The translations under genes and the position numbers were made by a program. From the NCBI RefSeq assembly GCF_014189535.1, contig NZ_CP050308.1, forward strand, positions 2,455,501 through 2,519,500: 64,000 bases of DNA. Reading direction: 5' to 3'. This stretch comes from Rhizobium lusitanum. GTDB lineage: Bacteria; Pseudomonadota; Alphaproteobacteria; Rhizobiales; Rhizobiaceae. Of the stretch, positions 1-64,000 are shown one piece after another (the stretch's first letter is position 1; every line of letters starts with the position of its first letter). The notes under the pieces are model-generated. The model saw nothing but the letters and a program-made list of their open reading frames with translations. It did no database searches and was not told the DNA's origin.

Positions 1-78
1 CTGATCATCGAGATCAAGGACAAGTCGAAGATCCCGGCATCGGCTGCTTATCTGGCTTCGCTGGGTCTGGCTGAGTAA
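1..78 (+). CDS. 3' end of an unidentified gene (partial)
   Basis: The window opens inside a reading frame of 25 codons that ends with TAA at 76-78. The visible residues include IEIKDKSKIPASAAYLASLG and end in LAE. Codon use (GC-rich third positions) is like that of real genes here. It is co-directional with leuB and ends 140 bp before it. I do not recognise the family from this fragment: it does not look like the LeuD C-terminus that might be expected next to leuB. The call rests only on the open frame and codon usage. Confidence 0.5.
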   Translation: MIIEIKDKSKIPASAAYLASLGLAE

Positions 79-218
79 GCATCACGGAAAGGCCGGGAGG
101 CGGGTGATTGGCCGCAAAAGCCGCAAAACCGTACCGTTTCCCGCCCTTCCTCGCTTGAAAAGCCGCATTTGCAGGTCTAAGAACCCGGCAACTTGTTTCT
201 TTTGCGGAGGCTCTTCCC

Positions 219-1331
<1,113 letters not shown>

Positions 1332-1344
1332 ATCGCCGGCTATA

Positions 1345-1360
1345 TATTTCACGTGAAACA
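1345..1360. promoter_or_regulatory. parS-like ParB-binding site (15/16)
   Basis: TATTTCACGTGAAACA matches the bacterial parS consensus TGTTTCACGTGAAACA at 15 of 16 positions. It lies between the leuB stop and its terminator, about 31.6 kb from the perfect copy inside rsmG and about 38 kb from the presumed origin. ParB (30674-31558) is the expected ligand. Binding is inferred from the match. Confidence 0.75.
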
Positions 1361-1363
1361 TCA

Positions 1364-1402
1364 AAGCCCTCGCTCTCGGTCTGCGGAGCGGGGGCTTTTT
1401 TT
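1364..1402 (+). terminator. Rho-independent terminator of leuB
   Basis: AAGCCCTCGCTC (1364-1375) can pair with GAGCGGGGGCTT (1386-1397), with one T-G pair, followed by a run of T. It is 33 bp past the leuB stop. Confidence 0.85.
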
Positions 1403-1531
1403 GTTGAAGCCGCAACCGGACACAAACCATGGCTTCGCGGTCTCGCCGGCCGTCTCAAATCTGTAAAAAAACTGTAGCAGGAGCCTGCTACGCGTAGTCG
1501 TTGACTGGGGTGAAAATGTCGGCAACGGGCG

Positions 1532-2281
1532 GTGGACATGCAGGCGATCTTGACGACTCTCGACAGGCGGTGGCGGCGAAGCAGACATGGCTTCGCGCCG
1601 TCGCATTGGAAAATCTGCCTGTTCCTGACCGCCAATATTGTCCTGCTCTCAGCCCTGCTGTTCGACTGGCCGGTGGGCGCCAACATCAAGAACATGGCGC
1701 CGCCCATCCATTTTTTCGGCAAAATGCTCACGAACTTCGGCGAATCCGGCTGGCTCATCCTGATCAGTGCCTTCCTGTTCTTCGAGGGCTGGGCCGGTAG
1801 CCGGCTGTTGCAATCGGCGCGCTGCCGCTGCCAGGCACTGCGTATCTGTCAGATCGGCGGCTATCTGCTGACGACGATCGCGCTTTCGGGCATTCTCGCC
1901 AACCTGTTGAAACGCGCCATCGGCCGCGCCCGACCCACGTATTTCCAGGATTGGGGTCCCTTCGGCTTCTCGCCCTTCAATGGCCATGCCGGCTTCGAAA
2001 GCTTCCCGTCCGGCCATGCGACCACCATCGGCGCCTTCTTCGTGGCACTGGCCTTCCTCTTCCCGCGCTATCGCTACATCTTCATCGCCTGTGCCCTCTG
2101 GCTCGCCGCGACACGCGTGATGATCGGCGCGCACTATCCAAGCGACGTCATTGCCGGCCTGGCGCTCGGCGGCTGGTTCTCCTTCATGATGGCGATCGTC
2201 TATTCCCGCTACGGCCTGCTCTTTCGTATCGGCGAGACCAGCTGGCCGATTCCGAGATTGCCGTTGCTGAAGGGGAAGTAG
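1532..2281 (+). CDS. PAP2-family membrane phosphatase
   Basis: This 249-residue integral membrane protein belongs to the PAP2 (type 2 phosphatidic acid phosphatase) superfamily. All three signature motifs are present: KRAIGRARP (127-135), PSGH (159-162), and R195 with H201 and D205 in [12 protein letters not shown]. The motifs sit between hydrophobic segments, so the active site should face the periplasm. Possible substrates are phosphatidylglycerol phosphate, undecaprenyl diphosphate or lipid A phosphates (LpxE-like), and the sequence does not decide. The frame opens with GTG at 1532, and an ATG at 1538 is an equally plausible start because no strong ribosome-binding site is seen. It is downstream of the leuB terminator and probably has its own promoter. 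Confidence 0.85.
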
Positions 2282-2414
2282 GGGATCTCTTCTCCGATAT
2301 GTCGTAGCCTCCCATTCACTACACCCCGAATGGTTGCCAAGCATCCCTCGCATTCATATATCTGGAGCGGTGAAGCTGCGGGAAATCCATCCCGCTTGCG
2401 ATGTGGTAAAGACG

Positions 2415-2708
2415 ATGACCGATGCCGGGCAGACACGATTGAGCGAGAGGCAGATGGGATTGATTGCCCGCGCACTTGCCGAGCCGCGTCGCGTGCAGAT
2501 ACTGAAGGAGATCGGCGGTACCGCCGAGCCGATGCCTTGCAGCGTGCTGAACCAATGCCACACCGTCAGCGCCGCCACGATCTCCCATCATGTCAAGGAA
2601 CTCGAGAACGCCGGTCTCATCGAGATTCTGCGAGACGGCAAGTTCGCGAGCCTGCTGCTCCGGCGCGATGTGCTCAACGCCTACATGGCCGAGCTTTCCA
2701 ACATCTGA
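2415..2708 (+). CDS. ArsR-family transcriptional regulator
   Basis: From the ATG at 2415 the product has 97 residues, the normal size of ArsR/SmtB winged-helix repressors. The recognition-helix region reads [20 protein letters not shown], followed by the wing [15 protein letters not shown]. No CxCxxC-type metal site is visible, so it is probably not a classic metal sensor. The frame stays open upstream to an ATG at 2334, which would add 27 residues unlike the family. No good ribosome-binding site decides between them. It lies 156 bp upstream of a co-directional SDR gene, and the gap holds AT-rich palindromes, which suggests that the SDR gene is its target. Confidence 0.82.
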
Positions 2709-2747
2709 CAATTCTTTGCCTGCCACGCGCGCTCGCTCTTGTATCAA

Positions 2748-2763
2748 TTAGATGATTATCTAA
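2748..2763. promoter_or_regulatory. Palindromic candidate operator upstream of the SDR gene
   Basis: TTAGAT-GATT-ATCTAA is a perfect 6+6 inverted repeat in an otherwise AT-rich gap (2735-2850) between the ArsR-type gene and the SDR gene. A related AT-rich stretch containing ATAATTAT and ACTATCTAAC follows at about 2822-2845. Dimeric winged-helix repressors bind sites of this form. The assignment is inferred from position and symmetry. Confidence 0.4.
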
Positions 2764-2864
2764 ATATCAAAGTGACGGGATGATGGCCGCCACTTTGGGG
2801 CTTTGTTCACGTCAATAGTTCGATAATTATAAAACTATCTAACAATATCTCGACAGGAGATGAC

Positions 2865-3614
2865 ATGAGCAAGCTAGAAGGCAAGGTCGCGATCGTGACC
2901 GGAGCATCCAAGGGCATCGGCGCCGGCATCGCCAAGGCATTTGGCGAGGCGGGCGCAGCCGTCGTGGTCAATTATGCATCAAGCCGGGAAGGCGCCGACC
3001 GGGTCGTAGCCGAAATCAAATCCAAGGGCGGCAAGGCGATCGCGGCGCATGGCGACGTTTCAAAATCCGCTGATGTGAAGCGGCTTTTCGCTGAGGCCAA
3101 GGAGGCTTTCGGCGGCGTCGACATCCTTGTCAACAATGCCGGCGTCTACAAATTCGCCCCGCTGGAAGAGATCACCGAGGAGGAATTCCACCGCGAATTC
3201 AACATCAATGTTCTCGGCACGCTGCTGACGACGCAGGAAGCAGTGAAATACTTCGGCCCGGAAGGCGGCAATATCATCAACATCGCCTCGAATGCCGTTA
3301 CCCTGAACCTGCCGACCACCGCCGTCTATACGGCGACCAAGGCGGCCGTTACCTCAATCACCCAGATCCTTGCCAAGGAACTCGGCCCCCGCAACATCCG
3401 CGTCAACACCATCTCGCCGGGTGGCGTCGAGACCGAAGGCGTGCATGCGGCCGGCGTCATCGGCAGTGATTTCGAAAAGCATCTGGTCTCGCAAACGCCG
3501 CTTGGCCGCCTCGGCCAGCCGACGGACATCGCCCCAGTCGCGGTTTTCCTCGCATCAAAGGATTCTGCCTGGCTCACCGGCGAAACCCTCTATGCCGGCG
3601 GCGGCCTGAAATAA
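2865..3614 (+). CDS. SDR-family oxidoreductase (FabG-like)
   Basis: This 249-residue protein is a classical short-chain dehydrogenase/reductase. It has the NAD(P)-binding TGASKGIG at 12-19, NNAG near residue 90, a catalytic serine in INIAS near 141, and the YTATK pair with Tyr154 and Lys158. The C-terminus AWLTGETLYAGGG is typical. Family members reduce 3-oxoacyl-ACP or oxidise sugars and alcohols, and the substrate cannot be read from the sequence. An isolated copy next to an ArsR regulator suggests an inducible accessory role rather than the housekeeping fabG of fatty-acid synthesis. The start is set by CAGGAGA at 2854-2860. A strong terminator follows. Confidence 0.9.
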   Translation: MSKLEGKVAIVTGASKGIGAGIAKAFGEAGAAVVVNYASSREGADRVVAEIKSKGGKAIAAHGDVSKSADVKRLFAEAKEAFGGVDILVNNAGVYKFAPLEEITEEEFHREFNINVLGTLLTTQEAVKYFGPEGGNIINIASNAVTLNLPTTAVYTATKAAVTSITQILAKELGPRNIRVNTISPGGVETEGVHAAGVIGSDFEKHLVSQTPLGRLGQPTDIAPVAVFLASKDSAWLTGETLYAGGGLK

Positions 3615-3629
3615 CCACGCACCTCTCCG

Positions 3630-3663
3630 GCCGCTTCCCTCCCCAGGGAAGCGGCGTTGTTTT
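3630..3663 (+). terminator. Rho-independent terminator of the SDR gene
   Basis: CCGCTTCCC (3631-3639) pairs perfectly with GGGAAGCGG (3646-3654) over a 6-base loop, and is followed by CGTTGTTTT. Confidence 0.75.
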
Positions 3664-3815
3664 GCATACCGCGACACGATCCCTATATTAGCGGGCAATT
3701 GCCAAACCCTTTCCGTCTTCATACTATCATTGCCATTCGGGGGTTCCGCAGATCATCGCAGCCGGTTCTGCCGCGAAACGCTCGCGATAGATCCATCCCA
3801 CCCACGCAACAGCGA

Positions 3816-4281
3816 ATGTCATCAAACTCCGCTAAAAATCTTTCTGAGATCGCTGAGGGCACTCCTTGCCGATGTTTTTGCCCTTTATCTCAAGACCAAG
3901 AATTTCCATTGGCACATGAGCGGTCCGCATTTCCGCGACTATCACCTGCTGCTGGACGAACAGGGTGAGCAGCTCTTCGCCATGACCGATCCGCTTGCCG
4001 AGCGCGCCCGGAAAATCGGCGGCACCACGCTGCGCTCCATCGGCCAGATCGCCAAGCTGCAGCGCATTCCCGACAATGACGCCGAATATGTCGACGCTCA
4101 GGACATGCTCGCTGAACTGGCCGACGACAATCTCAAGCTTTCAGCCGAAATCCGCACCACTCACGACGTCTGCGACGAATATGGCGATATTGCCACCGCC
4201 AGCCTGCTCGAAAACTGGCTGGACGAGACCGAGCGCCGCACCTGGTTCCTGTTCGAGGCTACGCGCAGCACCAATCGCTGA
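3816..4281 (+). CDS. dps: Dps-family DNA-binding ferritin-like protein, frameshifted near the 5' end
   Basis: The body (ADVFALYLKTKNFHWHMSGP through DETERRTWFLFEA) is a Dps-type miniferritin that protects DNA and oxidises iron. The ferroxidase-site residues H (KNFHWHMSG) and D/E (DYHLLLDEQGEQ) are visible. The natural N-terminus, starting with ATG at 3816 and reading MSSNSAKNLSEIAE, is in a different frame from the body. Removing one G from the GGG at 3857-3859 joins the frames and gives a normal 154-residue protein. As written, an alternative frame from 3730 reaches the body with an atypical N-terminus. This is most likely a homopolymer error in the sequence, though a real mutation is possible. 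It stands alone between terminators. Confidence 0.8.
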
Positions 4282-4387
4282 CGGCTGCGAGCGAGCAGAA
4301 CTGCGCGTTCCCACCGGGGTGGGAACGCAAAATCCTTGACTCCTGTGGAAAACCTCTTAGAACCGGCGACGGAAAAGGAAGACCTCC

Positions 4388-4504
4388 ATGGTTCGCTTCG
4401 AACAGATCGATAGCTTCAACCACCTGGCGCAATTTGCCGGGCGGGATGTCTATTTTCCGGTTTCTTCCAAAACCAAGGCCAAAACGACGACGAAAACCGT
4501 CTGA
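4388..4504 (+). CDS. Possible small protein of 38 residues
   Basis: An ATG at 4388 with a good ribosome-binding sequence (AAGGAAG at 4375-4381) opens a 38-codon frame beginning MVRFEQIDSFNHLAQFAGRD and ending in the basic tail KTKAKTTTKTV. It fills the gap between dps and asd and is followed directly by the asd leader hairpins. I recognise no family. The support is the ribosome-binding site and plausible codon use. It could be a short hypothetical protein or a leader peptide upstream of asd. Confidence 0.4.
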   Translation: MVRFEQIDSFNHLAQFAGRDVYFPVSSKTKAKTTTKTV

Positions 4505-4521
4505 CGTCTCTGGCCTGCCGC

Positions 4522-4594
4522 TCTCTCCCCGGCTCGGCTGGGGACAGGAACCGGTCGTTATGACCGTGGTTCCCCCCTCGCCACAGAGGAGAGA
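4522..4594 (+). promoter_or_regulatory. Multi-hairpin leader element upstream of asd
   Basis: Three stems can be drawn in the 4505-4614 gap. The outer arms TCTCTCC (4522-4528) and GGAGAGA (4588-4594) enclose CCCC/GGGG (4527-4530 with 4540-4543, which competes with the outer stem). They also enclose a strong hairpin GGAACCGGTC (4547-4556) with GACC and GGTTCC (4562-4573, GT bulge). No T run follows, so it is not a simple terminator. It may be an mRNA leader structure of asd or a rhizobial intergenic mosaic (RIME-like) repeat. The class is inferred. Confidence 0.4.
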
Positions 4595-4614
4595 AGAGAA
4601 AGAGAGCTTGAGAA

Positions 4615-5649
4615 ATGGGTTTCAAAGTTGCAGTAGCGGGCGCGACCGGAAATGTCGGTCGCGAAATTCTCAACATCCTGGCTGAGCGCGGTTTTCCCGC
4701 TGACGAAGTCGTGGCGCTGGCATCGGCCCGCTCGCAGGGCACCGAAGTTTCATTCGGCGACCGGACGCTGAAGGTTTCGAACATGGAGAACTACGATTTC
4801 TCCGACACCGACATTTGCCTGATGTCCGCCGGTGGCGAGGTTTCGAAGAAGTATTCGCCGAAGATCGGCGCCCAGGGCTGCGTCGTCATCGACAACTCGT
4901 CCGCCTGGCGCTACGACGCCGACGTGCCGCTGATCGTGCCGGAAGTGAACCCGGACGCCATCACGCAGTTTACGCGGCGCAACATCATCGCCAACCCGAA
5001 TTGCTCAACCGCGCAGCTCGTCGTAGCGCTGAAGCCGCTGCATGATTTCGCCAAGATCAAGCGCGTTGTCGTCTCCACCTACCAGTCCGTTTCCGGCGCC
5101 GGCAAGGATGGCATGGACGAACTCTTCAACCAGACCCGCGCCGTCTTCGTCGCGGATCCGATGGAGAACAAGAAGTTCCCGAAGCGCATCGCCTTCAACG
5201 TCATCCCGCACATCGATACCTTCATGGAAGACGGCTACACCAAGGAAGAATGGAAGGTGTTGGCCGAGACCAAAAAGATCCTCGACCCGAAGATCAAGGT
5301 CACCTGCACCGCCGTGCGCGTGCCGGTGTTCATCGGCCATTCGGAATCGGTCAATATCGAGTTCGAAAACGAGATCTCCGCCGATCAGGCCCGCGACATC
5401 CTGCGCGAGGCGCCGGGTTGCCTTGTCATCGACAAGCATGAACCGGGCGGCTACATCACGCCCTATGAGTGCGCCGGTGAAGACGCGACCTACATTTCGC
5501 GTATCCGCGAGGATGCCACGGTCGAAAACGGCCTCAACATCTGGGTCGTTTCCGACAATCTGCGCAAGGGTGCGGCATTGAACGCCATACAGATCGCAGA
5601 ACTCCTGATCAACCGCGGCCTGATCAAGCCGCGCAAGCAGGCTGCATAA
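4615..5649 (+). CDS. asd: Aspartate-semialdehyde dehydrogenase Asd
   Basis: The 344-residue cytoplasmic enzyme reduces aspartyl phosphate to aspartate semialdehyde with NADPH. This is the branch point to lysine/diaminopimelate, methionine and threonine. The N-terminal GATGNVGREIL binds NADP. The catalytic cysteine is in NPNCSTAQ near residue 131. SVSGAGKDGMDEL and the C-terminal VSDNLRKGAALNAIQIAE are also family hallmarks. Length and both ends fit the family. It follows a structured leader and ends before a strong terminator, so it is probably transcribed alone or with the small frame at 4388. Confidence 0.97.
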   Translation: MGFKVAVAGATGNVGREILNILAERGFPADEVVALASARSQGTEVSFGDRTLKVSNMENYDFSDTDICLMSAGGEVSKKYSPKIGAQGCVVIDNSSAWRYDADVPLIVPEVNPDAITQFTRRNIIANPNCSTAQLVVALKPLHDFAKIKRVVVSTYQSVSGAGKDGMDELFNQTRAVFVADPMENKKFPKRIAFNVIPHIDTFMEDGYTKEEWKVLAETKKILDPKIKVTCTAVRVPVFIGHSESVNIEFENEISADQARDILREAPGCLVIDKHEPGGYITPYECAGEDATYISRIREDATVENGLNIWVVSDNLRKGAALNAIQIAELLINRGLIKPRKQAA

Positions 5650-5706
5650 GCGTCTATCGACCAATTTACGGTTTATAAACCTTGTCCATCTAAGCAGGAT
5701 TTGAGG

Positions 5707-5746
5707 AAAAGCCTCGCCATTTCACACCGAAAGGCGGGGCTTTTTC
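5707..5746 (+). terminator. Rho-independent terminator of asd
   Basis: AAAGCCTCGCC (5708-5718) pairs with GGCGGGGCTTT (5733-5743) with one T-G pair, followed by TT. It lies 58 bp after the asd stop. Confidence 0.85.
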
Positions 5747-5942
5747 AAAATATTCTTGAGCGGTCTTGTTTCAAGCGAAGCGAAAAACATTGATCGCTAA
5801 AATGGGATAATGACAGAACCATCGGATACTGGCATGGTCCTGTGGCGACAAGACAGCGCATGAGCCCGGAGAACGGAGAGGCTCGAGCGCCATTCAAAAA
5901 CGTTGCCGCGTCTTTCGCGCGGTAAGAATTTGGGGATTCTGA

Positions 5943-6764
5943 ATGCGCATCACTAAGTCTGGAATGGCAGCTCTCTTGGCAGGCGGGTTGTTGTTGGTCA
6001 CGCCGTTTGCGGCAAACGCGGCATCCTGTAGCAACACATCAGCCGGTTTCGACAACTGGGTTAGCGAGTTCAAGCAGGAAGCGCAGGGCCGGGGCATCAG
6101 CCAGTCCACACTCGATCGCGCCTTCGCCAACGTCCACTACAATCAGCCGACCATCCGCGCCGACCGCGGCCAGAAGAGCTTCAAGCTCTCCTTCGATGAA
6201 TTCATGAAGAAGCGCGGTGGTCAGACGATCATCAACCGCGGCAAGAGCATGAAGCAGGCTAACGCCGCTCTGTTCTCGAGGATCGAAAAGCGTTACGGCG
6301 TCCCCCCCGGCCCGATCATCGCCATCTGGGGCATGGAAACCGGTTTCGGCAGCTTCATGGGCGATCAGAATACGCTTTCGGCCGTGTCCACGCTTGCCTT
6401 TGACTGCCGCCGCTCCGCCTACTTCACCGATCAGCTCTATGCCGCCCTCAAGCTTGTCGGCGAAGGCTATCTCAGCCCATCCGCTCGCGGCGCCGCCCAT
6501 GGCGAAATCGGCCAGACGCAGTTCATGCCGAAGAATGTCGTGCTGTATGGCGTCGACGGCGACGGCGACGGCAAGGTCGATCTCGTCGGCTCGCGCGCCG
6601 ACGCGCTCTCGTCGACCGCAAACTTCCTGAAGGGCCATGGCTGGCAGGCAGGCGCTCCCTATCAGCCAGGCGAGACGAATTTCGCGGCTATCGGCGGCTG
6701 GAACGATGCAAGGGTCTATCAGCAGGCGATCGCCTTTATCGGCAAGCAGATCGACGGCCAGTAA
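5943..6764 (+). CDS. Lytic murein transglycosylase (MltB/SLT_2 family)
   Basis: This 273-residue exported enzyme cleaves the glycan strand of peptidoglycan to give 1,6-anhydromuropeptides. It begins with a signal peptide (hydrophobic run LLAGGLLLVTPFAANA, likely cut after ANA near residue 22). The catalytic glutamate is Glu132 in IWGMETGFGSFMGD, and GEIGQTQFMP is the second family motif. A stretch DGDGDGKVDL resembles a Ca-binding loop. No lipobox is present, so it should be soluble and periplasmic, unlike E. coli MltB. It sits alone between two terminators. Confidence 0.92.
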   Translation: MRITKSGMAALLAGGLLLVTPFAANAASCSNTSAGFDNWVSEFKQEAQGRGISQSTLDRAFANVHYNQPTIRADRGQKSFKLSFDEFMKKRGGQTIINRGKSMKQANAALFSRIEKRYGVPPGPIIAIWGMETGFGSFMGDQNTLSAVSTLAFDCRRSAYFTDQLYAALKLVGEGYLSPSARGAAHGEIGQTQFMPKNVVLYGVDGDGDGKVDLVGSRADALSSTANFLKGHGWQAGAPYQPGETNFAAIGGWNDARVYQQAIAFIGKQIDGQ

Positions 6765-6781
6765 TCAAAGCCACACACATC

Positions 6782-6820
6782 AAAAAGGCGCTTCGACCTG
6801 ATGGTCCGGAGCGCCTTTTC
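6782..6820 (+). terminator. Rho-independent terminator of the transglycosylase gene
   Basis: AAAAGGCGCT (6783-6792) pairs perfectly with AGCGCCTTTT (6810-6819). The flanking A and T runs also allow use from the minus strand, where the carbonic anhydrase gene converges. Confidence 0.85.
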
Positions 6821-6832
6821 ATTTGATCTACA

Positions 6833-6876
6833 GCAATTCCAGGAAAAGTGTGCTGCGATTTTCCATCCGGAATTGC
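6833..6876. repeat. Intergenic palindromic element of rhizobial type
   Basis: GCAATTCC (6833-6840) pairs with GGAATTGC (6869-6876), and GGAAAA (6842-6847) pairs with TTTTCC (6859-6864), giving a two-part palindrome. The element continues into ATAAAAACAAAGAGATAGAG. From general knowledge, very similar short palindromes occur many times between genes in Rhizobium and related genomes. Only one copy is visible here. It lies between the converging transglycosylase and carbonic anhydrase genes. Confidence 0.55.
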
Positions 6877-6901
6877 ATAAAAACAAAGAGATAGAGTATT
6901 T

Positions 6902-7543
6902 TCAGGCTTCGGGGCGAATAAAGTCGCGGGTCTCTGCGTCCATCACCCACAGCTCGCCGGTCGAGATATCGAACCAGGCGCCGTGCAGGTTCAATTTTCC
7001 TTCTTCTTCCAGCACCTTGATATCCGGAAAGCTGCGCAGATTGTCGAGCGAATTGCGGATGGAGATGCGCTCCAGCGCCGTCTGCCGCTCGGCCTGTGTC
7101 ATGATATCATTGCTCTGGATCTGCTCTGCAGCGGGCTTGAGAAGCCCCATCCACCGACCGATGAAATCGCCCGGCGAGAGCGGCTCGGCATTGGGATCGA
7201 GTGCTGCGCGGATGCCGCCGCAACGGCCATGACCCATGACGACGATGTCGGAGACCTTCAGCGACTGCACCGCGAATTCAAGTGCTGCCGACGTCGCATG
7301 GAAATGGCCGTCCGGTTCATAGGGCGGCACCATATTGGCGACGTTGCGGATGACGAAAAGCTCTCCCGGGCCGGCATCGAAGATAATCTCCGGCGCAGCA
7401 CGGGAGTCGCTACAGGCAATCACCAGGGTCGATGGGCTCTGGCCGCTCTCGGCGAGACTGCGATAGCGCTCGCGCTCATCGACATAGCGCCCGCTCATGA
7501 AGTTGCGATAACCGCTCAGAAGGGAGTTGGGAAAGCTGTCCAT
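6902..7543 (-). CDS. Beta-class carbonic anhydrase
   Basis: From the ATG at 7543 the product has 213 residues and interconverts CO2 and bicarbonate in the cytoplasm. The zinc ligands and catalytic dyad of the beta class are visible: CSDSR (Cys44, Asp46, Arg48) and HGRCGG (His105, Cys108). The frame extends 12 codons upstream to 7579, but MDSFPNSLLSGYRNFM matches the family start better. It is 73 bp downstream of pdxY on the same strand and could be cotranscribed. The symbols cynT or can are used for such genes, but nothing here ties it to cyanate metabolism. Confidence 0.93.
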   Translation of the reverse strand: MDSFPNSLLSGYRNFMSGRYVDERERYRSLAESGQSPSTLVIACSDSRAAPEIIFDAGPGELFVIRNVANMVPPYEPDGHFHATSAALEFAVQSLKVSDIVVMGHGRCGGIRAALDPNAEPLSPGDFIGRWMGLLKPAAEQIQSNDIMTQAERQTALERISIRNSLDNLRSFPDIKVLEEEGKLNLHGAWFDISTGELWVMDAETRDFIRPEA

Positions 7544-7616
7544 AGCGATTGAATTACAGCGCGCCGCCGTCGATGGCAACTATTGCACTGCAAAAAGCTT
7601 CTGATCGGCTCGACCG

Positions 7617-8489
7617 CTACCTCTTGCGCTGCGCCGGATGCATCAGCCGGCGCATCTGCACCATCGCCATCGGCGTCGACAGGCTGGAGGCATCCGCCGC
7701 TAGCGTCAGCTCGTCGCTGCCGCGCTTCACCGCCCTTGCCAGTACCTCGTAGACGCTCGCCGTGGTCATTTGCAGGGCTCGCTCCTCGTCCATGCCGGAC
7801 AGGAGCCGTGACAGGAATAGGGCCGAAAGCAGATCGCCGAGCCCGTTCGGGGCATTGTCGATGCTGCGATGTTCGGCAAGCAGCGCGTTTCGGCCGCTGA
7901 GATAGAGATTACCGATGCCGCCGGCCATCATCGGCACAGCCGAGGTCACCAGCATGCGCGACGGTCCCAGCGCCAGGGCTGCCTCCATGACGGCATTATT
8001 GTCCTCCAGCGGCGCTCCGGCAAGCCAGGCAAGCTCGTAGCGGTTCGGCGTCGCCAATGACGCCAGCGGGATCAGCTGATCGCGGATCGCTTCCGCCGTC
8101 GCCTCGGGCACATAGAGACCGCCAGCATCGCCGATGACCGGGTCGCAGGCATAAAAGAGATCGGGGTTCTTTTCCCTCAGCGCCCGAACCAGCCGGGCCA
8201 CGGAGCGCGCCTGCGCCGCATTGCCGAAATAACCCGACAGCACCGCCTTAACCTCCGTCAGCCAGGGCGCGGCGATGAGATCGTCGATCGCGTGGTCGAA
8301 ATCATCTTCATTGAAAGTCAGCCGCGTCGAGCGGCCATGGCCGGGATGCCAGGGAAGAACGACGGTTGGCAGCGCCCAGACGGGATGGCCGAGGGTTTCC
8401 AGCGCGAAGACGGCGGCACGATTGCCGACGGAGCCTCTAACGACATGGCTGGAGATGACGATAACGGCGCCCGCCGAATTGTCCGACAT
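7617..8489 (-). CDS. pdxY: Pyridoxal kinase PdxY
   Basis: The 290-residue PfkB/ribokinase-superfamily protein phosphorylates pyridoxal in the B6 salvage pathway. Family features are SSHVVRGSVGNRAA near the N-terminus, YACDPVIGD near 110-120, TPNRYEL, and the anion-hole region NGLGDLLSALFLSRLL. The usual GTGD motif reads GLGD here; the catalytic Asp is kept. It is divergent from the glutamate dehydrogenase gene across a 291-bp gap and precedes the carbonic anhydrase gene. The ATG at 8489 gives the normal family length. Confidence 0.88.
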   Translation of the reverse strand: MSDNSAGAVIVISSHVVRGSVGNRAAVFALETLGHPVWALPTVVLPWHPGHGRSTRLTFNEDDFDHAIDDLIAAPWLTEVKAVLSGYFGNAAQARSVARLVRALREKNPDLFYACDPVIGDAGGLYVPEATAEAIRDQLIPLASLATPNRYELAWLAGAPLEDNNAVMEAALALGPSRMLVTSAVPMMAGGIGNLYLSGRNALLAEHRSIDNAPNGLGDLLSALFLSRLLSGMDEERALQMTTASVYEVLARAVKRGSDELTLAADASSLSTPMAMVQMRRLMHPAQRKR

Positions 8490-8780
8490 GATGCTTGCTT
8501 CCGGTTACGATCTTCCGACTTCGATGGGTTGTGATGATCTCTTTATCGTCACTCTGTCAACCGCGCTTCACAGAGTCATGAAAACGTCTGTTGAGGAGCT
8601 TATGGTGACAATTCCGCGCCCCTATCATGCGCTTTGCAACGGGATCACGACGTTCGGCAAGAATCTTCACGATTTGAGACAGAATCCGTCGAAAAGCGAT
8701 CAAATTCGTATTCTTTTTGCCAGTTTTTTCGATAAATCTTCTGATACTGTGGTCAAAATCTTGAAATTTGGAGGAAATTC
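8490..8780. promoter_or_regulatory. Divergent promoter region pdxY / NAD-glutamate dehydrogenase
   Basis: This gap separates two diverging genes and must hold a promoter for each. It becomes AT-rich toward 8690-8780 and ends with GGAGG at 8771-8775 before the dehydrogenase ATG. I could not define -35/-10 pairs or an operator with confidence. Confidence 0.45.
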
Positions 8781-11700
8781 ATGGCGTCGAGGACCAATCC
8801 GAAACGGGAAAAACAGATTGAGGCGGCGCGAAAGATCGCTGCCGCGACCGGAGAGACACATCTCGATCCGGAGATCCTGTTCGGCCGGGCAAGCAATGAC
8901 GACATGGAACGCTACAGCCCGGAAATGCTTGCCCTTGCTGCGGTGCACGCCGCCAAGGAGCTGGCGGCCTGGAGCGGTACGTCTCCTCGTGTTTCAATCG
9001 AGCAGGTGACCGATATCGATCCTGATGGCGTACCCGTCTCGATCCTGTCGATCACCGACCACAACATGCCCTTCCTCTACGAATCGGTCATGGGCGAGGT
9101 GACAAGCAGCTACCGTGACCTCCATATGGCCGTGCACCCGATCCTGATCATCGAGCATGGCAAGCAGCCGAGCCTTTATTCCGCCGATCATCCGAGCGAT
9201 CCGGCCCATCGCGTCAGCCACATCCAATTGCATCTGGCGCCGCTGACCGCAGCGCAAGCAGCCGACCTGATCAAGCGCGTGCAGACCGTGCTCGACCAGA
9301 CGCATCTGACCGTTTCCGACTGGAAGTCGATGCAGACGCGGCTCGATACCGTGATATCGGAACTTTCCATCCACGAAGCGACCGGGCGCCGCAAGGCTGA
9401 CCGCGACGAAGCGCTGGCCTTCCTCTCCTGGCTGCGCGACGGCAACTTCACCTTCCTCGGCATGCGCGAATACGTCTATTCCGGAAAAGGCACCAACGCC
9501 AAGGTGGAGCGCGATCGCGGCACCGGCCTCGGCATCCTCTCCAATCCGGATGTCCTCGTTCTCCGCCAGGGCAAGGACGCCGTCACCACCACGCCGGAGA
9601 TCCTTGCCTTCCTCAACGGGCCGGATTTCCTGATCGTCACCAAGGCCAACGTCAAGTCGATCGTCCACCGCCGCGCCTATATGGACTATGTCGGCGTCAA
9701 GCGCTTCGATGCAGACGGCAACGTCACCGGTGAACTGCGCATCGTCGGCCTCTTCACCTCGACCGCCTATACCAGCGCCGCCGTCGACGTGCCACTGCTG
9801 CGCTCGAAGGTACAGAAGGTCAAGGATCACTTCGGCTTCGATCCAGCCAGCCATTCCGGCCGCCTGCTGGAGAACACGCTGGAATCCTATCCCCGCGACG
9901 ATCTCTTCCAGATCGACACGGCACTGCTGGCAAGCTTCGCGGAACAGATCAACGACCTGACCGACCGGCCGCACGTCCGCGCGCTGCCCCGCATCGATCA
10001 TTTCGACCGCTTCGTCTCGGTCATCGTCTATGTTCCGCGCGAGGAATACGACTCGCTCGTGCGCGAGAAGATCGGAAACTATCTGAAAACGGTCTATGAC
10101 GGCCGCGTTTCCGCCTATTATCCGGCTTTCCCGGAAGGCGGCGTGGCGCGCGTGCATTTCATCATCGGCCGCAGCGGCGGCAAGACGCCGCATATTCCCC
10201 AAGCCAAGCTCGAAGAGGCGATCCGCGCCATCACCGCCCGCTGGGACGATCGTTTCGTCATGCTGGCCGGGCCGAAAGCGCCGCGTATCTCCGTCAGCCA
10301 GGCTTTCCAGGAAGCCTTCACGCCGGAAGATGCCGTCACCGACCTGCCGGATATCACCGCCACCGCCGGCGTTGAGCCGATCCGCATCGCCTTCTACAGC
10401 CGCAAGGATGACGGCGGCGATATCCTGTCGCTGAAGATCTTTCATGGCGACGGCAATCTGGCGCTATCGCGACGCGTGCCGCTGCTCGAAAATCTCGGCT
10501 TCAACGTCATCAGCGAGCGGACCTTCGACATCTATGTCACGGGCAAGGACGGCGAGCCCGGCCATGTGGTCCTCCACGACATGGAGCTGGAGGCCCGCAG
10601 CGGCACGGCGATCGATCTCGCCCGTCACGGCGCAGCCCTTGAGGAAGCCTTCCTCGCCGCCTTCGGTGGCACGATCGACAATGACAGCTTCAACCGGCTG
10701 ATCGTCTCCGCCGATCTTTCCGCTCGCGAAACCAATGTGCTTCGCGCCTATTCCCGCTATCTCCGCCAGGCCGGCATCGCCTATTCGCAGGACTATATCG
10801 CCGCGACGCTGGATAAATATCCGCGCATCGCCGCCGCAATCTTCCGGCTGTTCTACGACACGCTCGATCCCAAGCTCAGCGAGAAGAACCGCACGAAGAA
10901 GCTTTCCGAGCTGCATGCGACCATCGAAACCGAACTCGCCGATGTTCCAAGCCTCGACGACGACCGCATTCTCCGACGCTACGTCAACGCCATCGACGCA
11001 ACGCTGCGCACCAACTATTTCCAGAAAAACGCCGACGGCACGCCGAAGGCGATGCTTGCCTTCAAGCTCGACCCGAAACTGCTGGACGGCCTGCCGGAAC
11101 CGCGGCCCTTCCGCGAAATCTTCGTCTACGGCGTCGAAGTGGAAGGCGTGCACCTGCGCTTCGGCAAGGTGGCGCGCGGCGGTCTGCGCTGGTCGGACCG
11201 TGCCGAGGATTACCGCACCGAAGTGCTCGGCCTCGTCAAGGCGCAGCAGGTGAAGAACGCCGTCATCGTGCCTGTTGGAGCCAAGGGCGGCTTCTATCCG
11301 AAGAAACTGCCGGTTGGCGGCACCCGTGACGAGACCTTCAATGCCGGCCGCGAGGCCTACAAGACCTACATCCGCACGCTGCTGTCGATCACTGACAACA
11401 TCTCCGGCGCCGATATCATCGCGCCCTTGGATACCGTGCGGCTGGATGGTGACGACCCCTATTTCGTCGTTGCCGCCGACAAGGGCACAGCAACCTTCTC
11501 CGACACCGCCAATGCGCTGGCGCAGGAAGCCGGCTTCTGGCTGGACGACGCCTTCGCCTCCGGCGGCTCGGCCGGCTACGACCACAAGAAGATGGGCATT
11601 ACCGCCCGTGGTGCCTGGGAAACCGTCAAGCGGCACTTCCGCGAAATGGACATCGACATCCAGACGACCCCCTTCACGGTTGTCGGTGTCGGCGACATGT

Positions 11701-13571
11701 CCGGCGACGTCTTCGGCAATGGTATGCTTTTGTCGCCGAAGATCCGCCTCATCGCCGCCTTCGACCATCGCGACATCGTCATCGATCCCGATCCGGACAT
11801 GGAAAAGACGCTCGCCGAACGGCAACGTCTCTTCGACCTGCCGCGCTCGAGCTGGCAGGATTTCGACAAGTCCGTCCTGTCGAAGGGCGCGATGATTATC
11901 TCGCGCTCGGCGAAATCGGTGACGCTGACGCCGGAAACCAAGGCCGCGATCGGCATCGACAAGACGGTGGCAACGCCGTTCGAAATCATCACCGCGATCC
12001 TGAAGGCCCCGGTTGACCTGCTCTGGTTCGGCGGCATCGGCACCTATGTAAAGGCTCCGGTCGAAACGGATTCGGATGTCGGCGACCGCGCCAACGACCC
12101 GATCCGCATCACGGCGGAAGAGGTTCGCGCCAAGGTGATCGGCGAGGGCGCCAATCTCGGCGTCACCCAGAAGGGCCGCATCGCCTATGGTCTCAAGGGC
12201 GGACGCTGCAACTCGGACGCCATCGACAACTCGGCCGGCGTCAACACCTCCGACGTCGAGGTCAACATCAAGATCGCGCTGGCATCTGCCATGCATGACG
12301 GCCGCCTGACGCGGGCGAAACGCGATACACTGCTCGCGTCGATGACCGACGAAGTAGGCACCTTGGTGCTGCGCAACAACTACCTGCAATCGCTGGCAAT
12401 CTCGCTGACGGAACGCAAGGGCACCGGCAACGCCCTAGAGCTCAGCCGCTTCATGAGCGTGCTGGAAGCAGCCAAGCAGCTCAACCGCAAGGTCGAGACC
12501 CTGCCGGACGACCAGACCTTCACTGAGCGCTACGCCAATGGCCGGCCGCTGACGCGCGCTGAAATCGGGGTTCTGCTCTCCTATGCCAAGATCGTCCTTT
12601 TCGACGCGCTGGCGGCAAGCGACCTGCCGGACGATCCCTATTTTGCCGCGACGCTCAGCCACTATTTCCCGGGGAAGATGCAGCGCTCGAATGCCGGAGA
12701 TATCACCGGCCACCGGCTGAAGCGTGAAATCGTCGCGACCGTATTGGCGAACGAAGTCATCAACCGTGGCGGACCGGGCTTTGCCGTCAGCATGATGGAT
12801 GCGACGGCAGCGTCTGCCGCCGAAGTGGTCAAGGCTGCGGTGCTTGCCCGCGACGGCTTCGATCTCGACCGGCTCTGGGACGAAACCGATGCGCTTGATG
12901 GCAAGGTCGCCGGACAGATGCAGAACCGTGTCTACGGCGAAATCACCGATGTCTATACGGCGCTCACCCGCCTGCTGCTGAAAACCGGCGCGGCCAAGGG
13001 CAATATCGAGGAAACCATCAGCCGGCTCCAGGCGGCCCTGAAAAAGCTGCGGCCGCTCTTCCTCAGCCATATCCCGGCCGATTTCGCCGCCGAGATCGCC
13101 GCCCGCCAGACGGACTATCAAGCCGCCGGCCTGCCGGAAAAACTCGCCGGCGAGATCGCCATGATCTACGCGCTCGTCCTCGTGCCGGAGATCATGCAGA
13201 TCGCCGAGCGCACCGGCGATACCCTCAACCGCGCCGCCGAAAGCTACTTCACCGTGTCGCAGACCTTCCGTGTCGGCCGCCTGCTGCTGGCCGGCAGCCG
13301 CATCCTCACCGGCGATCACTATGAGAGCCTGGCGCTTGCGCGCAGCCTCGACCAGATCGCCGGTGCCCGCCGCGATATCGTCATTTCGGCGCTGTCGAAC
13401 CATCCGAAGGACAAACAGCCGATCCAGGCATGGCATGCGGAGGACCGTATCCGCATCAACCGCATTGCCGAAGAACTGGCCAGCCTCAGCGAAAGCGGTG
13501 ATCCAAACCTGGCGCGCATCACGGTTGCTGCAGGCCTTCTGACCGACCTTGCGCATGATCGAGCGAGGTGA
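8781..13571 (+). CDS. NAD-specific glutamate dehydrogenase (GDH180 class)
   Basis: The 1596-residue protein has the length of the large NAD-dependent glutamate dehydrogenases (about 180 kDa; GdhB/GdhZ in other proteobacteria). These convert glutamate to 2-oxoglutarate and ammonia, mainly for catabolism. The long N-terminal part carries ACT-like regulatory regions. The catalytic domain starts near residue 790 with VARGGLRWSDRAEDYRTEV and the substrate-lysine region VKNAVIVPVGAKGGF. The Rossmann part contains LLWFGGIGTYVKA and GEGANLGVTQKGRIAYGLKG near 1085-1150. A GGAGG ribosome-binding site 5 bp before the ATG sets the start. A permease gene follows at 50 bp and may be cotranscribed. Confidence 0.96.
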   Translation: MASRTNPKREKQIEAARKIAAATGETHLDPEILFGRASNDDMERYSPEMLALAAVHAAKELAAWSGTSPRVSIEQVTDIDPDGVPVSILSITDHNMPFLYESVMGEVTSSYRDLHMAVHPILIIEHGKQPSLYSADHPSDPAHRVSHIQLHLAPLTAAQAADLIKRVQTVLDQTHLTVSDWKSMQTRLDTVISELSIHEATGRRKADRDEALAFLSWLRDGNFTFLGMREYVYSGKGTNAKVERDRGTGLGILSNPDVLVLRQGKDAVTTTPEILAFLNGPDFLIVTKANVKSIVHRRAYMDYVGVKRFDADGNVTGELRIVGLFTSTAYTSAAVDVPLLRSKVQKVKDHFGFDPASHSGRLLENTLESYPRDDLFQIDTALLASFAEQINDLTDRPHVRALPRIDHFDRFVSVIVYVPREEYDSLVREKIGNYLKTVYDGRVSAYYPAFPEGGVARVHFIIGRSGGKTPHIPQAKLEEAIRAITARWDDRFVMLAGPKAPRISVSQAFQEAFTPEDAVTDLPDITATAGVEPIRIAFYSRKDDGGDILSLKIFHGDGNLALSRRVPLLENLGFNVISERTFDIYVTGKDGEPGHVVLHDMELEARSGTAIDLARHGAALEEAFLAAFGGTIDNDSFNRLIVSADLSARETNVLRAYSRYLRQAGIAYSQDYIAATLDKYPRIAAAIFRLFYDTLDPKLSEKNRTKKLSELHATIETELADVPSLDDDRILRRYVNAIDATLRTNYFQKNADGTPKAMLAFKLDPKLLDGLPEPRPFREIFVYGVEVEGVHLRFGKVARGGLRWSDRAEDYRTEVLGLVKAQQVKNAVIVPVGAKGGFYPKKLPVGGTRDETFNAGREAYKTYIRTLLSITDNISGADIIAPLDTVRLDGDDPYFVVAADKGTATFSDTANALAQEAGFWLDDAFASGGSAGYDHKKMGITARGAWETVKRHFREMDIDIQTTPFTVVGVGDMSGDVFGNGMLLSPKIRLIAAFDHRDIVIDPDPDMEKTLAERQRLFDLPRSSWQDFDKSVLSKGAMIISRSAKSVTLTPETKAAIGIDKTVATPFEIITAILKAPVDLLWFGGIGTYVKAPVETDSDVGDRANDPIRITAEEVRAKVIGEGANLGVTQKGRIAYGLKGGRCNSDAIDNSAGVNTSDVEVNIKIALASAMHDGRLTRAKRDTLLASMTDEVGTLVLRNNYLQSLAISLTERKGTGNALELSRFMSVLEAAKQLNRKVETLPDDQTFTERYANGRPLTRAEIGVLLSYAKIVLFDALAASDLPDDPYFAATLSHYFPGKMQRSNAGDITGHRLKREIVATVLANEVINRGGPGFAVSMMDATAASAAEVVKAAVLARDGFDLDRLWDETDALDGKVAGQMQNRVYGEITDVYTALTRLLLKTGAAKGNIEETISRLQAALKKLRPLFLSHIPADFAAEIAARQTDYQAAGLPEKLAGEIAMIYALVLVPEIMQIAERTGDTLNRAAESYFTVSQTFRVGRLLLAGSRILTGDHYESLALARSLDQIAGARRDIVISALSNHPKDKQPIQAWHAEDRIRINRIAEELASLSESGDPNLARITVAAGLLTDLAHDRAR

Positions 13572-13620
13572 GACAGTCCGCCCGACTCAATAGCCCATCG
13601 GCGGAATCAAGGACGGGAAT

Positions 13621-15009
13621 TTGGTGACCACCGAGATAAGGGACGAAGCGCCGGCAAAAGTGCCGGCGCGGGGCATCTGGGGATGGATGTTCTTCGACTG
13701 GGCAGCGCAACCCTTCTTCACCGTCGTCACCACCTTCATCTTCGGTCCTTATTTCGTGGCACGGCTGACCGCCGATCCGGTTGCCGCGCAGACGACGTGG
13801 AGCAATATGGCGACGATCTCCTCGGTGATCATCGCCGTGCTATCGCCCGTCCTCGGCTCGATCGCGGATCAATCCGGCAGGCGCAAACCGTGGATCGCCT
13901 TCTTTGCCGTCATCAAGATCGCCAGCCTCTTCTGCCTCTGGAGTGCCGCTCCGGGCTCGCCAATCATCTATCCCGTCATCTTCATGATCCTCGCCTCGAT
14001 CTCGGCGGAGTTTTCGATCGTTTTCAACGATTCGATGATGCCCCGGCTTGTCAGCAAGGACGATGTCGGCCGCGTGTCGAATGCCGCCTGGGGGCTCGGC
14101 TATCTCGGCGGCATGATCGTGCTGATCGCGGTCGTGGCGCTTCTGGCCGGCAATCCGCAAACCGGCAAGACCATTCTCGGCCTGACACCACTCTTCGGCC
14201 TCGACGCAGCACTCGGCGAGGATGCACGCATCACCGGGCCGATCGCCGCCGTCTGGTATTTCCTCTTCATCCTGCCGATGTTCTTCTTCACGCCGGATGC
14301 CGCGCGCGGCCTGCCGCTCGCCGCCGCGGTTCGCTCCGGCCTGCGCGAACTGAAAGCGACGCTCAGTGAGTTGAAGCGCCGACGAGGCATCAGCCTCTTT
14401 CTGATTGCCCGCATGATCTACCAGGACGGCGTCAACGGCCTGCTGATCCTTGGCGGCACCTTCGCCGCCGGAATGTTCGGCTGGGCGACCATCGAGATCG
14501 GCATCTACGGCATCATCCTCAACATCGTCGCCATTTTCGGCTGCTTCATCGCCGGCTATGTCGACCGCTGGCTGGGCTCGAAGATAACCGTCGTCATCAG
14601 CCTCGCCCTGCTGCTCGTCGCAACGTTCGGCATCGTCTCCACAGGACCAGGCTTCACGCTCTTCGGCCTTGTGCCGCTTTCCACCGTGGATTCCGGCGGC
14701 TTGTTCGGGACGGCGGCGGAGAAGGCCTATATCGGCTACGGCCTGCTGATCGGCATCGCCTTCGGCCCGGTGCAAGCCTCCTCGCGCTCCTTTCTCGCCC
14801 GCAGCGTCAGCGTTGCCGAAGCCGGCCGCTATTTCGGCATCTATGCGCTCTCCGGCCGCGCCACCAGCTTCATGGCAACGCTATTCTTCTCGCTAATGAC
14901 CTATTGGAGCGGGTCGGCTCGTTTCGGCATGGCGACACTGGTCATCTTCCTCGCCGGCGGCCTGCTGCTTCTGCTGCGGACACCCTATCCCGCCGATAGG
15001 GCTAAATAG
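13621..15009 (+). CDS. MFS transporter, UMF1 (Atg22-like) family
   Basis: The 462-residue polytopic protein has about 12 hydrophobic segments. It shows features of the UMF1 branch of the major facilitator superfamily: WGWMFFDWAAQPFFT near residue 20, LGSIADQSGRRKPWI for the loop 2-3 signature, and NAAWGLGYLGGM. The C-terminal half has GPVQASSRSFLARSV. The substrate is unknown. Start choice is between TTG 13621 and GTG 13624, both behind AAGGA at 13609-13613. It follows the glutamate dehydrogenase gene closely, so a link to amino-acid use is possible but unproven. A bidirectional terminator separates it from convergent purH. Confidence 0.88.
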   Translation: MVTTEIRDEAPAKVPARGIWGWMFFDWAAQPFFTVVTTFIFGPYFVARLTADPVAAQTTWSNMATISSVIIAVLSPVLGSIADQSGRRKPWIAFFAVIKIASLFCLWSAAPGSPIIYPVIFMILASISAEFSIVFNDSMMPRLVSKDDVGRVSNAAWGLGYLGGMIVLIAVVALLAGNPQTGKTILGLTPLFGLDAALGEDARITGPIAAVWYFLFILPMFFFTPDAARGLPLAAAVRSGLRELKATLSELKRRRGISLFLIARMIYQDGVNGLLILGGTFAAGMFGWATIEIGIYGIILNIVAIFGCFIAGYVDRWLGSKITVVISLALLLVATFGIVSTGPGFTLFGLVPLSTVDSGGLFGTAAEKAYIGYGLLIGIAFGPVQASSRSFLARSVSVAEAGRYFGIYALSGRATSFMATLFFSLMTYWSGSARFGMATLVIFLAGGLLLLLRTPYPADRAK

Positions 15010-15018
15010 GCAAAGAAA

Positions 15019-15045
15019 ATCCCGGTTGAGCTAGTCAACCGGGAT
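15019..15045. terminator. Hairpin terminator between convergent MFS gene and purH
   Basis: ATCCCGGTTGA (15019-15029) pairs perfectly with TCAACCGGGAT (15035-15045) over a 5-base loop. A second small stem TCCGCCA/TGGCGGA (15070-15088) overlaps the purH 3' end. Neither has a long T run, but the position between convergent stops supports terminator function. Confidence 0.65.
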
Positions 15046-15076
15046 ATCCTAATTCAGGATCTGGTATATCCGCCAA

Positions 15077-16693
15077 TTAATGGCGGAAATGGCGGATGCC
15101 GGTGAACACCATCGCCACATTATGCTCGTTGGCCGCGTCGATGACTTCCTGGTCGCGCATCGAGCCACCCGGCTGGATGACCGCCGTAGCACCAGCGGCA
15201 ATCGCCGACAGCAAGCCGTCAGCGAAGGGCAGGAAGGCTTCGGAAGCGACAGCGGAACCCCGCGTCAGCGGCTCGGCAAGCCCCATGGCCTTGGCGGCGT
15301 CTTCCGCTTTGATCGCGGCGATACGGGCCGAATCGACGCGGCTCATCTGGCCGGCGCCGATGCCGGCCGTCTGGCCGTCCTTGGCGTAAACAACGGCATT
15401 CGACTTGACATGCTTGGCGACGCGGAAGGCGAACTTCATGTCCTCCAGTTCCTGCGCTGTCGGCGCGCGCTTGGTGACGACCTTCAGCTCCATGTCTTCG
15501 ACCAGCGCGTTATCACGGTTCTGGACGAGCAGGCCGCCGGAAACGGTCTTGGCGGTCAGGCCGGCCACGCGCGGATCGGGCAAGGCGCCGACCGAGAGAA
15601 GGCGAAGGTTCGGCTTACGGGCGATGATCGCCTTGGCTTCCTCGGTCACTTCAGGCGCGATGATAACTTCGGTGTAGAGCTTGACGATCTCTTCGGCTGT
15701 TGCCGCATCAAGAATGCTATTCAGAGCGATGATGCCACCGAAAGCCGAGACGGAATCGCAGGCGAGCGCCCGCTTGTAGGCTTCGACCAGGCTCGGGCCG
15801 GTGGCGACGCCACAGGGATTGGCATGCTTGATGATCGCGCAAGCCGGACCGTTTTCCGGCAAGAACTCGGCAACCAGCTCATAGGCCGCATCGGTATCGT
15901 TGATGTTGTTGTAGGAAAGCTGCTTGCCCTGGATCAGCGTTGCCGTGGAAACGCCTGGGCGGTTTTCGCCGGTGACGTAGAAAGCCGCCTTCTGATGCGG
16001 ATTTTCGCCATAACGCATCTCTTCACGCAGCACGCCGCCGATGACGCGGTGGCGCGGTGTGGCGATATCGAGGGCTTCGGCAAACCAGTTGGAGATCATC
16101 GCGTCATAGGCAGCAGTCCGGGCAAAAGCCTTGGCGGCCATGCGCTTGCGGAAGTCGTAGCTCGTCTGTCCGGCATCGGCGGAAAGCTGCTCCAGCAGCT
16201 CGGGATAATCTGCCGGATCCGTCAGGGTGATCACATAAGCATGGTTCTTGGCCGAAGCGCGGATCATTGCCGGGCCGCCGATATCGATATTCTCCACCGT
16301 CGTCGGATAATCGCCGCCAGCCTTGCGCACGTCTTCGAAGGGATAGAGGTTGATGACGGCGAGGTCGATGCCCTCGATGCCGTGTTCCTTCATCGCCGCC
16401 TGATGCTCGGCGTCGTCACGGATGGCGAGCAGGCCGCCATGCACCTTCGGATGCAGCGTCTTGACGCGGCCGTCCATGATCTCCGGAAATTCGGTGACTT
16501 CGGAAACGTCGGTCACCGCAAGGCCGGCCGCCGCGATCGCCTTGTGCGTGCCGCCGGTCGACAGCAGCCGCACGCCCTGTTCACTAAGCGCACGCGCCAG
16601 CTCGACGATGCCGGTCTTGTCGAACACGGACAGAAGCGCGGTCTTCACCTGTACTTTGTCGGGAGCGGGGATTTTCTTGGAAACGACGGCCAT
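15077..16693 (-). CDS. purH: Bifunctional purine biosynthesis protein PurH
   Basis: The 538-residue cytoplasmic enzyme does the last two steps of IMP synthesis: AICAR formylation and IMP cyclisation. The N-terminal MGS-like cyclohydrolase domain begins at [20 protein letters not shown] and includes [11 protein letters not shown]. The transformylase domain carries the catalytic Lys-His in [13 protein letters not shown] and [20 protein letters not shown]. The start at ATG 16693 follows GGAGAAA, and the frame stays open far upstream, but that part is unlike the family. It lies 97 bp after the heparinase-like gene and probably ends the rsmB-heparinase-purH transcript. It converges on the MFS gene. 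Confidence 0.97.
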
Positions 16694-16790
16694 GGGCTTT
16701 TTCTCCGGTCGAACATGGGGAGACGAAATGTCCGGCGAAAACGGCGCGGGACGATATGCCCGCCCCGTTAGCATAGCTGACGCTATTAGC

Positions 16791-18494
16791 CTATGGCCGA
16801 TGGGACAAAAACCAGCGGATTTCCGGCTTTTCGGCGATCGGGAAAACAATCTCGAGCTGGTCGGATGAGCGCATGCCGGAGGCATCGGCGAAAAAGATAT
16901 CCTCGGCTACCAGCACTTCGTTGCCCGGCGAGGAGAAGACCCAGGTCTCGCCATCCGGCGCGATCAGCAGGGCACTATCGGTCTCGGTCTGCAACAGGCT
17001 GATGGAAGGATGGACATGGAAGCGCGCCGAAGCCAGGCTTTCGCCCCTCGGCGGATGCTTCTTGCCTTCGGGCACGAAGAAACGGTCGCGGCCGGTAAGG
17101 ATGGTGCCGGCGGCATTCAAGCTGATCTCGCGCTCATGAACATAGCCGAAAGCGGAGAGATAGCCGTCATGCGCGGCTCGCACATAGTCGCGGCCGTCTT
17201 CGGTCTCGGCGCGCTCGACGATAATCTTCTTCACCCCACCAACCATGACGGGACCAAGGGTCTTCGACTTGGAAAATTGACAGGACGAGGTGTCGTTGAG
17301 CGTTACGGTCGAATGCGCCGCCGTCGCGCGGGCAGCCTGCAGGTAGCGATCGCCGGCAAATTCCGGCGCACCGGAATTGACGATGAAGCGGGCCTTGCCC
17401 GACGACATTTCGAAGGAAAGGCAACCGGCATGGGCCGTGCGGCTAAGGTCGGCGGAGGCGGGACAGCCGGTATCGACGATGACGACGGCCTGACCGGCGG
17501 CCAGCCGGTGGTATTTCGCGTGCGGCAGCGCTTTGAACGTCTGGCCGGCGGTTTCATCATAACGCAGCACCGACATCAGCTCGTTGGCAAGCGTCGAGGT
17601 CGCGCCGTTGAACAGCGCCAGATCGCCATCCTGATGCCGGAAGAAGCGCAGGGCCGGATACATACGGTCGATGCCGGGGATCAGCCGCGACGGAACGTCG
17701 TGGCCGAGATTGACATAGGTCTGGCGCAGCGGCAGCAGGTCGAGCAGCAACTCCAGCGCCACGCGCGGATTGCGCGAGATATGCCCGCCATCCGGCAGGA
17801 TCTGCCGATCGATTTCCCGGTTGAGCGCCTGGCCGGCGCGCTTCAGCACGGAGGCGCCATTCGGCATGGCGACCGAAGACATGGCAAGCGCGATCCGCAC
17901 CCGAAAGCGTGTCGTTCCATCCCGCGTCGTTGCCGCAACCCGGCGCAGATAACGGACATGCAAGACGAGCATGCGCATGAAGCGGCGATAAAAGCCGCTA
18001 TCCGTGCCCTGCAGCAAAACCGGCGAATGCGACAGCCAAGCGATCAGCCGCTCGGCGGCGGTATCGGGCGCCCAGGCGATGCCCTGCAGCCGTCGACCAT
18101 GAACGGCCATCCAATCATTGAGAATAGAGCGCGCCAAGGCCGATGCCTGATCACTCTTTTCGGCCCGCAAGTGCCTCAGCCAACGAAAATTATGCAGACG
18201 CGTTGCGAAGACTTGTGACGGAAGCTCCAGCGCGAAAGGCGAACCGCCCTCGGTTTCCAGCACGCGGCCCGCCAGCAGGATGCGGCCATTGATAAGTTCT
18301 TCCGCAAAGAAGGGATCGATGCTGCGCAGATCCGTCGGAGCCACGATCAGCCGTTCCGGCACACGCATCGTGTGGCGGGTGAGACGCAATCGCGCCAACG
18401 CCGCGCGGCGAGACATCCGCCGCCATGCTTCCCGCATGTGTAATTTCACTAAATCCTGCCGCAAAACTGCATATTTGCTTGTGCTTACTCTCAA
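16791..18494 (-). CDS. Heparinase II/III family protein without signal peptide
   Basis: This 567-residue protein matches the alphaproteobacterial heparinase II/III-like family. An N-terminal helical toroid part ([58 protein letters not shown]) is followed by a C-terminal beta-sandwich from about residue 350 ([34 protein letters not shown]). Such folds are usually polysaccharide lyases, but the substrate is unknown. The start is TTG 18494, giving a basic N-terminus without an export signal, which is odd for a lyase acting on external polymers. It lies between rsmB and purH on the same strand. Confidence 0.85.
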
Positions 18495-18586
18495 TGCCGG
18501 TGGTTAAGAAGAGGTTAGGACTATGTCAAATCGGGACATTATGCCCAGTTTTCCATCAACCGAGAGCAAACGGTTGAGCTTCGCCA

Positions 18587-20002
18587 CTAATGCGTGCGAC
18601 GGAGCACCACGGCAAAGAAGCCATCGAGGCCGGAGGCAAAACCGCCGGAGAGTTGCAGCATGTCGGGCGTGGTGCGGAAGGCGCCGAGCGGGGAAATCGC
18701 CGCTTCCAGACCCGGCCAATCCTCGGGCTTGATCGCCAAACGCTCCGCCATGTCCGTGTCGGACAGAACACGCGCGACCAGATCCTCGCCTTCTTCGGGA
18801 TCGAGCGAGCAATTGGAAAACACCACCAGCCCGCCGGGCTTGACCAGGGTCAGGGCATGGCGAAGCAGGCGCTCCTGTAACGCGGCGAGCTTGGCTATAT
18901 CCTCCGGACCCTTGGTCCAGAGCACATCGGGATGACGGCGCGTCGTGCCCGTGGACGAGCAGGGTGCATCGAGAAGGGCCGCGTCGAAGAGATCGTCAGG
19001 CTGGAACTTCGCCATGTCGGCAACGACGGTTTCCGCCTCCAGCCCGAGCCGCGCCAGATTGCCGGACAGTCGCTTCAGGCGATTGGCGGACTGGTCGAGC
19101 GCGGTCACCTTGCCACCGGCCAGAATGAGCTGCGCCGTCTTGCCGCCGGGCGCAGCGCAGAGATCGACGACCCGCTGGCCGGCAAGCGAGCCGAACAATT
19201 TTGCCGGAATGCTGGCGGCGGCATCCTGCACCCACCACTCGCCCTCCGTAAACCCATCCAGCGACGGGATGGAGCCTTCAAAAGCGGCAAGCCGCACGCC
19301 GCCGGTCGGTAGAACCACACCATTCAAGCGCTTCGCCCAGCCCTCGGCATCGGATTTCACCGTGACGTCGATGGCGGCCGGCTCCAGCTGCGTATCCGAA
19401 ATCTTCAGCGCCGCTTGCCTGCCATAGGCAGCCTCGAGACGGGACAGGAACCATTTGGGCATGGCCGGCACATCGGCACCCTGGCTAAGAATATCCTGCT
19501 TCTCCCGGCCGATGCGCCGAAGGATGGCGTTGACCAGCTTGGCGAAGCGACGATTGCGCGGATCCTGGTTGGCCTGTTCCACGGCGATATCGACGGCGGA
19601 GTGATCCGGCACGTCGAGATAGAGCATCTGCGCGGCACCCACTACCAGCACATGATGCAGGGCGCGAGCCCCTTCCGGCAGCGGCGAATCCAGCAGCGAA
19701 GCGATCGCCGCCTCGATACGCGGCAGGTGCCGCAGGGCCGAGTTGAGAATGGCGCGCACCAGCGCCCGGTCGCTGTCGCCAAGCGCCTTGTAGGCGGGAT
19801 TGCCGCCTTCGGCATCGAGCATGCCATCGAGCGGTGTCTTGCGGTCGATGACAGCCGAAAGAATCTTCGTCGCGGCGGCGCGCGCCGCAAATCCGGGCTT
19901 GGAGGAAACCGAATCACGCGGCCGAGCCTCTCCCGACCGGTTGCCTGCTTGCTTTCCGTCTTTATTGAAATGCTTGTTTTTATTATCAGAACTCAAGACC
20001 AA
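18587..20002 (-). CDS. rsmB: 16S rRNA (cytosine-C5) methyltransferase RsmB
   Basis: The 471-residue protein methylates 16S rRNA at the position equivalent to C967. An N-terminal NusB-like RNA-binding domain (about 40-165; [23 protein letters not shown]) precedes the RsmF-like methyltransferase domain. The AdoMet motif [10 protein letters not shown] is at 280-289, and the two cysteines expected for catalysis are in DAPCSS (345-350) and SNCS (396-399). The start appears to be TTG 20002, overlapping the htpX stop by 10 bp, which implies translational coupling. The N-terminal 35 residues are low-complexity and the exact start is uncertain. Confidence 0.93.
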
Positions 20003-20982
20003 GGTCCCTTCGGCGGTTGCGTACCACCGCGACCCGTATTCGGCACGGAGCGCGATTTACGCTCCGGATTAGCAGTCATAGCCTGTCCCGTCGAGCCGGG
20101 GCGGGTCGGCGTGTCCACGGAGGGGCCTGCGCTACCGCCGCCACGCTGCGCCATCTCGTGCAGCGCGGCGATGCGGTTTTCCGTATTCGGGTGCGTGGAA
20201 AACAGATTGTCCATGCGCGCGCCGGAGAGCGGATTGATGATGAACATATGTGCCGTCGCCGGATGTCCCTCGGCTTCCTCGTTCGGAATATGCGCCGCAC
20301 CACGGGCGATCTTGCCGAGCGCCGAGGCAAGCGACAGCGGATTGCCGCAGATCTCCGCGCCGCGGCGGTCGGCCGAATATTCGCGCGTGCGGCTGATCGC
20401 CATTTGCACCAGCATGGCCGCCAAGGGGGCAACGATCATCGCCACCAGCCCGCCGATGGCGCCGAGCGGATTGTTGTTGTCGCGCCGGCCGCCGAAGAAG
20501 AAAGCGAAATTGCCGAGCATGGAGATGGCGCCGGCAAGCGTCGCCGTGATCGTCATGGTCAGCGTGTCGCGGTTCTGCACATGCGCCAGTTCATGCGCCA
20601 TGACACCCGCCACTTCGTCCGGCGTCAGGGCATGCAGAAGGCCGGTCGAGGCGGCAACGGCGGCATTCTGCGGATTGCGGCCGGTGGCAAAAGCATTCGG
20701 CTGCGGATTGTCATAGAGATAGACCTTCGGCATCGGCAGGCCGGCATTGCGGGCGAGATCGCGCACGATGCCGCAGAATTCCGGCGCGCTACGCTCATCC
20801 ACCTCCTGTGCGTTATAGGTGGACAGCACCATGCGGTCGGAATTCCAGTAGGAAAAGAAGTTCATGCCGGCGGCAACGACAAACGCGATCATCATGCCGG
20901 ATTGCCCGCCGATCAGATAGCCGACGCCCATGAACAGGGCGGTCATGAAGGCAAGCAGCATGGCAGTACGCATGATATTCAT
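19993..20982 (-). CDS. htpX: Membrane zinc metalloprotease HtpX
   Basis: The 329-residue M48B peptidase degrades misfolded inner-membrane proteins. Two N-terminal membrane segments (about 8-25 and 28-44) precede the zinc motif HELAH at 130-134. A second hydrophobic pair (about 145-200) follows, then the third zinc ligand region [15 protein letters not shown]. The long C-terminal tail, rich in Gly, Pro and Thr, is longer than in E. coli HtpX and is usual in rhizobia. It heads the minus-strand group htpX-rsmB-heparinase-purH and is divergent from the small SdhAF4-like gene. Confidence 0.96.
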
Positions 20983-21089
20983 TCAGGTCTCCAAGACATC
21001 GGCGGTCCGAACCTTTCTCTTTGCGGCCAGACGCACTATGATTTGGCTATTCACCCGGCTATTTCAACAGTTCCAGGCCGCACCAAGCC

Positions 21090-21307
21090 ATGCAGACAGC
21101 AGATAACGACAATAAAACCGACATCGAAGCCGGCGAAGCACCCCGCAAACCGCTCTCGCCAGCCGCCAAGCGCGCACTCGCCGAGGCCGAGGAGCGCCGC
21201 AAGGCGCAGGCGCAAGCCGACCTCCCCCCGAAATCGGCGGCCGCGGCGGCGCCGACCCTTCACGGTTCGGCGACTGGGAGATCAATGGGCGTACGATTGA
21301 TTTTTGA
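21090..21307 (+). CDS. SdhAF4-like (DUF1674) succinate dehydrogenase assembly protein, frameshifted
   Basis: The first 48 codons (start MQTADNDNKTDIEAG, then PLSPAAKRALAEAEERR) and the last 24 in another frame (EIGGRGGADPSRFGDWEING, ending RTIDF) together make a normal 72-residue DUF1674 protein. This family assists flavin attachment to SdhA. The two parts join if the C6 run at 21224-21229 is read as C7. As written, the frame runs through into the AT-rich islet to 21359 and loses the conserved DWEI end. A homopolymer error is the simplest reading. Because the break is close to an atypical islet, a real lesion should not be excluded. Confidence 0.78.
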
Positions 21308-21458
21308 AGTAACTACTAAAATTAAATTTTGCTCAACCAGGGCGAGTCACCTTTTTTGATGGAATCATAGATTGCAAATAAGATTCGTCTTCACTTCTAA
21401 TCGAGCTTATATTTACTGAGCGTTTGGGAGGGCGCGATTCGCTGGGTAGGAGATTGCA

Positions 21459-22223
21459 GTGAAAGAGTCCGCTTCTGACACAATATTGCGCGAAAAAGTC
21501 GATTATAGACTCCCAATAACACCATCTGAAACCAAACAAATTATTCCAGTTTCAAAGCAAAAATCTGCAAATAATACTTATATATTCGCCGACGAGGCGG
21601 GGTGCTTTACATTTAATAGAAATCAAAATGTGAGCAAGTACTTTATAATTTGCACCGTTACAATGAACAAACTTGACGTTGGCCATGCGCTTCAGGAGCT
21701 TCGCCATCAATTGCTCTGGGAAAAATTCGATATCGGAGATTTTTTCCATGCTACTGTGGATTCTCAATCTGTCAGAGATCGAGTTTTCCAGGAAATTCTG
21801 AGACACGATTTCCAAGTTCAAGCTACTATTTGCGAAAAGGCAAAAGCTCAGCCGCATATTCGTCAAGACAAGTCCAGATTTTATAAGTATCCTTGGTTTT
21901 ATCAATTTAAACATGGCGTTGCGAAACACGTCGACAGAAATACGCGGGTGTTAGTTACCGCTGCATCGATCGGTACGAAAAAAGAAAGAGCAACATTCAC
22001 AACCGCTCTTAGTGACGTGATGTCGCAAACGATCCGCAACGTGCAATGGGCTGTCGATTTCCGACCATCTAATTGTGATCCTTGCCTGCAGTTGGCTGAC
22101 TACTGCGCATGGGCAATTCAGAGGAAATGGGAAAGGGACGATAATAGGTCGTACGCCCTTATTAAGGACCGTATTTCTTACGAATACGAACTCTGGAAAA
22201 ACGGCAAAGAACTATACTACTGA
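21459..22223 (+). CDS. DUF3800 domain-containing protein, atypical composition
   Basis: The 254-residue product shows the DUF3800 layout: an N-terminal acidic motif FADEAG (Asp45, Glu46; usually FxDESG), a central HATVDS, and the C-terminal CDPCLQLADYCAWAIQRKWE (about 206-225) with Asp214. The acidic residues at both ends suggest an RNase H-like nuclease fold, but activity is not established for the family as far as I know. GTG 21459 is preceded by TAGGAGA (21447-21453). Base composition and codons are far AT-richer than all neighbours, and the gap on both sides is AT-rich as well, pointing to recent acquisition. No partner gene, integrase or repeat is visible. Confidence 0.8.
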   Translation: MKESASDTILREKVDYRLPITPSETKQIIPVSKQKSANNTYIFADEAGCFTFNRNQNVSKYFIICTVTMNKLDVGHALQELRHQLLWEKFDIGDFFHATVDSQSVRDRVFQEILRHDFQVQATICEKAKAQPHIRQDKSRFYKYPWFYQFKHGVAKHVDRNTRVLVTAASIGTKKERATFTTALSDVMSQTIRNVQWAVDFRPSNCDPCLQLADYCAWAIQRKWERDDNRSYALIKDRISYEYELWKNGKELYY

Positions 22224-22504
22224 GTAGGGCGCAACCCGCCATATCGGCGATCTTAGCTATCCTTTGAAAGTCCCAGGGGCCTTTATCACTAAGCAAGGGT
22301 TGCAGCGTTAGAGTAGAACATTATTCGATTCAGTCAATAGAATCATTTACTTAACGGCATAAAATGATTCAACTGTTTGGTTTCACTCGGTTCTTTTTGA
22401 GGGAAGCACAACAAAAACTGGCCACTGAAACCTACATTTGTGCGGAACTTAAAAGCTGATTCCTACCGTCGACGATTGCACTTAGTGACTTAATAGGTTG
22501 TTGG
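22224..22504. other. AT-rich non-coding stretch after the DUF3800 gene
   Basis: No reading frame with a ribosome-binding site and no clear hairpin was found here. Composition is like the DUF3800 gene rather than the host genes, so it is probably the remaining part of the acquired islet. The host-like sequence resumes at the terminator at 22505. Confidence 0.4.
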
Positions 22505-22538
22505 AAAACGCCACCTTGGTTCTCTAAGGTGGCGTTTT
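22505..22538. terminator. Bidirectional terminator between DUF3800 gene and acs
   Basis: AAAACGCCACCTT (22505-22517) pairs perfectly with AAGGTGGCGTTTT (22526-22538) over an 8-base loop. The A and T flanks make it usable from both strands. It is 7 bp from the acs stop. Confidence 0.9.
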
Positions 22539-22544
22539 AATCAC

Positions 22545-24503
22545 CTAAGCCGCGTCCGCCTTGTTCTGCCTGTTGGCGATCAGATCCTCCACCACAGCCG
22601 GATCCGCCAGCGTCGAGGTATCGCCGAGCGCGCCGAAATCGTCTTCGGCGATCTTGCGCAGGATACGGCGCATGATCTTGCCGGAACGGGTTTTTGGCAG
22701 GCCAGGGGCGAACTGGATCTTGTCGGGCGAGGCGATCGGGCCTATCTCGGTGCGAACGTGTTTCACAAGCTCCTGCCGCAGCGCGTCGGAGCCCTCCTGA
22801 CCGGCCATCAGCGTCACATAGCAATAGATGCCCTGACCCTTGATCGAATGCGGATAGCCGACAACGGCGGCTTCCGAGACATGGTGGTGCGAGACAAGCG
22901 CCGATTCGACCTCGGCCGTACCGAGGCGGTGGCCCGAGACATTGAGCACGTCGTCGACGCGGCCGGTGATCCAGTAATAGCCGTCCTCGTCGCGCCGGCA
23001 CCCGTCGCCGGTGAAATACTTGCCCTTGTAGGCGGAAAAATAGGTCTGGATGAAACGCTCATGGTCGCCATAGACCGTGCGCATCTGCCCTGGCCAGCTA
23101 TCGGCGATGACCAGATTGCCATTGGCCGCCCCTTCCAGCACCTTGCCGTCGCCGTCCATCAGTTCCGGTATGACGCCGAAGAAGGGTTTCGTCGCCGAAC
23201 CGGGCTTGAGATCGGTGGCGCCCGGCAACGGCGCGATCATGTGGCCGCCGGTTTCCGTCTGCCACCATGTATCGACGATCGGGCAACGGCCCTCACCAAC
23301 GACATTGTAATACCATTCCCAGACTTCCGGATTGATCGGTTCGCCGACCGTGCCGAGCAGGCGTAGGCTGGAGCGCGACGAGCGCTTGACGAAATGATCG
23401 CCGGCGCCCATCAGCGAGCGTATCGCCGTCGGCGCGGTGTGAAAGATATTGACCTTGTGCTTGTCAATGATCTCCCAGAAGCGGCCCTGATCCGGGTAGT
23501 TCGGCACGCCCTCAAACATCAACGAGGTCGCGGCATTCGCCAGCGGCCCATAGACGATGTAGGAATGGCCGGTCACCCAGCCGACATCGGCGGTGCACCA
23601 GTAGATATCGCCGGGGTGATAGTCGAAGGTATATTCATGCGTCATCGACGCATAGACGAGATAGCCGCCCGTGGTGTGCAGCACACCCTTCGGCTTGCCG
23701 GTCGAGCCTGAGGTATAGAGGATGAACAGCGGATCTTCCGCCTTCATCTTCACCGGCGGGCAATCCGCCTTCACCTTGGCGGTTTCCTCGTGATACCAGA
23801 GGTCGCGGCCAGGCGCCCAGCCCGTTTTTCCGCCGGTACGGCGCACGACGAGAACCTTCTCGACGGTAACAAATTGCTTGGCAGCGATATGGATCGCCGT
23901 ATCTGTGTTTTCCTTCAGCGGGATCGGCTTGCCGCCACGCAGGCCCTCGTCGCAGGTGATGACGAAGGTGGATTGGCAATCAACGATGCGGCCGCCCAGC
24001 GCCTCCGGCGAGAAGCCGCCAAAGACGACGGAATGCACCGCACCAATGCGGGCGCAGGCGAGCATGGCGTAGGCCGCTTCCGGGATCATCGGCATGTAGA
24101 TGGTGACGCGATCACCATTCTTGACGCCATGCTTCTTCAAGACGTTCGCCAGCCGGCAGACATGCTCGTAGAGCTCGTTATAGGTGACCTTCTTGTCGAT
24201 ATAGGGGTTATCGCCTTCCCAGATGAAGGCAACGCGATCGCCGTGCTTCTTCAGATGACGGTCGATGCAATTATAGGAGACGTTGGTCAGCCCATCCTCG
24301 AACCATTTGATCGAGACCTTGCCGGTAAACGACGTATTCTTGACCTTGGTGTAAGGCTTGAACCAGTCGATGCGCTTGCCATGCTTGCCCCAGAACTTGT
24401 CGGGGTCCTCGACGCTCTGCCTGTACCATTTCTGATACTTCGCCTCGTCGATCAGAGCGCGCGCCTTGACCGGTTTCGTCACCGGATGAATCTTTTCCGA
24501 CAT
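22545..24503 (-). CDS. acs: Acetyl-CoA synthetase
   Basis: The 652-residue AMP-forming ligase activates acetate to acetyl-CoA. The adenylation motif [15 protein letters not shown] (near residue 265), [20 protein letters not shown], and [10 protein letters not shown] are all present. The regulatory, acetylatable lysine lies in [10 protein letters not shown] near residue 610. The start ATG at 24503 follows GAGGAAAC, and the 18 codons of open frame upstream are not family-like. It is divergent from trcR across a 222-bp AT-rich gap that must contain both promoters. Confidence 0.97.
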
Positions 24504-24725
24504 GGTTTCCTCCTCGAATCCTGGCACCCTTTTCGCAATTATGGGCACCCTTTCCAAGCAATCAATAGCAGCTCAAGTTACGACAGCAATTGGACAAAGC
24601 GCATTTCATCCGCAAAGAATTGCAATTCCACGACGCTGCGGTTATATAGGGCCATATTTCCCGGAAATTGTGGTGTTACACCCCGGACCGCGACACCGGC
24701 GCGGACTGACAGAAGGACTATATCT

Positions 24726-25430
24726 ATGGCTCAACAATTGCTCATGCCGAAGGCAACGGCCATCTGGCTTGTCGATAATACAGCCTTGTCATTCGACCAG
24801 ATCGCGCAGTTCTGCAAGCTGCATCCGCTCGAAGTCAAGGCCATTGCCGATGGCGAAGCCGCCCAGGGCATCAAGGGCCTCGACCCGATCGCTACCGGCC
24901 AGCTTTCGCGCGACGAAATCGGGCGTGCTGAAGCCAATCCGAACCATAAGCTGAAGATTTCCGAGCCGAAAGTCCGCGTGCCGGAATCCAAGCGTCGTGG
25001 CCCACGCTACACACCGGTTTCCAAGCGCCAGGATCGCCCGAACGCCATTCTCTGGCTGGTGCGCAACCATCCGGAATTGAAGGACGCGCAGATTTCCCGC
25101 CTCGTCGGCACCACCAAGTCGACCATCGAGCAGATCCGCGACCGCACCCACTGGAACTCGACGAACCTGGCTCCGATGGATCCGGTAACGCTCGGCCTCT
25201 GCAGCCAGATCGATCTCGACATGGAAGTCGAAAAGGCCTCCAAGGGCCGTCCGCTGCCGACCGCCGCCGAACTCGGCGCGACGCTGCAGCCGGCGCAGGA
25301 GACCGAGAAGCTCGGCTTCAGCTATGAGCGTGACGAACCCAAGGAAAAAGCACTCGACGCCGACGCTGTCTTCGCCAAGCTGAAGTCGCTGAAGTCCGCC
25401 ACGCCGGACGAAGACGACGATCAGTACTGA
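24726..25430 (+). CDS. trcR: Cell-cycle transcriptional regulator TrcR (DUF1013)
   Basis: The 234-residue protein belongs to the DUF1013 family, restricted to alphaproteobacteria and named TrcR for a cell-cycle regulatory role. The N-terminus (MPKATAIWLVDNTALSFDQI AQFC spans residues 6-29) and the middle region (residues about 95-145, RPNAILWLVRNHPELKDAQI followed by RLVGTTKSTIEQIRDR) look like two related helix-turn-helix segments. A third conserved part is TLGLCSQIDLDMEVEKA. The start ATG at 24726 is preceded by AGAAGGA. It is monocistronic, ending at a good terminator. The function call follows the family name and is not shown by the sequence. Confidence 0.85.
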   Translation: MAQQLLMPKATAIWLVDNTALSFDQIAQFCKLHPLEVKAIADGEAAQGIKGLDPIATGQLSRDEIGRAEANPNHKLKISEPKVRVPESKRRGPRYTPVSKRQDRPNAILWLVRNHPELKDAQISRLVGTTKSTIEQIRDRTHWNSTNLAPMDPVTLGLCSQIDLDMEVEKASKGRPLPTAAELGATLQPAQETEKLGFSYERDEPKEKALDADAVFAKLKSLKSATPDEDDDQY

Positions 25431-25451
25431 GACGTGATCGACCGCATGTTT

Positions 25452-25489
25452 TAAAAGCCCTGGTTTCCCGACCGGGGCTTTATTTTTTT
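25452..25489 (+). terminator. Rho-independent terminator of trcR
   Basis: AAAGCCCTGG (25454-25463) pairs with CCGGGGCTTT (25472-25481), with one T-G pair, followed by a run of T to 25489. It also separates trcR from the convergent gene at 25502. Confidence 0.88.
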
Positions 25490-25501
25490 GATGACCGGAC
25501 T

Positions 25502-26161
25502 TTATCTTGTTCCGAAAATCGCCGAGCCGACGCGGACACTCGTAGCCCCGAAGGCAACGGCGATCTCATAGTCGCTCGACATGCCCATCGACAGCTTCTC
25601 GACGCCGGCCTTGGCCGCAAGCTTGGCAAGAAGCGCGAAATGCGGCCCCGGATTCTCGTCTGCCGGCGGAATGCACATCAATCCCTCGATCGAAAGCCCA
25701 AGCTCATTGCGGCAGAGATCGACGAAAGCGACGGTATCGTCGGGCGCAATACCTGCCTTCTGCGGCTCCAGGCCGGTATTGACCTGTACGTAAAGCCTGG
25801 TGGCTTTACCCTGCCGCTTGATTTCATCGGCCAGAGCGCGGGCGATCTTTTCCCGATCGACGGTTTCGACGACATCGAACAGCGCCACGGCATCGGCGGC
25901 TTTGTTCGATTGCAGCGGTCCGATCAGATGCAGTTGGATGCCTGATGTCTCGGCCTTCAGCGCCGGCCATTTGCCCTGGCTCTCCTGCACGCGGTTTTCG
26001 CCGAATACCCGCTGGCCGGCCGAGATCGCCGGGCGGATCGCCTCGGCATCGAAGGTCTTGGAGACGGCAACGAGTTGCACGGCGCCATCGGGCCGGCCGG
26101 CCTGACGGCCCGCTGCCGCGATATGGGAACGAACCTCGTTCAACCGCTCTTGAAGTTCCAT
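25502..26161 (-). CDS. yggS: YggS-family pyridoxal phosphate homeostasis protein
   Basis: The 219-residue protein has the single alanine-racemase-like barrel of the YggS/PipY/PLPBP family. It carries PLP on the lysine in LVAVSKTFDAEAI near residue 36 and buffers the cofactor without known catalysis. FGENRVQE, HLIGPLQSNKA and the C-terminal LSMGMSSDYEIAVAFGATSVRVGSAIFG are diagnostic. The ATG at 26161 follows GAGGCG. The frame continues 34 codons upstream, but these are not family-like. It is divergent from leuS. Confidence 0.93.
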   Translation of the reverse strand: MELQERLNEVRSHIAAAGRQAGRPDGAVQLVAVSKTFDAEAIRPAISAGQRVFGENRVQESQGKWPALKAETSGIQLHLIGPLQSNKAADAVALFDVVETVDREKIARALADEIKRQGKATRLYVQVNTGLEPQKAGIAPDDTVAFVDLCRNELGLSIEGLMCIPPADENPGPHFALLAKLAAKAGVEKLSMGMSSDYEIAVAFGATSVRVGSAIFGTR

Positions 26162-26361
26162 CTTTTCGCCTCGATATCCATGCCTACTCGCAAGACTTTG
26201 CAGTAATGAGACAGGCGGCCTTTGCCAAGGGCAGAAGCTGCCGAATCCGACTTTGCTTTGCAAGATAAAGCACTTGCAGCGCCCGCTAAACTTGACGCTT
26301 GGTTGGTTTCATGATGAAGGTCACGGCCAACTCCCCATGATTTTCTGGAATACAAGATCAG

Positions 26362-28991
26362 ATGGCTACCGAACGTTATAATCCGCGCGATGCCGAGCCT
26401 CGCTGGCAGCAGAAATGGAACGATGAGAACGTCTTTCTCACCGACAACGCCGATCCGCGCGAGAAATATTACGTCCTAGAGATGTTCCCCTATCCATCGG
26501 GCCGCATCCATATGGGCCATGTGCGCAACTACGCCATGGGCGACGTTGTCGCCCGCTACAAGCGCGCCCGCGGCTACAATGTCCTGCATCCCATGGGTTG
26601 GGACGCCTTCGGCATGCCGGCGGAAAATGCCGCTCGTGACAATAAGGTACATCCGAAAGAGTGGACCTACCAGAACATCGCCTCGATGAAGGCGCAGCTG
26701 AAGGCTATGGGCCTGTCCCTGGACTGGAGCCGCGAATTCGCCACCTGCGACGTCGAATATTACCATCGCCAGCAGATGCTCTTCATCGACATGATGCAGA
26801 AGGGCCTGATCTATCGGAAGAAATCCAAGGTCAACTGGGATCCGGTCGACAACACCGTGCTTGCCAATGAGCAGGTCATCGACGGCCGCGGCTGGCGCTC
26901 CGGCGCTCTGGTCGAGCAGCGCGAGCTGACGCAGTGGTTCTTCAAGATCACCGACTTCAGCCAGGAACTGCTGGACGCGCTGGATACACTCGACCACTGG
27001 CCGGAAAAAGTGCGGCTGATGCAGAAGAACTGGATCGGCCGTTCCGAAGGCCTGACGATCCGCTGGGAAATCGTGCCGGAAACGGCGCCCAACGCCGATC
27101 GCGAGATCGCCGTCTATACGACGCGCCCCGACACGCTGTTCGGCGCCTCTTTCCTGGCGATTTCGGCGGATCATCCGCTGGCCAGGGAAGCCTCGGCCCT
27201 CAATCCTGACATCGACGCCTTCTGCGAAGAATGCCGCCGCGCCGGCACGTCGCTCGCCGCCTTGGAAACAGCCGAAAAAAGGGCATCGACACGGGTATCC
27301 GCGTTCGCCATCCGCTCGACCCGTCCTGGGAGCTGCCGGTCTATGTCGCCAACTTCGTGTTGATGGACTACGGCACCGGCGCGATCTTCGGCTGCCCCTC
27401 CGGCGACCAGCGCGACCTGGATTTTGCCCGCAAGTATGACCTGCCGGTCATTCCCGTCGTCATGCCCAGAGACGGCAACGCCGCAAGCTTTGCCATCGGC
27501 GATGTCGCCTATGACGGCGACGGCGTGATGATCAATTCGCGCTTCCTCGACGGCATGAGCCCGGAAGAAGCCTTTGAGACGGTGGCCACGAAACTGTCGG
27601 CCATAAGCCTCGGCAATACGCCGCAGGCCGAACGCAAGGTGAATTTCCGCCTGCGCGACTGGGGCATTTCCCGTCAGCGCTATTGGGGCTGCCCGATCCC
27701 GGTCATCCATTGCGATGATTGTGGCGTCTTGCCGGTGCCAAAACAGGACCTGCCGGTCAAGCTGCCGGATGATGTCACCTTCGATCAGCCGGGCAACCCG
27801 CTGGACCGCCATCCGACTTGGCGGCACGTCTCCTGCCCGCAATGCGGCAAGGATGCCCGTCGCGAAACCGACACCATGGACACCTTTGTCGATTCGAGCT
27901 GGTACTACACCCGCTTCACCGCACCCTGGGCCGATGAGCCGACCGACAAGGCCGCAGCCGATCACTGGTTGCCGGTCGATCAGTATATCGGTGGTATCGA
28001 GCATGCGATCCTGCATCTGCTCTATTCGCGCTTCTTCACCCGCGCCATGCGCGAAACCGGCCATGTCGACGCCAGGGAGCCCTTCAAGGGCCTGTTTACG
28101 CAGGGCATGGTGGTTCACGAGACCTATAGCCGCGGCAATGGCCTGACACGCGAATGGGTGTCGCCCGCCGATATTCGCATCGAGGAAACCGACGGCCGGC
28201 GCAGCGCGACCTTGTTGTCGACCGGCGAGGATATCGCCATCGGCGCCATCGAGAAGATGTCGAAGTCGAAGAAGAACGTCGTCGACCCGGACGATATCAT
28301 CGCCTCCTACGGCGCCGATACTGCCCGCTTCTTCGTGCTCTCCGATTCGCCGCCCGACCGCGACGTCATATGGTCGGAAGCCGGTGTCGAAGGCGCCTAT
28401 CGCTTCACCCAGCGCATGTGGCGCCTGGTGTCGGAAGCCGCCGACGAGCTGAAAGCAGTCGATCCGGTTCCGGCTAGGGAAGGCGAAGCACTGGCTATTT
28501 CTCAAGTCGCTCATCGCACACTGAAGGCCGTTCAGGGCGATTACGACAAGCTCGCCTTCAACAAGGCGGTCGCCCGCATCTACGAATTCGTCAACGCACT
28601 GGCCGCGCCGCTGGCCAAGATCGCCGCCGGCGGAACCGATACCGGCTATCGTTCCGCCGCTCGCGAGGCGGTCGAAATCCTGATCGCGCTGGTCGCGCCG
28701 ATCACACCGCATCTAGCGGAAGAATGCTCGACCGCGCTCGGCAACGCGCATCTCATCGCCATGAGCGCCTGGCCTGTCTATGACGAAGCGCTCGTCGTTG
28801 AGAATGAGATTGTGTATCCGGTGCAGATCAATGGCAAGAAGCGCGCCGAATTGACAATTGCGCGCGATGCGGATCAGAATGCCGTGCAACAGGCGGCACT
28901 CGCCTTGGATGCCGTCGCAAGCGCATTGAATGGTCAGGCGCCAAAGAAGATTATCGTCGTTCCACAGAGGATCGTAAACATTGTCGTCTGA
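26362..28991 (+). CDS. leuS: Leucyl-tRNA synthetase LeuS, apparent 1-base frameshift
   Basis: The class I synthetase charges tRNA-Leu. [11 protein letters not shown] (HIGH motif, HMGH at 50-53) is at the start, and KMSKS lies near residue 632. The CP1 editing region, [11 protein letters not shown] and a C-terminal anticodon-binding part are all present. The frame breaks at the A6 run at 27275-27280: the first part ends at 27363 and the second begins in another frame with [14 protein letters not shown]. Reading A7 gives a normal 876-residue enzyme. The gene is essential and the rest is intact, so an error in the sequence is much more likely than a pseudogene. It overlaps lptE. Confidence 0.95.
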
Positions 28992-29502
28992 TAAGCTCTT
29001 CAAACTCGCCCGCCTTACGGGCGTCGCGTCGCTGATTGCCGTTGCGGGTCTCGTGTCCTCCTGCCAGGTTCGGCCACTTTACGCCGTGAGCACGGGTGTC
29101 ACCCAGAAGCTTGCCGAAGTTTCCTTCTCCGACGCCAACTCGCGCGTCGGCCAGGAAGTCCGAAATCAGTTGATCTTCATCGCCGGCCGCGGCGCTGGTG
29201 AGACGAAGCTGGCAAAATATACGGTCGATCTGAGCGTCAGCTCCGGCACGGCGGGCGTTCTCTACCTGCCATCGTCGGCGACCTCGGCCGCTGGCCGCAC
29301 CACCGTCACCGCGTCCTTCACGCTGAAGAATGCCAGTGACGGCAAAGTGCTGAAATCCGGCAGCCGCGCCGTCACCTCGCTGGTGGACTTCCCGACCCAG
29401 GAATTCGCCAAGCAGCGTGCCATTCGCGATTCGGAAGACCGCGCCGCGCGTGAAGTTGCCGAGATGGTTGCCGCCGATATCGGCGCAGCACTTAGCCGCT
29501 GA
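28981..29502 (+). CDS. lptE: LPS-assembly lipoprotein LptE
   Basis: The 173-residue outer-membrane lipoprotein is the partner of LptD in lipopolysaccharide insertion. A hydrophobic signal sequence ends in the lipobox VSSC, with the lipidated Cys at residue 28, and CQVRPLYA follows as is usual for alphaproteobacterial LptE. TTG at 28981 overlaps the leuS stop by 11 bp, indicating coupled translation, and holA follows 14 bp after the stop. The order leuS-lptE-holA is the same as in many proteobacteria and supports the call, since the sequence itself is weakly conserved. Confidence 0.9.
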
Positions 29503-29516
29503 TCTGAGCGCGCGGT

Positions 29517-30554
29517 ATGTCGGAGATCAAATCCCACGAGTTTGACGGATTCCTTCAAAACGCCGCCCGCACTTACCGCCTTTTTGTCATCTATGGCCCG
29601 GACCGTGGTCTTGTCTCCGAGCGAGCAGGGCAGGTGGCCGGCAAGACAGGCGTCGACCTGAAGGACGCCTTTTCGCTGATCAAGCTCGATGTCGGTGATC
29701 TCCACAACGATGCCGGCCGCCTGCTTGATGAGGTCAACTCCATCGGCCTGTTCGGCGGTGAGAAGCTGATCTGGATTCGCGGCGCAGCCAATGAAAAGGC
29801 GCTGATCGATTCGCTGCAGATCATCGCCGACAATCCTCCCGACGCCAGTTTTGTCATCATCGAGGCTGGCGATCTCAAAAAAGGCTCCGGTCTGCGCAAA
29901 GTGGCGGAAGCATCCCGCAAGATCGCGACCGTCCCGTGCTATGCCGATGACGGACGCGCGCTGAACAACCTGATCGATACCGAGCTTGCAAGCGAAAATC
30001 TACGCATCTCGCCCGGAGCACGGCAAGTGCTGCTTGAACTGCTGGGCGGTGACCGGATCGCGTCGCGCAATGAGGTCCGCAAACTGGCGCTCTATTGCCG
30101 CGGGCAGGGGACGATCGAGGAAGAACATGTCGTCGACATCATCGGCGACGCCAGCGCCATTTCCGCGGATGACGCCGTGGATGCCGTTCTGAAGGGGGAT
30201 TCGGATGCTTTTCTGCATGCAATGCAGAAGATCGCCGCATCCAAGACATCGATGTTTCTTGTCCTGCAAGGCTGCTTGAGACAATTTCAGCTACTGGACG
30301 TCATGCGCACAGAGATGGATGAAAAACGTGTGCCGCCGGCGCAGGTTATGCAAACGCTCGGCCGGCATCTGCATTTTCGTCGCAAGCCGATCATCGAACA
30401 GGCGCTTCGGAGCTGGACGGCGCCGGCAATTGCCCGCGAGATGAACCGTCTGCAGTCGGCCATCCTTCAAACCAGACAGCGCGCCAGCCTCGAAGATACC
30501 ATCGCCACACAGACGCTGCTGTCGACCACGCTGCAATCCGCCCGCAAGGGCTAG
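29517..30554 (+). CDS. holA: DNA polymerase III subunit delta HolA
   Basis: The 345-residue protein is the delta subunit of the clamp loader that opens the beta clamp. The N-terminal AAA-like part shows RLFVIYGPDRGLVSERAGQV, and then FGGEKLIWIRGA and a helical C-terminal collar domain (ALRSWTAPAIAREMNRLQSA). The ATP-binding motif is degenerate, as usual in delta. It ends the leuS-lptE-holA operon and converges on parB. The ATG at 29517 lacks a strong ribosome-binding site, consistent with coupling to lptE. Confidence 0.93.
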   Translation: MSEIKSHEFDGFLQNAARTYRLFVIYGPDRGLVSERAGQVAGKTGVDLKDAFSLIKLDVGDLHNDAGRLLDEVNSIGLFGGEKLIWIRGAANEKALIDSLQIIADNPPDASFVIIEAGDLKKGSGLRKVAEASRKIATVPCYADDGRALNNLIDTELASENLRISPGARQVLLELLGGDRIASRNEVRKLALYCRGQGTIEEEHVVDIIGDASAISADDAVDAVLKGDSDAFLHAMQKIAASKTSMFLVLQGCLRQFQLLDVMRTEMDEKRVPPAQVMQTLGRHLHFRRKPIIEQALRSWTAPAIAREMNRLQSAILQTRQRASLEDTIATQTLLSTTLQSARKG

Positions 30555-30614
30555 AGCGCCGCCCTCATTTAAAGGCGAGGCGATCACTTCAAGATATTGA
30601 TTTTAAATAATAAT

Positions 30615-30648
30615 ATCCGCTTTCGAACGATACTGTCCGAAAGCGGAT
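30615..30648. terminator. Hairpin between convergent holA and parB
   Basis: ATCCGCTTTCG (30615-30625) pairs perfectly with CGAAAGCGGAT (30638-30648). On the minus strand it is followed by an AT-rich stretch (from TTTTAAATAATAAT on the plus strand), so it more likely ends the parAB transcript. Confidence 0.7.
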
Positions 30649-30673
30649 GTCCCGGTGTTTCACGGGAAAAAGC

Positions 30674-31558
30674 TCAACGCCGCTCAAGCAGCCGGCAGAT
30701 TTCTTCCAGTTGCTCCAAGGTCTTATAGGAAATCTTCACCTGACCGCCGCTGCCGCGATGGTTGATCGCAACATCCAGCCCAAGCGTGTCGGACAGGGTG
30801 CGTTCCAGCGCCAGCGTATCCGAATCCTTGTCATCCTTGCGCGCGGCCAAGGGCCGTGGATCGTTTTGCGCCTTGATATCGTTCTGCGCCAGCCGCTCGG
30901 CATCACGCACCGACATGCCCTTGGAGACGATCGTGCGAGCAAGTGTCGCCGGATCGGAGGTCGATACGAGCGCGCGGGCATGACCGGCCGAAAGGCTACC
31001 GCCGGCGAGCATGTCGCGAACCTGTTCCGGTAGTTTCAGCAGGCGCAGCGAATTGGCGACATGGCTGCGGCTTTTGCCGATGATCTCGCCGAGGTCGTTC
31101 TGCGTATAGCCATGCTCGGCGATCAGCTGCTCGTAGCCCAACGCCTCTTCGAGAGGGTTGAGATCGGCGCGCTGAACGTTTTCAACAATGGCGATTTCCA
31201 GCGCGGTCTTATCGTCAACGTCGCGAACGATGACCGGAATCTCAATCAAACCAGCCAGTTGCGCCGCGCGCCAGCGTCTTTCGCCCGCTATGATTTCATA
31301 GCGATCGGCAGAAACGGTGCGCACGACAACCGGCTGCACAATGCCGTGCTGACGGATAGAGCTGGCGAGGTCGTGCAGCTCACTTTCATCGAAATAACGG
31401 CGTGGATTCTTCGGATTGCGGTTGATGAATTCGATCGGCACCAAGCGATCCGGATTGACGCCCGGCTTGCCGGCCTCAACAGGCGTTGGCTGATCCATCT
31501 CTCCGATGAGAGCTGCCAGGCCGCGCCCGAGACGCCGTTTCGAAAGATCATCATTCAT
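30674..31558 (-). CDS. parB: Chromosome partitioning protein ParB
   Basis: From ATG 31558 the product has 294 residues (a GTG at 31570 would add four). ParB binds parS, spreads as a CTP-dependent clamp and recruits ParA and SMC. The N-terminus RRLGRGLAALIGEM is typical. The CTPase/partner region contains RRYFDESELHDLASSIRQHG and the GERRWRAAQLAGL arginine motif. The central helix-turn-helix (YTQNDLGEIIGKSRSHVANS with LRLLKLPEQVRDML) reads parS. It is the last gene of the mnmE-mnmG-rsmG-parA-parB run, 30 bp after parA. Five parS-like sites occur in this window. Confidence 0.97.
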   Translation of the reverse strand: MNDDLSKRRLGRGLAALIGEMDQPTPVEAGKPGVNPDRLVPIEFINRNPKNPRRYFDESELHDLASSIRQHGIVQPVVVRTVSADRYEIIAGERRWRAAQLAGLIEIPVIVRDVDDKTALEIAIVENVQRADLNPLEEALGYEQLIAEHGYTQNDLGEIIGKSRSHVANSLRLLKLPEQVRDMLAGGSLSAGHARALVSTSDPATLARTIVSKGMSVRDAERLAQNDIKAQNDPRPLAARKDDKDSDTLALERTLSDTLGLDVAINHRGSGGQVKISYKTLEQLEEICRLLERR

Positions 31559-31588
31559 CGCAACACTCACTCCAGAACAAATACACTA

Positions 31589-32404
31589 TCAGGCGGCGGC
31601 CTTCCGCTGCCGTTCCCGCTGGATAACTTCCGACGCCAATTGCAGATAGGCCTGACTGCCGGCGCATTTCAGATCGTAAAGGATCGCCGGCTTGCCATAG
31701 GAGGGCGCCTCGGACACGCGCACGTTGCGCGGAATCAACGTATGGTAGACTTTTTCGCCCAGATGCGTGCGCACATCATTGACGACCTGCTGCGCCAGAT
31801 TGTTGCGGGAATCGAACATCGTCAACACAATCCCCTGAATATCCAGGGTCGGATTGACAGTACGACGCACCTGATCGACCGTCTCCAACAACTGGCTAAG
31901 GCCTTCCAGCGCGAAGAACTCGCACTGCAGCGGCACCAGGACCGAATGCGCGGCCGCCATGGCGTTCATGGTCAACAGGTTGAACGAGGGCGGGCAATCC
32001 ACCAGAATATAGGAGAAAGCCGTCGCGCCAGCGCCGTTCAGAGCCCGACGCAGCCGGAAAACCCGATCAGGCTGCTGCGCAATCTCCATTTCGACACCAA
32101 GCAAATCCATCGTCGAGGGGACGATATAGAGATTCGGCACAGCCGTCTCCTGAACCGTATCGAGGATCGTATGCGTGCCAACCAGAAGATCATAAGAGGA
32201 TACTTTTCGGTCGCGACGGTCTATTCCGAGGCCCGTGCTGGCATTTCCTTGCGGATCGAGATCGACGATCAGGACACGCTCGCCAATAGCGGCCAGAGCC
32301 GTAGCCAAGTTGATCGCGGTGGTTGTCTTACCAACACCACCCTTTTGGTTTGCGATAGTAATAATCCGGTTTCGCTCGCCGATCATTTGCCGCATATCCA
32401 TCAT
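31589..32404 (-). CDS. parA: Chromosome partitioning ATPase ParA (Soj)
   Basis: The 271-residue protein has the deviant Walker A motif KGGVGKTTTA at 21-30 and belongs to the ParA/Soj ATPases that move ParB-parS complexes. The Walker B-like VLIVDLDPQGNASTGLG and YILVDCPPSFNLLTMNAM follow. The C-terminus RNVRVSEAPSYGKPAILYD is typical of chromosomal Soj. The start at ATG 32404 is 2 bp after the rsmG stop, so translation is probably coupled. The frame upstream of it is an overlap with rsmG and was not used. Confidence 0.97.
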   Translation of the reverse strand: MMDMRQMIGERNRIITIANQKGGVGKTTTAINLATALAAIGERVLIVDLDPQGNASTGLGIDRRDRKVSSYDLLVGTHTILDTVQETAVPNLYIVPSTMDLLGVEMEIAQQPDRVFRLRRALNGAGATAFSYILVDCPPSFNLLTMNAMAAAHSVLVPLQCEFFALEGLSQLLETVDQVRRTVNPTLDIQGIVLTMFDSRNNLAQQVVNDVRTHLGEKVYHTLIPRNVRVSEAPSYGKPAILYDLKCAGSQAYLQLASEVIQRERQRKAAA

Positions 32405-32406
32405 GG

Positions 32407-33024
32407 TTAAATTCGACGACGAGGGCGAGTTAACTCTAAGATCACGGAATCGCTCTCGACAACACTGTTGTGTTTTACCAGATCGAACTCCCAACGACCA
32501 CGGGCTTTCTGGACCTCACGTTCGTAATCCCTGCCTTTATGCAGCAGCAAACGTACATTTTCATTACGTTCGACCCATGGCGCTGCATAGTCCAGCAACG
32601 TATCCAGCTCGGCAAGCGCCCGCGCAGAGATGACATCGCAATCAACAATGATCTTCGGCGCCTCCTCGATGCGCACCGCATGAACGGCGCCGCGGGCCTC
32701 GCATTCCCGGAGACAAACCCTTAGAAAGGCGGCCTTTTTCTGGTTGCTTTCCACCAGATCGACATGCCCGTCCTTCTGCTCCGCCAGAAGAATTGCCGTG
32801 ATGATGCCTGGAAAACCGCCGCCACTTCCCAGATCGGCCCAGCGCGCCGGCTTCTGATGAAGCTGGAAAATCTGGGCGCTATCGGCAATATGCCGACGCC
32901 AAAGATCATCGATGGTCGAAGGCGCGACCAGATTGATGGTCTTCGCCCACTTCTGAAAGAGCTCGGCAAAGTGCTGCAGCCGCCCCTGTGTTTCACGTGA
33001 AACACGCAAACCGTTTAATTCCAT
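32407..33024 (-). CDS. rsmG: 16S rRNA (guanine-N7) methyltransferase RsmG (GidB)
   Basis: The 205-residue AdoMet-dependent enzyme methylates G527 of 16S rRNA. Its loss is known to give low-level streptomycin resistance in other bacteria. [21 protein letters not shown] (about residues 67-87) is the AdoMet motif, with [12 protein letters not shown] after it. The start [15 protein letters not shown] is noteworthy because the codons for VSRET form a perfect parS site. It follows mnmG by 33 bp and adjoins parA, the usual gid-par arrangement. Confidence 0.96.
32989..33004. promoter_or_regulatory. Perfect parS site inside the rsmG 5' coding sequence
   Basis: TGTTTCACGTGAAACA matches the consensus at 16 of 16 positions and extends to an 18-bp palindrome (32988-33005). 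It is the best parS copy in the window, about 7 kb from the presumed origin and next to parAB. Confidence 0.93.
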
Positions 33025-33057
33025 GGCAGGACTCTCACACCTTGCAATGCCTTGATA

Positions 33058-34937
33058 TTACGAAACAAGCTTGCGCTCATCCACCGCCGTCAGCTTGCGC
33101 AGATGGGCCAACAATAGCGATATCGCCGCCGGCGTCATTCCGTCAATCCGCGAAGCCTGGGCGATATTCTTCGGCCGTGCTTTCATCAACTTCTGCTTCA
33201 GCTCATTCGATAGCCCCGACAATATCGAGAAATCGAAGTCAGTAGGGATGAGCCGCTCTTCCTCGCGCCGAACCTGGACGATATCCGAGGTTTGGCGATC
33301 CATATAGACCGCATAGGCCGCCTCGATCTCAACAGCTTCAACGACACGCCGATCGATCGAACGCAGTTCCGGCCATAGACCGGACAGTGATTCAATCGAA
33401 TGCTCCGGATAGGACAAGAGATCATAGGCCGTCCGGCGCTGACCATCCTTATTAAGATGCAGACCAGCCTTCTCTGCCTCATTCGGCGTGACGCTCAGCG
33501 TCTTCAGTTGAGTCCGCGCATAGTCGAGCTTCTCAATGTAATCACCAAAGCGAGCTGCGCGCGCAGTACCGACACAACCGATAGTCAGGCCAAGAGGCGT
33601 CAAACGAACATCAGCATTGTCAGCGCGCAGCGACAGTCGATATTCGGCGCGCGATGTGAACATGCGATAGGGTTCGGCGACGCCACGCGAGGTGAGATCG
33701 TCGATCATCACACCAATATAAGAGTCCGTTCGGCTGAGTTGGATCGCGTCGCCACCTGAGGCCAATCGCGCCGCGTTGAGGCCAGCAATCAGCCCCTGCG
33801 CTCCCGCTTCCTCATACCCCGTGGTTCCATTGATCTGCCCCGCCAAGAATAGGCCCGGGATCTTCATTACTTCCAACGAAGGCTTCAATTCGCGCGGATC
33901 GACGTGATCATACTCAATCGCATAACCGCATTGAAGGATTCGGACTCGTTCCAGACCCGGAATAGTCCTGATGAAAGCATCCTGAACGTCCTCAGGGAGG
34001 GACGTCGATATGCCGTTGGGATAGACCGTCGTATCGTCGAGCCCCTCCGGCTCCAGAAAGATCTGATGCCCGTCACGCTCGCCGAACTTGACGATCTTAT
34101 CCTCGATCGACGGACAATAGCGCGGTCCGACACCCTCGATCTGCCCGGAATACATCGCCGAACGCATAAGATTATCGGCAATGATCTTATGCGTCGCTGG
34201 CGTCGTCCGCGTCACCCCGCATTCGATTTGCGGATTCACGATGCTATCCGTCATGAACGAAAAAGGCACTGGCACGTCATCGGCGCCCTGGCGCCCGACC
34301 GCATTCCAATCAATTGTCGTGCCATCAAGACGCGCAGGTGTTCCCGTCTTCAGGCGGGCCAGCGCCAGCCCATAGCGCTCCAGCGTCCCCGACAGGCCCA
34401 CCGACGGTTCTTCGCCCACGCGGCCAGCAGGAATTTTCCTGTCGCCAATATGGATCAAGCCGCGCAGAAATGTGCCGGTCGTCAGGACAACGGCGCCACA
34501 GCGGAATGTCCGACCATCCTTCAGCACCACAGCGGAGACACGACCGTTACTAATGGTCAGATCGAAGGCGTCACCTTCGATAATGTCAAGATTTTCAATC
34601 GCGGCGATCTCAGCCTGCATGGCAAGGCGGTAGAGCTTGCGGTCGGCCTGCGTGCGCGGACCACGGACAGCCGGACCTTTTTTCGGTTCAGCATCCGGAA
34701 CTGAATGCCGCCGGCATCGGCAACGCGGCCCATCAGGCCATCGAGCGCATCGATCTCACGAACCAGATGACCCTTACCTAGGCCGCCGATCGCCGGATTG
34801 CAGGACATTACGCCGATCGTATCGCGCTTGTGCGTGAGCAGAGCCGTTTTGGCGCCCAGCCGAGCAGCTGCGGCCGCAGCTTCGCTGCCCGCATGCCCGC
34901 CTCCGACGACGATCACATCATAACTAGTCTCGAGCAT
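33058..34937 (-). CDS. mnmG: tRNA uridine modification enzyme MnmG (GidA), apparent 1-base frameshift
   Basis: With MnmE this FAD protein makes the 5-carboxymethylaminomethyl group on wobble uridine. The N-terminus has the FAD motif [20 protein letters not shown], then [24 protein letters not shown]. The C-terminal part includes [26 protein letters not shown]. Between them the frame is broken at the run of six A on the coding strand (T6 at 34678-34683): reading seven A gives [20 protein letters not shown] and a normal 626-residue protein. A sequencing error is the simplest reading. ATG 34937 follows GAGGG. It lies between mnmE and rsmG, and two parS-like sites sit in its upstream gap. Confidence 0.95.
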
Positions 34938-34992
34938 TGCCAAGCCCTCAGTGTTGCCGTCTGTTTGGCACACCAATTTAAGGAGTCAAGAA

Positions 34993-35008
34993 CGTTTCAC
35001 GTGAAACC
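34993..35008. promoter_or_regulatory. parS-like site (14/16) in the mnmE-mnmG gap
   Basis: CGTTTCACGTGAAACC has the full 14-bp core palindrome GTTTCACGTGAAAC with both outer bases changed. It lies 26 bp from the next site in the same gap. Confidence 0.8.
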
Positions 35009-35034
35009 TTTTGAATCGCCTATCTCATAGGCCG

Positions 35035-35050
35035 TGTTTCACGTGAATCA
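35035..35050. promoter_or_regulatory. parS-like site (15/16) overlapping the mnmE stop
   Basis: TGTTTCACGTGAATCA matches the consensus at 15 of 16 positions. It overlaps the last codon of mnmE (minus strand, stop at 35048-35050). Confidence 0.8.
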
Positions 35051-36367
35051 CTTTCCGATGCAAAATTCGGAGAAGATCACGTCGAGAAGATCCTCGACAT
35101 CGACCCTTCCGGTAATCCGGCCGAGACTATGCCCGGCCTGGCGAAGGTATTCCGCACGAATATCCAATCCGGCAGAAGCGGCGCTAACCGCCTCCGTCAG
35201 CGCCTCCAGGCTCTCAGCCAATAGAGTCCGGTGCCTCAAACGGCTCGGCAGGGCCAACGACAGAGAAGTAGAGCGTTCCTGGAGATCTCCAACCAATAGC
35301 TGATGCAATTCCGCGAGACCGGAGCCAGTGCTCGAGGAAATACAGAGATCGTATTCATAGTCCCTGGCCCGATGAATATCCGCTTTGGTGCCGACGCGAA
35401 AAATCCGGCCGCCAAAGCCGGGAAAATCGGTCTGCGCCTCCGTGCCAATCTCCGCGAGAGAAAGAACAACATCGGCTTCCGCCGCTGTCCTCAATGCGCG
35501 CTTTATCCCCTCGCGCTCAATGACTTCCTCGGTTTCGCGCAATCCGGCCGTATCGTAGAGCCGAACCGCGTAACCCTCCATATTGAGATCAACATGCAGG
35601 ACGTCGCGCGTCGTGCCGGCAATGTCGGTGACGATCGCCACCTCGCGACGCGCCAGCGCATTCATCAGGCTGGATTTTCCGGCATTGGGCGCACCAGCGA
35701 TGACGACCTTCAAACCGTCGCGAACAATCTCGCCAAAGCCGGCGCCGGCAAGATGCGCTGACAGTTCCGCCCGCAGCTTCGCCATATCATCCCAGACCAG
35801 ATCGGATACCGAGCCGGGCACGTCGTCTTCATCGGCAAAATCCAGCTCAGCTTCAATCAGGGCACGGGCGCGAGTCAGGCGATCAGCCCACCCTTCATAG
35901 AGTTTCGAAAGGCCACCAGCAGCATGCTCTACAGCCAAGCGCCGCTGCATTTCTGTCTCGGCGGCGATGAGATCGGCAAGGCCCTCAACCTCGACAAGAT
36001 CCATCTTGCCGTTTTCCAGGGCGCGACGAGAGAATTCACCGTGCTCCGCCAGGCGGCAGCCATCGAAGTCGGTAAGTTCATCCAAAAGCGCGGCAACAAC
36101 GGCCTTGCCACCGTGAACCTGGATTTCCGCGCAGTCTTCACCCGTAAACGAGGCTGGCGCGGGGAAGATCAGCACCAGACCTTGGTCGATCGTTAAACCG
36201 TTACGAGTCCGAATCGTTTTCAATGCCGCCTGTCGAGGCTTCGGCAATGAGCCAGCCAGTGCATGTACCGCGGCAAGTGCCTCAGGACCGCTAATCCGCA
36301 CCACCGCTACCCCAGCTGGAAGAGCACCGCTTGAAAGCGCAAAGATCGTATCACCGATTGTGTTCAT
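35048..36367 (-). CDS. mnmE: tRNA modification GTPase MnmE (TrmE)
   Basis: The 439-residue protein is the GTPase partner of MnmG. An N-terminal folate-binding domain ([22 protein letters not shown]) is followed by a helical domain that encloses the G domain: [14 protein letters not shown] (G1, near residue 227), DIAGTTRD (G2) and [10 protein letters not shown] (G3). The C-terminus is the conserved CIGK, whose Cys is needed for modification. It starts the mnmE-mnmG-rsmG-parA-parB run. The upstream region contains a cluster of GANTC sites. Confidence 0.97.
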
Positions 36368-36384
36368 CTAATTGATCCGCATCC

Positions 36385-36418
36385 GAATCGATTCCCGGCA
36401 CTCTGCGGCAAAGGAGTC
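36385..36418. promoter_or_regulatory. Cluster of three GANTC sites upstream of mnmE
   Basis: GAATC (36385-36389), GATTC (36390-36394) and GAGTC (36414-36418) lie 18-51 bp upstream of the mnmE ATG. GANTC is methylated by CcrM in alphaproteobacteria and can tune GcrA-dependent promoters. The cluster is seen in the sequence, and regulation by it is inferred. Confidence 0.4.
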
Positions 36419-36583
36419 GATCTCTTACTATCTTCCAAACTAATCAGTCTTTCGTCCGATTACCTCAAAGCGAAGTGTTTCACGATTTGCAGCACGGAGC
36501 GAATGAGACCAAAGATCTCGCTCCGCAAAATCAGTAACACCCGGTCAATCGAAACATATGGTACCTCCAGGACAATAAACGAA

Positions 36584-36607
36584 ATCGGGCCGCAAACGCG
36601 ACCCGAT
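36584..36607 (-). terminator. Probable terminator of rho
   Basis: ATCGGG (36584-36589) pairs with CCCGAT (36602-36607), with CGC/GCG inside after one mismatch. On the minus strand TTTCGTTTATTG follows. It lies 53 bp beyond the rho stop. Confidence 0.6.
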
Positions 36608-36660
36608 CCATATTGTCATAGCGTCCGTCACCCATGAGCGACGGTCAATCCGGTTAAGGA

Positions 36661-37926
36661 TCAGGTGTTCATCGAGTCGAAGAAATCCGGATTGTTCTTC
36701 GTCTGCTTCAACTTGTCGATCAGGAATTCGATCCCGTCGGTGGTACCCATTGGTGCGAGGATACGGCGCAGGACGAAGATCTTCTGCAGATCCTGACGCG
36801 GCACCAGCAGGTCTTCCTTACGCGTACCGGACTTGAGGATATCCATGGCCGGGAAGATACGCTTGTCGGCGACCTTACGGTCGAGCACGATTTCCGAGTT
36901 ACCGGTGCCCTTGAATTCTTCGAAGATCACTTCGTCCATCCGGCTGCCGGTATCGATCAGCGCGGTGGCGATGATCGTCAGCGAACCGCCTTCTTCGATA
37001 TTACGCGCAGCACCGAAGAAGCGCTTCGGGCGCTGCAGGGCGTTGGCGTCGACACCGCCCGTCAGGACCTTGCCAGACGAGGGAACGACGGTGTTGTAGG
37101 CACGGCCTAGGCGCGTGATCGAATCGAGCAGGATGACAACGTCGCGTCCATGTTCGACAAGGCGCTTGGCCTTCTCGATAACCATTTCGGCAACCTGAAC
37201 GTGGCGCACAGCCGGTTCGTCGAAGGTCGAGGAGACGACTTCGCCGCGCACCGAGCGCTGCATGTCGGTCACTTCTTCCGGACGTTCGTCGATCAGCAGA
37301 ACGATCAGATAGCAATCCGGATGATTGGCCGTGATCGAGTGGGCGATGTTCTGCAGCAGCACGGTCTTACCGGTGCGCGGCGGCGCTACGATCAATCCGC
37401 GTTGGCCCTTGCCGAGCGGCGCTACGAGATCAATGACGCGGGACGAAAGATCCTTGGTGGTGGGAACGTCGAGCTCCATGCGGAAACGCTCGTTCGGATA
37501 GAGCGGCGTCAGATTGTCGAAATGGACCTTGTGGCGAATTTTTTCCGGGTCGTCGAAATTGATGGTGTTGACCTTCAGCAGCGCGAAATAGCGCTCGCCT
37601 TCCTTCGGTCCACGGATCGGTCCCTCGACGGTATCACCGGTCTTCAGCGAGAAGCGGCGGATCTGCGACGGCGAGATGTAAATATCGTCCGGACCTGGGA
37701 GATAATTAGCATTCGCGGAGCGCAGGAAACCGAAGCCGTCCTGCAAAACCTCAACGACGCCTTCACCGATAATTTCAACATCCTGGCTGGCGAGTTCCTT
37801 CAGGATCGCAAACATCAGTTCCTGTTTGCGCATCGTGCTGGCGTTTTCGACCTCGAGCGATTCAGCAAATGCCAGAAGATCGGTCGGGGATTTGTTCTTA
37901 AGTTCTTGAAGCTTCATTTCAGCCAT
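36661..37926 (-). CDS. rho: Transcription termination factor Rho
   Basis: The 421-residue hexameric RNA helicase ends transcription at Rho-dependent sites. The N-terminal helix bundle ([20 protein letters not shown]) precedes the RNA-binding cold-shock-like domain ([20 protein letters not shown], then [19 protein letters not shown]). The ATPase domain has the Walker [13 protein letters not shown] near residue 175, [11 protein letters not shown], and the Q/R-loop region. The start at ATG 37926 is supported by family length, and MKLQ three codons later is an alternative. It is 198 bp after hemJ. The upstream frame to 38025 is not family-like. Confidence 0.97.
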
Positions 37927-38124
37927 GAAGGGAATTACTCTATTTTTAGAAGGGGAAAGGCAATGTTGGTCGTATTCAGAGCCGCGATGGGGGAGCTCGC
38001 GGGCGATAGAACTGATACATGCCACGAAGAAGAGATGGCGGGAAAATAGCGATTCAGTTGGCGCCCCGCAAGGGGGGCCGGCGAAATGAGGAAAATTTTA
38101 CTTTAACGCGCAGTTCCGCCGATT

Positions 38125-38679
38125 TTACGCGAAGGGCTTTACCACCGCCAGGATGACGATCACGATCATTAACAGGGTCGGCCCTTCGTTGATAATCCGC
38201 CAATGCCGGGCTGAATAGCGGTTGTCATCGCGGGCAAAGGCCCGCACCGCGCGGCTGAGGAACATATGCACGCCCGTCAGCAGCACGACAAGCCCGATCT
38301 TGGCATGTAGCCATCCGCCATGGAAACCATAGACCGACCAGGCGAGATAGAGCCCGAAAATCCAGGTCAGCATCATCGCCGGCGTCATGATCCCCTTCAG
38401 GAGCCGGCGCTCCATCACCTTGAAATTCTCGGATTGCTGCGAACCTGGCTCGGCATCCGTGTGATAGACGAACAGCCTTGGCAGATAGAGCAGACCCGCC
38501 ATCCACGAGATCACCGCGATGATATGCAGCGCCTTGACCCAGAGGTAGAGATCGTCCGGATGCCAGGCGAACAGGCCGATCGCCAGCGCCACGAACAGCA
38601 GGATCATGAAATAGGCACGGCGGCTGGCGCGGGCGCCCGCAGCCGCATCCGTCTGTTTTTCCGTCGGTTGCTCGCTCAT
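38125..38679 (-). CDS. hemJ: Protoporphyrinogen oxidase HemJ
   Basis: The 184-residue membrane protein oxidises protoporphyrinogen IX to protoporphyrin IX in bacteria lacking HemG/HemY. Four hydrophobic segments are visible (about 25-40, 48-66, 98-118 and 125-145), plus one at the C-terminus. The conserved heme-binding histidine lies in WVKALHIIAVISWMAGLLYL, and RLFVYH and LLTGVHMFLSR are other signatures. It is 4 bp from the hemE stop, so the two heme genes form one unit. The ATG at 38679 fits the family better than the upstream one at 38727. Confidence 0.93.
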   Translation of the reverse strand: MSEQPTEKQTDAAAGARASRRAYFMILLFVALAIGLFAWHPDDLYLWVKALHIIAVISWMAGLLYLPRLFVYHTDAEPGSQQSENFKVMERRLLKGIMTPAMMLTWIFGLYLAWSVYGFHGGWLHAKIGLVVLLTGVHMFLSRAVRAFARDDNRYSARHWRIINEGPTLLMIVIVILAVVKPFA

Positions 38680-38683
38680 GGCC

Positions 38684-39727
38684 TCAGCCCTTCCATCCAC
38701 GAACGCGTTCCACCAGCGCGGTGACATTGGCTGGATCGGCCTGCGGCGTGATGCCGTGGCCCAGATTGAAGATCAGCGGGCCGTGGCCCAGTTGCTGCAG
38801 GATATCGTCAATCCCGTCCTCCAGCGGCTTGCCGCCGGCAACAACACGCATCGGATCGAGATTTCCCTGCACCGGTCCCTCCCGCTGCAACTCCTTGGCA
38901 AAGGCGAGCGGCACAGACCAATCGAGTCCGATCGCATCGGCGCCCGTCTTCTGGCGATATGTCTTCAGCTGATACCCCGCTCCCTTGGCGAATGCGATGA
39001 TCCGCGCGTGCGGTCGTTGCGCCTTCACCGAAGCGATGATCCTTGCCACCGGCTTGATGGCGAAAGCCTCGAATTCCTGCTCGCCAAGCACACCCGCCCA
39101 GGAATCGAAAATCTGCACAGCATCGGCGCCGGCATCAATCTGCGCCACGAGATAGGCGGCTGATATCTCCGCAAGCAGCATCAGCAAATGCTCGAACGCT
39201 TTTGGATATCGGTAGGCGAAAAGCCTGGCAGGGGCCTGGTCCGGCGTGCCGTGTCCGGCGATCATGTAGGTCGCAACCGTCCAGGGTGCTCCGCAGAAAC
39301 CGAGAAGCGTCGTCTCATCCGGCAGTTCCCCCCGCAGCCGCCGCACCGTTTCCATGACCGGAGCGAGATGCTGAAGCACGCCATCCGCTTTCAACGCGAA
39401 AATGCCCGCCTCGTCGATCGGATCCATTTCTGGGCCATGTCCCTCGGTATAAAGGACATTGCGGTTCAGTGCGTCGGGGATCACCAGGATATCCGAAAAC
39501 ATGATCGCTGCATCAAAGCCATAACGCCGGATCGGCTGCATCGTCACTTCGACCGCATGCTCCGGGCTGTAGCAGAGATCGAGAAAGCTTCCAGCCTTTG
39601 CTCTCGTCTGCCGATATTCCGGAAGATAGCGTCCCGCCTGGCGCATAAGCCAGATGGGGGGAGGGGTCAGCGTTTCCCCGCTGAGTACCCTTAAGATCTT
39701 CCGGCGCGCACTGTTCACAGTCATCAT
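38684..39727 (-). CDS. hemE: Uroporphyrinogen decarboxylase HemE
   Basis: The 347-residue cytoplasmic enzyme removes four carboxyl groups from uroporphyrinogen [18 protein letters not shown] near the N-terminus is the signature with the substrate-binding Arg. [11 protein letters not shown] carries the catalytic Asp, and [14 protein letters not shown] is the second signature. MMTVNSARR starts at 39727, and an ATG at 39724 is equally possible. Its promoter must lie in the origin region upstream, as for hemE of Caulobacter crescentus. It forms an operon with hemJ. Confidence 0.97.
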
Positions 39728-40118
39728 CCCATATAAAAACAAAGATATATCTTAAGTTTCTATTTCTTAGAGTCTGTGACTATCAAGGATTAAAATTCAT
39801 CCACGGCTGATCCAATTTGTCGCGCCTCCATCCCGGATTTCGCAAAAAGTTCAGGCTCTCTCCGGGATATGTGGAAAAGATAAGCGTTAGATCAATAATT
39901 CTAAGTGCTTGGCTCAGATTCCCTATCGATCCCATCTGGGGATAAACTGGGGAGACGTGTTGCTCAAAATAGCTTATCCACATTACCCACAAGCGCCGCT
40001 GAACGCCTTCCCGAAAAACCGAAATGTGGAAAAGTCGGAGGTTTTCCACTTGCCCCCGACCGGGCGGTTCCCGTACCTCTCTTTTCTCCCATGATATCAA
40101 CAGGTGATGGAAAGTAGC
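39728..40118. other. oriC: Putative chromosomal replication origin (oriC)
   Basis: This 391-bp gap between divergent hemE and the PEP-synthase regulator gene has no credible gene. It contains the perfect DnaA box TTATCCACA (39974-39982), an abutting TTACCCACA (39983-39991), and TTTTCCACA on the minus strand at 39870-39878 and 40025-40033. TTTTCCACT (40042-40050) and TTATCCCCA (minus strand, 39937-39945) are weaker. TGGGGA, like Caulobacter W-boxes, is at 39937-39942 and 39948-39953. An AT-rich stretch at about 39728-39800 could unwind. Origins next to hemE are known in Caulobacter crescentus and Sinorhizobium meliloti. The gene-strand switch here agrees. Confidence 0.85.
39974..39991 (+). promoter_or_regulatory. 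Tandem DnaA boxes in oriC
   Basis: TTATCCACA (39974-39982), identical to the DnaA consensus, is directly followed by TTACCCACA (39983-39991, one mismatch) in the same orientation. A head-to-tail pair of this kind is expected to load DnaA cooperatively. Confidence 0.8.
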
Positions 40119-40940
40119 GTGGAAAACCGGACAAGCTTCTTTCATCTTCATCTGATTTCTGACTCAACCGGCGAGACTCTGATCTCCGCCGGACGTGCTG
40201 CATCCGTGCAATTCCATGCCAGCCAGCCGATTGAGCATGTCTACCCACTGATTCGGAATCGCAAGCAGCTGCTGCCGGTTCTGGAAGCGATCGATCATAG
40301 CCCTGGCATTGTCCTCTATACGATCGTCGATCGCGAGCTTGCCGATTTCATCGACGAGCGTTGCCGGGAGATGGGTGTACCCTGCGTCAATGTGCTTGAA
40401 CCGGTCATGAACGTCTTCCAGACCTATCTCGGTACGGCGTCGCGTCGCCGGGTTGGCGCCCAGCATGTCATGAACGCCGATTATTTCGCGCGCATCGAAG
40501 CCCTGAACTTCACCATGGACCACGATGATGGTCAGATGCAGGATGATTATAATGATGCCGACGTCGTCATCATCGGCATTAGCCGGACGTCGAAGACGCC
40601 GACGAGCATTTACCTGGCGAACCGGGGCATCAAGACCGCCAATATCCCGATCATCGCTGGCGTGCCCTTACCCGAAAGCCTGATCCTGGCAACCAGGCCG
40701 TTGATCGTCGGGCTCGTAGCCACGACCGATCGGATATCCCAGGTGCGCGAAAACCGCATTCTCGGCGCGACCACCGGCTTCGACCGTGGTGGCTACACCG
40801 ATCGCGCCACCATCTCCGAAGAGCTGAAATATGCCCGGTCGCTCTGCGCGCGGCATAATTGGCCGATCATCGATGTCACCCGCCGCTCGATCGAGGAGAC
40901 GGCAGCCGCGATTGTTGCCCTGCGCCCGAAGCTGCGCTAA
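40119..40940 (+). CDS. ppsR: Pyruvate, water dikinase (PEP synthase) regulatory protein PpsR
   Basis: The DUF299-family protein is a bifunctional ADP-dependent kinase and phosphorylase that switches PEP synthase or pyruvate phosphate dikinase off and on. [14 protein letters not shown] near the start, [10 protein letters not shown], and the P-loop-like [21 protein letters not shown] (near residue 150) are diagnostic, as is [15 protein letters not shown] at the end. GTG 40119 ([11 protein letters not shown]) after GGAAAG gives 273 residues, the length I expect for rhizobial members. An ATG at 40107 would add four. It is the first gene on the right side of the origin and is followed by maf. Confidence 0.9.
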
Positions 40941-40978
40941 GCGCTGCATAGCATTATATTTTCAAGGTTCGTCTGATC

Positions 40979-41578
40979 ATGACCACGCCGCTCATCCTTG
41001 CCTCTTCCAGTTCGTTCCGACGGATGTTGATGGAAAATGCCGGCCTGCATTTCCAGGCGCTTGCGGCTGATATCGACGAGCGCGCGATCGAAGCGCCTTT
41101 GGAGCGGGATGGCGCCGGACCGGATGCTGTGGCGCTGGTGCTGGCCAAGGCCAAGGCCAAAGAGGTGAGCGACCGTTTTCCGGGATCACTCGTCATCGGC
41201 TCGGATCAGACCATGTCGCTCGGCAGCCAAGTCTTCCACAAGCCGAAGACAATGGCGGAGGCGGAGAACCATCTGCGGAGCTTGTCGGGCAAGACCCACC
41301 GCCTGAACAGCGCCATCGCCTTGGCACGCAACGGCGATATCATCTGGGAGCATGTGTCCCACGCCGAACTGACGATGCGCGATCTCTCCGCTGAGTTCGT
41401 CCATCGCCACCTGACCCGTGTCGGCGGCAAGGCCTTGTCGAGCGTCGGCGCCTATCAGCTCGAGGGTGAGGGGATCCAGCTCTTCTCGAAAATCGACGGC
41501 GATTATTTCACCATTATCGGGTTGCCGATGTTGCCGCTCCTGCAAAAACTTCGCGAATTGGGGGCGATCGATGGGTGA
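40979..41578 (+). CDS. maf: Maf-like nucleotide pyrophosphatase
   Basis: The 199-residue protein belongs to the Maf/HAM1 superfamily of nucleoside triphosphate pyrophosphatases, which remove non-canonical or modified nucleotides. The N-terminal [18 protein letters not shown], the E/D-rich ERAIEAPL, the [17 protein letters not shown] segment and the C-terminal [28 protein letters not shown] are all family motifs. It is 38 bp after ppsR and overlaps aroE by 8 bp. Which Maf subclass (YhdE or YceF type) it is cannot be settled by eye. Confidence 0.93.
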
Positions 41579-42431
41579 TTCACGTGAAACACACGGCCAG
41601 AATGCCTTCGTCACGGGCTATCCTGTCAAGCATTCGCGCTCCCCGTTGATCCATGGTTATTGGCTGCGCTCGCTCGAGCTTGCGGGCAGCTATCGTGCGC
41701 ATGAAGTCTCCCCGGATGGCTTTCCGGCCTTCATCGCGGCTTTGAAAGATGGCTCAAGCGGCTACATCGGCGGCAATGTGACGATCCCGCACAAGGAGAT
41801 CGCCTTCAAGCTGGCGGATCGGCCGGACGAACTGTCCGAGGAGCTTGGCGCGTCGAACACGCTCTGGATCGAGGATGGGCTGCTGCACGCGACCAACACC
41901 GACGGCCGCGGCTTCACCGCCAACCTCGACGAGCGTCATTCCGGCTGGGACCACACCGACCGGGTAGTGATCCTCGGTGCCGGCGGCGCCAGCCGTGCCG
42001 TCATCCAGGCGGTGCGGGACCGTGGTGTCGGAGAGATTCATGTCGTCAACCGCACCGTCGAGCGGGCACAAGAACTGTCGGATCGCTTTGGCGCGCATGT
42101 CCATGCCCATCCTATGGGCGCGCTGGGCGAGGTGATGCGAGGCGCCGGTCTCTTCATCAATACGACGTCGCTCGGCATGGAAAACGAAGTGGCGCCCACA
42201 ATCGATTTTTCGCCGCTCGCTGAAAACGCTGTTGTCACCGACATTGTCTATGTGCCGTTGAAAACCCCATTGCTGGCGCAGGCCGAGGAACAGGGCCTTG
42301 CCATTGTCGATGGCCTCGGCATGCTGCTGCATCAGGCGGTGCCGGGTTTTGAAAAATGGTTCGGCAAGCGTCCCTTGGTCGATGAGGTGCTGCGAGCTCT
42401 GATTATCGCCGATATGGATAAGCACCGATGA
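41571..42431 (+). CDS. aroE: Shikimate dehydrogenase AroE
   Basis: The 286-residue NADPH enzyme reduces 3-dehydroshikimate in aromatic amino-acid synthesis. The substrate site [11 protein letters not shown], the catalytic lysine in [17 protein letters not shown], the nucleotide motif [13 protein letters not shown], and NTTSLGM are all present. The start [18 protein letters not shown] overlaps the end of maf. The codons for DSRET contain a parS-like site, just as the start of rsmG does. A 4-bp overlap with coaE shows tight coupling. Confidence 0.95.
41576..41591. promoter_or_regulatory. parS-like site (15/16) inside aroE / end of maf
   Basis: TGATTCACGTGAAACA matches TGTTTCACGTGAAACA at 15 of 16 positions. 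It spans the last bases of maf and codons 2-7 of aroE, on the other side of the presumed origin from parAB (about 1.5 kb away). Confidence 0.75.
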
Positions 42432-43051
42432 TACGCGTTGGCCTCACCGGTTCGATCGGCATGGGAAAGTCGACCTCGGGCAAACTGTTCGCCGAGGCCG
42501 GCATTCCCGTCAACGATGCCGATGCGGTGGTGCATGATCTTTATAGCGATAGCGGCGAAGCCGTTCCGCTGATCGAGGCCGCTTTTCCGGGAACGACGAA
42601 AAATGGGACCGTCGACCGGCAGGAGCTTGGCCGTCAATTGGCCGTCGATCCCTCCGGCTTCAAGCGCCTGGAGGCGATCGTCCATCCGTTGGTGCGGCAG
42701 CGTGAACGGATATTTCTGGATCATCAACGCTCCGCCGGTGCCGATATCGTCGTGCTGGATATTCCGCTGTTGTTCGAGACCGGTGCGGATCAAAGGGTCG
42801 AGAAGATCGTCGTCGTGAGCTGCGATCCAAAGATTCAGAGAGAAAGAGTGCTTGCCCGGCCCGGCATGACGGAGGAAAAATTCAACATGATTCTCTCCCG
42901 TCAGACGCCGGATGCGGAGAAACGGGCTCGGGCCGACTATATTATCGATACCAGTCACAGCATCGACGTGACGCGAGAGCAGATAAGAGACATCATAGCG
43001 GACCTCCGGCGCCAAGCGGTGGACGGTGGACCCACAGGCGGAGAGCCCTGA
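42428..43051 (+). CDS. coaE: Dephospho-CoA kinase CoaE
   Basis: The 207-residue P-loop kinase phosphorylates dephospho-CoA, the last step of coenzyme A synthesis. GSIGMGKS at 8-15 is the Walker A motif. [15 protein letters not shown] and [14 protein letters not shown] are family landmarks. The tail after about residue 195 is short and variable. It overlaps aroE by 4 bp and is followed 1 bp later by dnaQ. Confidence 0.95.
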
Positions 43052-43052
43052 T

Positions 43053-43769
43053 ATGCGCGAGATCATTTTCGATACGGAAACCACCGGGCTCGACAACAAG
43101 GCCGACCGGATCATCGAAATCGGCGGCATTGAGCTCTTCAATCACTTTCCGACCGGCAAGACCCTGCATCTCTATATCAATCCCGGCGACCGCAAGGTTC
43201 ATCCGGACGCGCTGGCCGTGCACGGCATCACCGACGAGTCCCTGAAGGACAAGCCGCCCTTTGCCGACGTTGCCGACGAGATACTGGCCTTTTTCGAAGG
43301 AGCCAAGTGGATCGCCCACAATGCCACCTTCGACATGGGCTTCGTCAATGCCGAGTTCGCCCGGCTTGGCCGTCCGCCGATCCTACCCGACATGGTGACC
43401 GACACTTTGGCCATGGCGCGGCGCAAGCATCCGATGGGGCCGAACTCGCTGGATGCGCTCTGCCGGCGCTACGGCATCGACAATTCCCACCGCACCCGAC
43501 ATGGCGCGCTTCTCGACTCCGAATTGCTGGCAGACGTCTATATCGAAATGATCGGCGGCCGACAGACGGCGCTTGGGCTTGGCAGCAGCAACGGTTCGTC
43601 CGCGCGGTCCCGCCAGAATGATGACGCGGAAGAGGTCGTCGCGGATATTCTGGCGCGGCCTCAGCCCTTGCCTGGCAGGGTGAGCGAGACTGAGGAGGCC
43701 GCTCACACCGCCCTCGTTGCCAAGCTGGGCGAAAAGGGCATCTGGGCGAAATATCGCACATCGAACTGA
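43053..43769 (+). CDS. dnaQ: DNA polymerase III subunit epsilon DnaQ
   Basis: The 238-residue protein is the 3'-5' proofreading exonuclease. Exo I is FDTETTG (Asp7, Glu9), Exo II is HNATFDMGFVNAE, and Exo III is HGALLDSELLA, with the histidine and aspartate of the DEDDh type. The C-terminal tail (about 180-238) links to the polymerase alpha subunit. The ATG at 43053 follows GGAGAG and abuts the coaE stop. The order maf-aroE-coaE-dnaQ-secB near the origin is common in alphaproteobacteria. The last plus-strand gene of this operon, it converges on the LysE-type gene with only 28 bp between stops. Confidence 0.96.
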   Translation: MREIIFDTETTGLDNKADRIIEIGGIELFNHFPTGKTLHLYINPGDRKVHPDALAVHGITDESLKDKPPFADVADEILAFFEGAKWIAHNATFDMGFVNAEFARLGRPPILPDMVTDTLAMARRKHPMGPNSLDALCRRYGIDNSHRTRHGALLDSELLADVYIEMIGGRQTALGLGSSNGSSARSRQNDDAEEVVADILARPQPLPGRVSETEEAAHTALVAKLGEKGIWAKYRTSN

Positions 43770-43797
43770 GGGATATCTCAAGCGCTCGAAGGCTGAG

Positions 43798-44430
43798 CTA
43801 GGTCCTGGTTCCCAGAGCAAGCCGGCAGGCCAGCCCCGCAAACACGGTCGCGAGAAGATATTGCGGCAGTTTCGGAAATCGGGAAAATCCGGCAAGGCGG
43901 GCGCGAATATGGCTGCCAACCAGGATCACCGAGCCATTCACCAAGAAACCGATCCCGTTCAATATCGTGGCGAGCAGAAGCATTTGCCCGATCATCGAGC
44001 CGCCCTCGGTGCTGACGAATTGAGGGAACAGGGCAAGGACGAACAGCACCATTTTCGGGTTCAGAAGATTGGTCGCAAGGCCTTCTGCGAAAATCCGCCT
44101 GTTTGAAAGCCGCTTCAGCGCTGAAGTTGGAGAAAAGCTCGATCCTTGCGAGCGGATCGTTTTGTAGGCCAGATAGAGAAGATAGACACAGCCGGCCCAA
44201 CGCACGATCTCATAGGCGATCGGCACGGTCATGAAGAGCTGCGAGAGGCTGAGCGCGGCAGCAAGAGCATGACAGTAGGTGCCAAGCGCAATGCCTGCAT
44301 AGGTCAGAAAACCCGCGGCCCGTCCCTGGCTGACGCTGCGCGAAGCGATCAGCAGCATATCGGGGCCGGGTGTGGCGGTGAGAACCACGGCGGCGGCGGC
44401 AAAAAGTGCAATTGTGGAGAGATCCGGCAT
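43798..44430 (-). CDS. LysE/RhtB-family exporter
   Basis: The 210-residue membrane protein has six hydrophobic segments and the family N-terminus TPGPDMLLIASRSVSQGRAAG (about 20-40). NLLNPKMVLFVLALFPQFV lies near the middle. Members export amino acids such as lysine, homoserine and threonine or related compounds, and specificity is not visible. It is the last gene on the minus strand before dnaQ, separated from secB by a terminator, so it is probably transcribed alone. Confidence 0.9.
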   Translation of the reverse strand: MPDLSTIALFAAAAVVLTATPGPDMLLIASRSVSQGRAAGFLTYAGIALGTYCHALAAALSLSQLFMTVPIAYEIVRWAGCVYLLYLAYKTIRSQGSSFSPTSALKRLSNRRIFAEGLATNLLNPKMVLFVLALFPQFVSTEGGSMIGQMLLLATILNGIGFLVNGSVILVGSHIRARLAGFSRFPKLPQYLLATVFAGLACRLALGTRT

Positions 44431-44517
44431 AAGTCTTCCCTTCGGATGGAGCCGGAATTCCCGTCTAGCAAATTTCGACCAAATGGCAAGTCATGCCTGG
44501 CGTGTTCTCCAAACGAA

Positions 44518-44546
44518 AAATGCCCGGATCAATCATCCGGGCATTT
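44518..44546. terminator. Bidirectional terminator downstream of secB
   Basis: AAATGCCCGGAT (44518-44529) pairs perfectly with ATCCGGGCATTT (44535-44546). A and T runs flank both sides. It ends the minus-strand secB transcript 30 bp after the stop. Confidence 0.9.
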
Positions 44547-44576
44547 TTATTTCTATCGATGGAACCGGCCGTGGGC

Positions 44577-45056
44577 TTAGTTCGGAACCGCCGAAACCTG
44601 GGCGCGGGCCTGTTCTTCGGCCATGCGCTGCGTGAACATCTGCGCGAAATCGATCGGGTCGATCATCAGCGGCGGGAAGCCGCCGTTGCGGGTGATGTCG
44701 GCGATGATCTGACGGGCGAAGGGGAACAGCAGGCGCGGGCACTCGATGAAGAGCAGCGGCAGCATATGTTCCTGCGGGAAGTCGGTGATGCGGAAAACGC
44801 CGCCATAGACCAGCTCGGTATGGAAGAGAACCCGGTCGCCATCCTTGGCGTCGGCATTCAGCGTCAGCACGACGTCGAAATCGGAATCCGACAGCGGGTT
44901 GGCGTTGACGTTGACATTGATGTTGATATCGGGAGCGTTTTCCCGAGCCTGCAGCGAGCGCGGTGCACCTGGATTTTCGAAGGAAAGATCCTTGGTGTAT
45001 TGAGCAAGGATGGTAAGGCTCGGGCTGGCTGCGCCGTTGCTGTTTTCGTTGGCCAT
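44577..45056 (-). CDS. secB: Protein-export chaperone SecB
   Basis: The 159-residue cytosolic tetrameric chaperone keeps preproteins unfolded and hands them to Sec[18 protein letters not shown] near the N-terminus, [16 protein letters not shown] and the C-terminal [21 protein letters not shown] are conserved. The ATG at 45056 follows AGAGGAAA, and 11 extra codons upstream were rejected. It ends at a strong terminator, 94 bp downstream of fxsA on the same strand. Confidence 0.96.
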
Positions 45057-45150
45057 GGGGTTTCCTCTGACGTCAATAGGTGTCGCCATCTAGCATTTCG
45101 AACAAGGGCTTACAACCCTCAAGCCCTAGGCGATCCGGAGCCCTGTCGCC

Positions 45151-45675
45151 CTACTCTTCAAGGCGTTTGCGGTCCGACCAGGGCGAATTGCGATCGGGTT
45201 CGCGATGGAAATCGGTCTCGTCCAGATCGACGACCCGTCCAGTGCCGGACGGCCGGGGTTGAGGGCCGGGCGCTGTATTCGGGCCAGGCCCGCGTCTGAA
45301 CGGGCGCGTACTGCCAAGGACGACGATACGCTTGCGCAGGACTTTCCAGGCAAGCTCGCGCACGGCAGGAATGAAGAGCAGTAGGCCGATTATATCGGAT
45401 AGGAAGCCGGGCAGCATCAGGAAGAATGCAGCAATGACAATCATGGCGCCATGCACCATCTCGCGGCCGGGGTCGCCACCATTGCGGCTTTCAGCCGAAA
45501 TGCGCTGCAGAATGCCGATGCCCTGGATCCTGAGAAGGGCTGCGCCCAGAACGGCGCTCAGGATGACCAGTGCCAATGTCGCCCACACTCCGAGCATTTT
45601 GCCGACGACGATGAATCCGGCGATTTCGGCAAGCGGCATCAGGAAGACGAAGATAGGTACAAGGGATAGGCGCAT
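45151..45675 (-). CDS. FxsA-family inner-membrane protein
   Basis: The 174-residue protein has three to four hydrophobic segments in the first 115 residues. It shows the FxsA pattern: PLAEIAGFIVVGKMLGV, then GAALLRIQGI, and FFLMLPGFLSDIIGLLLFIP. A polar, proline-rich tail follows. FxsA of E. coli relieves phage T7 exclusion by the F plasmid when overproduced, but the normal function is unknown. It is divergent from timA and lies upstream of secB, a usual order in rhizobia. Confidence 0.9.
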   Translation of the reverse strand: MRLSLVPIFVFLMPLAEIAGFIVVGKMLGVWATLALVILSAVLGAALLRIQGIGILQRISAESRNGGDPGREMVHGAMIVIAAFFLMLPGFLSDIIGLLLFIPAVRELAWKVLRKRIVVLGSTRPFRRGPGPNTAPGPQPRPSGTGRVVDLDETDFHREPDRNSPWSDRKRLEE

Positions 45676-45872
45676 GTTACGGTGTCCTGGAAGCGGTCGT
45701 ATCTCTGACTTAGCATGATTTGGCTCGAAAACCGCGTCACACTTTAGGGAATGATGCTAAAGCGTTAGTCCATCGTATGTAATAAAGATACCGGTCCGCT
45801 ATTTGAATGATGGATGGATGCAGACTATATGGGGAATGAAACTCTTAATTTTAATGGTGGTTCCGACACGAG

Positions 45873-46574
45873 ATGGGTGCAAACGACTTTGTGACGATCT
45901 TTTTCCTGGTGGCAGCGGTGCTGATTTTCTTTCAGCTGCGCAGCGTCCTTGGCCGCCGCACGGGGAATGAGAAGCCGCCGCGCGATCTCTATGGTTCGCC
46001 CGATCAGGCCGCTGGCCCGAATGCTCCTGATGCTGGCAAGGTGGTGACCTTGCCGCGCCGCGATGCGACCGAGGATGAGGACCGCTTCGCCGCAATCGAT
46101 GCCTTCACGGCAGCCGGCACGCCGCTCAATGATTCGCTGCGCGAATTGAACAAGGCCGATCCGAGCTTCAATCCGAAGGAATTCGTCAACGGCGCCCGCA
46201 TGGCCTACGAGATGATCGTCATGGCTTTTGCCGATGGCGACCGCAACGCGCTCAAGGGTCTGTTGTCGCCCGAGGTCTATGAAGGCTTCGATGCGGCCAT
46301 CACCGAGCGCGAGAGCAAGGGCGAAAAGGTGAAATCCACGTTCGTCGGCATCGACAAGGCCGATCTCGTCAGCGCCGAGATGAAGGACACGGAAGCCACG
46401 GTGACCATGCGCATCGTCAGCCAGATGATTTCGGCGACCTACGACAAGGGCGGCACGCTGATCGATGGCGATGCCGAGTCTGTGGCGGAGATCAGCGATG
46501 TCTGGACCTTTGCCCGCGACAGCCGCTCGCGCGATCCCAACTGGAAACTCGTGGCGACCGAATCCGAACAATGA
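45873..46574 (+). CDS. Tim44/TimA-family membrane protein
   Basis: The 233-residue product has one N-terminal membrane anchor (FVTIFFLVAAVLIFFQLRSVLG, at 6-27; more than one segment is not seen). It ends with a Tim44-like domain from about residue 80 (FNPKEFVNGARMAYEMIVMA, LKGLLSPEVYEGF, then VSEISDVWTFARD-type end). These alphaproteobacterial proteins resemble mitochondrial Tim44, but their role is not settled. It overlaps mltA by 4 bp and starts the timA-mltA-smr-xre unit. The promoter must be in the 197-bp gap to divergent fxsA. Confidence 0.88.
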   Translation: MGANDFVTIFFLVAAVLIFFQLRSVLGRRTGNEKPPRDLYGSPDQAAGPNAPDAGKVVTLPRRDATEDEDRFAAIDAFTAAGTPLNDSLRELNKADPSFNPKEFVNGARMAYEMIVMAFADGDRNALKGLLSPEVYEGFDAAITERESKGEKVKSTFVGIDKADLVSAEMKDTEATVTMRIVSQMISATYDKGGTLIDGDAESVAEISDVWTFARDSRSRDPNWKLVATESEQ

Positions 46575-47688
46575 CGACCGCATCGAAGGATTTCAGGCTG
46601 GAGCCGGCAACCTTCGCCGATCTGAAGGGCTGGGGGGATGATGATCCCTCCAGCCTTTTTCGTGCGATGAGGGACTGTCGTTACCATGTCCGGGACGTAA
46701 AGCCCTATCGCACCGGTGCCGCCGGCCTGAATGCCGAAGATCTCCTGACCCTGCTCGACGATGCCGAAGGTTATGAGCCGCGCGACGCGGCCGAGGCTCG
46801 CGCTTTCTTCGAAGAACGCTGCCAGCCCTTTTTCATCCGACGTGGAGATGGCGGCAGAGGTTTCGTGACCGCCTTTTTCGAGCCGGAAATTACCGTTTCC
46901 GCGACGCCGGAGGAGACCTATCGCTATCCCTTTTATCGCCGGCCGGATGATCTGATCGATCTCGATGATGCCAACAGGCCCGCCGGGCTCGATCCATCCT
47001 ACATGTTCGGCAGGTCGAAAGACGGAGTGATCTCCGCCTATCCCGACCGGGGCGAAATCGATCGCGGCTATCTGGAGGGCAGGGGCCTGGAGATCGCCTG
47101 GGCGAAGTCCAAGGTCGATGTCTTCTTCGTGCATGTGCAGGGGGCTGCCCGGCTGCGCTATCCCGATGGGCACATGGGCCGTATCACCTATGCCGCCAAG
47201 GCCGGCCACGCTTTCTCGGCCGTCGGCCGCCTGCTCATCGAGCGTGGTCTGCTTGAGCGGGCAACGATCTCGATGCAGACGATCCGCGATTGGCTCTACG
47301 CCCATCCGCAGGAAGTCGACGAAGTCCTGTGGCATAACCGGTCCTATATTTTTTTCGCGAGGCCGATGTCAGTGATCCCGGGCTCGGCCCGATCGCGGCA
47401 GCGAAAGTGCCGCTGGTTGCTGGTCGTTCGCTGGCGGTCGACCGGCTGATCCACACCTTCGGCTTTCCCTTCTTCATCCAGTCGGAAAGTCTGACCCATC
47501 TCGATGCCGGCCAGTCCTTCGGGCGGCTGATGCTGGCGCTCGATACCGGCTCGGCGATCGTCGGTCCGGCGCGTGGCGATATCTTCACCGGTTCCGGCTA
47601 CGATGCCGGAGAGCTTGCCGGAACTGTGCGCAACGACGCGGATTTTTATATATTGGTTCCAAAGGCGGCAGCTCAGAGGTTTGGCTGA
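46571..47688 (+). CDS. mltA: Membrane-bound lytic transglycosylase MltA, apparent 1-base frameshift
   Basis: The protein cleaves peptidoglycan glycan strands. The MltA barrel part includes FVTAFFEPEITVSATPEETY and a region reading VHVQGAARLRYPDGHMGRI. The C-terminal 3D domain (VPLVAGRSLAVDRLIHTFG, LALDTGSAIVGPARGDIFTG) carries the expected aspartates. The frame breaks at the T7 run at 47349-47355: the first frame ends at 47449. Reading eight T gives SYIFFREADVSDP and a normal 372-residue protein. Sequence error is likely. No obvious signal peptide or lipobox is seen at the start. It overlaps timA (4 bp) and smr (1 bp). Confidence 0.92.
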
Positions 47689-48290
47689 TGGCCCCAGAAC
47701 GCAGAAGCCCAGAAGGCAAAAGCAAAGACCGAAAGCTCAGCACGGATGAGCGTGTCCTCTGGGGCAAGGTGGCGAAAAGCACCCGGCCGATGCCAGGGCG
47801 ACAGGCCGACATGGAGGCTTTCGAGGAAGTCCTGGCGGCAGAGGCAAGGGCGGAGGAGACCGTGCGCGCCGAAAAGGCGAGGGTCGCTCCGATAACACCA
47901 GCCGATCCGCAAACTCCGCCATCGGTGGCAAAACAGCCCTCTGGTGCGCATTACCCGCTGGAACGGCCGGTCAAGCGCAAGATCGCCAAGGGCCGGCTGG
48001 CGCTGGAAGCGCGGATCGACCTTCATGGGCTGATCCAGAGCGAGGCGCATGTGATGCTTCTGGATTTCCTTTTCCGGGCGCATGAGCGCGGCCTTCGCCA
48101 TGTGCTTGTCATCACCGGCAAGGGGAGCTCCATGGGCAGCGACGGTGCCTTGAAGCGTGCCGTGCCGCTGTGGTTTTCCAAGCCGGAATTCCGCTTCCTG
48201 ATTTCCTCCTACGAAACTGCGGCGCAGCACCATGGCGGCGAGGGCGCCCTCTATATCCGCCTGTCGCGGCCAAAGGGGGACAGGCCTTGA
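47688..48290 (+). CDS. Smr/MutS2-type domain protein
   Basis: The 200-residue protein has a variable, charged N-terminal half and a C-terminal Smr domain beginning with IDLHGLIQSEAHVMLLDFL (near residue 108). HVLVITGKGSSMGSDGALKR follows. Smr domains bind branched DNA or act on RNA, and the DLHG and TGKG motifs are the functional hallmarks. Stand-alone Smr proteins of proteobacteria are poorly defined. It overlaps mltA and xre by 1 and 4 bp, so all are probably translated from one mRNA. Confidence 0.9.
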   Translation: MAPERRSPEGKSKDRKLSTDERVLWGKVAKSTRPMPGRQADMEAFEEVLAAEARAEETVRAEKARVAPITPADPQTPPSVAKQPSGAHYPLERPVKRKIAKGRLALEARIDLHGLIQSEAHVMLLDFLFRAHERGLRHVLVITGKGSSMGSDGALKRAVPLWFSKPEFRFLISSYETAAQHHGGEGALYIRLSRPKGDRP

Positions 48291-48652
48291 CCCCTTTCGG
48301 CGAAGCGGTCCGGAAACTGAGGGCCCGCAAAGGTGTTTCGCAGAAGGACATGGCGGCGGCGCTGAATGTGACGCCGGCCTATTTATCTGCCCTGGAGCAT
48401 GGAAAGCGCGGCACGCCGACCTTCGATCTGCTGCAGCGCGTCGCCGGATATTTCAACATCATCTGGGACGAAGCGGAGGAATTGTTCCTCCTGGCGCGCT
48501 TCTCCGACCCGCGTGTCGTCGTCGATACGTCAGGTTTGGCACCGGAATATACGGCGTTTGTCAACCGCTTGGCGGGCCGGATTCGCAATCTCGATGCGAC
48601 CACGATCGGGGAACTGTCCCTGGTTCTGGAAAATGCCGGAAAAAGGGGCTGA
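48287..48652 (+). CDS. XRE-family helix-turn-helix regulator
   Basis: From TTG 48287 (after the purine-rich AAAGGGGGACAGG) the product has 121 residues. The helix-turn-helix is residues 5-60: VRKLRARKGVSQKDMAAALN with VTPAYLSALEHGKRGTPT. The rest (DEAEELFLLARFSDPRVVVD, LNRLAGRIRNLD-like) is a short conserved tail. The TTG overlaps the smr stop, so translation is coupled. Targets are unknown. The next gene, gyrB, has its own 148-bp gap. Confidence 0.87.
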   Translation: MTPFGEAVRKLRARKGVSQKDMAAALNVTPAYLSALEHGKRGTPTFDLLQRVAGYFNIIWDEAEELFLLARFSDPRVVVDTSGLAPEYTAFVNRLAGRIRNLDATTIGELSLVLENAGKRG

Positions 48653-48800
48653 AAACCGCCTTAATCCCCTGATTTATACCCCATATAGGGGCCTTCCGTT
48701 TGGAAGTTGCGGACGAAACATCCTATATTCAGGGAAAGAAAAACTGCTGATTCGTTAACGATCGGCGGTGTTCTCTAAAACACTGGAAAGACTTCAATAA

Positions 48801-51236
<2,436 letters not shown>

Positions 51237-51257
51237 TTGTCGGAATACCGACGAATG

Positions 51258-51292
51258 AAAAAGGCCCGCCTGATTTTCAGGCGGGCCTTTTT
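51258..51292. terminator. Strong bidirectional terminator after gyrB
   Basis: AAAAAGGCCCGCCTG (51258-51272) pairs perfectly over 15 bp with CAGGCGGGCCTTTTT (51278-51292). It serves gyrB on the plus strand and the nitroreductase gene on the minus strand. Confidence 0.95.
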
Positions 51293-51305
51293 ATGTTGAG
51301 ATCAA

Positions 51306-51905
51306 TTACTTGGCGATGAAAGTACCGTTGAAGGCAACTTCGGAAAGTGGCTTGCGGTCGTTCGGGGTTTCGCGTTCCTGGAGCTTTTCCGGAAGCTGGC
51401 TCTTGTCGCCGATTTTGCCGATGGCAACGGCCGTCTCGACGCGGAAGCCTTCGGGAATGCCGAGAACCTCATAGGATTTCTCGACATGGAAGCCGCCCAT
51501 GCCATGGGCTGCGTAACCAGCCAGGTGCGCTTGCAGCGCCAGGAAACCCCAGGCCGTACCGGCATCGAAGGAGTGGCTGTAGCTGGGCTTCTGCTCGGCG
51601 GAGCCAAGTTCGCCGCTATGCGTGCGCGAGACGACAAAAAGCAGGGCGGCGGCCGACTTGGCCCAGCCCTGGTTGAAGTCGATCAGCAGGCTCAGAAACT
51701 TGTCCCAGTTTTCCGAGCCGCGCAGCGCGTAGACGAAGCGCCAGGGCTGCACATTGGAGGCGGACGGCGCCCAATGGGCGGCTTCCAGAATGGTCAGCAG
51801 GTCGGCTTCCGGCATGGTTTCGTTGGAATAGGCACGCGGCGACCAACGGTCGAGGAAGAGCTTGTCGATCGGATATTGCGATTCGCGGTGGTTGCTGGAC
51901 GTCAT
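51306..51905 (-). CDS. Nitroreductase-family protein
   Basis: The 199-residue product has the FMN-dependent nitroreductase fold. RWSPRAYSNETMPEADLLTI begins the FMN-binding region (near residue 20), and EAAHWAPSASNVQPWRF is the classical signature. AGYAAHGMGGF follows in the second half, with the C-terminal RKPLSEVAFNGTF. Members reduce nitro compounds or quinones with NAD(P)H, and the physiological substrate is unknown. ATG 51905 was chosen because it starts the conserved part; 20 upstream codons are open. A DUF2218 gene lies 84 bp upstream on the same strand. Confidence 0.9.
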   Translation of the reverse strand: MTSSNHRESQYPIDKLFLDRWSPRAYSNETMPEADLLTILEAAHWAPSASNVQPWRFVYALRGSENWDKFLSLLIDFNQGWAKSAAALLFVVSRTHSGELGSAEQKPSYSHSFDAGTAWGFLALQAHLAGYAAHGMGGFHVEKSYEVLGIPEGFRVETAVAIGKIGDKSQLPEKLQERETPNDRKPLSEVAFNGTFIAK

Positions 51906-51989
51906 GAGAGGTCTTTCATCTGAAGGAGGCTGTCGCTGACCACTGGGAGTGGGTCGGGGCGACAAACCCTGGGGGGGTACGCGGGAAAT

Positions 51990-52289
51990 CTATACCTTGC
52001 TCGCGTCAGCAGTCCAGACCACGTCGAGCTCCTCGCGGAAGGCGAAGCGCTTCAGGTGATCGGCCACGACGGTCTGCATGCGGTCGATGTCCTGCGGATT
52101 TTCGACATGCAGGGTCATCAGCAATGCGGAGGCATCCGCCTTCAGCTCAAGCGAGGTCTCGGGGTTGAAAGGCACCTTTCCGGCGGTCTCGTTGAATTCA
52201 ATGGTGAATTTGTGGCTCCAATGCTTGCAGAGCTGCTGTAGATAGCGGCTGGCATGGTCGGTTTTCACGGAGGAAACGGAGGTGGGCAT
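51990..52289 (-). CDS. DUF2218 domain-containing protein
   Basis: The 99-residue product matches the small DUF2218 family: TDHASRYLQQLCKHWSHKF near the start, then ADASALLMTLHVENPQDIDR, and HLKRFAFREELDVVW at the end. The role is unknown, though some members lie in iron-related gene clusters. The ATG at 52289 was chosen because MPTSVSSVKTDHASRY is family-like. It precedes the nitroreductase gene on the same strand with an 84-bp gap, so cotranscription is possible. Nothing near it suggests siderophore genes. Confidence 0.82.
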   Translation of the reverse strand: MPTSVSSVKTDHASRYLQQLCKHWSHKFTIEFNETAGKVPFNPETSLELKADASALLMTLHVENPQDIDRMQTVVADHLKRFAFREELDVVWTADASKV

Positions 52290-52507
52290 GCGGCACTCCA
52301 ATAACTGGAATTTGAAGGACAGGTTTTCTTACATAGTCGTATCCGGCTTTGCCAGGTAGATAGTCTGCTTCAACATTGCGTTATTTCGGGGAGATCCTAT
52401 CCCGAATCATGCCGATCGGCTCAATGCTGGACGCATCTTTCTGATACTCGACCATCTCGTAAAACCGGTCTAAGGTCCGCTCGCTTCGGTGGAACGGGGA
52501 GGTCGTC

Positions 52508-53926
52508 ATGGACTGGGAGGAGTTTCGGCGCTGGTCGGAGAAGGCGGCGGATTGGGGTGCGGATTATCGTGCATCGCTGCGCGACCGGCCGGTCAGGGCG
52601 CAAACGGCGCCCGGCGAAATCGCGGCGCATATCGCTGATTTTCCACCAGAATCCGGCGAACCCATGGAGGATATCTTCAAGGATTTCGAGGATATCCTCG
52701 TGCCCGGCATGACCCATTGGCAGCATCCGCGCTTCTTCGCCTATTTCCCCGCCAATGCGGCTCCGGTTTCGGTTGTCGCCGAGTATCTGGTCAGCGCCAT
52801 CGCCGCCCAATGCATGCTCTGGCAAACCTCGCCGTCGGCCACCGAGCTGGAAACCAAGGTGGTTGACTGGCTGCGCCAAGCCCTTGGTCTGCCTGACAGT
52901 TTTACGGGCGTCATCCAGGACTCCGCCTCGACGGCGACACTCGCGGCTGTGCTGGTCATGCGCGAAAAGGCGCTGGATTGGCAGGGCAACAAGCAAGGCC
53001 TCACGGCAAACAAGACGGTGCGGATCTATTGCACGGATCAGGTTCATACCTCGATCGACCGCGCCATCTGGATCTCCGGCATCGGCGCGGACAACCTTGT
53101 TCGCATCCCTTCAATCGGCCCGAACAGTGCCATGGATGCGCAGGCGCTTGCGGCCGCGATCGAGCGGGACCGTGCTGCGGGCCTGCTGCCGGCCGGCGTG
53201 ATCGCCTGTGTCGGCGGCACCAGCATCGGCGGCTGCGACGATGTTGCGGCGGTTGTCGATGTCGCGCATGCTCATGGTCTCTATGTGCATGTCGATGCCG
53301 CCTGGGCCGGTTCGGCGATGATCTGCCCGGAATTCCGGACGCTATGGCAAGGCGTCGAGCAGGCCGATTCCATTGTCTTCAATCCGCATAAATGGCTCGG
53401 CGCCCAGTTTGATTGCTCGGTCCAGTTTATCCGTGAGCCGGAATCGCTGGTGCGGACGCTGGCGATCCATCCGGAATTCCTACGCACCCACGGTCATGAC
53501 GGCATCACCAATTACTCCGAATGGTCGGTGCCGCTTGGCCGCCGTTTTCGTGCGTTGAAACTTTGGTTCCTGCTGCGTTATCATGGACTTGAAGGCTTGC
53601 GGACGATGATCCGAAACCATGTCACCTGGTCGCAAAATCTGGCCAAGCGCCTGGCGGCGGAGCCGGATTTCGAGATTGTCACGGAGCCGTTCCTGTCGCT
53701 GTTCTCCTTCGATCACAAGGCGCCAGCCGGCGTCGATCAGGAGAGCCATACTCAGCGCCTTGTCGCCGCCATCAACAATGACGGCCGTATCTATCTGACG
53801 CAGACGCGGGTCGCCGGCCGGCTTGTCATCCGTTTTCAGGCCGGCCAGTTCGAGACCACGGCGGAAGATATCGATGTGGCCTTCGCGACGATTGTTGAGA
53901 TTGCGCGATCCTTGCCGACGACATAG
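52508..53926 (+). CDS. Group II pyridoxal-dependent decarboxylase
   Basis: The 472-residue protein is a PLP enzyme of the aromatic-L-amino-acid / tyrosine decarboxylase type. HPRFFAYFPANAAPVSVVAEYL and WQTSPSATELE form the N-terminal part, and GVIQDSASTATLAAV the cofactor loop. VHVDAAWAGSA carries the Asp that binds the PLP ring nitrogen. FNPHKWLG holds the PLP lysine, Lys295. Family members decarboxylate aromatic amino acids to amines, but the true substrate is open. ATG 52508 follows the weak AACGGGGAGG. It stands alone: no amine transporter or oxidase is next to it. Confidence 0.92.
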   Translation: MDWEEFRRWSEKAADWGADYRASLRDRPVRAQTAPGEIAAHIADFPPESGEPMEDIFKDFEDILVPGMTHWQHPRFFAYFPANAAPVSVVAEYLVSAIAAQCMLWQTSPSATELETKVVDWLRQALGLPDSFTGVIQDSASTATLAAVLVMREKALDWQGNKQGLTANKTVRIYCTDQVHTSIDRAIWISGIGADNLVRIPSIGPNSAMDAQALAAAIERDRAAGLLPAGVIACVGGTSIGGCDDVAAVVDVAHAHGLYVHVDAAWAGSAMICPEFRTLWQGVEQADSIVFNPHKWLGAQFDCSVQFIREPESLVRTLAIHPEFLRTHGHDGITNYSEWSVPLGRRFRALKLWFLLRYHGLEGLRTMIRNHVTWSQNLAKRLAAEPDFEIVTEPFLSLFSFDHKAPAGVDQESHTQRLVAAINNDGRIYLTQTRVAGRLVIRFQAGQFETTAEDIDVAFATIVEIARSLPTT

Positions 53927-54057
53927 GAAAAGCTGTTGTTCCGGCGCGGCCAAACAGGACGTGTTATGCTCCGAAATCGATTGATGACACTGGTGAATAA
54001 TTCGTTCATATATGGTGAAATCAATCTCGTCTTTTAAAATGCAGGGAAGGAAGACCT

Positions 54058-54900
54058 ATGAAATTGTTGCGTGTTGGCGCGGCCGGCAAGGAAAAGCCGG
54101 CGCTTCTGGATAGCGATGGCAAGATCCGCGATCTCTCCGCGCATGTCGCCGATATCGGTGGCGAGGCGATTTCGCCCGCGGGCCTCGCGAAGATCGCCGC
54201 GCTCGATCCGAAGAGCCTGCCGGAATTGGCAGAAGACCGCATCGGCGCCTGCGTTGCCGGCACCGGCAAGTTCATCTGCATCGGCCTGAATTTCTCCGAC
54301 CACGCTGCCGAAACCGGCGCGACGGTGCCGCCAGAGCCGATCATCTTCATGAAGGCGACCTCGGCCATCGTCGGCCCGAACGACAATGTGCTGATCCCGC
54401 GCGGCTCGCAAAAGACCGACTGGGAAGTCGAACTCGGCGTCGTCATTGGCAAGACTGCCAAATATGTCAGCGAAGCCGATGCGCTGGATTATGTCGCCGG
54501 CTATTGCGTTTCGCACGACGTCTCCGAACGTGCCTTCCAGACCGAGCGTTCCGGACAGTGGACCAAGGGCAAGTCCTGCGACACCTTCGGCCCGATCGGC
54601 CCCTGGCTCGTCACCAAGGACGAAGCCGCCGATCCGCAGAGCCTCGGCATGTGGCTGAAGGTCAATGGCAAGACGATGCAGGATGGCTCGACCAAGACCA
54701 TGGTCTATGGCGTCGCCTATCTGGTTTCCTATCTCAGCCAGTTCATGTCGCTGCATCCGGGTGATGTCATCTCCACCGGCACGCCTCCCGGCGTCGGCAT
54801 GGGCATGAAGCCACCGCAGTTCCTGAAGGCCGGCGATGTCGTCGAGCTCGGGATTGAAGGCCTCGGTTCGCAGCGCCAGACGTTCTTGGCCGACGCCTGA
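54058..54900 (+). CDS. Fumarylacetoacetate hydrolase (FAH) family protein
   Basis: The 280-residue protein has the FAH fold. FICIGLNFSDHAAE starts the conserved domain near residue 75, DWEVELGVVIGKTAKYV carries the metal-binding E-x-E (near 123), and GKSCDTFGPIGPWLVT and VSYLSQFMSLHPGDVISTGTP follow. Metal-binding acidic residues are in place. FAH homologues in rhizobia are often named ureidoglycolate lyase, but the substrate cannot be settled here. The ATG at 54058 follows GGAAGGAAG. It is alone, ending at a good terminator. Confidence 0.88.
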   Translation: MKLLRVGAAGKEKPALLDSDGKIRDLSAHVADIGGEAISPAGLAKIAALDPKSLPELAEDRIGACVAGTGKFICIGLNFSDHAAETGATVPPEPIIFMKATSAIVGPNDNVLIPRGSQKTDWEVELGVVIGKTAKYVSEADALDYVAGYCVSHDVSERAFQTERSGQWTKGKSCDTFGPIGPWLVTKDEAADPQSLGMWLKVNGKTMQDGSTKTMVYGVAYLVSYLSQFMSLHPGDVISTGTPPGVGMGMKPPQFLKAGDVVELGIEGLGSQRQTFLADA

Positions 54901-54934
54901 TAATCGGTGCGTTAAGGTTTTGAGACCATTCTGG

Positions 54935-54964
54935 ATGCCGGGGAGCCTGTTCCCCGGCATTTTT
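54935..54964 (+). terminator. Rho-independent terminator of the FAH-family gene
   Basis: ATGCCGGGGA (54935-54944) pairs perfectly with TCCCCGGCAT (54951-54960), followed by TTTT. It is 35 bp after the stop. Confidence 0.88.
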
Positions 54965-55187
54965 GCTGGTTGGTGCGACGCAAAATTTATATTGCTTCGC
55001 AGCAAAAGATGCTATCTTGGCTCAAAGGATGAGGACCACGCGTGGGGAGCGGTCGTTATCTGATTGTGCAGCGTGTCCGGGAGCACGTTGCGGAGGACGC
55101 AGTAACGCTTAAAGGCGCATTTAAGCTTTCCGGAAATCGCTGATTTTCGAGGCTTAGCACCAGCTTCTCGAGAGGAGACGCTTTCCG

Positions 55188-56465
55188 ATGTTTTATCAGC
55201 TTTATGAACTCAATCATGCCGCCCTCGCGCCGTTCCGCGCCGCCGCCGACATGATGCGCCTGGCCTATGCCAATCCGCTCAATCCTGTCTCCCATACGGT
55301 GCTTGGCCGCACGATGACGGCAAGCCTCGAGATGTTCGAGCGCACCACGCGGCGATATGGCAAGCCGGCATTCGGGCTCCCTGAAACCCAGATAGGCGGC
55401 AAGCCGGTCTCGGTCCATGAAAAGATCGTCTGGAAGAAGCCCTTCTGCAATCTGATCCATTTCGAGCGCAGCCTGCCTGCCGGTCATGTCAGCGATCCGC
55501 GTATCCTGATCGTCGCGCCGATGTCCGGCCATTACGCGACGCTGCTGCGCGGCACCGTCGAAGCGCTGCTGCCGGGCGCCGATGTCTACATAACCGACTG
55601 GATCGATGCCCGCATGGTGCCGATGACCGAGGGCACCTTCGATCTGGAGGATTACATCGACTACGTCATCGAGATGCTGCACCATCTCGGGCCGGATACC
55701 CATGTTGTCGCCGTCTGTCAGCCTTCCGTGCCGGTTCTGGCCGCAGCCGCGGTGATGGAAGCGGCCGGTGACCCACTGTCGCCTGCCTCGATGACGCTGA
55801 TGGGCGGTCCGATCGACACGCGCATCAATCCGACGGCGGTCAATCAGCTCGCCAAGGACAAGCCGCTGGAATGGTTCGCCGACAATGTCGTCATGAATGT
55901 GCCCTGGCCGCAGCCGGGCTTCATGCGTCCGGTCTATCCCGGCTTCCTGCAGCTCTCCGGCTTCATGTCGATGAACCTCGACCGGCACATGATCGCCCAC
56001 AAAGAGTTCTTCGTGCACCTCGTCAAGAACGACGGCGAGCCGGCGGAGAAGCATCGCGATTTCTATGACGAATATCTGGCGGTCATGGACCTGACGGCGG
56101 AATTCTATCTGCAGACCGTCGATGAGGTCTTTATCAAGCATGCGCTGCCGAAGGGCGAGCTGATGCATCGCGGCCAGCGCGTCGATCCCGCGGCGATCCG
56201 CAATGTGGCGCTGCTGACGGTCGAGGGCGAAAACGACGACATTTCCGGCGTCGGCCAGACCGGGGCGGCGCAGACCATCTGCACGAATATTCCCGACGAC
56301 ATGCGGATGCATTACCTGCAGCCCGATGTCGGCCATTACGGCGTCTTCAACGGTTCACGCTTCCGCCGCGAGATCGCGCCGCGCATCATCGCCTTCACCC
56401 GCGAGCACGCGCGCAGCGGCAAGCCGGTCGTCAAGCGTGTGATCAAGGGCGGCAAATCCGCCTGA
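55188..56465 (+). CDS. phaZ: Intracellular polyhydroxyalkanoate depolymerase PhaZ
   Basis: The 425-residue alpha/beta hydrolase breaks down stored polyhydroxybutyrate. The catalytic nucleophile motif VCQPSVPVLAA places Cys177 where lipase-like enzymes have Ser, as in other intracellular PhaZ. PMSGHYATLLRGTVEALLPG and TDWIDARMVP are also typical, and the C-terminal VEGENDDISGVGQT and DVGHYGVFNG hold the catalytic Asp and His. The ATG at 55188 follows GAGAGGAGA. It is monogenic. No phaR, phasin or synthase gene is within this window. The 287-bp upstream gap presumably holds its promoter. Confidence 0.93.
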   Translation: MFYQLYELNHAALAPFRAAADMMRLAYANPLNPVSHTVLGRTMTASLEMFERTTRRYGKPAFGLPETQIGGKPVSVHEKIVWKKPFCNLIHFERSLPAGHVSDPRILIVAPMSGHYATLLRGTVEALLPGADVYITDWIDARMVPMTEGTFDLEDYIDYVIEMLHHLGPDTHVVAVCQPSVPVLAAAAVMEAAGDPLSPASMTLMGGPIDTRINPTAVNQLAKDKPLEWFADNVVMNVPWPQPGFMRPVYPGFLQLSGFMSMNLDRHMIAHKEFFVHLVKNDGEPAEKHRDFYDEYLAVMDLTAEFYLQTVDEVFIKHALPKGELMHRGQRVDPAAIRNVALLTVEGENDDISGVGQTGAAQTICTNIPDDMRMHYLQPDVGHYGVFNGSRFRREIAPRIIAFTREHARSGKPVVKRVIKGGKSA

Positions 56466-56577
56466 GATCGCAAAGAATTAGCTTTTGCTGAATTATTGAG
56501 CTTGAATCAAAGGCTTGCTCGATTTCCCCGGCAAATACCATTGAAGGCTCATGACGAGGTAACCATCTCGATTCCAG

Positions 56578-56600
56578 CGGTTCGGCATGTGGTCGAACCG
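56578..56600. repeat. Small inverted repeat upstream of the DUF2852 gene
   Basis: CGGTTCG (56578-56584) pairs with CGAACCG (56594-56600) over a 9-base spacer, 24 bp before the DUF2852 ATG. It may be a leader hairpin or an operator, with no further support. Confidence 0.3.
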
Positions 56601-56623
56601 ACTTACTGCGAGGATACCTCACG

Positions 56624-57070
56624 ATGAACCAGTCAGCATTGCTTCGCCCGGATTGGACTCCGGCCACCATTGCTCTGATGGTGCTTGGCTTCGTGGTCTT
56701 CTGGCCGCTAGGTCTCGCCATGCTTGCCTATATTCTCTTCGGCGAACGCCTGAGGGATTTCAAACGGGATGTGAACCAGAAGGCCGACGGCATGTTTAAT
56801 GGCTTCTCCGGCTGCGGTCGCAACCGTGGCCGTCATCGCGCTCATTTCACCACCGGCAACGTCGCCTTCGACGACTGGCGCCGGGCAGAGCTGGAGCGCC
56901 TCGACGAGGAGCGCCGCAGGCTCGATGAAATGCGTGCCGACTTCGACACCTATGCCCGCGAGCTTCGCCGCGCCAAGGATCAGGACGAGTTCGACCGCTT
57001 CATGCGCGACCGTAACAACGTCAAGCGCAATGACGACAACGGCCCGGCTCCGGAATTCAAGACGCCGTAG
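56624..57070 (+). CDS. DUF2852 domain-containing membrane protein
   Basis: The 148-residue product has one N-terminal membrane segment (about 14-38, TIALMVLGFVVFWPLGLAML) and a charged C-terminal half. That half is likely a coiled coil (DDWRRAELERLDEERRRLDE, continuing to residue about 125). This matches DUF2852, a family of alphaproteobacterial membrane proteins of unknown role. A ribosome-binding site is not obvious, although GAGGATACC lies just upstream. A terminator follows, so it is monocistronic. Confidence 0.85.
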   Translation: MNQSALLRPDWTPATIALMVLGFVVFWPLGLAMLAYILFGERLRDFKRDVNQKADGMFNGFSGCGRNRGRHRAHFTTGNVAFDDWRRAELERLDEERRRLDEMRADFDTYARELRRAKDQDEFDRFMRDRNNVKRNDDNGPAPEFKTP

Positions 57071-57090
57071 TCGACAGCCAGCTTTCCGAC

Positions 57091-57119
57091 AAAACCGGCA
57101 TCCAACGATGCCGGTTTTT
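57091..57119 (+). terminator. Rho-independent terminator of the DUF2852 gene
   Basis: AAAACCGGCAT (57091-57101) pairs perfectly with ATGCCGGTTTT (57108-57118), with T following. It is 20 bp after the stop. Confidence 0.88.
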
Positions 57120-57160
57120 CTTTGCCAGAAACCCGTGCGAATCGTATAAAACTGCTCTTC

Positions 57161-57922
57161 ATGTTTCCGCTTCTGTCCAGATCCCGCCGATCCGCTCCCC
57201 AGCCGCCTGCGCCGGAAACGCGCACGCTCGAGGTTGCCGGCCGGCTGATGCCGCTGACGATCCGCCAGAACGAGCGGGCGACACGGATCACGCTTCGCAT
57301 CGAGCCCGGTGGACGGGCGCTGAAGATGACCATTCCACGCGGCCTTGCGGCGCGCGAGGTCAACGCCTTCCTCGACCGGCATCAGGGCTGGCTGCTCACC
57401 AAGCTCGCTAAATTCTCCACTGAAAGCAGCCTGCGCAGCGGCGGCGAAATCCTTCTGCGCGGCATCCGCCATCGCATCGTGCATACCGGCACCCTGCGCG
57501 GCCTGACTGAGGCGACCACTATCGACGGCGCACCGGTGCTGCGCGTCAGCGGCATGCCGGAACATGCGGGCCGGCGCATCGCCACCTTCCTCAAGAAGGA
57601 GGCCCGTGCCGATCTGGAAAGACTGGTGGCTGTGCATGCGGGAGCGATCCGTGCGCCCGTCTCCTCGATCAGCATGAAGGATACCCGCAGCCGCTGGGGA
57701 TCCTGTTCGTCGGAGGGAAATCTGAGCTTCTCTTGGCGCATCGTCATGGCGCCGCCGCTGGTGATCGATTATCTCGCCGCCCACGAGGTCGCGCATTTGC
57801 GCGAAATGAACCATGGCCCGCGCTTCTGGGCGCTCTGCCGCAAGCTCTGCCCTGACATGGACGAGGCCAAGGCCTGGCTGAAGCGCCATGGCAGCCACCT
57901 GCATGCGATCGATTTCGATTGA
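57161..57922 (+). CDS. M48/YgjP-like (DUF45) zinc metallopeptidase
   Basis: The 253-residue product is a YgjP/WLM-type metallopeptidase. Its zinc-binding sequence LAAHEVAHLREMNHGPRFW is close to the C-terminus (HEVAH near residue 209), with the third ligand in MNHG. SMKDTRSRWGSCSSEGNLSFSWR is the other family signature. An N-terminal segment TRITLRIEPGGRALKMTIPRG carries the usual beta-rich part. No signal peptide is seen, so it is probably cytoplasmic. ATG 57161 gives the expected start; a TTG at 57122 would add 13 residues. It is 90 bp upstream of trpF. Confidence 0.88.
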   Translation: MFPLLSRSRRSAPQPPAPETRTLEVAGRLMPLTIRQNERATRITLRIEPGGRALKMTIPRGLAAREVNAFLDRHQGWLLTKLAKFSTESSLRSGGEILLRGIRHRIVHTGTLRGLTEATTIDGAPVLRVSGMPEHAGRRIATFLKKEARADLERLVAVHAGAIRAPVSSISMKDTRSRWGSCSSEGNLSFSWRIVMAPPLVIDYLAAHEVAHLREMNHGPRFWALCRKLCPDMDEAKAWLKRHGSHLHAIDFD

Positions 57923-58012
57923 GCCATATTCGGCCCCGTAGGAGACGCGTAAAATTCCCAGTCTGTCGCCTTTAGGCTCGACTCTTTCTAATTTTCATGT
58001 CACTCCGCTGCC

Positions 58013-58680
58013 ATGAACCCCGATATCAAAATTTGCGGTCTGAAAACGCCGGAAGCTATGGATCGTGCGCTTGAGCGCGGTGCCACGCATGTCGGTTTTA
58101 TCTTTTTGAAAAAAGCCCCCGCTATATCGAGCCGGATCTTGCCGGCAAGCTTGCCGAGCGCGCTCGCGGCAAGGCAAAGATCGTTGCGGTGACCGTCAAT
58201 CCGACCAATGACGATCTTGATGAGATCATCTCGCTGGTGCGTCCGGATATCCTCCAGCTTCACGGCAATGAAAGCCCGGAGCGTGTGCTGACGATCAAAG
58301 CGGTCTATAATCTGCCTGTTATGAAGGCCATGTCGGTGCGTGACGCCGACGATCTGAAGCGGGTCGAAGCCTATATCGGTATTGCCGACCGCTTCCTGTT
58401 TGACGCCAAGCCGCCGGCCGGTTCTGAGTTGCCGGGCGGAAACGGCGTGTCCTTCGACTGGAGCCTGATGAGCTGGCTCGACGATAGCGTCGACTACATG
58501 CTGTCCGGCGGCGTGAACAAGGACAATTTCGCCCAGGCACTGGCATCCACCAAGGCCACGGGCATCGATCTTTCTTCCGGCGTCGAAAGCGCGCCCGGTG
58601 TGAAGGATCCGAAGAAGATCGACGAATTTTTCGACGCTGTTGCAGAAGCATGCCTGCCGGAACCGGCAGCAGGGAGTTAA
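58013..58680 (+). CDS. trpF: Phosphoribosylanthranilate isomerase TrpF, apparent 1-base frameshift
   Basis: The enzyme isomerises phosphoribosylanthranilate in tryptophan synthesis. The start [20 protein letters not shown] carries the catalytic cysteine, and [26 protein letters not shown] and [11 protein letters not shown] are family motifs. Between residues 30 and 40 the frame breaks at the A6 run at 58109-58114. Reading seven A gives [20 protein letters not shown] and a normal 222-residue enzyme, so a sequence error is likely. As written, the second part could start only at 58189. trpB begins 2 bp after the stop. Confidence 0.93.
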
Positions 58681-58682
58681 GA

Positions 58683-59897
58683 GTGAACCAGACGCCAAAG
58701 CTGAATTCCTTCCGCGCCGGTCCCGATGAGGACGGCCGTTTCGGTATTTATGGTGGCCGCTTCGTCGCTGAGACGTTGATGCCGCTGATCCTGGACCTAC
58801 AGGCGGAATGGGAAAAGGCGAAGAACGATCCGGCTTTCCAGGCCGAACTGACGTCGCTCGGCACCCATTATATCGGCCGCCCGAGCCCGCTTTATTTCGC
58901 CGAGCGTCTGACGGCCGAGCTTGGTGGCGCCAAGATCTATTTCAAGCGCGAAGAGCTGAACCATACCGGCTCGCACAAGATCAACAATTGCATCGGCCAG
59001 ATCCTGCTTGCCAAGCGCATGGGCAAGACTCGCATCATCGCCGAGACTGGCGCCGGCCAGCATGGCGTTGCCTCGGCAACCGTTGCCGCCCGCTTCGGCC
59101 TGCCCTGCGTCGTCTACATGGGCGCGACCGATGTCGAGCGTCAGGCGCCGAACGTTTTCCGCATGAAGCTGCTGGGCGCCGAGGTTATTCCGGTGACGGC
59201 CGGCAGCGGCACGCTGAAGGACGCCATGAACGAGGCGCTTCGCGATTGGGTCACCAATGTCGATGACACCTATTACCTGATCGGCACGGCCGCCGGCCCG
59301 CATCCCTATCCGGAAATGGTCCGCGATTTCCAGGCCGTGATAGGCACCGAAGCCAAGCAGCAGATGCTGGAAGCCGAAGGCCGCCTGCCGGATCTCGTCA
59401 TCGCAGCTGTTGGCGGCGGTTCGAACGCGATCGGCATCTTCCATCCCTTCCTCGATGACGAAAGCGTCAAGATCGTCGGCGTCGAAGCCGGCGGCAAGGG
59501 CCTGCAGGGCGACGAGCATTGCGCCTCGATCACCGCCGGTTCGCCCGGCGTGCTGCACGGCAACCGCACCTACCTGTTGCAGAACAGCGACGGCCAGATC
59601 AAAGAGGGACATTCGATTTCGGCCGGCCTCGACTATCCCGGCATCGGCCCGGAGCATTCCTGGCTGAACGATATCGGCCGCGCCGAATATGTGCCGATCA
59701 TGGACCACGAGGCGCTGGAAGCTTTCCAGACGTTGACGCGACTTGAAGGCATCATTCCGGCACTTGAGCCGAGCCACGCGCTTGCCGAAGTCATTAAGCG
59801 CGCGCCGAAGATGGGCAAGGACGAGATCATCCTGATGAACCTCTCCGGTCGCGGCGACAAGGACATCTTCACCGTCGCCAAGATTCTGGGAATGTGA
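58683..59897 (+). CDS. trpB: Tryptophan synthase beta subunit TrpB
   Basis: The 404-residue PLP enzyme condenses indole with serine. The PLP lysine is Lys99 in [10 protein letters not shown], and [10 protein letters not shown] binds the phosphate. [14 protein letters not shown] near the N-terminus, [19 protein letters not shown] and the C-terminal LSGRGDKD are conserved. GTG 58683 follows GGGAG and starts the conserved sequence. The upstream open frame is in the trpF coding region and is not used. It follows trpF by 2 bp and is 10 bp before trpA. Confidence 0.97.
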
Positions 59898-59907
59898 GTT
59901 AGACACC

Positions 59908-60747
59908 ATGACCGCACGTATGGACAAACGCTTCGCCGCTCTGAAGGCTGAAGGCCGCCCGGCACTCGTCACCTATTTCATGGGTGGCGATCCCGACTAC
60001 GACACCTCGCTCGGTATCATGAAGGCGCTGCCGGAAGCCGGCGCTGACGTCATCGAACTCGGCATGGCCTTTTCGGATCCCATGGCCGACGGCCCGGCGA
60101 TCCAGCTTGCCGGCCAGCGTGCCTTGAAGGCCGGCCAGACGCTGAAGAAGACGCTGCAGCTCGCCGCCGATTTCCGCAAGACGGACGTCGATACGCCGAT
60201 CGTGCTGATGGGCTACTACAATCCCATCTATATCTACGGCGTCGAGACCTTCCTCGATGACGCGATCGCCGCCGGCATTGACGGCCTGATCGTTGTCGAC
60301 CTGCCGCCGGAAATGGACGACGAGCTCTGCATCCCTGCGATCCGCAAGGGCATCAACTTCATCCGTCTGGCGACGCCGACTACTGACGAAAAGCGCCTGC
60401 CGACCGTGCTGAGAAACACATCCGGCTTCGTCTACTATGTCTCGATGAACGGCATCACTGGCTCGGCCCTGCCGGATCCGTCCCTGGTGTCCGGCGCCGT
60501 CAAGCGCATCAAGCAGCATACCGATCTGCCGGTCTGCGTCGGCTTCGGCGTCAAGACGGCTGAGCATGCGAAGGTCATCGGCGGTTCCGCGGATGGCGTG
60601 GTCGTCGGCACGGCGATTGTCAACCAGATCGCCACCAGCCTGACCAAGGATGGCAAGGCCGGCCCCGACACTATTCAGTCTGTTGCGACGCTGGTGCGAG
60701 GCCTGTCGACGGGAACGCGCTCGGCGCGCCTTGTTGCCGCCGAATAG
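59908..60747 (+). CDS. trpA: Tryptophan synthase alpha subunit TrpA
   Basis: The 279-residue TIM barrel cleaves indole-3-glycerol phosphate. [19 protein letters not shown] carries the catalytic Glu and Asp. [16 protein letters not shown] at the start, [12 protein letters not shown] and [27 protein letters not shown] are family motifs. It overlaps nothing and lies 10 bp after trpB; accD follows after 110 bp. No trp attenuator is seen in this part of the window. Confidence 0.97.
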
Positions 60748-60857
60748 TTTCCCCACATAGGCTGGACCCTTCGATCGGAAACGGTTGAAGAAAAGGCCTA
60801 TGGGCATTAGGTGACGACTACGATATCGATTAATTCAGTCGATCAGGAGTTTTCGAA

Positions 60858-61769
60858 TTGAACTGGATCACCAATTACGTCCGCCCGCGGATCAATTCTA
60901 TGCTGGGCCGCCGCGAAGTACCGGAAAATCTCTGGATCAAGTGCCCGGAGACCGGCGAGATGGTCTTCCACAAGGATCTGGAAGATAACAAGTGGGTCAT
61001 TCCTGCCTCCGGCTTCCATATGAAGATGCCGGCCAAGGCCCGCCTTGCCGATCTTTTCGACAAGGGCGAATACGAAGCCTTGCAGCAGCCGAAGGTCGCG
61101 CAGGACCCGCTGAAGTTCCGCGACTCGAAGAAATACACCGACCGTCTGAAGGACAGCCGCATCAAGACCGATCAGGAAGACACGATTGTCGCCGGCGTCG
61201 GAAAGGTTCGTGGCCTGAAGCTCGTGGCCGTCGTCCATGAATTCAATTTCATGGGTGGCTCGCTGGGCATCGCTGCCGGCGAGGCGATCGTCAAGGCGTT
61301 TGAGCGTGCGATTGCCGAGAAGTGCCCGCTGGTGATGTTCCCGGCTTCGGGTGGCGCCCGTATGCAGGAAGGCATTCTGTCCCTGATGCAGCTGCCGCGC
61401 ACGACGGTTGCCGTCGACATGCTGAAGGAGGCCGGCCAGCCCTATATCGTCGTCCTGACCAACCCGACCACGGGTGGCGTCACCGCCTCTTACGCCATGC
61501 TCGGCGATGTCCACCTGGCGGAGCCGGGCGCGGAGATCTGCTTTGCCGGCAAGCGCGTCATCGAACAGACGATCCGCGAGAAGCTGCCCGAAGGCTTCCA
61601 GACCTCGGAATACCTGCTTGAGCACGGCATGGTCGACATGGTCATCAAGCGCCATGATATCCCCGATACCCTGGCGACGCTTTTGAAGATCCTGACCAAG
61701 GCTCCGGCAAATGATGTGTCCGCGAAGAGCCTGAACGGCGCAGCAGCGCCGCTGGTGGCGAACGGCTGA
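60858..61769 (+). CDS. accD: Acetyl-CoA carboxylase carboxyltransferase subunit beta AccD
   Basis: The 303-residue subunit, with AccA, transfers the carboxyl group from biotin to acetyl-CoA in fatty-acid synthesis. The crotonase-like core has [38 protein letters not shown] and [15 protein letters not shown]. In E. coli AccD a four-Cys zinc ribbon lies near residues 25-50, but here that region ([20 protein letters not shown]) has only Cys29 and the other three are absent. TTG 60858 is preceded by AGGAG (60845-60849). The order trpA-accD-folC is usual in alphaproteobacteria. Confidence 0.96.
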
Positions 61770-61811
61770 CCTGAAGCGGATGGCCGAAAGGCGGAGGTGC
61801 GGGTGACGGCG

Positions 61812-63155
61812 ATGGATCAATCCGCAGTGAGCGAGGCAGCGCAGGAAATCGCCAAGCTGATGGGGTTGCACCCCAAGGGCTACGATCTCTCGCTGGACAG
61901 GATCACCCGCCTTCTCGACATCCTCGGTAATCCGCAGAACAAGCTGCCGCCGGTGATCCATGTCGCTGGAACCAACGGCAAGGGCTCGGTGACGGCCTTC
62001 TGCCGCGCGCTTCTCGAAGCGGGCGGCTACAGCGTGCATGTCCATACCTCGCCGCATCTCGTCAACTGGCATGAGCGCTACCGCATCGGCGTCAATGGCA
62101 GCCGTGGCGAGCTGGTTGACGACGCGGTCTTTGCCGAAGTGCTTCGGCGTATCGCCGATGCCAATGGCGGCGAGAAGATCACGGTATTCGAGATCCTGAC
62201 AGCGGCGACCTTCATCCTGTTTGCCGAGCATCCGGCCGACGCCGCAGTCATCGAAGTTGGCCTCGGCGGTCGTTTCGACGCGACCAATGTTATTTCCGAG
62301 CCGGCCGTTTCGGTGATCATGCCAATCTCGCTCGATCACCAGCCCTATCTTGGCGACCGGGTCGAGCTGATCGCCGCCGAAAAGGCGGGGATCATGAAGG
62401 CCGGCCGGCCTGTCGTCATTGGTCATCAGGACCATGATGCGGCTCTCGACGTACTGGTATCGACCGCCGAGCGGCTGCGCTGCCCGACCGCCGTCTTCGG
62501 CCAGGACTTTTCTGCCCATGAGGAATATGGCCGACTGGTCTATCAGGACGAATTCGGCCTTGGCGACCTGCCGCTGCCGCGCCTGCCGGGCCGGCATCAA
62601 TATGCCAATGCCGCCGCCGCCATCCGCGCCGTCAAGGCCGCAGGCTTTGTCGTCACCGAGACGATGATGGAAAAGGCGATGATCTCGGTCGAATGGCCGG
62701 GTCGCCTGCAGCGCCTGACAGAGGGCGAGCTGTTGCCGTACGCTCCGGAAGGCGCGGAAATCTGGGTCGATGGCGGTCACAATCCCGGCGCCGGCGAGGT
62801 CATTGCCGAAGCTATGGCCAGTTTCGAGGAGCGTCAGCCGCGCCCGCTATTCCTGATCATCGGCATGATCAACACCAAGGATCCCCTAGGCTATTTCAAG
62901 GCATTCACGGGTCTGGCGGAAAAGGTCTATTGCGTGCCGATCCGTGGCAGCGAAGCGATGATCGATCCGGTCATCCTGGCAAATTCGGCCTATGACGCCG
63001 GCCTGGTGGCCGAGCCCATGTTGACGGTCCGCCAGGCGCTGGACGAAATCCGGGAACTGGCCGTACCCAACATGCCCGCTCCGCGCATCCTGATCGGCGG
63101 CTCGCTCTATCTCGTCGGTGATGTCCTTGCCGACAACGGCACGCCGCCGAAGTAA
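61812..63155 (+). CDS. folC: Folylpolyglutamate synthase / dihydrofolate synthase FolC
   Basis: The 447-residue Mur-ligase-family enzyme adds glutamate to dihydropteroate and folates. The P-loop HVAGTNGKGSV lies near residue 55, and HVHTSPHLVNWHERYRIGV follows. VIEVGLGGRFDATNVI and the linker SLDHQPYLGD are family motifs, and WVDGGHNPGAGEVIAEAM starts the C-terminal domain. The start is uncertain: GTG 61797, GTG 61803 (5 bp after GGCGGAGG, well placed) and ATG 61812 are all in frame. It follows accD by about 40 bp and is probably cotranscribed. Confidence 0.93.
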   Translation: MDQSAVSEAAQEIAKLMGLHPKGYDLSLDRITRLLDILGNPQNKLPPVIHVAGTNGKGSVTAFCRALLEAGGYSVHVHTSPHLVNWHERYRIGVNGSRGELVDDAVFAEVLRRIADANGGEKITVFEILTAATFILFAEHPADAAVIEVGLGGRFDATNVISEPAVSVIMPISLDHQPYLGDRVELIAAEKAGIMKAGRPVVIGHQDHDAALDVLVSTAERLRCPTAVFGQDFSAHEEYGRLVYQDEFGLGDLPLPRLPGRHQYANAAAAIRAVKAAGFVVTETMMEKAMISVEWPGRLQRLTEGELLPYAPEGAEIWVDGGHNPGAGEVIAEAMASFEERQPRPLFLIIGMINTKDPLGYFKAFTGLAEKVYCVPIRGSEAMIDPVILANSAYDAGLVAEPMLTVRQALDEIRELAVPNMPAPRILIGGSLYLVGDVLADNGTPPK

Positions 63156-63180
63156 CAAATACGGCTTGCGAGGAGGCTAA

Positions 63181-63795
63181 ATGAAGAAGGGCGTTCTCAA
63201 CACCTGGTATCTGCCTCTCGTTACCATTGGCGCATTGTATCTCGGTTTAGCCGCTCCAGCCCAATCGGCTCCTTCCACAGCAACGCCGCCGCCTCCGACC
63301 GCCGTGCAATTGCACAGCGCGATGGAAGCGGTAAAGTCGGGTGTTCCCCGGATTGCGGAGTTTCCCGGTTGTCTGCCAGCTTTTCAGCGGCCGGAAAATG
63401 TGCGGCTCTGCGTCCTGAAATTACAGGGCTCCTATGATGGCTTTCAGGAAATCCCATTCCGCTTTTCCAAAGGCCATTGGGCGGTTCTGCTGGACAAGAC
63501 AGGAAAGCCAGCGGAGACGAGCGCGGCCTGCGCTCCGGTCACTGTTGCCCAAAGTGCGCTTCGCCGGCTGCGCGGTGACGACAATCTGAGAGTGACTGGT
63601 GAGGTCGACGATGGCGAAGGCAATTTCACCGATCGGCGCGGCACCAATCGTGATCGTCAGGGAGCTTATCGTCTGATGTGCCGTTATGAGGTCGCAAAAG
63701 GTGCGGGCCAAAAGGAACTCGTCATTGCCTATGTTTGGTACGATGGATCGCAATATCTCATCGATGCGGACGTAGAGGTTTGGGACGACAATTGA
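63181..63795 (+). CDS. Secreted protein of unknown function
   Basis: The 204-residue product begins with a signal peptide (LPLVTIGALYLGLAAPAQSA; likely cut after QSA near residue 29). Four cysteines (in PGCLPAF, VRLCVLK, AACAPV and LMCRYE) could form two disulfides in the periplasm. A Pro/Thr-rich spacer follows the signal. I do not recognise the family. ATG 63181 follows GAGGAGG-like TGCGAGGAGG at 63167-63176. It is 25 bp after folC, so it may be in the same transcript, and converges on trxA with a strong terminator between. Confidence 0.75.
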   Translation: MKKGVLNTWYLPLVTIGALYLGLAAPAQSAPSTATPPPPTAVQLHSAMEAVKSGVPRIAEFPGCLPAFQRPENVRLCVLKLQGSYDGFQEIPFRFSKGHWAVLLDKTGKPAETSAACAPVTVAQSALRRLRGDDNLRVTGEVDDGEGNFTDRRGTNRDRQGAYRLMCRYEVAKGAGQKELVIAYVWYDGSQYLIDADVEVWDDN

Positions 63796-63840
63796 TCTAT
63801 CGGGCGATGAGCCACCTTTGCAAAGCAGTTGAGCCCAACA

Positions 63841-63867
63841 AAAAAGCCCGGACAAACCGGGCTTTTT
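63841..63867. terminator. Bidirectional terminator between the secreted-protein gene and trxA
   Basis: AAAAAGCCCGG (63841-63851) pairs perfectly with CCGGGCTTTTT (63857-63867). A and T runs on both flanks serve both converging transcripts. Confidence 0.92.
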
Positions 63868-63890
63868 GATTCATATCAGTCGATACCTGA

Positions 63891-64000
63891 TCAGGCGGCG
63901 GCAGCGCCTTTGATCCAGCTTTCCAGAGCTGATTTCGGAGCGGCGCCAACCTTGATGTCGGCGACTTCGCCGGCCTTGAACATGGCAAGCGTCGGGATCG
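63891..64000 (-). CDS. trxA: Thioredoxin TrxA (3' part only)
   Basis: The window ends inside this gene. The visible 35 C-terminal codons read [20 protein letters not shown], then [15 protein letters not shown] and TGA (63891-63893 on the plus strand as TCA). IPTLxxFKxG with the cis-Pro is the thioredoxin core loop, and the C-terminus is that of a thioredoxin helix 4. The CGPC active site lies outside the window. Thioredoxin next to folC is usual in alphaproteobacteria. Confidence 0.88.

Follow-up and report, generated by a model that had tools for sequence, protein, structure and literature searches.

The probable replication origin of the Rhizobium lusitanum chromosome and a conserved T-rich tract beside hemE

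The chromosomal replication origin of Sinorhizobium meliloti is linked to hemE. In Caulobacter crescentus and Rickettsia prowazekii, the origin is reported to lie between hemE and a gene of the COG1806/DUF299 type, in AT-rich DNA containing several DnaA boxes (PMC1914354). A preliminary description of the DNA studied here had proposed that the gap between hemE and ppsR in Rhizobium lusitanum is such an origin, and the comparison is borne out, since the gap shares the layout seen in Caulobacter and Rickettsia. In common with the hemE-linked origins of Alphaproteobacteria it has the flanking genes hemE and ppsR (COG1806), an AT-rich region and a conserved cluster of DnaA boxes, and a GC-skew minimum is found here as well. 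We put the probability that this gap is the oriC of the 3.91-Mb chromosome at about 0.95.

The window, that is, the whole stretch of 64,000 nucleotides that was analysed, covers C5:2,455,501-2,519,500. Contig C5 has 3,912,407 bases and belongs to a 6.94-Mb assembly with five contigs; its dnaA gene and the genes of the neighbourhood suggest that it is the main chromosome. Pfam matches confirm both flanks of the gap (positions here and below are those of the window unless a contig is named):

38684..39727, minus strand: hemE, uroporphyrinogen decarboxylase (PF01208, E 3.7e-110)
39728..40118, no strand: intergenic gap between hemE and ppsR, very probably the chromosomal oriC (box cluster, instability, nearby GC-skew minimum, conservation in relatives)
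40119..40940, plus strand: ppsR, kinase/pyrophosphorylase of the PEP-synthase-regulator type (PF03618, E 1.1e-88; start set by conservation)

This ppsR is distinct from the photosynthesis repressor that bears the same name. On the minus strand the neighbours are parB, parA, rsmG, mnmG, mnmE, rho, hemJ and hemE, after which the gap follows; beyond it the plus strand carries ppsR, maf, aroE, coaE and dnaQ. The names mnmE, rho, hemJ, hemE, ppsR and maf have a Pfam basis, and the remaining ones were given by eye from the translations. The closest named relative found was Rhizobium rhizogenes NBRC 13257, with 99% identity in the PpsR protein. A GTG or ATG at 40104/40107 is absent from the consensus of the named relatives. 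The GTG at 40119 is kept as the ppsR start in all 80 named Rhizobium relatives, and the borders 39728-40118 therefore hold.

The gene order around the gap is widely kept. In a first set of relatives, hemE was present in 27 of 30 loci around ppsR, and the other three loci start 400-530 bases before ppsR, at the start of a contig. Among the 80 named Rhizobium loci, hemE adjoins the gap in 79; the 80th, from R. johnstonii 3841 (L146), is a complete record whose first base lies 464 bases ahead of ppsR. Similarly, the 4.16-Mb contig of another genome (G018) begins 419 bases before ppsR. Across the family, 90 loci from 87 genomes were fetched, and both genes were found in 83 of them, 350-486 nt apart. 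Across the class both were found in 29 of 30 loci, the 30 being the best-scoring of 90 genomes with ppsR among 142. One small genome (G226, L323), in which hemE was not found, carries two nearby ppsR-like pieces.

The polarity of the chromosome also changes here, and parS-like sites accumulate around the same place:

41,018 (C5:2,496,518), no strand: cumulative GC-skew minimum of the contiguous 404 kb around the window
41576..41591, plus strand: parS-like site with one mismatch, 1.5 kb beyond the gap
32989..33004, plus strand: parS-like site with no mismatch
34993, 35035 and 30656: further parS-like sites with two, one and two mismatches, respectively

The skew minimum falls inside the start of maf, 0.9 kb from the gap, and the window taken alone gives the identical base. 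GC skew was further sampled in twenty 20-kb stretches placed every 200 kb, plus the window in two parts. A minimum elsewhere had been named beforehand as the refuting result; in the 1.224 of 3.912 Mb of non-redundant sequence read (1.264 Mb including the window and small overlaps) the minimum did not lie elsewhere. Between 0.6 and 2.4 Mb the sampled skew is negative, and from 2.6 Mb onwards, past the contig end and up to 0.4 Mb, it is positive, with exceptions at 1.80 Mb (+0.022) and, near zero, at 3.2 Mb (-0.002) and 3.4 Mb (+0.002). The positive value at 1.80 Mb (C5:1,800,001-1,820,000, L010) is local, the adjoining stretches being mostly negative, and perhaps reflects an inversion or an island. 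A second change of sign lies roughly opposite the gap, near 0.40-0.43 Mb: the cumulative skew has its maximum at 430,876 (scan of 200-660 kb), and the octamer GGGNAGGG, which we take to be an FtsK-orienting type of motif, lies mostly on the plus strand before about 400 kb and mostly on the minus strand after it. The two replication arms would thus be unequal, 2.06 and 1.85 Mb. The best match to an E. coli-type dif site had 9 mismatches in 28 positions, and no dif site was called.

The window has six parS-like sites with at most three mismatches, where 0.08 would be expected. The sixth, at 1345-1360 (one mismatch), lies about 38 kb from the origin, away from the others. Taken together, the skew minimum, the second flip, the parS cluster, the kept gene order and the conserved boxes described below support the proposed chromosomal origin and place the gap among the known hemE-linked origins of Alphaproteobacteria.

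These data also bear on the idea that the gap is just a two-way promoter at which DnaA acts as a transcription factor for hemE and ppsR, the origin being elsewhere, for example at dnaA. Indeed, dnaA is 437 kb away, at C5:2,932,380, and a conserved tract treated below lies at a promoter-like distance before hemE throughout the family. However, the skew changes sign at the gap and its minimum in the surrounding 404 kb adjoins it, whereas the samples flanking dnaA (2.8 and 3.0 Mb) are both positive. Moreover, the gap has no sigma-70-like match on the hemE strand and one on the other strand, with 0.6 expected in all, and the R. johnstonii 3841 record and the G018 contig both begin just before ppsR. 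We therefore consider a promoter without an origin very improbable. On another contig of the assembly (C4, 552198-552470 and 654545-654814), two frames of about 250 aa match just the end of the DnaA profile (positions 345-435).

Within the gap, a perfect DnaA box abutting a one-mismatch box had been described, together with three further boxes, TTTTCCACA on the minus strand (twice) and TTTTCCACT on the plus strand at 40042; all are present. The box positions, with the number of the 80 named Rhizobium loci that keep each (with at most one mismatch unless stated otherwise), are:

39870..39878, minus strand: DnaA box TTTTCCACA, 24 loci
39937..39945, minus strand: DnaA box TTATCCCCA, containing the first TGGGGA, 64 loci
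39974..39982, plus strand: perfect DnaA box TTATCCACA, 39 loci
39983..39991, plus strand: DnaA box TTACCCACA, 11 loci, or 56 with two mismatches
40025..40033, minus strand: DnaA box TTTTCCACA, all 80 loci, the sole position so kept
40094..40102, plus strand: weak box ATATCAACA, 79 loci with up to two mismatches

The box at 40042 is kept with at most two mismatches in just 28 of the 80. The window contains 10 boxes that differ from TTATCCACA by no more than one base, and 5 of them fall within the 391-bp gap, compared with 0.06 expected from an even spread; the box at 39974 is the sole perfect one of the window. In 60 further 20-kb stretches of C5, each scanned separately, the maximum was two such boxes per 391 bp. 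By the same count, a stretch of E. coli K-12 (L288) gives four boxes, three of them starting within the annotated oriC. The gaps of 55 loci from other genera of the family have 2.53 boxes each, versus 0.07 after shuffling. Genome-wide, the perfect TTATCCACA is not enriched (14 occurrences versus 32 for the reversed pattern).

Two TGGGGA motifs, at 39937 and 39948, had been likened to the W-boxes of Caulobacter. Both motifs are there. The first is a one-mismatch reverse DnaA box that aligns with TGTGGATAA-type boxes of relatives; the second is weak and poorly kept, reading TGTGGA in some relatives (by eye) and giving a box with at most two mismatches in 3 of 80. Conservation across the 80 relatives lends the W-box reading no support of its own. 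W-boxes themselves are described as weak DnaA sites (PMC4468827), so the question is partly one of label. The Caulobacter origin is reported to have two moderate G-boxes in addition to its weak W-boxes (PMC4468827), whereas the R. lusitanum gap has one perfect and four one-mismatch boxes. The exact CtrA site TTAA-N7-TTAA occurs neither in the gap nor in the window, and with one base relaxed it occurs twice in the window and never in the gap. For IHF, the gap has no exact consensus; by eye, TATCAAGGATTAA at 39781 matches with one mismatch.

A regulatory RNA, CcnA, is reported to be transcribed from the Caulobacter origin (PMC8959179), and the gap could be imagined to encode a similar one. Its predicted folds are slightly in excess (z -1.93 and -1.35), but 3 and 10 of 100 shuffles fold equally well, and the region 36000-44000 has no Rfam match up to E = 1. 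With the Rfam search empty and the shuffles so close, this proposal is left without support, and we regard it as improbable.

The gap has 45.5% G+C, versus 55-63% in 2-kb steps of the window. The AT-rich tract noticed earlier beside hemE was recovered: 60-mers beginning at 39731-39741 reach 75% A+T, second in the window after 77% at 21527. The features of this side of the gap are:

39731..39790, no strand: probable DNA-unwinding element, the least stable 60-mer of the window (first of 63,940 in a scan of nearest-neighbour energies)
39758..39777, plus strand: conserved T-rich tract TTNTNNTTCTNNGANTCKGT, better conserved in the family alignment than any other 20-mer of the gap
39770..39774, no strand: GANTC (CcrM-type) site within the tract, unchanged in 81 of the 84 rows of the family alignment
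39775..39783, minus strand: degenerate R1-like DnaA box TGTGACTAT, followed by CAAGGATTA; three mismatches to TGTGGATAA

The tract thus lies inside the least stable 60-mer, and the sequence reads TTC TAT TTC TTA GAGTC TGTGACTAT CAAGGATTA. When the window was aligned with the 80 Rhizobium loci, conservation reached 97% or more in every column from 39756 to 39774; the gap has no longer run of this kind, and the next-longest is 39785-39793. In the 84-row family alignment, in which one genome (G116) was entered twice (L174, L260), the tract has a mean column identity of 0.866, the highest of any 20-mer of the gap (median 0.488), and box 40025 has 0.874 over its 9 columns. A T stands at every third base (39758, 39761, 39764 and 39767) in 83, 83, 84 and 84 of the 84 rows. 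Of 199 family genomes, 41 contain a 29-base pattern covering 39766-39794 (three mismatches allowed), each of them a single time, and none contains its reversed control. Of the 83 family gaps, 27 had been fetched because they match this pattern. For the 55 loci of other genera, ppsR served for the choice, with a single locus for each genus, and genomes with a 29-base match were left aside. A relaxed 20-mer pattern derived from the 84-row alignment is present with at most two mismatches in 54 of these 55, versus 0 of 55 at nucleotides 151-300 and 0 of 1,100 shuffles. The sole miss (L245) has five mismatches and looks shifted by one base.

GANTC sites are concentrated in the same place. The first 100 nt of the 55 gaps contain 33 per kb, against 5.1 in the rest and 3.4 in shuffles, about a tenfold excess, and 52 of the 55 gaps have at least two sites there. 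The 27 pattern-picked gaps have 18.5 per kb, with two or more in 16, and the beginning of the R. lusitanum gap has one. Loss of CcrM was considered as the cause of the three aligned rows lacking the site and found no support: a RAMA domain match, which we take to be CcrM, was found in 21 of 21 genomes tried, including those three.

The 20-mer has one exact match in 192 non-family genomes of the order (L324), with no hemE or ppsR in the surrounding 2.2 kb. At order-level loci, the best match has two mismatches in one locus (L047) and 4-6 in the other 12, while random stretches of the window give 4-8. No description of the tract was found in the literature searched, which did not reach as far as the S. 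meliloti oriC paper, and we do not claim that it is unpublished. The tract is the sole part of this origin that a specialist might not expect.

Genomes in which the flanking genes have been lost or moved may provide some clues regarding what the tract belongs to. One genus (g39) has no PF03618 match in its three sampled genomes, and hemE and the tract remain in all three. In one of these (G074, L258 2232-2760) DnaA-type boxes are kept and maf comes next; the tract by hemE is seen also in G176 and G245. Among 18 hemE loci of genomes without ppsR (20 of 46 such family genomes were tried), the tract precedes hemE with at most three mismatches in 15; a further one has four mismatches (L276), and two are without the tract (L275, L280). 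In another genus (g104) hemE has moved. There the tract stays on the ppsR side in both genomes, with no mismatch to the relaxed pattern (L242, L322). The DNA upstream of the moved hemE matches it with 7 and 8 mismatches at best (L274, L277), and the relaxed pattern, sought anywhere in these two loci, with 5 and 4. This suggests that the tract belongs to the origin, or to the promoter of an operon serving hemJ, more than to hemE.

The question is therefore whether the origin is real and the tract at 39758-39777 is nevertheless a promoter, of hemE or of a hemE-hemJ-rho operon, and not an unwinding element. Transcription of hemE is said to matter for replication at the Caulobacter origin (PMC8959179). 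The tract keeps a constant place before hemE, about 25-80 nt upstream across the family, and it holds a GANTC site. Such sites occur in promoters controlled by CcrM and GcrA. In L242, where hemE is gone, a hemJ-like gene (identified by eye) follows, so an operon promoter could remain there; however, this next gene is 120 nt from the tract. Against a promoter, too, the origin of g104 keeps the tract and the moved hemE lacks it, and the tract coincides with the least stable 60-mer and with the place where part of the class has TNG repeats and a box. The minus strand has no sigma-70-like match, although rhizobial promoters may differ from that consensus. We regard the promoter function as possible, if somewhat unlikely, and an unwinding function as probable.

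The latter function can be compared with the system of basal unwinding by DnaA-trios (PMC8287927). Both have a tract of three-base spacing located 5' of a TGTGGATAA-oriented box on the same strand, but the middle bases of the R. lusitanum tract are T, A, T and T, and not A as in the trios (PMC8287927). Under the published rule, which asks for at least three NAN no further than 16 nt from a DnaA box of up to two mismatches (PMC8287927), no canonical trio is found in the gap on either strand; across the family the rule holds in 11 of 83 gaps versus 8.15 after shuffling, and across the class in 5 of 29 versus 1.1. The tract is therefore not filed under the DnaA-trio system. The unwinding step is proposed from the position and instability of the tract and from its similar layout; the strand, the three-base spacing and the box that follows also agree with an unwinding tract, probably a divergent one.

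In many other Alphaproteobacteria, TNG triplets are repeated at the same place and lead up to a TGTGGATAA-type box, after which GGGAT often stands; where R. lusitanum has the degenerate box 39775-39783, many of them carry a better one. Runs of these triplets directly before such a box beside hemE are seen in L291-L294, L299, L304, L307 and L314-L316. At least three TNG before a box (at most three mismatches) were found in 12 of 29 class gaps versus 0.32 after shuffling, and in 0 of 83 family gaps versus 0.74; the rule was made after seeing the sequences, and the class loci are the best-scoring 30 of 90 genomes. Perhaps these runs are DnaA-trios with a free middle base. TNG runs reach a length of just one or two in the 11 order-level gaps from outside the family, which suggests that the loss of the triplets may predate the family.

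In the left half of the E. coli oriC, AT-rich 13-mers with GATC sites are followed by box R1. The E. coli sequence reads TTATTAG...CCTGTGGATAACAAGGATCC in the same orientation, with GATC sites between (NC_000913.3). The two origins thus share a T-rich strand upstream of a TGTGGATAA-oriented box, then CAAGGAT, and sites of adenine methylation; in R. lusitanum, GANTC takes the place of GATC and the R1-like box is degenerate. By analogy, the CcrM sites at the opening point might be a counterpart of the Dam sites. In this hypothesis, Rhizobiaceae, or perhaps already the order, would have replaced a trinucleotide DnaA-binding tract by a family-fixed T-rich sequence with a CcrM-type (GASTC) spacer to the R1-like box, usually with more GANTC beside it, and methylation would tune melting, convergently with the Dam sites in the E. 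coli 13-mers. We hold this to be doubtful. Upon CcrM depletion in Agrobacterium tumefaciens, ori2 was reported to be delayed, but two ori1 foci were seen in nearly the same proportion of cells as without depletion (PMC11514494), and the latter speaks against a strong effect of methylation. Caulobacter with excess CcrM is reported to gain chromosome copies, which speaks for some effect, and GANTC motifs were noted in Caulobacter origins, so there is precedent for methylation sites at the origin of an alphaproteobacterium (PMC3973325).

From the arrangement of these features, we infer an order of events at the origin. DnaA would nucleate on the boxes at 39870-40033, that at 40025 being the invariant one. 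The oligomer would then extend towards hemE onto the degenerate box at 39775-39783 and capture one strand of the T-rich stretch 39758-39774, after which the AT-rich DNA at 39731-39790 would open for helicase loading. Forks would depart both ways and meet near 0.40-0.43 Mb, and ParB bound to the nearby parS-like sites may segregate the new origins.

With the start of replication fixed for the chromosome of R. lusitanum and its relatives, replichores, copy-number gradients and synteny can be read correctly. In addition, the tract offers a short and nearly invariant target for asking where and how the rhizobial DnaA opens the helix, and whether adenine methylation matters in this step.
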